Assembly (NCBI GenBank): GCA_013203475.1
Contig: JABMNV010000259.1
Location: 1-37,198, forward strand
Direction of reading: 5' to 3'
DNA from: Acidobacteriota bacterium
GTDB taxonomy: Bacteria; Acidobacteriota; Vicinamibacteria; Vicinamibacterales; SCN-69-37
Length of the DNA: 37,198 nt
Every line of letters starts with the position of its first letter. Position 1 is the first letter of the stretch. The notes below the pieces were generated by a model. That model was not told where the DNA came from. It worked only from the letters and a program-made list of their open reading frames with translations, and ran no database searches. Shown piece after piece: positions 1 to 37,198 of the stretch. The position numbers and the translations under genes were made by a program.

Positions 1-5
1 CCCTG

Positions 6-311
6 GTGCTGCCGGGCGAGGAAGACTTCGGCATCGCTCCGGTCGAGGCCCAGGCGTGTGGTCGCCCGGTCGTCGCGCTCGGGCGCGGTGGGGCCTGTGA
101 GACGGTCGAACACGGCGTCTCTGGCTGGCTGGTGCAACCCGACGGACGCGATGACGTCGCACAGTTTGCCGAGGCGATGTCACAGGTCGACGCGCTCCCC
201 CTGTCACCGGCGGACCTGCATGCCCGCGTTGACCACTTCAGTCTGGACCGCTTCGACGCCGCGCTCCTGGACCGTGTGTCCGAGACGCTGGAGACTCCCC
301 TCGCATGGTGA
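6..311 (+). CDS. Glycosyltransferase family 4-like, C-terminal part (gene begins upstream of the window)
   Basis: ORF with GT4/GT-B C-terminal motif 'GEEDFGIAPVEAQACGRPVVALGRGGACETV'; truncated by the window start. Confidence 0.85.
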   Translation: MLPGEEDFGIAPVEAQACGRPVVALGRGGACETVEHGVSGWLVQPDGRDDVAQFAEAMSQVDALPLSPADLHARVDHFSLDRFDAALLDRVSETLETPLAW

Positions 312-1744
312 AACGTTTCGGCCGACTGTTTGTGCTGGTGCATGTCCTGGCCGACATCGTCGCAGCGGCCGCCGCCTTCGTGCTGGCGTATGTCATCCGA
401 TTCCAGACCGGCCTCATCGAGAGCCCGAAGGGTCAGCCGCCGCTCGACCAGTATCTGTCCGTTCTGCCGTTTGTTGCGCTCATGGTGCCCGTGGCCTTTC
501 ACGTCCAGCGACTGTACCGACTCCGACGTGGCCGCACACGGATGGACGATTTCTTTGCCGTCTTGGTCGGAAGCCTTTTGACCGTGCTGCTCGCGTTGGT
601 GGGCACACTCTACGTCCAGACCTATCACCTTGGTGACGCACTCAAAGCCCAGGGCTACCTTGAAGTCTCTCAGTGGGTGTGGGTCATTTTTCTGGGCTTG
701 AACGTGGTCTTCACGTTCACGACACGCGAAGTGGTCCGCAGCCAACTCCGGCGTCGGTGGCGCAAGGGCGTTGGGCTGCGCCGCGTCTTGATCGTCGGCG
801 CGGGCGATTTGGGTCGCCTGGTCGCGGATCGCATCCTGGAACACCGCGAACTGGGTTTCCGGCTCGTCGGATTTGTGGACGACCGCTTCACCACCACCGA
901 CCCCATCGGATACCGGGGCCTGCCCATTCTTGGGTCGCTGGGTGACACCGTCGACGCGTGTACGCGCGAACAGATTGACGAAATCTATGTCGCCCTGCCT
1001 CTCGACGAGCACGTCAAGATGCTCAACGTGGTCGAGATGGCCAGTCGCGAGTGTATCGAGATTCACGTCGTCCCCGACCTGCTGCAGTTCCTCGCCCTGC
1101 GTGCTCGACTGGAAGACCTCGACGGCCTCCCAATTATCTCCATCAACGATATGCCGCTGCGAGGCTTCAACAGCCTGTTGAAGCGCTCGGTGGACATCGC
1201 ATTTTCTACCGCTGTGCTGGTGGGAGGACTGGTGCCGGCGCTCATCGTGGCGCTCATCATCAAGCGCAGTGCTCCAGGTCCCGTGTTTTATACGCAGGAA
1301 CGCATGGGCCTCGATGGCAAGTCATTTACCGTGTACAAATTTCGCTCGATGCCCATTGACGCCGAAGAAGTCACGGGACCGATCTGGGCGCGCGACGATG
1401 ACCCGCGCGCCACGGCCGTGGGTCGCTGGCTCCGCAAGACCGACGTTGATGAACTCCCGCAGTTCTGGAATGTCTTCAGGGGCGACATGTCGATTGTCGG
1501 GCCGCGCCCGGAGCGACCGTTCTTTGTCGAGCAATTCAAACACCAGATTCCGCAGTACATGCTCCGCCACAAGGTCAAGGCCGGCATCACAGGCTGGGCT
1601 CAGGTCAATGGCTGGCGCGGGAACACGTCCCTCGAAAAACGAATCGAATTTGACCTCTACTACATCGAAAACTGGTCGCTCAGTCTTGACATGAAAATCA
1701 TGTGGCTGACTGTGATGCGCGGGATCCACCGCGCGGCCTACTAA
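305..1744 (+). CDS. Undecaprenyl-phosphate sugar phosphotransferase (WcaJ-like polyprenyl glycosylphosphotransferase)
   Basis: N-terminal TM region, CoA-binding-like Rossmann segment '[17 protein letters not shown]', C-terminal sugar transferase motifs 'KRSVDIAFS', '[11 protein letters not shown]', '[24 protein letters not shown]', '[16 protein letters not shown]'; overlaps upstream GT by 7 nt. Confidence 0.93.
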
Positions 1745-1758
1745 CCACCGGAGTTTCT

Positions 1759-2685
1759 GTGCGTGTAGTCATTACCGGCGCGGCCGGCTTCATCGGGTCC
1801 CACTTGAGCGAGACCTTGCTCGAAGGCGGCCACAGTGTCGTGGGCATCGACAACCTGCTGACGGGAGACCTGAACAACATCGCGCACCTGCGAGACCAGG
1901 ACTTCCAGTTCATCAAACACGACGTGACGCACTACATCGACGTCAGCGGCCCGGTCGACCTGGTGCTGCACTGGGCGAGCCCGGCCAGTCCGGTCGACTA
2001 TCTGGAATGGCCGATTCCCACGCTCAAAGTCGGCGCCCTGGGAACACATAACGCGCTGGGGTTGGCCAAAGCCAAGGCGGCGCGCTTTGTGCTGGCCTCC
2101 ACGTCGGAAGTCTACGGCGACCCACTCGAGCACCCTCAGAAGGAATCTTACTGGGGCAACGTGAATCCCATCGGCCCACGCGGTGTGTACGACGAAGCGA
2201 AGCGCTTCGCCGAAGCGATCACGGTGGCCTACCACCGCTATCACGGTCTCGATGCCAAGATTATCCGGATTTTCAACACGTACGGCCCGCGGATGCGCAT
2301 CAACGATGGCCGCGCTGTCCCGACGTTCATTGCACAGGCGTTGCGTGGCGAAGATGTGACGATCTTTGGCAATGGCTCACAGACGCGGAGCTTCTGCTAC
2401 ATCACAGATTTGGTGAGAGGCATCCTCGCGCTGGCCCAATCCGACGTCAACGACCCCGTCAATGTCGGAAATCCGAATGAGATGTCGATTGAGGCCATTG
2501 CGCGCACCATTATCCAGATGACGGGCTCTGCCAGTCAGTTGATCTTCAAGCCACTGCCGACCGACGACCCCAAAGTACGACAGCCCGACATTACGCGGGC
2601 GCGCACGCTTCTCACGTGGGAACCCCGTGTCTCGCTCGAAGAGGGTCTGGCGTCGACGATCGCGTATTTCAGGACGAAGATCTAG
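1759..2685 (+). CDS. UDP-glucuronic acid decarboxylase-like NAD-dependent epimerase/dehydratase (extended SDR)
   Basis: GxxGxxG '[12 protein letters not shown]', '[26 protein letters not shown]', 'STSEVYGDP', '[10 protein letters not shown]', '[10 protein letters not shown]'; likely GTG start at 1759 in the 1702..2685 ORF. Confidence 0.92.
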
Positions 2686-5233
2686 CTACGCCTGTTTCTT
2701 GACTTCGCCCACGCTGGTGCGAGCCTTGAGCGTGCGAATCCCCTGCTCGATCCGTTCAGCCAACGCGCGCTCAGTCTGCAGCGAGCGCAACGTGCTCTGC
2801 GCCTGGTGGGTCATATCTTCCAGACGGGCGAGATTGGCGAGAACATGGTCGAGCACCAGACGCTGAGCCCCGACGGTCTCCACATTCACCTGGACATCGG
2901 CGAGCATGGCGGTAATCACGCTGACTTTGAGTTGTACCTCATCGACCATGCGCTGCCGGGCGTCAATCTCCGTCAACTTCTCATCCGTCCTCTGCGCCGT
3001 CGCCAGCAGGGCATCAACCTTCACTCGCAGCGCCGTGACCGCGCCGCGCTGCGCCTCGACAAACTTCAGGTCTGCCTTGCTGCGCGCCGAGACCGCATGC
3101 ACCCCTTCGACCTCGCTGCGAACGGCATCGAGCGTCGTTCTCCGTACGGCCAGGTCATCCATGCGCGACTCCACGTCCGCGGTCAGCGCCTGCAATTCCG
3201 CGAGCCGCGCCTCGAACGTCACCATGCGGCGCTCGGCGAACGCCACCTGATCGCGACGCTCTTCAATCTGCGTGAAGGCCGCCTCCAGCAGGCCAATTTG
3301 GTGCTCTGCGGTGGACAGTTGACCGGCGACGTCACGCTGCCGGCCCTGCACGACCGACAGTTCCTGCACCAGTTCGTTCTTGACCTTTGTCGAACGCCCC
3401 AGCGCTCCGGTGAGCCCGTCAAGCTGGGCGAGGCGCTCGGTGGTTTCGCCTGAGAGCCTCCGGAGCGGCTCCAACATGGTGGTGATGCGCTTCTCCTGAC
3501 CGACCAGTTCCTTCGCGTCCTGTCGCCGCCGCCAAGCGCTTCTGCGCGCGATCCACCTCGGTGCGGAGCGAGTCGACCTGCTCGACGAGGGTTAGGACTC
3601 TGGACTGCTCCTGACCGACAGCGTCGAGTTGATGCCGCAAATCGGAGACTCGGAGTTGCACGCCGTCACACGAGGCGCGCAACGCATCGACTTCCGCCTG
3701 TCGCGCAATCTGCTCCGTCAATCGTCGATCCACGTCTGCCGTCATGGAGTTGAGCGTGTTCAGCCGTCCATCGAGCCGCTCAACAAACTGCTGGTATCCC
3801 GTCAGGCGGGTCATGTGCCGATCCAGGTCATCGGCAATCAGCACGAGGTTGGCCGCCTTCTGGGTTCCCTCTTCCACGGTCGACAGCTTTTCCCGAACAG
3901 ATGTCAGGCGCCCATCGAGATCCGGCAAGGTGGCGGCAAAGACGGTGGTCCGCTCCATGAACCCTTCTATCGCCTGCCGATCGGCAGAGAGGCGATCGCG
4001 CATCTGGATGGCCTCAGCATGCTCGACATAAAACGCCTCAATATCTGACCTCAACTCCTCGAGATCCAGCCGCGAGGCTTTGAGGCTCTCCATCTGCCAG
4101 ACTGCCCGTCGCGCTGTCTCGTCCAACTGCTGCAAGTCCGTGCGAACCGATTCGACAGTGGCGACCTTCTTCGCCACCTCATCGGCGATGACACCGAACG
4201 ACATCATCTGGATCTCAAGTTGCGATAGTCGTTCCATGAGCGCGGCCACGGTCGGTTCGCGAGTCGACAGTCCCTGATGGGCTCGTTCGAGTCCCGCGAC
4301 GGATTCCTGGAGATTCGCCAGCCGCACTTGCGACGCGTCAAGCGCCCGGCGCTCTCCCGACAGTCGATCGACATACGTCCGGACCAGGAGTGCGGCCGCT
4401 CCGCGCTGCTCCTCAAGGCGCGCCAGATCCGCCACAAACGCCTCCCGGCGTCGGGTTGCGTCCTCGAGCTGTTGGGCAGACTCGCGGACGAGTTGGCCAA
4501 CACGTTCGGCCTGCTCCTCTGCGCGCTGCGCCTCCTGAGTCGTTCCTTCCAGGCGCACCACCTGCTCGTCCATGTTCGCGACCATTTCGCTGAGCCGATG
4601 GGCGGCCAGAATCGCCTGTTCCACTGTATGTTTCTGCTGGTCGAGGACCCGAGCCTTCAGCGTGACGTGTTCTGTCAGCGCGTTGAGGGCGCCGACGCGC
4701 TGATCCAGCGTCTTGGCCAGTTCCTGCAGCTTGATCAGGCCGGCTAATTTCGGTTCCACCTCACGCACGGTGACGGCGGCCGCAGACGCGTCGTCGCGGG
4801 CCTCCTGAGCCAAGTCCCGCACGCGGTCCTGGTCGGTGACGACCTGGGCGATTCCAGACCGGCAGTCGCTCACACTCGCGGTCACCCCGGCTGCCAGTGC
4901 ACGCGCCGCCTGCAGGTCATCGTTCGCCGTCCTCAGCGCGTTCGTGAGGGCATCGAGGGAGGCCTGCTCTGTGGAGAGGGTCTGCAACGTTGCTCGGGCC
5001 TGCATCGTGGTCGACGCCAACTGCTGGGCCTGCTGCTGCTGCTTGAGCCGCTCGTCCATCCAGGCCTCGGCTATGGCGGTAGCGGTCTGCCACTCGCTCC
5101 GCTGCGCGGCCGCCTGGCTGAGCAGCCCCAGCAACTCAGTCTTCGCCTCACGGAGGTCATCGAGAAGACGCACAGTTTCCTGATGGTCAGGTTGTGCGGC
5201 ACGCTCGCTCAACCGCTTCAGGGCATCCAGCAT
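2686..5233 (-). pseudogene. Very long cytoplasmic coiled-coil protein, one gene split into two ORFs (3419..5233 and 2686..3477) by an apparent frameshift
   Basis: Both ORFs are continuous E/Q/L/A/R-rich coiled coil without TM segments; the 5' ORF loses coiled-coil character at 'QKRLAAATGREGTGRSGEAHHHHVG' while the other frame reads 'QDAKELVGQEKRITTMLEPLRRLSGETTERL' into the 2686..3477 ORF. Confidence 0.75.
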
Positions 5234-5261
5234 GATGATGAGAGGATGACGCGGTTTGATG

Positions 5262-5825
5262 TCAGTTGGCGCGCCGGGCGCCAGAGAAACCCATAATCCG
5301 GCGCAGGTAGTCCGCCGCCGAGATCAAGGTGATCGCCAGTGAGAGATAGATAAAGGTCGGCAGGACGCCGTCGGGAACACCGCGATAGTTTCCGTACAGC
5401 GCAACCACGCCCGTCAGGATGTAGATGCCGGTGGCGGCCTTGCCCAACATCGACGGCATGAATGTCCGCCGAGCGACCGCCAGATTGATGACAGCCGCCG
5501 TCAGCACAATGGCAACATCTCGACTGATCACAAGGACGGTTAACCACAACGGAAGGCGGTATTGGAAGCCCAGGTCCGGCAAGGTCAACATCACAAACAT
5601 GGTCAGAAGAAGCAACTTGTCGGCCATTGGGTCGAGCCAGGCGCCCAGGGCGGTCTGCTGCCGCGTCCAGCGGGCAATCAAGCCGTCAAGCAGGTCGGTG
5701 ACCCCGGCCACCGAAAACGTCAGCAGCGCCCAGCCTGGATGGCCGTACAACATGCAGAGGGCGAACACCGGGACCAGCCCCATGCGGGACAGCGTCAGGA
5801 GATTGGCCGGCGTGAAAACCGTCAC
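5262..5825 (-). CDS. pgsA: CDP-alcohol phosphatidyltransferase (PgsA-like)
   Basis: CDP-alcohol phosphotransferase signature 'DLLDGLIARWTRQQTALGAWLDPMADKLLLL' (DGxxAR...G...DxxxD) plus TM segments. Confidence 0.88.
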   Translation of the reverse strand: MTVFTPANLLTLSRMGLVPVFALCMLYGHPGWALLTFSVAGVTDLLDGLIARWTRQQTALGAWLDPMADKLLLLTMFVMLTLPDLGFQYRLPLWLTVLVISRDVAIVLTAAVINLAVARRTFMPSMLGKAATGIYILTGVVALYGNYRGVPDGVLPTFIYLSLAITLISAADYLRRIMGFSGARRAN

Positions 5826-7177
5826 TGGCGCACCCGCCGTCCGGACAACTGTTCAAGTCTGGCGACTGCGGCGATGACATCAGCTCCGGCCGCCTGACGA
5901 TTTGGCTGAAACCGATCACGATCGCCCAGGCCCATGACTCCGCTCGCCAAGGCACCGGCAATCGCCCGATACGCCAGGTGTGTTTGTGAGACATCAGGCA
6001 CATCGAGTTGAGCCGCCTGCCACCGCGCCAGGTCCTGGGGCTGATCTGCTGCCAGATCCTGAACGACCCGCCAGACCGCCAGCGCCAAATCGGAGCGGCG
6101 GACGTCGGCCGATGGCTGAAACGTGTGATTGGCGAACGACTCCATCCATCCGACTCGGGTGACAGGAAGAATCCACGCAGCAGCCCAGTGAGCCTGCACG
6201 TCTGTCAGCACCACGGTCACGCGCCGAGGCGCACGGGCCAACGCGGGCTGGAGCCGGATGCCCAGCGCGGCGGCCAGTTGCCCCCGCGTCACGTGCGATG
6301 CGGACGGAATCGCGCGATACTCCTCGGGTAGCGCTTCAAATTCCACGCGCGCACGCAGTGTCGCTGCCCGCTCCCGCCACTCGGGTCTGGGGTCAAGCGC
6401 CGCGGCTCGAGCGAAGGCCTCAGCCGCATCGCGCAGTCGACCATGAGCCTCAAGCACGGTCGCCAGGACGGCATGGGTCTCGGCGTCGCCCGCGTCAAGA
6501 TCCAACGACCGGCGAGCGTGAGCCTCGGCGGCGTCGAACGCGCCCCTGGCGATCTCAACGAGCGCGACCTCACGCAAAACGACGGCGCTGTCTGGCGCCA
6601 TCACCAGTGCCTGATCGAGAGCGACCTGCGCCTGGTCCCATTCTCCGTTGGAGCGCGCCGAGGCGGCGCGCGCTAACTGGGCCTGAATCACGCGCAACCG
6701 GAGCACGTCCTGCTGTCCACGCACATCCTCACGTGTCGGATCCGACGCCAGAATCAACTCTGAGGTGGCCAGCGCCGACACGTCATCCCCCGTCACCAGT
6801 GCCACGTCCATGCGTCCGAGCAGCGCAGGTAAGTACGTCTGGTCAGCTCCGATCGCGGCATCAAACCGCCGCGCGGCTTCCTCGTATCGACGTTCAAGCG
6901 ATGCGACATACGCCAAGCCGACTTCCGCGGGAAAAAACGCTACGTCTCCCCGTAGAGCCTCCTCGTAGGCCCGTCCGGCGGCCTTGAGGTCTCCCGCCTG
7001 TAACTCTCGCCACGCCGCCTCATGTCGGCCACGCACCTCGGCCGACGTGATGAGAGAATCAGGCAGTGTCAATCGAGGCAAGTCCGGGTACGCGGCCACG
7101 AGGGAGACGGCCGGCGGAACTGACGCGCACGAGGCGGCGATTCCCAGACCGAGAGCCAGCAGTAGTTGGCGCATCAC
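5822..7177 (-). CDS. TPR-containing lipoprotein with C-terminal SLH-like domains
   Basis: Signal/lipobox 'LLLALGLGIAASCASV', TPR-like repeats, C-terminal 'VTRGQLAAALGIRL...DVQAHWAAAWILPVTRVGWM...FQPSADVRRSDLALAVWRV' and 'DVPDVSQTHLAYRAIAGALASGVM' resembling S-layer homology repeats. Confidence 0.78.
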   Translation of the reverse strand: MMRQLLLALGLGIAASCASVPPAVSLVAAYPDLPRLTLPDSLITSAEVRGRHEAAWRELQAGDLKAAGRAYEEALRGDVAFFPAEVGLAYVASLERRYEEAARRFDAAIGADQTYLPALLGRMDVALVTGDDVSALATSELILASDPTREDVRGQQDVLRLRVIQAQLARAASARSNGEWDQAQVALDQALVMAPDSAVVLREVALVEIARGAFDAAEAHARRSLDLDAGDAETHAVLATVLEAHGRLRDAAEAFARAAALDPRPEWRERAATLRARVEFEALPEEYRAIPSASHVTRGQLAAALGIRLQPALARAPRRVTVVLTDVQAHWAAAWILPVTRVGWMESFANHTFQPSADVRRSDLALAVWRVVQDLAADQPQDLARWQAAQLDVPDVSQTHLAYRAIAGALASGVMGLGDRDRFQPNRQAAGADVIAAVARLEQLSGRRVRQ

Positions 7178-8463
7178 GCAATCTCCGGGAGCCGCTGCAG
7201 CCGGTCCAGTACCCGTCTTGGCACGTCGGCTTCCACCGTCACCGTGGCCCCCACGGTCACCTGGCTGGTGACCCGTGCATGTCGATGGAGGTCGGTCAAC
7301 GCGCGGCGGTCGGCATCACTCGAAAAATCGAACGTGAACGTGGCGTGCTCCGTATCCATCTCCAGCCGCGAGGCCATTAGATCGATCAACCCAGCCACTC
7401 CGTCTCCGCGAGCTGCCGACACACAGACTGCGGCTGGCGCCACGACCGAAAGCCGTGCCGTCTCGGCCTGTGACAGGCGGTCACACTTGTTGTACACATC
7501 GAGAATGGGCACCTGGGTCGCGCCAATCTCCGTCAACACATCCCGCACGGCGCGCTCTCGACGTTCGCGGTCGGGGGCTGACGCGTCGATGACATGCAGC
7601 AGCAGGTCCGCATGCACAACCTCTTCAAGCGTCGCCCGAAACGCTGCGACCAACTGATGCGGCAGGCGGTCGATGAATCCGACCGTATCAGACACCATGA
7701 TCTGCCGCGCATCTGGCAACCTGACACGACGAACCACCGGGTCCAAGGTGACAAACAGTGCATCAGACGCGACCGAGGAATCCCCGGTGGCCGCGTTGAA
7801 CAACGTCGTCTTTCCCGCGTTGGTATAGCCCACCAACCCCACGGTTGGCACCTCGACCCGGCGACGGCGCGCCCTGACGTACCCGCGTCGCTCACTGACC
7901 TCGGCAATGTCGCGCTTGAGCGCGGCGATCCGGTCTCTGATCCGTCGCCGATCGGTTTCCAATTTGGTTTCGCCGGGGCCGCGAGTGCCGATACCGCCGC
8001 CGGTCCGTGAGAGCGCCGTGCTCGATCCCACGAGTCGCGGCAGCAGGTACTGCAACTGTGCGAGCTCCACTTGCAACTTGCCTTCTCGTGTCCTGGCCCG
8101 CTGGGCAAAGATGTCAAGAATCAGTTCTGTGCGATCGATCACGCGACAGAGGAAGATCGCTTCAAGGTTTCTGGCCTGCGCCGGACTCAGGGTGTGATCG
8201 ACGATCACGATCGCCACATCCGACGCCTGACAAAGGAGGGCGAGTTCCGCAGCCTTCCCTTTTCCAAACAGGGTCGCCGAGTCGGGTGTCTGGCGCTCCT
8301 GGCTGGCGCGCACGACGACAGTCGCGCCAGCGGCCTTGGCCAAGCCCGCCAGCTCATCCATCGATACCTCGGGATCCGTGCCGCGCGTGGCGCGGGTCAT
8401 GAGCGTGAGCAACGCCGCGCGCTCGGCGGACGGCTCAGGCTGGGTCGCCCTGCGCGTGATCAT
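7174..8463 (-). CDS. hflX: GTPase HflX
   Basis: 'GKGKAAELALL', 'DHTLSPAQARNLE', 'DRTELILDIFAQRARTREGKLQVELAQLQYLLPRL', 'GGIGTRGPGETKLETDRRRIRDRI', Walker A 'GYTNAGKTTLFN', 'NKCD'; start set at MITRRATQ (ATG 8463), longer ORF track extension not supported. Confidence 0.95.
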   Translation of the reverse strand: MITRRATQPEPSAERAALLTLMTRATRGTDPEVSMDELAGLAKAAGATVVVRASQERQTPDSATLFGKGKAAELALLCQASDVAIVIVDHTLSPAQARNLEAIFLCRVIDRTELILDIFAQRARTREGKLQVELAQLQYLLPRLVGSSTALSRTGGGIGTRGPGETKLETDRRRIRDRIAALKRDIAEVSERRGYVRARRRRVEVPTVGLVGYTNAGKTTLFNAATGDSSVASDALFVTLDPVVRRVRLPDARQIMVSDTVGFIDRLPHQLVAAFRATLEEVVHADLLLHVIDASAPDRERRERAVRDVLTEIGATQVPILDVYNKCDRLSQAETARLSVVAPAAVCVSAARGDGVAGLIDLMASRLEMDTEHATFTFDFSSDADRRALTDLHRHARVTSQVTVGATVTVEADVPRRVLDRLQRLPEIA

Positions 8464-9101
8464 GCGTCCAGGAATTCTAACACGCGGCTCCAGGGGATCG
8501 CGCCCTCTCTCAGGAGCACGGGCACCGACATGCGGACATCCACCAGTGTCGAGGGGGCGCCTCCCGTAGTCACTCCAGCGTCCACGACGAAGACACCGGA
8601 ATCGTCCCCGATCGCGCCGAGTAACTCCACGCGATCGACGGCGGGCGCACCGGAGAGATTCGCACTCGTGGCGGACACCGGGCTCCCCCACGCCTCGCAC
8701 AGGTCCCTCGCGACAGCGTGCGCCGGTACGCGGATGGCTACTGTGCGGTGTCCACCATGCACCTCCGGGGTAATCCACGCGGGCGCGTCGCGGACGAGCG
8801 AGAGCGGGCCGGGCCAGAACGCCGCGGCAACTCGCGCCTCGCGGGCATCGAGTCGCCCGCCGCACATGGCCACCTGCCCGGCATTGGAAGCAATCAGCGG
8901 CAAGGCCGCACGCGCCGTGCGCCCCTTCAGTGCGAACAGTCTCCGAACGGCCGCCGCGTTGCGAACGTCCACGGCAAGTCCGTAGAACGTGTCGGTCGGA
9001 ATCGCGACAATCCCCCCTCGCCGTAGCCACGCCACGGCCGGGGCCAAGGCGCCACGGTCGCCCCCGTCAGGGTCCACCCGAAGACGCCGTTCATCACTCA
9101 T
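8460..9101 (-). CDS. L-threonylcarbamoyladenylate synthase (Sua5/YciO/YrdC family)
   Basis: 'AWLRRGGIVAIPTDTFYGLAVDVRNAAAVRRLFALKGR', 'WPGPLSLV', 'VAIRVPAHAVARDLCEAWGSPVSATSANLSG'; start set at MSDERR (9101), giving an ATGA overlap with the upstream MFS gene. Confidence 0.93.
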   Translation of the reverse strand: MSDERRLRVDPDGGDRGALAPAVAWLRRGGIVAIPTDTFYGLAVDVRNAAAVRRLFALKGRTARAALPLIASNAGQVAMCGGRLDAREARVAAAFWPGPLSLVRDAPAWITPEVHGGHRTVAIRVPAHAVARDLCEAWGSPVSATSANLSGAPAVDRVELLGAIGDDSGVFVVDAGVTTGGAPSTLVDVRMSVPVLLREGAIPWSRVLEFLDA

Positions 9102-10291
9102 GTCATTCTCCGCACCGACCACGCGATGGCGAGCAACCCCAAGGCGTCAGCCACAAAGACACCGCGCATCGTGACCGCACCGAGCAAGCCAGACACAACA
9201 GGACTCAGGGCCAACCCCGATAGCGACGCCGTCGTCAGAAACCCAAATGCGACGCCACGTGAGCGGTCTGGTACCCGCTGCCCAGCAACGGTGTAGACCG
9301 TGGTAAACGCCACGCCGATCCCCAAGCCGAAGAGGGCGGCAGCCGCGAGAATCATCGCTGGGCTTGGGCCCAGACTGAAGACCAGCGCCCCGACGGCCGC
9401 CAGGCTCGCTGACCAGGCCACAAGACGTCTGGGGCCGCCGTGACGCATCAGCCATCCACAGATCTGATTGCCCCCCGCAGCCGCGCCGGCGGCCGTCGTA
9501 AAGATGAGACCAGCCACGATCGGAACCCGCGAGAGCGGAGTTCCTGTCTCGAGCAAATACAACGACAGCACCGGACCAAAACTGCGATCCACCATTTGAA
9601 GGCCGAATATCATCGCGAGAAACAAACCAAAATTCGGCACGGTCAGCAACGTCTTCAGAGTGACACGTGGTCCGACATCGACAGGGGCGCCCGGCGTTCG
9701 CTGCCGGTCCTCACGGTACCCGACCAGCACCAGTATCAACGCCCCCAGGAACAACCCTGCGGCCGCCACGAACGCCATGCGGAGTCCCACGGCCTGCGCC
9801 AGTCCCCCCCCAATGGCTGGTCCCAGCGCGGGACCGAGTCTCTGCGCGGTCTGTACCCACCCAATGGCCGTCGCCATCTGGGCCGTCGGTGCCGACTCCG
9901 CCGCCATCGTCAGGGCCAACATGCCGTAGCCAGCGAAAAACCCCTGGACCGCCCGAAGGGCAAGCACCTGCCATGGGGCGGTGACGAGTGCCATGGCGGC
10001 CATGATGACCACAAAGCTCAACAACGAACGGGCCACCATCAGTTTTCGCCCGTACCGCTCGGCCACTCGCGCCCACAGTGGCGCCATCAGCGCTGTCACG
10101 GCGGGCGTGACACCAAGACTCAGCCCAGACCACACCGCAATCGACCCTGGGTCAGACACCCCGAGTTGTTCGAAGTACAGCGGCAGGAACGGCATCACCA
10201 AGGTGAAGCCGGTAAACCCTATGAACGTGGCGACGGTGACCGCCGCCAGATTGCGTCGCCAGTCTGGTGCGCCAACGGCGGTCAGCCCCAC
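9098..10291 (-). CDS. Major facilitator superfamily transporter
   Basis: ~12 TM helices; 'GLSLGVTPAVTALMAPLWARVAERYGRKLMV' (MFS loop 2-3 motif); GTG start. Confidence 0.9.
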   Translation of the reverse strand: MGLTAVGAPDWRRNLAAVTVATFIGFTGFTLVMPFLPLYFEQLGVSDPGSIAVWSGLSLGVTPAVTALMAPLWARVAERYGRKLMVARSLLSFVVIMAAMALVTAPWQVLALRAVQGFFAGYGMLALTMAAESAPTAQMATAIGWVQTAQRLGPALGPAIGGGLAQAVGLRMAFVAAAGLFLGALILVLVGYREDRQRTPGAPVDVGPRVTLKTLLTVPNFGLFLAMIFGLQMVDRSFGPVLSLYLLETGTPLSRVPIVAGLIFTTAAGAAAGGNQICGWLMRHGGPRRLVAWSASLAAVGALVFSLGPSPAMILAAAALFGLGIGVAFTTVYTVAGQRVPDRSRGVAFGFLTTASLSGLALSPVVSGLLGAVTMRGVFVADALGLLAIAWSVRRMT

Positions 10292-10300
10292 GGCGACGGA

Positions 10301-11284
10301 TCAAAAGCGGATGCGGAGGTCATCGCTGCGGTCGGTCACGTGGATCGTGTCAATAAAACGAATTTGGTGCGGACTCCGCTGCATGACGATTGAGCTTGTC
10401 CGGGTACCGTGGCCGAAGAATCGTACGCCTTTCATCAAGGCGCCATCGGTGACACCGGTCGCAGCAAACGTGATGGAATCGCCCGAAGCCAGATCGCTCG
10501 CAGCATAGATGCGACGGAAGTCCTCGATCCCCATCTTCCGGCACCGCGCCTCATCCTCGGGCGTTGACACCACCAAGCGGGCATAGATCTCGCCACCCAG
10601 ACACCGCATCGCCGCCGCGGTGAGCACGCCTTCAGGCGCGCCGCCGGTTCCCATCACCGCATGGACGCCTGACCCATCGACCGCGGCCGCGATACCGGCC
10701 GACAAGTCCCCGTCACCGATCAGCCGAATTCGGGCCCCGGCCGCACGAATTTCGGAAATCAGTTTCTCGTGCCGCGTTCGGTCCAGCACCATGATGACCA
10801 AGTCCTTGACGGCGCGATCCAGAGCTTTGGCGATCGATCGCAAATTGTCCTTGACGGGTCGGTCGAGGCTCACCGCGTGTTTGGCTCGGGGGCCGACCAC
10901 CAACTTCTCCATGTAGAGGTCGGGCGCATGCAGCAACCCCCCCTTGGACGCGGCCGCGAGCACGGCGATGGCATTGGCTTCGCCCAGTGCGCACAGGTTG
11001 GTCCCTTCGAGGGGGTCGACCGCGATATCGACCTCGGGCAGGTCCGGCACACCCGTTGCGCCTAGCCCAACCTTTTCACCGATAAACAACATCGGCGCCT
11101 CATCGCGCTCCCCCTCCCCAATAACGATCGTACCGTCGATCGGCACGGTTTCCAGCGTGCTCCGCATCGCCTCGACGGCCACCCGGTCAGATCCGTGACG
11201 GTCGCCCTTCCCCATGGTGTGGGCACAAGCGATAGCAGCATTTTCAGCGACACGCAGCAGTTGCAGTGAAAGGTCGGTGGGCAT
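10301..11284 (-). CDS. glpX: Class II fructose-1,6-bisphosphatase
   Basis: '[21 protein letters not shown]', '[47 protein letters not shown]', '[27 protein letters not shown]'; start at MPTDLSLQ. Confidence 0.94.
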
Positions 11285-11343
11285 GGGATCGGCTCCTGGT
11301 GATTCGTTCAGACGTCCGTCAGCAATACTACCCTGCTCCGGTG

Positions 11344-12141
11344 TTACCGTCGGCGCACCCGCACGGTGGCTCCCACGTCCACGCCCAGCACCTCGGCGGC
11401 GCTGGCCGCCTGGGTCACGCACTCGAGATGGTCAGTGCTGCCAAACAGCGCCCCGACTTCGCCGCTGACAATTTCAGAAAACGTAGAGACCAGATGCTGG
11501 ATTGCCTGGCCGCCGACTTCGATGGCAAGCGGTTCGCTGTTTGGCCTGAGTTTCTCGCACAACCGCCGATCGATGTTCGTAACGACATTGCCGAACCGAT
11601 CAATGCGGACGACTGCACCCTCAATCGTGCCTTCCGCGAACGTCGGCTGGACCAACTCGACCTGCACGAAGTCAGTAACGGGGCGCCCCAACGCGGGCAA
11701 CTGAATACCCCTGGCCAAAAAGGCCGCCGCAGGCGCGAAGCGATCCCGCCCTTCAAACGTTCGAGACACGGTGGGCCGTGCGTACCGTCGCTCTGTCAGT
11801 TCGACCACCTTCTTCGGGGGCGCTTCCTGAAACACCCCGGTCAGAACGCCGTTGTCCGGTGCCACAAACCGCCAGTCACCCACATCGGCCGCGATGCCGC
11901 GCCTGGCGGATCCCACGCCCGGATCCACGACGACGAGAAAAATAGTGCCGGCGGGAAAGTACTTGTACGTGGCCGCCAGTTCCCTGGCCGCGAACGGAAT
12001 GTCATGCGCCGGCAGGTCATGTGAAATATCCACGAGAACCGCGTCCGGGCAAATGCTCAAAACCACGCCTTTCATGACGCCGGCATAGTGATCCCTCGTC
12101 CCAAAGTCGCTCAGAAAGGCAATCGTCGGCTTACTGGACAT
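11344..12141 (-). CDS. SAM hydroxide adenosyltransferase (DUF62 / SAM hydrolase family)
   Basis: '[42 protein letters not shown]', '[35 protein letters not shown]', '[11 protein letters not shown]'. Confidence 0.92.
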
Positions 12142-12176
12142 AGGACCGACGATACCTCAGTTTTGACGGCGAGCGC

Positions 12177-12824
12177 TCAGTCGAGGCGTCGAAACAACGT
12201 CTCACGGGTGCTGGTCTTGAGCAGAACCGAGTCAGTCACCGTGAGTTGGTCAAACATCTTGTTGATATCGCGAGTCATGAGGACGTCCCGTGAGATCGGA
12301 CTGGCGGGCTCACGCCTCAAACAAAACCGGTCGTCTCGGTCAATGACATACCGGGTGTACTGCTTGAGCTCGATCGGCGTCGTTCCAAAAAAACCATACA
12401 CGGCCCCACCCTGGCGAAGCAGTGTCGACAGCCGTGCGGCGACCGCCGTGACGAGGGGACGATCAAGAAAATCGAAGAGGTCCCAACACAGGATGCCATC
12501 CACCGAATCCGGCCCCTGATCCAGCCGACCAAGGAGTGCCGCCTCGAGCGCGTCATGAGATCCCGACCGAGAGGCCGCCTCAATGTCGAGGAACAGGTTC
12601 TCAATGTACAGCTTGCACGCGAATCGCCCGCCGAAGAAATCGACATTGCTACCCACGGCCGGCCCCAGATCGAGCAGCACCGGTCGCTCAACGCGAGCGA
12701 CCGCCGCAAGGAATTTGGGAAACACCGTGGAAACGGTCACGATCGCTTCCCGATTCGCAGAATCAGGCAGCGTCGGTGCTGGCGTTTGGACGATCTCCGG
12801 TTCTTTGGGCCCCTTCCGAAACAC
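12177..12824 (-). CDS. Class I SAM-dependent methyltransferase-like protein
   Basis: Methyltransferase-like layout 'VLLDLGPAVGSNVDFFGGRFACKLYIENLF ... DSVDGILCWDLFDFLDRPLVTAVAARLSTLLRQGGAVYGFFG'; follows bactofilin with a 3-nt gap. Confidence 0.6.
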   Translation of the reverse strand: MFRKGPKEPEIVQTPAPTLPDSANREAIVTVSTVFPKFLAAVARVERPVLLDLGPAVGSNVDFFGGRFACKLYIENLFLDIEAASRSGSHDALEAALLGRLDQGPDSVDGILCWDLFDFLDRPLVTAVAARLSTLLRQGGAVYGFFGTTPIELKQYTRYVIDRDDRFCLRREPASPISRDVLMTRDINKMFDQLTVTDSVLLKTSTRETLFRRLD

Positions 12825-12827
12825 GGC

Positions 12828-13322
12828 CTAGCGTGCCGGGGCTTTGAACGACGATGCGGCAGGCGGCACCTCTGGCATAGCGGGCTTGTCCGCAACCTTT
12901 GGCTGTCCGGCCCGCTGCATGTCGATCGATCCACGAAAATGTGCGCCGTCAGATATCGCAACCCGTGGGGCCACCACATCTCCATCGACCGAGCCTGAGT
13001 CGCGGATCTCCACCTTTTCCGTCGCCGTGATATTGCCGAGGACCTCGCCCTCCACGATGACGGATTTGGCGAACACTTCCGCTTTGATTTTTCCGTTGGC
13101 GCCGATCGTCAGCACATTCTGCTTCAGTTCGATCTTTCCCTCGACAGTCCCGTCGATCGTCAGGTCTTCGCTGCCGTTGAGTTCGCCCTTGATGACAACG
13201 CTCTTGCCAACACTCACCATATCCCCCGCTGTTGTGCGCGCTGCGCCGCGGTCGGCGCTCACCGGTGCCGAACCGGCATCTGTCGCTGAAGTTGGCCTGA
13301 CGGCCTCATCTCGTTTCCACAT
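12828..13322 (-). CDS. Bactofilin (polymer-forming cytoskeletal protein)
   Basis: Beta-helical repeats 'GKSVVIKGELNGSEDLTIDGTVEGKIELKQNVLTIGANGKIKAEVFAKSVIVEGEVLGNITATEKVEIRDSGSVDGDVVAPRVAISDGAHFRGSIDM'; start at MWKRDE. Confidence 0.95.
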   Translation of the reverse strand: MWKRDEAVRPTSATDAGSAPVSADRGAARTTAGDMVSVGKSVVIKGELNGSEDLTIDGTVEGKIELKQNVLTIGANGKIKAEVFAKSVIVEGEVLGNITATEKVEIRDSGSVDGDVVAPRVAISDGAHFRGSIDMQRAGQPKVADKPAMPEVPPAASSFKAPAR

Positions 13323-13420
13323 GCAGTACCTCCGCCCTTCCAACCGCCACGCGAATCGGACAGTTGTGTTTTGGCGAGTATACCGCGTGGTGTCCCCCAC
13401 CAAGTCGTTCGAATGCTACG

Positions 13421-14656
13421 ATGAAACGATTCTCCGTGCGTATCTACCTTGACTTCAATGCCACCGCGCCCGCCGCACCAGGTGTGATTGATGCGGTTTG
13501 CCGCGTCCTTCGCGATATTCCAGGCAACCCGTCGTCGATTCACGCGTCTGGACAGCAGGCTCGAGCCGTCCTGGATGACGCACGCGGGGTCGTCGCCACG
13601 CTCATCGAGGCCGCGCCAAGCGATTTGGTCTTCACCGGTGGAGGCACCGAGGCCGACAATCTGGCGTTGCGCGGTGCGGCCGAAGCCCGCGAGTCGTCTG
13701 GACGCCGCCACCTCATCTGCAGTTCGATTGAACATGAGGCCATCCTCAACACCCTGACTGGCCTGGAACGACGAGGGTGGCGCGTCACGCGCCTCCCTGT
13801 CGACCGATCCGGCAGCGTGTCGCCCACCAGCCTCGCGTCGGCCATTGACGAGGAAACGGCCCTGGTCAGCGTCATGCACGCCAACAATGAGATTGGCACG
13901 CTCCAGCCCATCGCGGAACTGGCCGACATCGCACACAGCGTCGGCGCCTGGTTTCATACCGACGCCGTCCAGACCGTAGGCAAAGTGCCGGTCTCCGTCC
14001 GCACGCTTGGCGTGGACCTCCTGTCGCTCTCGGGCCACAAGTTTGGCGGCCCCAAAGGCACCGGCGCCCTGTGGGTACGACGCGGCCTGCGCCTGCACGC
14101 CCAACACACCGGCGGGCGACAGGAGCGCTCCCGCCGGGGCGGCACCGAGAATGTTGCTGGACTCGCGGGCCTGGCGGTGGCCGCTGCCTATGCAAGGGCG
14201 TCCATGGCGCAGCACGCGTCAGAGACCGCTCGTCTGCGCGATCGGCTCGAATCAGCCATCCTGGAAACGGTGCCTGGCAGTGCAGTGAACGGTGCGCGAG
14301 AGCATCGCGTGCCAAACACGACCAATATCAGTTTCGACGGTGTGGAGGCAGAGTCACTCCTGATTGCCCTCGACCTGGACGGCATCGCGGTGTCCACCGG
14401 TTCGGCGTGTTCCTCGGGCACCCTCGAACCGTCGCACGTCCTCCAGGCGATGGGGCTTCCAGCTGCCCACGTCCGCAGCTCGCTCCGATTCAGCCTTGGC
14501 CCACAAACGACCGATGCCGAGGTCGACGCCGTGGTTGACCGACTGCCGCGTCTGGTGGAGAAGCTCCGCCGTTTGACACACCGGGCGACACATCTGGTCG
14601 GAGCCGGTGCGCCCACCCGAGGTACAACCCGAGACGCAGTCCGAGGGGATACGTGA
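13421..14656 (+). CDS. Cysteine desulfurase (IscS/NifS family, class V aminotransferase)
   Basis: 'IYLDFNATAPAAPGV', 'GNPSSIHASGQQAR', 'FTGGGTEADNLALRG', 'HANNEIGTLQPI', 'LSGHKFGGPKGTGALWVRRG', 'GGTENVAGLAGLAVA', 'STGSACSSGTLEPSHVL'. Confidence 0.96.
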   Translation: MKRFSVRIYLDFNATAPAAPGVIDAVCRVLRDIPGNPSSIHASGQQARAVLDDARGVVATLIEAAPSDLVFTGGGTEADNLALRGAAEARESSGRRHLICSSIEHEAILNTLTGLERRGWRVTRLPVDRSGSVSPTSLASAIDEETALVSVMHANNEIGTLQPIAELADIAHSVGAWFHTDAVQTVGKVPVSVRTLGVDLLSLSGHKFGGPKGTGALWVRRGLRLHAQHTGGRQERSRRGGTENVAGLAGLAVAAAYARASMAQHASETARLRDRLESAILETVPGSAVNGAREHRVPNTTNISFDGVEAESLLIALDLDGIAVSTGSACSSGTLEPSHVLQAMGLPAAHVRSSLRFSLGPQTTDAEVDAVVDRLPRLVEKLRRLTHRATHLVGAGAPTRGTTRDAVRGDT

Positions 14657-15732
14657 TGCGGGTCGTAGTGGCCATGTCAGGCGGCGTCGATTCATCGGTG
14701 GCGGCCGCGTTGCTGACCGAGGCAGGACACGATGTGGTCGGCCTCTCGATGCAACTCTACGATCAGCGCGAGACTTCGGACGGTGCCCCTGCATTTGGGT
14801 CCTGCTGCAGCCTCGACGACCTGCATGATGCGCGGCGGGTCGCCCACGACCTCGGCTTCCCCCACTACATCGTCAACTTCGAACGCGAGTTCAAGTCGAC
14901 CGTCGTCGACAACTTCCTGCGCGAGTACTCAGCGGGCCGCACCCCAATTCCGTGCGTGCATTGCAACGCCGATCTGAAGTTTTCGACACTCGCAGAACGC
15001 GCGGCGGGTTTTGATGCCGCGGCAGTTGCGACCGGGCACTATGCGCGCGTGAGCTTCGACGAGGACTTGCGGCGGTACCGACTGCAGCGCGGGAAGGATG
15101 ACGACAAGGACCAGTCGTATTTCCTCTTTACGCTGACCCAGGATCAACTGGCCCACGCCATGTTTCCTGTCGGACACCTCACCAAACCAGAGGTCCGGGT
15201 GCACGCTGAGCGGCTTGGCCTCTCAGTCGCCGATAAACCCGACAGCCATGAAATCTGTTTTATCCCAGATGGAAACACGGCACGTTTTGTTGAGCGTCAC
15301 TCGCCACAGGTGCCCTCGAAGGGTGAGATTGTCAACGAAGAAGGCCGCGTCCTCGGTGAACATGGGGGTGTGCACCACTTCACGGTGGGACAACGCAAGG
15401 GCCTTGGCCTGAGTACCGGCGCCCCCCTCTATGTGCTGAAGCTCCAACCAGTGGACCAGCGGGTGGTCGTCGGCTCACGAGACTCGCTGGGCATCAGCGA
15501 CGTGTCAGCCAGCAAAGTGAACTGGATCGCCGGGAGCGCGCCCGACGGCCCGACCCGGGTCACGGCCCGCATTCGTCACCGGCATCGCGATGCGCCGGCA
15601 ACTGTCGAATCCACGGGCGACGCGACGGCCCACCTGCGTTTTGACACGCCACAGATCGCGGTCGCACCGGGACAGGCGATCGTGTTCTACGATGGCGACG
15701 AGGTGGTGGGCGGCGGCTGGATTGATTCGTGA
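14653..15732 (+). CDS. mnmA: tRNA-specific 2-thiouridylase
   Basis: PP-loop 'VVAMSGGVDSSVAAALL', 'TPIPCVHCNADLKF', 'ATGHYARV', 'DQSYFLFTLTQDQLAHAMFPVGHLTKPEVR', 'DSHEICFIPDG'; overlaps the cysteine desulfurase stop by 4 nt. Confidence 0.96.
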   Translation: MMRVVVAMSGGVDSSVAAALLTEAGHDVVGLSMQLYDQRETSDGAPAFGSCCSLDDLHDARRVAHDLGFPHYIVNFEREFKSTVVDNFLREYSAGRTPIPCVHCNADLKFSTLAERAAGFDAAAVATGHYARVSFDEDLRRYRLQRGKDDDKDQSYFLFTLTQDQLAHAMFPVGHLTKPEVRVHAERLGLSVADKPDSHEICFIPDGNTARFVERHSPQVPSKGEIVNEEGRVLGEHGGVHHFTVGQRKGLGLSTGAPLYVLKLQPVDQRVVVGSRDSLGISDVSASKVNWIAGSAPDGPTRVTARIRHRHRDAPATVESTGDATAHLRFDTPQIAVAPGQAIVFYDGDEVVGGGWIDS

Positions 15733-15740
15733 CTCGTGGC

Positions 15741-16676
15741 TTAGTGGCCCTGAGCTTCGAGGAACCGCTCGGCGTCGAGCGCGGCCATACAGCCTGAACC
15801 CGCAGCCGTAATTGCCTGACGATAGACGTGATCCTGCACGTCTCCGCAAGCAAACACACCGTCGATACTGGTCCGCGACCCGTCGTGGGTCACCAGATAA
15901 CCTGTTCCATCAGTCTCCAAAGAATCGCCAAACAGGGTCGTGTTTGGTGTGTGTCCAATCGCCACAAAAATGCCGTCAACGGCCAGCGTCTTCTCGGCAC
16001 CGGTTTTCAGGTTGCGCAAGACGATGCCGGTCACCGCCCCATGGGTCGGGTCAAGCATCTCGACGACCTCGCTATCCCATTCCACGGAGATCTTGGAATT
16101 CGCCAGTGCCTTGTCTTGCATGATCTTCGATGCGCGAAACGCGTCGCGCCGGTGCACCACGGTGACAGTCGACGCAAACCGTGTCAGGAAAATCGCTTCC
16201 TCAAGCGCGGAGTCTCCTCCGCCAACCACGGCAATGGGCTTGCCGCGAAAGAAGAAGCCATCACAGGTCGCACAGGTAGACACGCCATGCCCCATCAACG
16301 CCCGCTCTGACGGTAGCCCGAGCAGTTTGGCCGAGGCGCCGGTGGCGATAATCAGGGTCTGCGTTTCGATGCGATCGTCGCCGGCCACAATCACGAACGG
16401 TCGGGCTGACAGGTCAACGCTCGTCACATTTCCGCGCACGATTTCTGCGCCAAACCGTTCAGCCTGGCCGCGCATGGCGGCCATTAAATCCGGCCCCATG
16501 ATGCCGTCAGTGAACCCGGGGAAATTCTCAACGGCCGTCGTGAGCATCAGCTGTCCGCCGGCCTCAAGTCCTTCAATGACAAGGGGCTTGAGGTTGGCGC
16601 GCGCGCTATACAACGCTGCGGTAAGGCCGGCGGGGCCGGACCCGATGACCGTGACATCCCTGGTCCGCGTGGCCAT
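15741..16676 (-). CDS. trxB: Thioredoxin-disulfide reductase
   Basis: 'VIGSGPAGLTAALYSARANLKPLVIEG', redox 'GHGVSTCATCDGFFFRGKPIAVVGGGDSALEEAIFLT', 'GVFACGDVQDHVYRQAITAAGSGCMAALDAERFL'; start at MATRTRDV. Confidence 0.96.
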   Translation of the reverse strand: MATRTRDVTVIGSGPAGLTAALYSARANLKPLVIEGLEAGGQLMLTTAVENFPGFTDGIMGPDLMAAMRGQAERFGAEIVRGNVTSVDLSARPFVIVAGDDRIETQTLIIATGASAKLLGLPSERALMGHGVSTCATCDGFFFRGKPIAVVGGGDSALEEAIFLTRFASTVTVVHRRDAFRASKIMQDKALANSKISVEWDSEVVEMLDPTHGAVTGIVLRNLKTGAEKTLAVDGIFVAIGHTPNTTLFGDSLETDGTGYLVTHDGSRTSIDGVFACGDVQDHVYRQAITAAGSGCMAALDAERFLEAQGH

Positions 16677-17005
16677 CAGAGATATTTGTCCAGTTTCTTC
16701 TGAAACTCCGCTTGATCCGCAAGTCCGACAATCTGTTCGACGATCTCTCCACCCTTGAACAGGATCACGGTCGGAATCCCTCGCACCATGTACTTCATCG
16801 TGATGGCGGGGTTCTCGTCGACATTCAACTTGCCGACTGAGACCCGGCCTTCGTTGGCCTCCGCAAGCGCGTCTATCGTCGGTCCCAGCGCGCGGCACGG
16901 GCCACACCACTCAGCCCAGAAGTCCACCAACACGGGCGTCGTCGCCTGCAGCACGTTGGTGTCGAAGTTGCCATCCGTAAACGTTGTCACTTTGTCCGAA
17001 GCCAT
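16676..17005 (-). CDS. trxA: Thioredoxin
   Basis: 'VLVDFWAEWCGPCRALGPTIDALAEANEGRVSVGKLNVDENPAITMKYMVRGIPTVILFKGG'; TGATG overlap with trxB. Confidence 0.97.
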   Translation of the reverse strand: MASDKVTTFTDGNFDTNVLQATTPVLVDFWAEWCGPCRALGPTIDALAEANEGRVSVGKLNVDENPAITMKYMVRGIPTVILFKGGEIVEQIVGLADQAEFQKKLDKYL

Positions 17006-17047
17006 TACTCGCCCTACCCTCTCTTCACGTCAGTTCCCGGCCAAGCG

Positions 17048-18595
17048 TCACTCGGCCCACCGCTGGGCGGCCTCATGCCGCGCCCGCCGATACACTTTGA
17101 CATACTCACGGGCCGACGGTGCCCACGAGTGATCGGCCTTCATGCCCGCCCGAACCAAATCGGCCCATCGATCCGCGCGCCGATACACCCGAAGGGCCTG
17201 CCGCAGGGTTCCGACCAACGCCTCGGGCGTCGCGTCCTTGAACTTGAACCCATTGGCTCGTTTCGCCCTTGGGCCGTACTGCCGAACCGTATCGTCGAGT
17301 CCCCCAACCGCGCGCACCACCGGCACCGTGCCGTACCGAAGGCTGTACATCTGGTTCAGTCCGCACGGCTCAAACCGCGACGGCATCAAGAACAGATCGG
17401 CACCGCCTTCCACCAAATGGGCTAGTCCCTCATCAAAGCCAATCCGCACCGCCATCCGGCTGGGAAACCGACGGGCCAACGCCTGGAATCCCCGCTCATA
17501 CTCGGCGTCGCCGCTCCCCACCACCACCCAGGTCGCGTCCAACTCCATCAGCGTGTCCGCGGCCGCCAACACCACATCAAACCCTTTTTGCTCCACAAGC
17601 CTCGACACAATGCCAATCACGGGCCTGTCAATCGCGTCATCGCCGACCGGTAACCCAAATGTCTCAAGGAGCACCCGTTTCGTTACGCGCTTACCTGCCA
17701 GGTCCTCTGAACTGTAGTGCGCTGGCAACTGTGGGTCTGATGCCGGATCCCATACAGAGGTGTCGATGCCATTGAGGATACCCACATACCGGTCGCTCAA
17801 CCCCCGCAGTACTCCGTCAAAACCAAACCCAAGCTCGGCCTGCGTCGTCTCGATGGCATACGACGGGCTGACAGTCGTCACCACGTCGGCAGACGCCACA
17901 CCGCACTTGAGATAGCTCAAGTGGCCCCAGAACTCGCCCACATCCATGGTGAAGAGATCCCAGCTCAGGCCCAGCCGGTCAATCACTTCCTTTGGAAACA
18001 GACCTTGGAACGCCAGGTTATGAATCGTAAGGACCAACCCGGCCCGAGCGACCCGGGTCCAGCGAGCCGGCTGTTGTCGAATGAGCGAAGGAACCAGGCC
18101 AGCTTGCCAGTCGTGGGCATGGACAATGTCGATCCGTCCGCCGTCCAGATCCTGCTGGGCAAAGTCGAGGGCGGCATGGGCAAGACCCGCAAACCGCTCG
18201 GCGTTGTCGGCGTAGTCTGTGCCACCAATGGCATACAGCCCGTCGCGATCGAACCACTCGGGCATGTCGACACCCACCACCCGACGTGACGGGCTGAGCG
18301 ACACGATCTGCAGCGCGCCATGCCACGTGCGAGAACCAAACGTGAGCGTGAGAGGGCGTCGTTCACCCTCCGGGAAATCACTCCCCCGATGGAGCGGCAG
18401 GACGGTGGTGACCCGGTGGCCGAGCGACTCCAGTGCGGAGGGAAGTGCTGATGCGACGTCTGCCAAGCCACCTGTTTTTGACCAAGGGGCAACTTCCGAC
18501 GCCACATGCAATACGCCGAGTCGAGGCGTGCGGCCCGCCAGAGTTTTACGGGGACGACTATCGTTCAACGAGTGCGGCACCGCCCACCGGTCCAT
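17048..18595 (-). CDS. glgA: Glycogen (starch) synthase, GT5
   Basis: 'VLHVASEVAPWSKTGGLADVASALPSALESLGHRVTTVLP', 'HAHDWQAGL', 'LTIHNLAFQGLFP', 'VTTVSPSYAIETTQ', 'NGIDTSVWDPASD', 'GADLFLMPSRFEPCGLNQMYSLRYGTVPVVRAVGGLDDTV'; start estimated at MDRWAVP, up to 18667 possible. Confidence 0.94.
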   Translation of the reverse strand: MDRWAVPHSLNDSRPRKTLAGRTPRLGVLHVASEVAPWSKTGGLADVASALPSALESLGHRVTTVLPLHRGSDFPEGERRPLTLTFGSRTWHGALQIVSLSPSRRVVGVDMPEWFDRDGLYAIGGTDYADNAERFAGLAHAALDFAQQDLDGGRIDIVHAHDWQAGLVPSLIRQQPARWTRVARAGLVLTIHNLAFQGLFPKEVIDRLGLSWDLFTMDVGEFWGHLSYLKCGVASADVVTTVSPSYAIETTQAELGFGFDGVLRGLSDRYVGILNGIDTSVWDPASDPQLPAHYSSEDLAGKRVTKRVLLETFGLPVGDDAIDRPVIGIVSRLVEQKGFDVVLAAADTLMELDATWVVVGSGDAEYERGFQALARRFPSRMAVRIGFDEGLAHLVEGGADLFLMPSRFEPCGLNQMYSLRYGTVPVVRAVGGLDDTVRQYGPRAKRANGFKFKDATPEALVGTLRQALRVYRRADRWADLVRAGMKADHSWAPSAREYVKVYRRARHEAAQRWAE

Positions 18596-19604
18596 TGGTG
18601 CGGCCGACCACCCAATTGAAGAGGTGACGGGCCTCCGCGAAGCGGATCGTGCTTGACGACGCCCCAAGGACGACCACGGCCACCTGGCTGCCGTGCGGAA
18701 TCTGTATCAGGGTCGCCAAGCAGTACCCGGCCTTCCTGATAAACCCCGTCTTGCCCGCAACAACATCGACCCCAGTGCCCAGGAGCCTGTTCGTGCTCTT
18801 GATCTTGACCGTGCGGCGATTGGTGTGCACCTCGTAGGAGGTCTTGCGCATGACAGAAGCGAGTTGCTCGTTCTGACTGGCAAACGCGATCAAATGAGAC
18901 AAGTCGTAGGCCGACGAGACATTCCTGGCATCTAGGCCGGACGGGTCGGCATAGTGGCTGCTGGTCAACCCCAACTGCATCGCCATCTGGTTCATCCGGA
19001 CGAGGAACGCCTTGGTCCCACCTTCCGCGGTCCGAGCCAGCACCCGCGCTGCGCCGTTGTCAGACGCGATCAACGTCAGATGCAGGACATCCCCCAAGGC
19101 GATGGACTCACCCGAGCGCAGATAGGTCACCGACGCGTTCCGAACATCAGACGCCACAACCTTGACCTTCCGGTTCAAGTCGGGCTCATCGGCAAGGAAC
19201 GTCACCGCGGTCATCAATTTCGTCAGACTGGCAATGGGTCGCTGATCGTGAGAGTTTTCCTCCCACAAGACCTCGTTGGTCTGGGGATTGAACACAATCG
19301 CCGCCGCCGCGCGGACATCGGGGATCAGGTTACCGAGCATGTCCTTCTTGAACAGGGGCTTGTCGGAAGCCCGTTGCGTCGGACTCGACGACCGCGCTGT
19401 GGCATCAGCCGTCGCGCGAGCTCTCGCCACCTCAGTGCGCGTCGTCATGCGAATCGGCGTTGCCGCTGTGGCCAAAGATGTCTGCGCCGGCTCCTCAGCG
19501 GACATCGCGTGTGGCGTCCCACCAAATGCAGACACCAACAAGGCGATCGCCAACACGACAATTCGGCGCCGCACGGTTCGATTCAGTCGGCTCTGTACAA
19601 ACAC
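18558..19604 (-). CDS. D-alanyl-D-alanine carboxypeptidase / S11 family serine peptidase (penicillin-binding protein)
   Basis: S11 motifs 'PIASLTKLMTAV' (SxxK), 'ASDNGAARV' (SxN), 'VAGKTGFIRKAGYCL' (KTG); GTG start with GGAGG SD and signal peptide 'RRRIVVLAIALLVSAFGG'. Confidence 0.92.
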   Translation of the reverse strand: MFVQSRLNRTVRRRIVVLAIALLVSAFGGTPHAMSAEEPAQTSLATAATPIRMTTRTEVARARATADATARSSSPTQRASDKPLFKKDMLGNLIPDVRAAAAIVFNPQTNEVLWEENSHDQRPIASLTKLMTAVTFLADEPDLNRKVKVVASDVRNASVTYLRSGESIALGDVLHLTLIASDNGAARVLARTAEGGTKAFLVRMNQMAMQLGLTSSHYADPSGLDARNVSSAYDLSHLIAFASQNEQLASVMRKTSYEVHTNRRTVKIKSTNRLLGTGVDVVAGKTGFIRKAGYCLATLIQIPHGSQVAVVVLGASSSTIRFAEARHLFNWVVGRTNGPVGGAALVER

Positions 19605-19789
19605 TCTGTTCCCTCCGGCGACTCCTCGTGAGGAGCCTCCGACCTGAGCGACACACACCCACCCCTGCGCGACAAGGCCAGGATTGGGCCGGATGGTACC
19701 ATCCCAACTTCTGATTCCGCAACAGGTACCAGCCTCGTGTAGTATCGGCACACGTCCGGTCCGGCTTCAGTCACGATCACATATTCGCC

Positions 19790-20416
19790 ATGCCCGATAC
19801 CTACGCGCAGCCACCAGACCCCACCAAGCACCGCGAACGCGTTGAGGAGTTTCGTGCCTTGCGAGCCACGATTCGCGAGCGGGGCTCGTGCCGCGTCGTG
19901 CTGGCGGTAGCCGGCCTCTCGATTTGGGCACTCCTCCATCTCGCCATCCAGATATGGCTGCCAACGCCCGTGACATTCCTGGTGGCATTGCTCGTGCTGG
20001 CGGCGGCGTTCGAAGCCGTATTCGCCCTCCACGTCGGCGTGGAGCGCATTGGTCGTTACCTGGAAGCCGCCTACGAAGCCACCGACAAGAACGCCAAGAA
20101 CCAGGTGAGCGACGACCCGGGCCCCGGCTGGGAACATGCGGCGCATGCGTTCGGGGCGCTGTCGGGAGACGCTGCCGGCCGCGTCGATCCGCTGTTTGGC
20201 GTTCTGTTTGTGTCAGCGACACTCCTGAACGTCGTTCCGGTCGTCCTGATGACGTTGGGAACGGGCGGCCCAGGGGCAGGCCCCCTCTCTGAGCTCGCCC
20301 TCTATGGAGGGCTTCATCTTGCCGTGATTGTCCGCATCGCCCGGGCGCGACGGTTTGCCGGCCGTCAACGCGACCAGGAGTTGGACATCTTCACGAAGCT
20401 CACGCGGCGCGACTGA
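19790..20416 (+). CDS. Hypothetical membrane protein
   Basis: ORF with TM segments 'VVLAVAGLSIWALLHLAIQIWL', 'VTFLVALLVLAAAFEAVFAL', 'LFVSATLLNVVPVVLMTLG'; no family recognised. Confidence 0.6.
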   Translation: MPDTYAQPPDPTKHRERVEEFRALRATIRERGSCRVVLAVAGLSIWALLHLAIQIWLPTPVTFLVALLVLAAAFEAVFALHVGVERIGRYLEAAYEATDKNAKNQVSDDPGPGWEHAAHAFGALSGDAAGRVDPLFGVLFVSATLLNVVPVVLMTLGTGGPGAGPLSELALYGGLHLAVIVRIARARRFAGRQRDQELDIFTKLTRRD

Positions 20417-20446
20417 CCCTGCTCACCAATCCAATAGGTTGGCGGC

Positions 20447-20461
20447 AGGAATCCAATTCCT
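20447..20461. repeat. 15-nt perfect inverted repeat AGGAAT-CCA-ATTCCT
   Basis: Read directly; intergenic, upstream of the small ORF at 20644. Confidence 0.5.
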
Positions 20462-20643
20462 AGCTCAAATCAACACAGCCGGACCCGATGCTCGTGCTCG
20501 TACTGGAGTCGATCGGTAGATCCGCCGATTATCTCTAGGGAAACTCAAGATGTGTTGCGCGGCCGGACATGACAGACCGGCCACAAACCGGGCACGCGGT
20601 TTGCAAGGACAAATATCGAAAGGCATTTAAGGAGGTCATTGCC

Positions 20644-20850
20644 ATGAGCTTGGTCAGATTGTTAGGGTTCACGACGCTGACCTGTGGGTGCGTCACCGGT
20701 CGGTATCGGGACATCGGTTCCAACCGGGAAGTCACCTACATCGAGGAGAAAGGCACAGAGTGTGCGTCCTCGGGCCACGCCAGGAATCAACCCGTGAGCG
20801 CCGAAAGAGTCGCGCATGGATTTGCTCCCGCCGTGGCGGTTCGCGCGTAA
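20644..20850 (+). CDS. Small (68 aa) protein with CxC motif, function unknown
   Basis: Near-consensus SD 'AAGGAGG' 8 nt before ATG; 'MSLVRLLGFTTLTCGCVTGRYRDIGSNREVTYIEEKGTECASSGHARNQPVSAERVAHG'. Confidence 0.5.
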   Translation: MSLVRLLGFTTLTCGCVTGRYRDIGSNREVTYIEEKGTECASSGHARNQPVSAERVAHGFAPAVAVRA

Positions 20851-20905
20851 TAGTTTCGCCGGGGTACTGTACTTCTTGCCCTGAACAGCCGAGAAGCCTT
20901 GTTAT

Positions 20906-21901
20906 ATGGCTCTCGCGCTTCGCTCCACACGCCCGGTCAGGCCCGCGACATCGCGCGCCAGACCGACATCCGGATCCAACCGCCCCGTCACGCTGCCAGG
21001 CTCACGCCTGGGTCCCAAGCCGGTCTCGCGAAGCTTGGCCAGCCAACGCCGCCCTCGATACGAATTCCAGATCGGGCGCTCAACATTCCGCTTCTACCAC
21101 GGTGACTGTCTCTCGGTGTTGCCGGCGCTTGAACGTGGCTCCATCGACGCCATCGTGACGTCGCCGCCATACAACATCGGCATCAAATACCGCACGTACG
21201 AGGATGACTTGCCGCGCGGCGAGTACCTTGCCTGGACCGACCAATGGCTCCGTGCCGCCTCCCGGGTGTGCAGACCCCAGGCATCACTGTTCCTGAATGT
21301 CGGAGCCAAACCCACAGACCCGTGGATCCCTTTGGAAGTAGCCCAGGTGGCGCGCCACTGTTTCAAGCTGCAAAACACCATTCATTGGGTTAAGTCGATC
21401 GCCATCGACCGCGAGTCAACCAGCGGTGCCCTGGGACTCGAGCGAGATGTCGCGGTGGGCCACTACAAACCCATCAATAGCGAACGCTTTGTGAACGACT
21501 GCCACGAATTCATCTTCCATTTCACGCCGACGGGGCGCACGCCTCTCGATCGCCGCGCGGTTGGAGTGCCGTATCAGGACAAATCGAATGCCGCTCGGTG
21601 GGCCACCGGCGGCGACGGCAAGCGCTGCCGCGGCAACACGTGGTTCATTCCGTACGAGACCATCCAGAGCCGCGATCGCGACCGTCCGCACCCGGCCTCC
21701 TTCCCCGCCAAGATCCCGGAGCAGTGCTTCCGCCTCCACGGTCTCTCACGGCTCACCACCGTGCTCGACCCCTTCCTGGGCCTGGGCAATACGGCCATCG
21801 CCGCCGGCCGTCTTGGCCTGAACTTTGTCGGGGTTGAGCTCGATGAGCACTATCTGGCCGAGGCCGTCTCGCGGGTCAAAGAGGCGCTCGACCCGAAATA
21901 G
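20906..21901 (+). CDS. DNA methyltransferase, N4-cytosine/N6-adenine, motif order IV then I (beta class-like)
   Basis: Motif IV 'AIVTSPPYNIGIKY' near N terminus and motif I-like 'VLDPFLGLGNTAIAAGRLGLNFVGVELDEHYLAEA' near C terminus; true start may be ~150 nt downstream of the ORF start (conserved part begins near 'YEFQIGRSTFRFYHGDCL'). Confidence 0.88.
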   Translation: MALALRSTRPVRPATSRARPTSGSNRPVTLPGSRLGPKPVSRSLASQRRPRYEFQIGRSTFRFYHGDCLSVLPALERGSIDAIVTSPPYNIGIKYRTYEDDLPRGEYLAWTDQWLRAASRVCRPQASLFLNVGAKPTDPWIPLEVAQVARHCFKLQNTIHWVKSIAIDRESTSGALGLERDVAVGHYKPINSERFVNDCHEFIFHFTPTGRTPLDRRAVGVPYQDKSNAARWATGGDGKRCRGNTWFIPYETIQSRDRDRPHPASFPAKIPEQCFRLHGLSRLTTVLDPFLGLGNTAIAAGRLGLNFVGVELDEHYLAEAVSRVKEALDPK

Positions 21902-21931
21902 AACGGGCGCGACCTCCAACCCCAAAAAAAG

Positions 21932-21970
21932 AACGGCCCGGCCAGCGAACGCTGACCGGGCCGTTTGTGT
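21932..21970. terminator. Rho-independent, probably bidirectional terminator between convergent methyltransferase and TonB-receptor genes
   Basis: AAAAAAAG-AACGGCCCGG(C)CAGC-GAAC-GCTG(A)CCGGGCCGTT-TGTGTG: 10-bp plus 4-bp stem with A-tract upstream and T-rich tail downstream. Confidence 0.85.
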
Positions 21971-21989
21971 GTGCGAGCCGCCTACGGTC

Positions 21990-24900
21990 TTAGAACCGGA
22001 GTCGGCCGCCGAGTTGCATCTGCCACCGCGAGCGGAGGTCGTCCCGGTTGTACCGCCGGAACGACGACCCTGTCAGGAAGCCGATGTTGTAGTTGGTGAT
22101 CTGCCCACCGGACACCGTCGCGGTCACGGGTGAGATGGAGTTGAACGTGGCGTACTGCTGAATGCCCTTCCCGGAATCAATCAGGTTGAGCACATTCAGG
22201 ATGTCGAGCGTGATTTCAGCCTTCACCCGCTGGAACGGCAGGGCCACGTTCAGGCGGAAGTCGAGCTGATTGCTCCAGGGCGCGCGGCACACGTTGCGGG
22301 GAATGATCTGCCCGATGTATTCGGCGAGGCAGCCCCCGTCCTCCTGGAGGAAGTTCGTCAGATCCTGATACGTGCCACCGGTGAACGACACCTCGCTCGC
22401 GCTCGCTGGAATGTAGAGCAGGTCGCTCGTACGGCCATCACCGTTCACGTCATTGAAAAACCGAAGGGTGTAGGGGCGCCCCGACTGTCCCGAGTAGTAC
22501 ATCGACGCAGTCGCGGTCGAACCTCCGAACAGGCCGAACTGGTACGACGAAGACATCGTGATCCGGTGTCCCGGGTCATAGACCGACGTCGAGAGCGGCA
22601 AGTTGTTCGCGTCCCCCGGAGTCAAGGCGTTGCCCCAGTTTGACGCGGCCTGACTCGACGTGCCGTCCGTGATGCTCTTGGACTGGCCGTAGAGATAAGA
22701 CGCGTTGAGGAACCACCCATTGCTGAAGGGACGACGGACCTCGACCAGTCCGCTCCACGTGGAACCCTCACTCGAATTCGAGAGCAGAATCACGTCGCTG
22801 AACGACGAGTCCTTGGAACCAAAGTAGGGACGGTTACCCAGCGTCTGCGTGCCTGTCTGCACTTTGTTCAGGTTCTGATATCGGATGTCCTCAATGTTCC
22901 GCGTGAAGAGGAACTCGGTAGATCCCACCAAGCCCCAGGGCAAGTTGGTGTCATATGCCAGGTTGCCGCGCAGCAGTGTCGGGTACTTGTAGTCCGGATC
23001 AATCAGGTCGATCTCGTTCGTGAACCCACGACCAAACGCACCCGTCACCGTCGTCGGCTGCGCGAGCGCATTCGCCACGAACGGAATCTGGTTGGCGTTG
23101 TTGTTCGAGGCGCCTATCCGCTGGAACTCAAGGCCCGTGTTGCTGTACTGGTTCGACAGCCACACGTACGGTGTGCGGCCCGAGAACATGCCAATGCCGC
23201 CTCGGATCTGCTTTTCGCCGTCGGAGTTGAGATCCCAGTTGAAACCAACACGGGGCGAATACCGTACGCCACCGGGCGTGGTGTCGGTGGAGTACCCGAA
23301 GTTGGCCTGCGCAGCCGGATTGGCGCTAGGCGTGTCCGGGAAGCTGGGCACATCAATTCGCATGCCCAGAGTCAGCGTCACATTCGGACGCCACCGGAAC
23401 TGGTCCCCGACGTACAGGCCCATCGTGCGCACACCGAACTCGGCGGCGCTCTTGGACGGGTTCACGGCATAGCTATAATCAAACTGCTGCGCCAGCCCCT
23501 GGTCGAACTTGTCGAGCGAGTTGAACGTGTAGGTGCCGAAGTTGTCGCGGATGAACAGGTTCCGGAAATCGAAGAACTCGTTGTGCGTGCCAACCGTGAT
23601 CGTGTGGCTGCCCTTGAGCCACGTGAAGTCATCGTGAATCTCGATGATGTTCTGGTCCAGTTCGTTTGCCGTTGAGAAGTTCTCTCGACCCACGGTGATC
23701 TGCAGCGAACTGGGCAGACGCACCGTCACGCGCGGAAACGGCGTCGTCTCGGTCGGCTGTGCGCCGCGTCGATCCCGCACGCGCGTGTAGGCCACGCGCA
23801 GCTCGTTCACAGCACTGCCGAACGTCGAGTTCAACTGCGCAACCGTGCCATTGGTGGTCGACCGGAAGCGGTAGCCCCCATCTGGCGTGATGTAGCGCGT
23901 CTCGCTCGGGAACGCAATGTCGTTGAGCCCCTTGACGTAGTTGTGACGGAGCGTGAGCCGACTGTTATTCGACAAATTGACATCAATCTTGCCAAGAAAT
24001 TTGTTCGAGTCAGTGGTTCGGCTGAACTCGTCCTTCGCCCCTGGCACGGTGTAGTTGTACTTGCTCTGCAGGATGCTGAAGAAACGATCGACGTCCGCTG
24101 TCGTGCCGCGAAATTCCTGCGCACAGCCCGTGATGCAGAATCCGGTCGGCGTCAACTTACGCCCCCAGTCGGCGTTCGCAAAGAAAAACGCTTTGTTCTC
24201 GACGAGCCGTCCGCCCACGCTGAAGCCGAGCTGCTTATCGCTGAAGTTCGAAATGGGCGTCTTCGAAATGCCGTCGCCGACCCAGCTCTGATTCCGTCCA
24301 AAGTAGAATGCCGTGCCGCTCAGTTGGTTCGTGCCGCTCTTGGTGATGGCGTTGATGCCGCCACCGGAGAAGCCCCCCTGCCTCACGTCATACGGCGAGA
24401 CGACCAGCTGAATCTGCGCGATGGCGTCGAGACTGACCGGTTGCGTTTCCGTCTGACCACCAGGCGTGCCCGTGTTGGCCAAACCGAACAAGTCGTTGTT
24501 GACCGCGCCGTCAATCTGGATGCTGTTGTACCGCTCGTTACGACCCGCCACCGAAATTCCGGCCACGCCGTTGTTGGTGGCGATCGCGCTGAAGTAAGGG
24601 TTCGTGCGCACCACGTCTGTGAGGCTGCGCGAAATGGTTGGCAGTGACTCTTTGATGTCGCTGGAGATGTTCCCACCCGCGCCCGCGCGCAACGTGTCAA
24701 TCGCCGGCGTTTCGGCCGTCACCGTCACCGTTTCGCTGACACTGCTCAGGTCCAACTTGAACACCAGCGAGCGTTCCTCGCCGAGATTCACGATGAGATT
24801 GGCCTGTTCGTTCGCGCGGAAACCAGACATGGTCACGGTCACCGTGTACGGCCCGCCAGCCTGCACATTCAACAGCGTGAAACGGCCATCGGCCGCAACG

Positions 24901-25097
24901 ACGCCTTCGTAGGTCGTGCCCGTCGGCCGGTGCACGGCCACGACGGTCGCCCCCGGCAGTACCCCGCCTTGGGAGTCGACCACCGAGCCAGACAGCACGC
25001 CAGTGGTGACGGTCTGCGCGGTGGCAGGTGCCGACACGACCAGCGCTGCGCACAGCACAAAGCTGAGAAACAGCGTCGTCTTACTTACAAGCTTCAT
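21990..25097 (-). CDS. TonB-dependent receptor-like outer membrane protein with N-terminal carboxypeptidase-regulatory-like domain
   Basis: Signal peptide; 'GVLSGSVVDSQGGVLPGATVVAVHRPTGTTYEGVVAADGRFTLLNVQAGGPYTVTV'; plug-like 'RSLTDVVRTNPYFSAIATNNGVAGISVAGRNERYNSIQIDGAVNNDLFGL'; long beta-barrel ending in aromatic '...LGGRLRF'. Confidence 0.9.
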   Translation of the reverse strand: MKLVSKTTLFLSFVLCAALVVSAPATAQTVTTGVLSGSVVDSQGGVLPGATVVAVHRPTGTTYEGVVAADGRFTLLNVQAGGPYTVTVTMSGFRANEQANLIVNLGEERSLVFKLDLSSVSETVTVTAETPAIDTLRAGAGGNISSDIKESLPTISRSLTDVVRTNPYFSAIATNNGVAGISVAGRNERYNSIQIDGAVNNDLFGLANTGTPGGQTETQPVSLDAIAQIQLVVSPYDVRQGGFSGGGINAITKSGTNQLSGTAFYFGRNQSWVGDGISKTPISNFSDKQLGFSVGGRLVENKAFFFANADWGRKLTPTGFCITGCAQEFRGTTADVDRFFSILQSKYNYTVPGAKDEFSRTTDSNKFLGKIDVNLSNNSRLTLRHNYVKGLNDIAFPSETRYITPDGGYRFRSTTNGTVAQLNSTFGSAVNELRVAYTRVRDRRGAQPTETTPFPRVTVRLPSSLQITVGRENFSTANELDQNIIEIHDDFTWLKGSHTITVGTHNEFFDFRNLFIRDNFGTYTFNSLDKFDQGLAQQFDYSYAVNPSKSAAEFGVRTMGLYVGDQFRWRPNVTLTLGMRIDVPSFPDTPSANPAAQANFGYSTDTTPGGVRYSPRVGFNWDLNSDGEKQIRGGIGMFSGRTPYVWLSNQYSNTGLEFQRIGASNNNANQIPFVANALAQPTTVTGAFGRGFTNEIDLIDPDYKYPTLLRGNLAYDTNLPWGLVGSTEFLFTRNIEDIRYQNLNKVQTGTQTLGNRPYFGSKDSSFSDVILLSNSSEGSTWSGLVEVRRPFSNGWFLNASYLYGQSKSITDGTSSQAASNWGNALTPGDANNLPLSTSVYDPGHRITMSSSYQFGLFGGSTATASMYYSGQSGRPYTLRFFNDVNGDGRTSDLLYIPASASEVSFTGGTYQDLTNFLQEDGGCLAEYIGQIIPRNVCRAPWSNQLDFRLNVALPFQRVKAEITLDILNVLNLIDSGKGIQQYATFNSISPVTATVSGGQITNYNIGFLTGSSFRRYNRDDLRSRWQMQLGGRLRF

Positions 25098-25283
25098 TCC
25101 TAGTCTCCAGTTCCAAATATTAAGAAGTCCAAGTCAACCGTTCCCACACGCAGAACAACGGCAAACGCGACACCGCGCTTCGACGAAATACGAGAAAGTT
25201 ATGAATCGTATCGAACCACGTTGCAACCGCCGAAGCTACGGAAACATCAGATCACAAATCAGGGTGAATCCTGCCCGATCAAA

Positions 25284-25313
25284 CAGGTCCGAGTATAGCG
25301 CGGCTAGGACCTG
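25284..25313 (-). terminator. Nested inverted repeat downstream of the VWA gene; candidate weak terminator or operator
   Basis: CAGGTCC-gagta-TAGC-gcg-GCTA-GGACCTG (7 bp and 4 bp arms); in the minus direction it is followed by TTTGATC. Confidence 0.4.
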
Positions 25314-25344
25314 ACCAGATTACGAACAGGTTAATTCTGAGGCG

Positions 25345-26712
25345 TCAGCGGTCCTTCTTCTGAAACGGAAGTGTCCACTGGGAACGATGGGTCACGTCCA
25401 CGTCGTCCCGGCCCACTTTGACCTCGATTTTCCGCACGCGGCGCAAGGGGTCCGGATTCGAAGAGTAGTACCGAAGGATGTAATAGTCGCTGGTTTCCGA
25501 GTCAATCCGCTCCAACCCGCGCTTGAAATCGTTGGAATTGCAGATGCAGAACCCGCCGGTCAGGTCGGCGATGGTCCGAAGCGAGTCTACAGAAGTCGTG
25601 ATGTGGGTGCGCCACTCCCGGCTGCTCAAGCTCTGGTTGATATCGGGGCCGGCCACCAGACCACGCGGGTCAATCGTATAAAACGTGGCGTTTGCACGAT
25701 TGGCTGCGCGGGTCAACTCGGCCAACTCCGACACCAGGTCGGCCACGGCGAACGCCTGCGTGCCTCTCTCAAACGGATTGTCTCCGGCCGCAATGCTGCC
25801 GCCGTTGGTCTCGACCGAGGAGTTGATGCCAAGCCCCTCCTGATCGTCTCGAAGCGGCCTGGAATACTTGTCCTGCTCCTGCTTCCACCGCGACTCGGTG
25901 AACGGGTTAAAGTCGTAGCCTGAACTCAAATACACAAACGCCTTCCGGCGATTGTTAATCGACTCCATCTGCTTGAGCAGATCGTAGGCCGTCGAAAACG
26001 CAACGTGCACCCGGTGGCGTAACTCCAGCGGTCCAGACGAGGACGCTGGCGCCAATAAAATGTCCTCCGGAGACATCCCGGATCCCATCACCTTCTTGAT
26101 GGACTCGGTCAGACGACTGCGGTCATACGTCGGATTCACTTCGATGGACGACGGGCCGGTCGACACGACCGCGAACAAGTCGCCGTCGTGTACGAGCGTG
26201 TTCGTGATCTGTGTGAGCAGATTACGAACCCTCGGCGAGTCTCCCGCCTGCAAGTGCAGGTCATCAATAAAAATAATGAACACGCGCCCGGCCACGTCCG
26301 CCACGGGGCGAGAGGGGGGCAGAATCATGCCGTTCGGCGCCATCAAAGCAGCAGGCGCCTCAGCCGAAAGTTGCCGACCGCCGTAAATCAGATGTGGCTC
26401 AAGAATCTCCTGGGGCACGCCATCTTCGAGCACCACAAACTCATCTCGACGCAAGTCTGGAAGAAACTGCCCGCGCTTGTCTCGGACGATGACATCCAGA
26501 GTGACCAGGTCAACTTGGCTGACGAACGTTGGCCTCTGCGTCTGCTGGGCCGGCTGGGGCGGCTGCTGCCCCCTGACCGTCACGGTCACCAGCAGGGCGA
26601 CCATCACCAGACCGATCGGGGCCAGAACTCTCCGGAACAGTCGTGACCGGCGGGGCCACCGCAGGCTCAGGAACGGCGACTTCAGCGTGTGTTGTTCTCT
26701 CATCGGATTCAT
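25345..26712 (-). CDS. VWA-domain protein, acidobacterial 'VWFA-related' type
   Basis: 'FVSQVDLVTLDVIVRDKRGQFLPDLRRDEFVVLEDGVPQEI', 'VFIIFIDDLHLQAGDSPRVRNLLTQI', 'RKAFVYLSSGYDFNPF'; N-terminal TM/signal; C-terminal 'YYILRYYSSNPDPLRRVRKIEVKV'. Confidence 0.85.
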   Translation of the reverse strand: MNPMREQHTLKSPFLSLRWPRRSRLFRRVLAPIGLVMVALLVTVTVRGQQPPQPAQQTQRPTFVSQVDLVTLDVIVRDKRGQFLPDLRRDEFVVLEDGVPQEILEPHLIYGGRQLSAEAPAALMAPNGMILPPSRPVADVAGRVFIIFIDDLHLQAGDSPRVRNLLTQITNTLVHDGDLFAVVSTGPSSIEVNPTYDRSRLTESIKKVMGSGMSPEDILLAPASSSGPLELRHRVHVAFSTAYDLLKQMESINNRRKAFVYLSSGYDFNPFTESRWKQEQDKYSRPLRDDQEGLGINSSVETNGGSIAAGDNPFERGTQAFAVADLVSELAELTRAANRANATFYTIDPRGLVAGPDINQSLSSREWRTHITTSVDSLRTIADLTGGFCICNSNDFKRGLERIDSETSDYYILRYYSSNPDPLRRVRKIEVKVGRDDVDVTHRSQWTLPFQKKDR

Positions 26713-27307
26713 TTCGCTCTCCGATTATGACATCGCTCGGCGGCAACTGGTCTTTTCCATCTTTTCCGCCTCGGCGTCCGCGGCGACGCCTGGGTAATTC
26801 GCCGGTGATGGCATCCCACTGCGCGTCAACCTTGGATTGTGCCGCCCGAACGGCGGTCTCGTCGGTCCAAGTGTCGGGATTGGTGCCCGCCAGCGCCTCG
26901 AGAAGCCGATCTCGTTCTTCTGGCGTCCTCCCTCGCCGTGCGATGCGATGGTTCAGTTCCGCATACCGCGCGCGGAGCCGGGTGGCCTCAATCGCCCCAA
27001 GCGTCCGCCCCAGCAGAGAACCATCCTCGACGACGACGGGTGGCCGCGCTTCTCTGGCCGCCCGTTCGCTGCGCGCCGCGCGCTGCCGTGGCCCACGCTC
27101 GCGCGGATCAGGCCTGGGCGGCGGCGGCATCGGTTCGCGCAGGAGCCCGACCCAGTCGAACGTCAAATCAGGGTGGGTGTGCTCCAAGGCCTCCCGCACC
27201 TCTGCGTCCAGTGATGTTCGGCCCATCGGCACGCCCGATGGCGACCGAAACATGTAGAGGACGCGCGCACGCGCACTGCCCTGCCCCTGGCGGTAGGCGT
27301 GCATCAC
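26510..27307 (-). CDS. Hypothetical protein with disordered P/R-rich centre; probably starts upstream of the called ATG
   Basis: ORF with 'HAYRQGQGSARARVLYMFRSPSGVPMGRTSLDAEVREALEHTHPDLTFDWVGLLREP'; C-terminal ~65 codons overlap the VWA gene start in another frame. Confidence 0.55.
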   Translation of the reverse strand: MMHAYRQGQGSARARVLYMFRSPSGVPMGRTSLDAEVREALEHTHPDLTFDWVGLLREPMPPPPRPDPRERGPRQRAARSERAAREARPPVVVEDGSLLGRTLGAIEATRLRARYAELNHRIARRGRTPEERDRLLEALAGTNPDTWTDETAVRAAQSKVDAQWDAITGELPRRRRGRRGGKDGKDQLPPSDVIIGERNESDERTTHAEVAVPEPAVAPPVTTVPESSGPDRSGDGRPAGDRDGQGAAAAPAGPADAEANVRQPS

Positions 27308-27361
27308 ATACGTACATTCGTAGCCTCGCTTGTCGCGGGCATACCGAACAAAAGGCAGAAC

Positions 27362-28462
27362 TTACCTCTTTCTGGCGCCGAGCATCTTCGTGGACCGGAC
27401 CTTCGCCGCCGGCCGTCCCTTGGCTACGACCTTCCGGCCGGTCGGCTTCGTCACACGGGTCTTTGGTGACTTGGCTGAGTTAGACGACTTGGTCACCTTG
27501 GCGGCTTTCGCTGGTCTTGTCGACTTGATCGGCTTCGCCCCTTTGGTTGGCTTGGCCACATTGGCGGCTTTAGCCGGCTTGGCGGCCTTGGCCGACTTGG
27601 CGGCTTTGGCCGACTTGGCGGCTTTGGCCCGCTTGGCGGCCTTGGCTGGCTTGGCGGCCTTGGCTGGCTTGGCGGCCTTGGCTGGCTTGGCGGCTTTGGC
27701 CGGCTTGGCGGCCTTGGCTGGCTTGGTGGCTTTAGCCGGTTTGGTGGCCTTGGCTGGCGCGACCGACTTACCGGCCTTGGCCTCGCCAGCGGCTGCCTCG
27801 GCCCTTGCCACACTGGCGGCCTTTTCCACGGCAGCCGCCTGTCGCTTCGACCCGCCCCTGGATGAACGTCGCCTGGCCTCGGCAGCGGCCACCACGGCCT
27901 GGAGTTCACGTTCGAGCTCGACCTGCACAAGCATCCGTTCCACCACCCGGTCGACGGCCTTCTCTGCCTTGACCGTCGCCACCGGTGGAAGCAATTTTGC
28001 TTTGACCGAGGAGGCCTTCGGCGCCCGAGTCACCGCCGTCGGATCATGGAACATCTGGACGAGGTCGAATCCCTCGAACAGGGGCCGATAGGTCCAGATT
28101 TCGCTGATGACCACCTTATTGGCAGCGCAAAAACGCTTGGCCGCATCGACCATCAACACGGGCACGTACAGGTGGAACGGGACCTTCGCGCGACCGAAAT
28201 GCTGCCACTGCGCCAACGCCTCAAGGTTATTGGTTGATTCCCCTGTTTCGACCTCAATCAATCCGGCCACCTTCTTGTCTGACGACAAGAGGACCAGATC
28301 TGGAAAGCGGGTCGTCGCGCCGAATTTGACAGGCGCGGTCTGGTCGTCGCCCACGTTGACAACGACCTCGAACTTCTTTTTCTGATAAAGACCTTGCAAA
28401 AACCGGATGAGCCGGTCATGTTCGGCCTGTTCACGAGCTGGGCGAATATAAATGGGTGACAC
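27362..28462 (-). CDS. Predicted PD-(D/E)XK-like domain protein with histone-H1-like (AKxAKP)n C-terminal tail
   Basis: N-terminal 'ATTRFPDLVLLSSDKKVAGLIEVETGESTNN' (PD...ExE-like core); C-terminal 'AKATKPAKATKPAKAAKPAKAAKP...AKAAKRAKAAKSAKAAKSAKAAKP'. Confidence 0.75.
   Translation of the reverse strand: MSPIYIRPAREQAEHDRLIRFLQGLYQKKKFEVVVNVGDDQTAPVKFGATTRFPDLVLLSSDKKVAGLIEVETGESTNNLEALAQWQHFGRAKVPFHLYVPVLMVDAAKRFCAANKVVISEIWTYRPLFEGFDLVQMFHDPTAVTRAPKASSVKAKLLPPVATVKAEKAVDRVVERMLVQVELERELQAVVAAAEARRRSSRGGSKRQAAAVEKAASVARAEAAAGEAKAGKSVAPAKATKPAKATKPAKAAKPAKAAKPAKAAKPAKAAKPAKAAKRAKAAKSAKAAKSAKAAKPAKAANVAKPTKGAKPIKSTRPAKAAKVTKSSNSAKSPKTRVTKPTGRKVVAKGRPAAKVRSTKMLGARKR
27540..27765. repeat. Imperfect tandem ~18-bp coding repeat encoding AKAAKP-type hexapeptides
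   Basis: Repeated 'gcggccttggctggcttg' variants on the + strand (reverse complement encodes AKxAKP). Confidence 0.9.
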
Positions 28463-28619
28463 GCGGCCTCCGACTCAGTTAGGTCGCACGACAGAGCGAG
28501 CCAACTAACTGCCCGCTTGGCAGGGGTAATGGCCCGTATCCTAACACTAGTCGGCGCTCCATGAACGAAACAACGTCGAAAACGCTTCGAAATCGACGAA
28601 TCGACGTAGAATCGAGCCC

Positions 28620-28994
28620 GTGGCCCACATTCTCATCGTCGATGACGACCAGATCGTGGGCGATACCTTCGCCCGGATGCTCACCCTGTCTGGCCACAAG
28701 GTCACGACCGTCCAGAGCGCCGACGAGGCGCTGGTGGCGAGCACCCTGGAACCTCCCGACGCCCTGATTCTCGACATGCGGATGCCGGGGGTGAGTGGCC
28801 TGGAGTTCCTCCGAATCCTGCGACGCGATGCGCGGCTTCGCGAAACGCCGGTCGGCATTGTCACCGGCGACTACTTTCTGAACGAACCGGTTCTGGCTGA
28901 GATGCGGGCACTCGGCGCCACCGTGCGATACAAGCCGCTGTGGATGGATGACCTCAACGCGCTGGCGCAATCCCTGTTGACTCGGGCCAGCTGA
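28620..28994 (+). CDS. Single-domain response regulator (receiver only)
   Basis: 'HILIVDDDQIVGDTFARML', phospho-acceptor 'DALILDMRMPGVSGLEFL', 'RYKPL'; GTG start; no output domain. Confidence 0.9.
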   Translation: MAHILIVDDDQIVGDTFARMLTLSGHKVTTVQSADEALVASTLEPPDALILDMRMPGVSGLEFLRILRRDARLRETPVGIVTGDYFLNEPVLAEMRALGATVRYKPLWMDDLNALAQSLLTRAS

Positions 28995-29008
28995 TGTTGG
29001 GAGATTTC

Positions 29009-29668
29009 ATGAAGAGGTTCGCCGTCACGTCGCTCATCACTGCGCTCATGGTCGGAGGTGCGGCCTGCCGTGTGCCCCCATCGCCCGCAGAGACTCCGTC
29101 CGTTGAGCCGCGACTCCAGGCCGACCAATCGGCCCTGCTTCAATCCATCAGGGACAAGGACCAGGGACAACTCGCGGTGTCTGAAGAGGACGGCAAGTTT
29201 CTCAGGGTCCTGGTCGCCACGCGAGGCACCAGGCGGGCCTTGGAGATTGGTGGGGCCAGCGGGTATTCCGGCATCTGGATTGGGCAAGGTCTGCGGCAGA
29301 CCGGCGGACGCCTGGTGTCGATCGAGTACGACCCGGTACGGGCTGCCGAGGCCGCCGCCAATATTGAACGGGCCGGTCTCTCAGACATTGTCCAGGTCAT
29401 CCACGGGGACGCGTTTGTGGAGATTCCAAAGCTGGAGGGCACCTTTGACATGGTCTTTCTCGACGCTTGGAAGCAGGACTACCAGCGGTTCTTTGAGGTG
29501 ACGTTTCCGCGCCTCGATCCGGGTGGCGTCTTTCTCGCGCACAACGTCGTCAACAAACAGGCGGAGATGGGCGACTTTCTGCGCACCATCACGACGTCCC
29601 CTGACGCGTGGTCAACGATTATCGCGCCCTCTGGTGAAGGTATCTCGCTCACGTACAAGATTCGGTAA
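29009..29668 (+). CDS. SAM-dependent O-methyltransferase-like protein with predicted lipoprotein signal peptide
   Basis: 'MKRFAVTSLITALMVGGAAC' then 'RALEIGGASGYSGIWIGQGLRQTGGRLVSIEYDPVRAAEAAANI ... DMVFLDAWKQDYQRFFEVTFPRLDPGGVFLAHNVV'. Confidence 0.85.
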   Translation: MKRFAVTSLITALMVGGAACRVPPSPAETPSVEPRLQADQSALLQSIRDKDQGQLAVSEEDGKFLRVLVATRGTRRALEIGGASGYSGIWIGQGLRQTGGRLVSIEYDPVRAAEAAANIERAGLSDIVQVIHGDAFVEIPKLEGTFDMVFLDAWKQDYQRFFEVTFPRLDPGGVFLAHNVVNKQAEMGDFLRTITTSPDAWSTIIAPSGEGISLTYKIR

Positions 29669-29673
29669 CGTCC

Positions 29674-30636
29674 ATGACTCCCCCAGCGCTCTCCAATCCA
29701 TCGACTCCCTCAAGTTCCTCGAAGCCACGACACGTCCATATCATCGGGGTGCCCCTTGACCTCGGTGGCGGTCGGCGCGGAGTCGACATGGGCCCATCGG
29801 CGGTGCGCATCGCCGGCTTGAGTGAACGCCTGACCGCGATTGGGTACCGGGCCTTCGACAAGGGAGACCTCGTCGCGCCGATCCCTGAGACCCGGGTGGC
29901 TCGCGACCCCAGCAAACGCTATATCAAGGACATCGCCAAAGTCTGCCAACGGGTCTATCAGCAAACATGGCAGTCGCTGGCCGAAGGTGCCCTTCCGATT
30001 GTGATCGGCGGGGATCACTCGGTCGCGGCGGGGTCTGTCGGGGCGTCCGCGGACTTTGCGGCGGCCAAAGGCGGCCATCTCGGCGTGTTGTGGATCGACG
30101 CCCATGGCGACATGAACACGCCAAAGACCACGACCTCGGGAAACGTCCACGGCATGCCATTGGCCGCGTTGGTCGGCTCCGAGCCAGTCGAACTGTCGAC
30201 GCTGGGCGACGGACGCACGCCGAAGGTGCTGGCCGAACACGTGGTGCTGATTGGGATTCGGAATCTCGATGAAGCCGAGAAAACGCAAATTCGCGAGGCA
30301 GGCATCCAGGTGTTTACGATGAAAGACATTGACCGTCACGGCATCGCGACGGTGATGGAACGCGCGCTGAAAATCGCGTGCACGGGCACCATCGGCCTGC
30401 ATGTGTCGTTTGACCTGGACGTGTGTGACCCGACCATCGCGCCGGGCGTTGGCACCCCTGTCAAGGGAGGCCTCGACTATCGTGAAGCCCACATGGTCAT
30501 GGAAATGATTGCCGACTCAGGCCGCATGACCGCCCTCGATTTGGTCGAAATCAACCCCATCCTCGACACGCAGAATCAGACAGCGACGCTGGGCGCCGAA
30601 CTCGCCTTGTCGGCACTGGGCATGGGCATTCTCTGA
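29674..30636 (+). CDS. rocF: Arginase
   Basis: 'GVPLDLGGGRRGVDMGPSAVRIAGL', 'IVIGGDHSVAAGSV', 'VLWIDAHGDMNTPKTTTSGNVHGMPLAALVG', 'HVSFDLDVCDPTIAPGVGTPVKGGLDYREAHMVME'. Confidence 0.95.
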   Translation: MTPPALSNPSTPSSSSKPRHVHIIGVPLDLGGGRRGVDMGPSAVRIAGLSERLTAIGYRAFDKGDLVAPIPETRVARDPSKRYIKDIAKVCQRVYQQTWQSLAEGALPIVIGGDHSVAAGSVGASADFAAAKGGHLGVLWIDAHGDMNTPKTTTSGNVHGMPLAALVGSEPVELSTLGDGRTPKVLAEHVVLIGIRNLDEAEKTQIREAGIQVFTMKDIDRHGIATVMERALKIACTGTIGLHVSFDLDVCDPTIAPGVGTPVKGGLDYREAHMVMEMIADSGRMTALDLVEINPILDTQNQTATLGAELALSALGMGIL

Positions 30637-30665
30637 AACAGTAGGATACAATCCAGCGTTCGGGC

Positions 30666-30740
30666 GGGCCGCTAGCTCAGGGGTAGAGCACCTGGCTTTT
30701 AACCAGAGGGTCGCTGGTTCGATTCCAGCGCGGCCCACCA
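30666..30740 (+). tRNA. tRNA-Lys (anticodon UUU), CCA encoded
   Basis: GGGCCGC acceptor pairs with GCGGCCC-ACCA; D-arm GCTC/GAGC; anticodon loop CTTTTAA; T-arm GCTGG-TTCGATT-CCAGC. Confidence 0.95.
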
Positions 30741-30828
30741 TCTTTTTCGCGCGACTTCCGCGCTTTTGTGCGTCTAAGTCACTCGTATTCCCAGACACCG
30801 TGAATGCTCGTGTTAGAGTCGGCCCCTG

Positions 30829-31062
30829 ATGGCGACCTGTCCTAAGTGCGGCAGTCACCTCACGTCCCGCCACCGTTGTCAGCGGTCAACCGGGCAGGTG
30901 ATCTCGGACGCCGTGCTGTCAGGCATGGCAGGCGGCCTCTGGGCGCTGGCATGGCCGCCGTCTTTGACCACCAAGGCATCACGGGAGACCTCGATCTGAT
31001 TTTTTCTGGTGGGGGCCCTGCTGGCCATCGGGACGCAGGTGTATTTGCAGCGCCGAAGTTAG
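30829..31062 (+). pseudogene. Small zinc-ribbon plus two-TM protein, apparently disrupted by compensating frameshifts
   Basis: Starts 'MATCPKCGSHLTSRHRCQRSTGQVISDAVLSGMAGGLWALA'; another frame gives 'GMAAVFDHQGITGDLDLIF'; the original frame resumes 'FLVGALLAIGTQVYLQRRS*'. Confidence 0.45.
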
Positions 31063-32201
31063 CGCGCCGCGCGCCATCGCTCCAATCCGCGTGTCGCCTC
31101 CACCAGACCGGCGGCAAAAATATCGGGCTGCTGTCCAATCCCGAGACGCAGATGATGCTCATAACCAAACGCGGCGCCGGGCGCCAGCATCACGCTGTAT
31201 TCGGTCGCCAGCATATCTGCCAAAGTGAGCGAGTCTACCGGCAAGTCGTACTTCAAGAGTGCCAGCAGTCCCCCGCGCGGTGGCGTCCACGACAACACCT
31301 CTCCACTGGCCGCCATCCACGCTGAGGCGGCCTTGAGATTTGTCGTGATGATGTCGCGATTGCGCGCCATGATCTGGTCATGGTGCCGCAACGCTAGGCA
31401 CGCCAGAGCGTCGTTGAGTTTCCCCGGGCTCAGCGTGATGTAGTCACGCATGCCCCAACAGCGCTCCACGACGTCAGCCGGACCGGCGATCCAGCCGATA
31501 CGTAACCCCGGCAGACCGTAGGGCTTGGACAAAGTCCCGACACTAATCCCCCTGGCTCCCATCTCGACGACAGGCGGCGCGAACGGATCGCCATCGGGGA
31601 CGCTCAACCAACGGTATGCCTCATCACCCAGGACCCAGGCGCCGACGGAGTCGGCCAATGCATACACGCGCGCGGCATCGGCTGGCGACAACATCGCGCC
31701 CGTGGGATTGTGCGGCGTGTTCACCACGATGAGTTTGGTCTGCGGCGTAATCAACCGCTCCAGCGCATCGACATCGTATCGATAGTCGGTTTCCGGTCCC
31801 ACGCGCCACAACGAGACGTCACACCCAATCGCCTTGGGCACGCTGTACAGCTGTTGATAGGCCGGGTACGGCGCGATGACATGGTCACCGGCGTCGAGCA
31901 ACACGTTGAACAACAGGTAGTTCGCCTCGATCGCCCCAGTCGTCACGAGGATCTGGTCGGCCGTCACAGCGGCATAGGTCGACGCCAATGCCTTGCGTAG
32001 CGCGAGAGTGCCACGCGCCTCGCTGTAACCCAGCGGTAAGTGCAGCAGCGCTTCACGCGTGGACGCCCGCTGGTCTTCGGGTTCGAACTGCAGCAGATCG
32101 TGCGTCGAGAGCGGCAAGATGCCACTTTCCGCAATGTCGAATTTCACGTGCGTCTCGTGGCGCGTCATCCAGCGTTCAAGTAAAAACGGTTCGATCTTCA
32201 T
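31059..32201 (-). CDS. PLP-dependent aminotransferase, class I/II
   Basis: 'YSEARGTLALRKALASTYAAVTADQILVTTGAIEANYLLFNVLLDAGDHVIAPYPAYQQLY', 'VVNTPHNPTGAML', 'VGTLSKPYGLPGLRIGWIAG'; start at MKIEPF. Confidence 0.92.
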   Translation of the reverse strand: MKIEPFLLERWMTRHETHVKFDIAESGILPLSTHDLLQFEPEDQRASTREALLHLPLGYSEARGTLALRKALASTYAAVTADQILVTTGAIEANYLLFNVLLDAGDHVIAPYPAYQQLYSVPKAIGCDVSLWRVGPETDYRYDVDALERLITPQTKLIVVNTPHNPTGAMLSPADAARVYALADSVGAWVLGDEAYRWLSVPDGDPFAPPVVEMGARGISVGTLSKPYGLPGLRIGWIAGPADVVERCWGMRDYITLSPGKLNDALACLALRHHDQIMARNRDIITTNLKAASAWMAASGEVLSWTPPRGGLLALLKYDLPVDSLTLADMLATEYSVMLAPGAAFGYEHHLRLGIGQQPDIFAAGLVEATRGLERWRAAR

Positions 32202-32214
32202 GGCATCACAAACC

Positions 32215-33192
32215 TTACACGAACAGCGCGGCCAGATTGAAGTAGATGAGCAGCGTGCAAACATCGGTAGTCGCCAGCACGATTGGACCCGCCGCAATCT
32301 TGGGATCAAGTTTCGCCGCGTGCAGCAGAGTGGGCAGCAGGAGACCCAACAGCGCCGCCGCCACCATCGAGCAGGCGATCGCGCCCCCGACCATCAGCCC
32401 CAGAGCGCTGCTCGCCTTCCACGCCCAGGCGACCCCACCGACCAACGACCCAGACGCCAGACCAAGCAGGGCCGACACGCCGAACTCGCGTCGCATGGCC
32501 GGCCCCAGGAGTTGCCACGTCATGCCCGTGCTGTGGAGGCCCTGAAGCGTCAACGTCGCCGACTGCATGCTCACGCTCTCGGCCAAGGCCAGCACCATGG
32601 GAACAAACAACGCCAGAACGACCATGGCGTCGAGCAGGGCCTCATACCGACTGGCCAGCAGTGAGCAAAGCAGGCCGCCCCCAACGTTGGTGAGGAGCCA
32701 CGGAAAGCGGTCGCTGAACGACAACCAGACCGTCCGGCCCTTGGTCGCGTGAACGTCAATGATTTGAGAAATGTCATCAAACGACCGCGTGGCATGCCCA
32801 ACGACCGCATCGGTAAAGACCGACACATCCACCTGGCCCACCAGCGTCCCGCCGGCCGAAACTACGGGAAACGCAAGAAAGCGCTGCGACACAAATTACT
32901 CGGCCGCGACAAGCACCGTGGCCCAGTCGGGAACGGCGACCACGTCGGCCTGCATGATCTCGCCCAGTGGACGCTCAGGCCGCGAAGCCAGCAATGCCCG
33001 TGTCGGCACCACGCCGATCAACCGCCCATCGTCGTCCACGATATACACGTAGACGATGTCGTGCGCGTACTCATGCTCGCGCTGACCTTCCCGCAGAGCC
33101 TCCAGCGCGTGGCCGACGGTGTGATCGGCACGAAGCTTGAGAATGTCACGTTGAATGTGGCGGAGTACCGACTCGTGGAGATCAATCTTCAT
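32215..33192 (-). pseudogene. MgtE-like divalent cation transporter (CBS pair plus TM domain) interrupted by an in-frame TAA
   Basis: ORF 32896..33192 (CBS) and ORF 32215..32892 (rest of CBS2 plus TM) are in one frame, separated by TAA at 32898..32896 and TTT: '...DWATVLVAAE*FVSQRFLAFPVVSAGGTLVGQVDVSVF...'; C-terminal 'KLDPKIAAGPIVLATTDVCTLLIYFNLA'. Confidence 0.75.
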
Positions 33193-33248
33193 GCCAGCTA
33201 GAGAATGTCACACCACCCGTCTGACGCAACTGGTGTAACGTTCCGCAC

Positions 33249-34481
33249 ATGCGCATCCGACAACTCGTCGCGGCCCTGTTCGTCCTGATCTTGTCCGTAA
33301 CCGCCGGTCCGGCCGTCGGCGCGTTCGGGCAAGCGGGCCTCCTGATCGAGGACGTCACGCTCATCGACGGCCGCGGCAAGTGGCTGATCCCTGGCCTGAT
33401 GGACATGCACATTCATCTTGAGGGGGGCCGGGGGCGCGGCGGCTCCAACGAGACCGCCGGCGTCTCAGCGCTGCACGGGTTTCTCTACGCCTGGTTCACC
33501 AGCGTGTTCGATGCGGGTAACACGGCAGATTTCATCTTCGACCTGCGCCGCCGTGAACGGGCCGGTGAACTGATCGCCCCGCGCATCTTCGCGACCGGCG
33601 CATTGGTCACGGTCCCCGGCGGGCACGGGGGAGGCGGCGGCTCCACGCTGGTCGAGAGCTGGCCGGAGGCCATCCCGGCGCTCGACGCACACATCGCGCG
33701 CGAACCGGATGTGGTGAAGCTCACGTTCGATGAACATGGCTGGGGCACGCGCCCGCTCATTCCATTGCTGCCGCCGGCACTCATGGCCCGCGTCGGCCAG
33801 TACTTCAATGAGCACGGCATCCGGACCACCGTCCATATTTCGCACGAGTTCCGCGCGCGGCAGGCCATGGCCGCGGGCATCAACACGTTGGCGCACCCAA
33901 TCATTCAGGGGCCGGTGAGCGAAGGCTTTGTCACGTTGATGGCGGCCACCAAGACCCCCATGGTCTCGACGTTGACTATCGGCGAAGGGTACAGCCGCCT
34001 GGTCGAGCATCCGGAGTTCCTCGACCGGCCGATCTACCGCGACACCTGGGACGCGGATCGAATCGCGCGTCTCAAGACCGACACGCGCGAGGCCTACGCG
34101 GCACGCGCGTGGACGACGTGGATGAAGGTCATGACGCCAGTCGCCCAGGAGAACCTGCGGCAGATTTCGGCCGGCGGTGGCGTCATCGTCCTCGGCTCGG
34201 ATCAGTCTGCGGGCGCACAGTCACACCGTGAGCTGGAGCTGATGGTTGCCGGGGGCATTCCCGCGATCGAGGCCATTCGCATCGGGACGTTGAACGCCGC
34301 CGTGTTCCTCGGACGCGAGCGCGACATGGGGTCGGTCGAAGAGGGCAAGCTCGCGGATCTCGTCCTGCTCAACGCCGACCCCGTGGCCAACATTTCGAAT
34401 GCGCAGGACATCGCAATGGTGATCAAGGGCGGCGTCGTGATCGACCGAACGACGCTTGCGCTGCCTGTGAACCGTCGATAA
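33249..34481 (+). CDS. Secreted amidohydrolase (imidazolonepropionase-like)
   Basis: Signal peptide; 'KWLIPGLMDMHIHLEGG', 'PDVVKLTFDEHG', 'RTTVHISHEFRARQAMAAGINTLAHP', 'VIVLGSDQSAG', 'LNAAVFLGRERDMGSVEEGKLADLVLLNADPVANI'. Confidence 0.9.
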   Translation: MRIRQLVAALFVLILSVTAGPAVGAFGQAGLLIEDVTLIDGRGKWLIPGLMDMHIHLEGGRGRGGSNETAGVSALHGFLYAWFTSVFDAGNTADFIFDLRRRERAGELIAPRIFATGALVTVPGGHGGGGGSTLVESWPEAIPALDAHIAREPDVVKLTFDEHGWGTRPLIPLLPPALMARVGQYFNEHGIRTTVHISHEFRARQAMAAGINTLAHPIIQGPVSEGFVTLMAATKTPMVSTLTIGEGYSRLVEHPEFLDRPIYRDTWDADRIARLKTDTREAYAARAWTTWMKVMTPVAQENLRQISAGGGVIVLGSDQSAGAQSHRELELMVAGGIPAIEAIRIGTLNAAVFLGRERDMGSVEEGKLADLVLLNADPVANISNAQDIAMVIKGGVVIDRTTLALPVNRR

Positions 34482-34494
34482 GGACTCGAGACCT

Positions 34495-35649
34495 ATGACC
34501 GTCAATCGCACTCCTCCGCCACCACTGAATCCTCCCGAACGACTGCTCATGGGGCCCGGCCCAAGCAACCCGGATCCGCGTGTGCTGACCGCAATGGGCA
34601 TGAATCCGATCGGCCATCTCGATCCGTATTTCGTGGAGCTGATGGACCAAACGATGGGGGCCCTGCGCGGCGTGTTTCAGACCACCAATCACCACACCCT
34701 GCCCATTTCAGCCACGGGGTCGGCGGGCCTCGAAGCCATCATGGCCAACCTGCTTGAGTCTGGTGACAGCTGCGTGGTGGCGGTCAATGGCTACTTCGGT
34801 CTGCGCCTGGCAGAGCTCGCGCGCCGGGCGGGCGCCGACGTTCGAACGGTCGAGGCGGCGCCGGGCGACACGGTCGATCCGGCTGCCATCGAGGCGCTGC
34901 TCGTCGAGCGTCCAGCCAAAGTGTTGGCGTTCGTCCACGCCGAGACCACAACAGGAGCCTGTCAGTCCATTCCAGAGATGGTGAGCGTAGCCCGTCGGCA
35001 CGACGCTCTCGTGGTCGTCGACTGTGTCACGACCCTGGGAGGTGTGCCGCTGGATGTGGACGCCATGGGGATTGATGCGGCGGGCTCGTGCAGTCAGAAA
35101 TGCCTCGGTGCGCCAGCTGGTCTTGGACCGATCACGGTGGGCCCGCGCGCCATGGAGGCCGTCCGCGCACGCAAGCAGCCACCCGCCACGTGGTATCTGG
35201 ATTTTGGATTGCTGTTTCAGTATTGGGGAGAGCCGGGAGGCTCGCCCAAGCGCGCGTTCCACCACACGGCGCCGATCGCGGCGATCTATGGCTTCCACGA
35301 GGCGCTCCGGCTCATCCTCGAAGAGGGGCTCGACGCGCGTTGGGCGCGACATCAGGCTGCGCACGAGGTGCTCGTTCGCGGCCTGGACGTGCTGGGGCTC
35401 TCGCTGTTCACACCCCCGGCGCACCGGTGCTCGACGATCAACGTCATCAGGACACCTGACGGAATCGACGAAGCGTCCGTTCGCGCGCGACTCCTGACCA
35501 TGGGCGTGGAGATGGGCGGCGGTCTGGGTGTGCTGGCGGGCAAAGTGTGGCGCGTCGGCGTGATGGGACACAACGCACAGACCGCGCGCATTGAGCAATT
35601 TCTGGGCGCCCTGGACGCTGCGCTGCGGGCCGAAGGTTATTCGGCGTAG
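34495..35649 (+). CDS. Alanine-glyoxylate / serine-pyruvate aminotransferase-like class V aminotransferase
   Basis: 'LLMGPGPSNPDPRVLTAMGMNPIGHLDPYFVELMDQ', 'SATGSAGLEAIMANLLESGD', 'VHAETTTGACQSI', 'VVDCVTTLGGVPLDVDAMGIDAAGSCSQKCLGAPAGL'. Confidence 0.92.
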   Translation: MTVNRTPPPPLNPPERLLMGPGPSNPDPRVLTAMGMNPIGHLDPYFVELMDQTMGALRGVFQTTNHHTLPISATGSAGLEAIMANLLESGDSCVVAVNGYFGLRLAELARRAGADVRTVEAAPGDTVDPAAIEALLVERPAKVLAFVHAETTTGACQSIPEMVSVARRHDALVVVDCVTTLGGVPLDVDAMGIDAAGSCSQKCLGAPAGLGPITVGPRAMEAVRARKQPPATWYLDFGLLFQYWGEPGGSPKRAFHHTAPIAAIYGFHEALRLILEEGLDARWARHQAAHEVLVRGLDVLGLSLFTPPAHRCSTINVIRTPDGIDEASVRARLLTMGVEMGGGLGVLAGKVWRVGVMGHNAQTARIEQFLGALDAALRAEGYSA

Positions 35650-35718
35650 GCCCTGCTCCTATCCAGATACAATGAACAGCAGGCGGGTCGGCATGCTTAG
35701 ACCGTGCAGTCTTGCTTA

Positions 35719-35752
35719 GGGCCGCTTGCGCGTTAGCGCGCGCTTGCGGCCC
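35719..35752 (+). promoter_or_regulatory. Strong GC hairpin followed by a T-rich tract, upstream of the YgiT-like ORF; terminator or attenuator-like
   Basis: GGGCCGC-TT-GCGCG-TTAG-CGCGC-GCTT-GCGGCCC followed by GTCTTTCTT; lies between the stop at 35649 and the ATG at 35779. Confidence 0.6.
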
Positions 35753-35778
35753 GTCTTTCTTGAGAAGAATCCAAGCCA

Positions 35779-36027
35779 ATGACCCCAGAGACTCAACCGA
35801 TTGCCTGCCCTTCGTGCCGAGTGGGGTCTCTCAGCCCGGGCCGCAAGACCGTGGGACTCACCCGAAACGACGTCACTATCACGATGCGCAACGTGCCCGT
35901 GATGATGTGCGACACGTGCGAAAAGGCCACCACAACACCGGCAGTCACCACCAACCTTCAGAGGATCTCGGAAGACGGACTTGCCGCCGGCACACTGGAG
36001 ATCGAATACACCCCGCCGGCAGCGTGA
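35779..36027 (+). CDS. Small two-CxxC zinc-finger protein, YgiT-like
   Basis: 'ACPSCRVGSLSPGRKTVGLTRNDVTITMRNVPVMMCDTCEKA...' resembles the YgiT/MqsA N-terminal zinc-finger pattern. Confidence 0.65.
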   Translation: MTPETQPIACPSCRVGSLSPGRKTVGLTRNDVTITMRNVPVMMCDTCEKATTTPAVTTNLQRISEDGLAAGTLEIEYTPPAA

Positions 36028-37130
36028 CCAGACCGAGCGCACCCCGCGACGTCACGCAAGAACGCCTCATCGATGGCCAGGTCAGACATGCGCAGCTTTC
36101 CATCCCCGTAGAACCGATTGCGCTTGAGCGCGAGCTGATGCTCGTAGCTGGCCCCGCGGCGCAGTGCGTCACACGCCACCGCCCGCAACGCGGGAAGGTG
36201 TGCCGCGTTCCCGCCACCGCCATCGGATGAGAGGATGACCCGAGCGGGATCAACCAGAGACCACATCGACCGGAAGGTCGTCGGCCGGCCCGCGGGGGCT
36301 TCGTCCGGGTGCTGCACGTCGAGATAGGCGATGTCGAGCTGGTTGTGAATGGCCACCCGGTCGTAGAGGTCACCGATCCGCATGTTCCCGTACTGCCCAG
36401 GCGTGTCCTCGTCCCGGTTGACCGTCACCTCGCCGGTCCAGCCACACGCTCGAAGCGCGGCCAGCATCCGCTCGTGCAGGGCCTTGTCGGGCAGCTCGTT
36501 TCCGATCTCGGGCAGCCAGGCGGTGCCCTTGAGCGTCTCGACCACACGACAGATAAAGGACGTCATCCACGTGTCCGGCAGTGAGGCGAATGTCGAATCG
36601 TCGGGGCCTCCCCACCTGACACCGTTCACGTTGAAGCGATACGGCTGCTGATGAACGTCTGGCACAAACGGCAAGTCGGCCTTGCGGTCGCTCCAGGTGT
36701 AGAGCTCAAGCAGCGTCAGGTTGGCGAAAACGCCATGGCGGTTCAGTGTGTCGACGTCTGACCGCAAGTCGACAAAGTACGCCTCATTCCAGCGCTCCAG
36801 ATTCCATGGGGAATCAGGCCCGGCCGAGCGCTCGACCGGAATGCTCCCCGCGTACTGCCCGCGCTTGAATGCCCCGTCCTGGTCACGCTCACCCAGAGCC
36901 CACGCATCGAGCAACCAGATGCGCGTACACGTCGCGCCCACCGACTGCAGAAACGCGGCGAACCGGGGCATGTCGACATCGAGATCCGTGATCGCCGTGT
37001 AGTAGGACGCGCACAGGGCCGGCCACTTGACCACAGGGGGCGTCGCTGCGACCAGTGGCGGCGACGGCAGACCGCAGGAGGCCACCAACAGCAGCAGGAG
37101 GAGGAGGAACAGCACGATCAAGCGTCTCAT
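35958..37130 (-). CDS. Lipoprotein with glycoside hydrolase-like (TIM barrel) features
   Basis: Lipobox 'RRLIVLFLLLLLLLVASCGLP'; 'DMPRFAAFLQSVGATCTRIWLLDAWALG', 'WLPEIGNELPDK' (candidate acid/base E after N/GN), 'SLVDPARVILSSDGGG'; start at MRRLIV. Confidence 0.6.
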   Translation of the reverse strand: MRRLIVLFLLLLLLLVASCGLPSPPLVAATPPVVKWPALCASYYTAITDLDVDMPRFAAFLQSVGATCTRIWLLDAWALGERDQDGAFKRGQYAGSIPVERSAGPDSPWNLERWNEAYFVDLRSDVDTLNRHGVFANLTLLELYTWSDRKADLPFVPDVHQQPYRFNVNGVRWGGPDDSTFASLPDTWMTSFICRVVETLKGTAWLPEIGNELPDKALHERMLAALRACGWTGEVTVNRDEDTPGQYGNMRIGDLYDRVAIHNQLDIAYLDVQHPDEAPAGRPTTFRSMWSLVDPARVILSSDGGGGNAAHLPALRAVACDALRRGASYEHQLALKRNRFYGDGKLRMSDLAIDEAFLRDVAGCARSGHAAGGVYSISSVPAASPSSEIL

Positions 37131-37165
37131 GGTCTCTCCCATCCGGCCACGGCTCGGCTGCGCAT

Positions 37166-37198
37166 CCCGATTCCCGATTCCCGATTCCCGATTCCCGA
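37166..37198. repeat. Heptanucleotide tandem repeat (CCCGATT)x4 + CCCGA, running off the window end
   Basis: Read directly: cccgattcccgattcccgattcccgattcccga. Confidence 0.97.

Follow-up and report, generated by a model that had tools for sequence, protein, structure and literature searches.

A predicted PD-(D/E)XK-fold protein with a histone-H1-like tail and a probably coupled partner gene in the Vicinamibacterales

Introduction

SfsA (PF03749) binds DNA non-specifically and contains a predicted PD-(D/E)XK domain, and replacement of the lysine of the PD-(D/E)XK site by an acidic residue is documented within the superfamily (PMC1189080). SfsA is widespread and combines an N-terminal OB fold with an ID-EVK site. 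MmcB-like proteins (PF06319) are small, one-domain and PD-(D/E)XK-like, and the CARF-PD-(D/E)XK nucleases include Card1. Tails of Lys/Ala/Pro repeats that are disordered, highly basic and variable in length are known from AlgP, PhaF and Hc2 (PMC9239181, PMC2848022); the N-terminal part of AlgP is predicted to be helical, and its H1-like tail binds DNA (PMC9239181). The lysine-rich tails of TopA, Ku and HupB also bind DNA (PMC7398561; for TopA and Ku also PMC6821194). In the actinobacterial TopA and Ku, a basic extension at the C-terminus of a DNA enzyme or of a repair protein provides stable DNA contact and processivity (PMC7398561).

Here we describe a gene, labelled FAM, in a window of 37,198 nucleotides, the whole stretch of DNA that was analysed. 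Like SfsA, FAM has a predicted PD-(D/E)XK domain, and SfsA is its best fold match in the PDB; unlike SfsA, it has no OB domain, shows an ExE site and carries an added tail. MmcB-like proteins give its best fold matches in a viral library, and an H1-like tail lies outside the PF06319 model. Card1 is also among its fold matches and a CARF-PD-(D/E)XK profile reached a sub-threshold PADLOC score (E=0.011), but FAM has no CARF domain and no profile match. The tail shares the properties of the AlgP, PhaF and Hc2 tails, although here it sits on a PD-(D/E)XK-fold head. In general layout FAM is like TopA and Ku, whose heads differ from that of FAM and whose tails are additions within known families. 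The component parts are thus of known kinds; their combination, the order-wide restriction and a probably coupled partner gene, labelled HYP, are new to us. Within an incomplete coverage of the literature, we found no paper joining an acidobacterial restriction-endonuclease-like protein with a lysine-rich or histone H1 tail.

Results

The FAM locus and its expression signals

An earlier sequence-only reading had placed the open reading frame at its exact coordinates and gave no strand; the gene lies on the minus strand.

27362-28462, minus strand: FAM, the main gene (366 aa, GTG start, TAA stop)
28467-28471, minus strand: Shine-Dalgarno sequence GGAGG of FAM; GGAG was found at 75 of 85 loci
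28538-28546, minus strand: extended -10 promoter element TGTTAGGAT, upstream of FAM

The extended -10 sequence TGNTANNNT was present in 77 of 85 regions upstream of FAM; shuffled sequence gave 7. A structured RNA leader was considered for this region and rejected: the conserved stretch is the extended -10 promoter together with the Shine-Dalgarno sequence, and no Rfam match was found there. Purifying selection on the FAM head is strong, with a dN/dS of about 0.06 between close relatives (0.058 for L050; the other pairs are near synonymous saturation). Conservation of the promoter element and Shine-Dalgarno sequence, low dN/dS and the distribution described below make FAM look like a regularly expressed, vertically inherited gene. 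It is not a chance open reading frame, since the motif recurs in 91 distinct heads, dN/dS is low and a basic tail follows in frame in all 83 complete, resolved homologues. A long antisense open reading frame (27330-28091, plus strand) encodes Leu/Ala/Gly repeats that mirror the repeat of the FAM tail, and is almost certainly an artefact.

Predicted fold of the head

28028-28462, minus strand: FAM head, residues 1-145, a predicted PD-(D/E)XK-fold domain (AlphaFold2 and Foldseek)

The AlphaFold2 model of the head (pI 7.1), built from an alignment of 21 family sequences, had a mean pLDDT of 89.6 and a pTM of 0.85. Its elements run H-E-E-E-E-E-H-E-H-E-E (helix, five strands, helix, strand, helix, two strands), an order that contains the PD-(D/E)XK core topology of helix, mixed sheet, helix and strand. 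In the model, D55 starts one core strand (55-58, model numbering) and E70-x-E72 ends the next, a predicted placement that corresponds to the PD and (D/E)xK positions.

Comparison of the model with the PDB using Foldseek returned known or presumed PD-(D/E)XK members as the top ten matches, including SfsA, YaeQ (which we take to share this fold), Card1, DrdV and BsaXI; tRNA splicing endonucleases also appeared among the matches. SfsA (4dap) was the best of these, with E=1.8e-3, probability 1.00 and a TM-score of 0.47, and no PDB match fell below E=1e-3. In the Foldseek viral library, nine matches had E<1e-3, the best being an MmcB-like DNA repair protein (E=2.2e-5). The modest E value and TM-score of the best PDB match indicate that the head resembles the core of the superfamily, not any single family.

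Sequence profiles gave a different result. Searches of FAM against Pfam, NCBIfam, PHROGs and PDB sequence profiles found nothing significant, and neither did hhalign against the SfsA and CARF-PD-(D/E)XK sets. For SfsA itself there was no Pfam match and the hhalign probability was 0.4%, in a comparison built on just 7 SfsA sequences. SfsA is present as a separate protein in G014, a genome of the order. PF06319 matched none of 21 FAM members, and its search found no MmcB in 99 Acidobacteriota genomes or in the window's own genome, a 3.58-Mb draft. PADLOC gave sub-threshold matches only, to REase_II and CARF_PDDEXK (E 0.011-0.045), at least one of them spanning the motif region. FAM therefore cannot be filed under a known family, which does not bar a fold assignment: the lack of a profile match to member families is frequent in the PD-(D/E)XK superfamily. 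The PD-(D/E)XK-like core that the sequence-only reading saw in the N-terminal part is thus upheld by fold comparison of the model, the only type of search to find it, and a PD-(D/E)XK fold for the head is supported at the level of prediction.

The putative active site

28421-28432, minus strand: acidic pair E11 and E14 of helix 1 (motif RPxREQxEHDR), identical in 91 of 91 heads
28298-28303, minus strand: PD motif, P54-D55, at the start of a core strand (D55 in 91 of 91 heads, P54 in 90 of 91)
28247-28255, minus strand: ExE motif, E70-V71-E72, at the end of the next core strand (E70 and E72 in 91 of 91 heads)

The motif 'RFPDLVLL...KKVAGLIEVETGES' comprises FAM residues 53-77. Among 91 distinct FAM heads (mean pairwise identity 58%, minimum 39%), E11, E14, D55, E70, E72, S76, E81 and W86 were invariant. 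The D...ExE acids singled out beforehand are therefore conserved in the homologues. Of the PD-(D/E)XK motif, PD and E70 are conserved, whereas the third position is Glu72, giving ExE in place of ExK. Position 64 almost always holds a basic residue, which sits at the opposite end of the strand. Because its acids are invariant the site looks maintained, which makes an active enzyme more likely than a dead one, as judged from conservation.

The H1-like tail

27776-28027, minus strand: FAM linker, residues 146-229, outside the conserved head alignment
27365-27775, minus strand: histone-H1-like AKxAKP tail, residues 230-366 (45 K/R, 0 D/E)
27561-27758, minus strand: 18-bp tandem repeat in 11 copies, encoding part of the FAM tail

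The Lys/Ala/Pro-rich, H1-like tail proved to be a general feature of the family, and with 137 aa it is longer than the approximately 100 aa first proposed. It contains 37 K, 8 R and no acidic residue (pI 12.0), and K+A+P reach 74% over 130 aa in FAM compared to 45% in the next open reading frame of the window. That runner-up is FAM's own antisense shadow and has no lysine; no other comparable open reading frame occurs there. A probe of the genome for other H1-like tails with one repeat query matched only FAM itself.

All 83 complete homologues were tailed. Two sequences were left outside this count: L020, which ends after 15 aa on a short contig, and L123, which is cut. The 83 tails were 41-403 aa long (median 79 aa), with a median of 31% K+R, 27% A and 13% P and at most 8.7% acidic residues; sequence and length vary freely, and composition is constant. 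The FAM tail is long, Lys/Ala/Pro-rich and nearly free of acids, as are the AlgP and Hc2 tails, and is predicted from composition to be disordered. One homologue (L161; G016, 4968-6809, minus strand) carries an Ala-, Pro- and Lys-rich tail of about 400 aa, and open reading frames of similar length to that of L161 (538-607 aa) occur in G028, G038 and G056.

The extreme C-terminus is commonly KRK, KRR or KKR among homologues. Retention of KRK only as codons for the HYP Shine-Dalgarno sequence was rejected: homologues without HYP still end in KKR, KRR or KGR. A contribution of this dual use to KRK conservation is plausible as part of the reason, and both reasons may act.

The main rival to an active enzyme is a catalytically inactive architectural protein, whose head would bind a partner or DNA but cleave nothing, and whose tail would compact or bridge DNA in the manner of AlgP or Hc2. 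The composition of the FAM tail does match AlgP-type DNA-binding tails (PMC9239181), and HYP too has a basic C-terminal region. The replacement of the ExK lysine by Glu also fits a dead site, but acidic substitution of this lysine is known in the superfamily (PMC1189080), and invariance of all putative metal-binding acids in 91 sequences would be unusual for a site without function. We consider this account unlikely, and the 'catalytically dead scaffold' suggested from the sequence is disfavoured.

An RNA-directed nuclease, or a ribosome- or RNA-associated factor with an RNA-binding basic tail, is distinctly improbable in our judgement. RNA is the target of some PD-(D/E)XK-fold proteins, and Card1 and the tRNA splicing endonucleases are among the fold matches, but the strongest of those matches (SfsA, restriction enzymes, MmcB-like proteins) are DNA-linked. 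Ribosomal proteins contain low-complexity segments rich in lysine (PMC6821194), whereas for H1-like AKP tails the best documented ligand is DNA. RNA or polyphosphate could nevertheless take the place of DNA as the ligand of the FAM tail.

The partner gene HYP

The sequence-only reading had missed the gene directly after FAM.

26510-27358, minus strand: HYP, the partner gene (282 aa, probable CTG start), with a conserved 76-aa N-terminal domain and a variable C-terminus containing RRRRGRRGG
27365-27371, minus strand: AAAGAGG at the end of FAM, the likely HYP ribosome-binding site; purine-rich ends are similar at most loci

The conserved HYP frame opens at a CTG (27356-27358, minus strand), one codon past the FAM TAA. 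In 62 loci the first codon was GTG (36), CTG (14), TTG (7), ATG (4) or GCC (1), and an apparent CTG start occurs in the window's genus and in others. Calling open reading frames from ATG, GTG and TTG only starts HYP 17 codons late and misses 17 conserved residues. HYP lay directly downstream of FAM in 64 of the 69 loci with enough flank, with a gap of at most 20 nt in 58 of these 64, suggesting that the two genes are probably translationally coupled.

The N-terminal 76 aa carry the motif RDKRGYE...LY.FRTP...GR...E...FDW, with R5, D9, R11, G12, L34, Y35, R38, G46, R47, E59, F67, D68 and W69 invariant, and had no significant Pfam or PDB sequence match. A model of this domain (pLDDT 84.4) contains three strands plus helices. 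Its PDB fold matches (E>0.6), to RNase-H-like and small heat-shock proteins, were judged uninformative. HYP was found in the order only, in a search of 198 genomes with a single sequence. Three genomes (G032, G051, G059) have HYP without FAM, and at least two (G017, G019) have FAM without HYP; any partnership is therefore not obligatory.

Distribution and gene neighbourhood

A profile search of 297 genomes detected FAM in 28 of the 31 genomes sampled from the order, taken as Vicinamibacterales by record names, and in 0 of 266 other Acidobacteriota. The head was found in 55 of 60 related genomes, in a single copy each except for one fragmentary second match. Six sampled genomes of the order were without FAM, so the gene is not strictly essential. 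Three further records (L107, L053, L123), titled Bifidobacterium breve or Acidimicrobiia, have the gene in its usual neighbourhood and are probably mislabelled MAGs or contigs.

28620-28994, plus strand: divergent single-domain response regulator (Pfam PF00072, E=2.1e-16), present at 51 of about 80 loci

Gene order around FAM is shared: the response regulator, an O-methyltransferase and an arginase-family gene lie upstream, and a VWA-type gene lies downstream. In the window, the conserved downstream order at 21990-26712 (minus strand) consists of the VWA-type protein (family assigned by eye, with no Pfam match) and a large TonB-receptor-like outer-membrane protein (OMP_b-brl_4, CarboxypepD_reg). 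No repair genes were found in the FAM neighbourhood, and no CRISPR context was seen at the locus in the window.

This distribution bears on the suggestion, also made from the sequence, that FAM is a defence enzyme. An anti-phage or restriction-type nuclease would be in keeping with the fold and with the sub-threshold PADLOC matches, but patchy occurrence and a mobile or defence-island context would be expected of it. FAM is instead single-copy, nearly universal in the order and fixed in its neighbourhood, it was not found in plasmid or phage records, and no DNA methyltransferase or other defence gene is adjacent. Such a stable, nearly order-universal distribution is untypical of defence genes. 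We therefore regard a defence role as very unlikely. That FAM stands in for a standard enzyme which the order lacks, a non-orthologous replacement that its order-specific, near-universal distribution could suggest, is hardly credible. For the Holliday-junction resolvase RuvC the idea was rejected, as 29 of 30 related genomes, the window's genome included, have RuvC.

Discussion

We propose, at about even confidence, that FAM is a housekeeping, nucleoid-tethered, metal-dependent PD-(D/E)XK nuclease that likely serves in DNA repair or maintenance and works with HYP. Most likely the head would be a metal-dependent phosphodiesterase acting on DNA: D55, E70 and E72, as an ExE variant, would bind metal, and E11 and E14 of helix 1 would complete the site. 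By analogy with the lysine repeats of TopA and Ku, the non-specific H1-like tail would hold FAM on the chromosome, raising its local concentration and its residence on DNA. Translational coupling would supply FAM in a fixed ratio with HYP and its Arg-rich C-terminus, and the two proteins, perhaps as physical partners, would probably cooperate in DNA repair or chromosome maintenance. Counting against a nuclease are the missing profile match, a TM-score of 0.47 at best, the absence of a catalytic Lys and the lack of neighbouring repair genes.

A bolder form of this proposal is put forward tentatively, as possible though doubtful: the H1-tailed ExE nuclease and the coupled, Arg-rich HYP may form a complex on the nucleoid that processes or protects the Vicinamibacterales chromosome, a chromatin system of two proteins that would define the order.

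Soil and water are the reported habitats of the Vicinamibacterales, many of which have not been cultured. Core genes that are confined to one order and to which no function has been assigned offer rare clues to how a lineage differs from others, and the invariant FAM site makes the hypothesis directly testable. FAM is probably a chromosome-bound DNA-processing enzyme on which these bacteria depend. If this is true, a nuclease-fold protein with a tail like that of eukaryotic H1, made together with the order-specific HYP, would represent a new type of bacterial chromatin enzyme.
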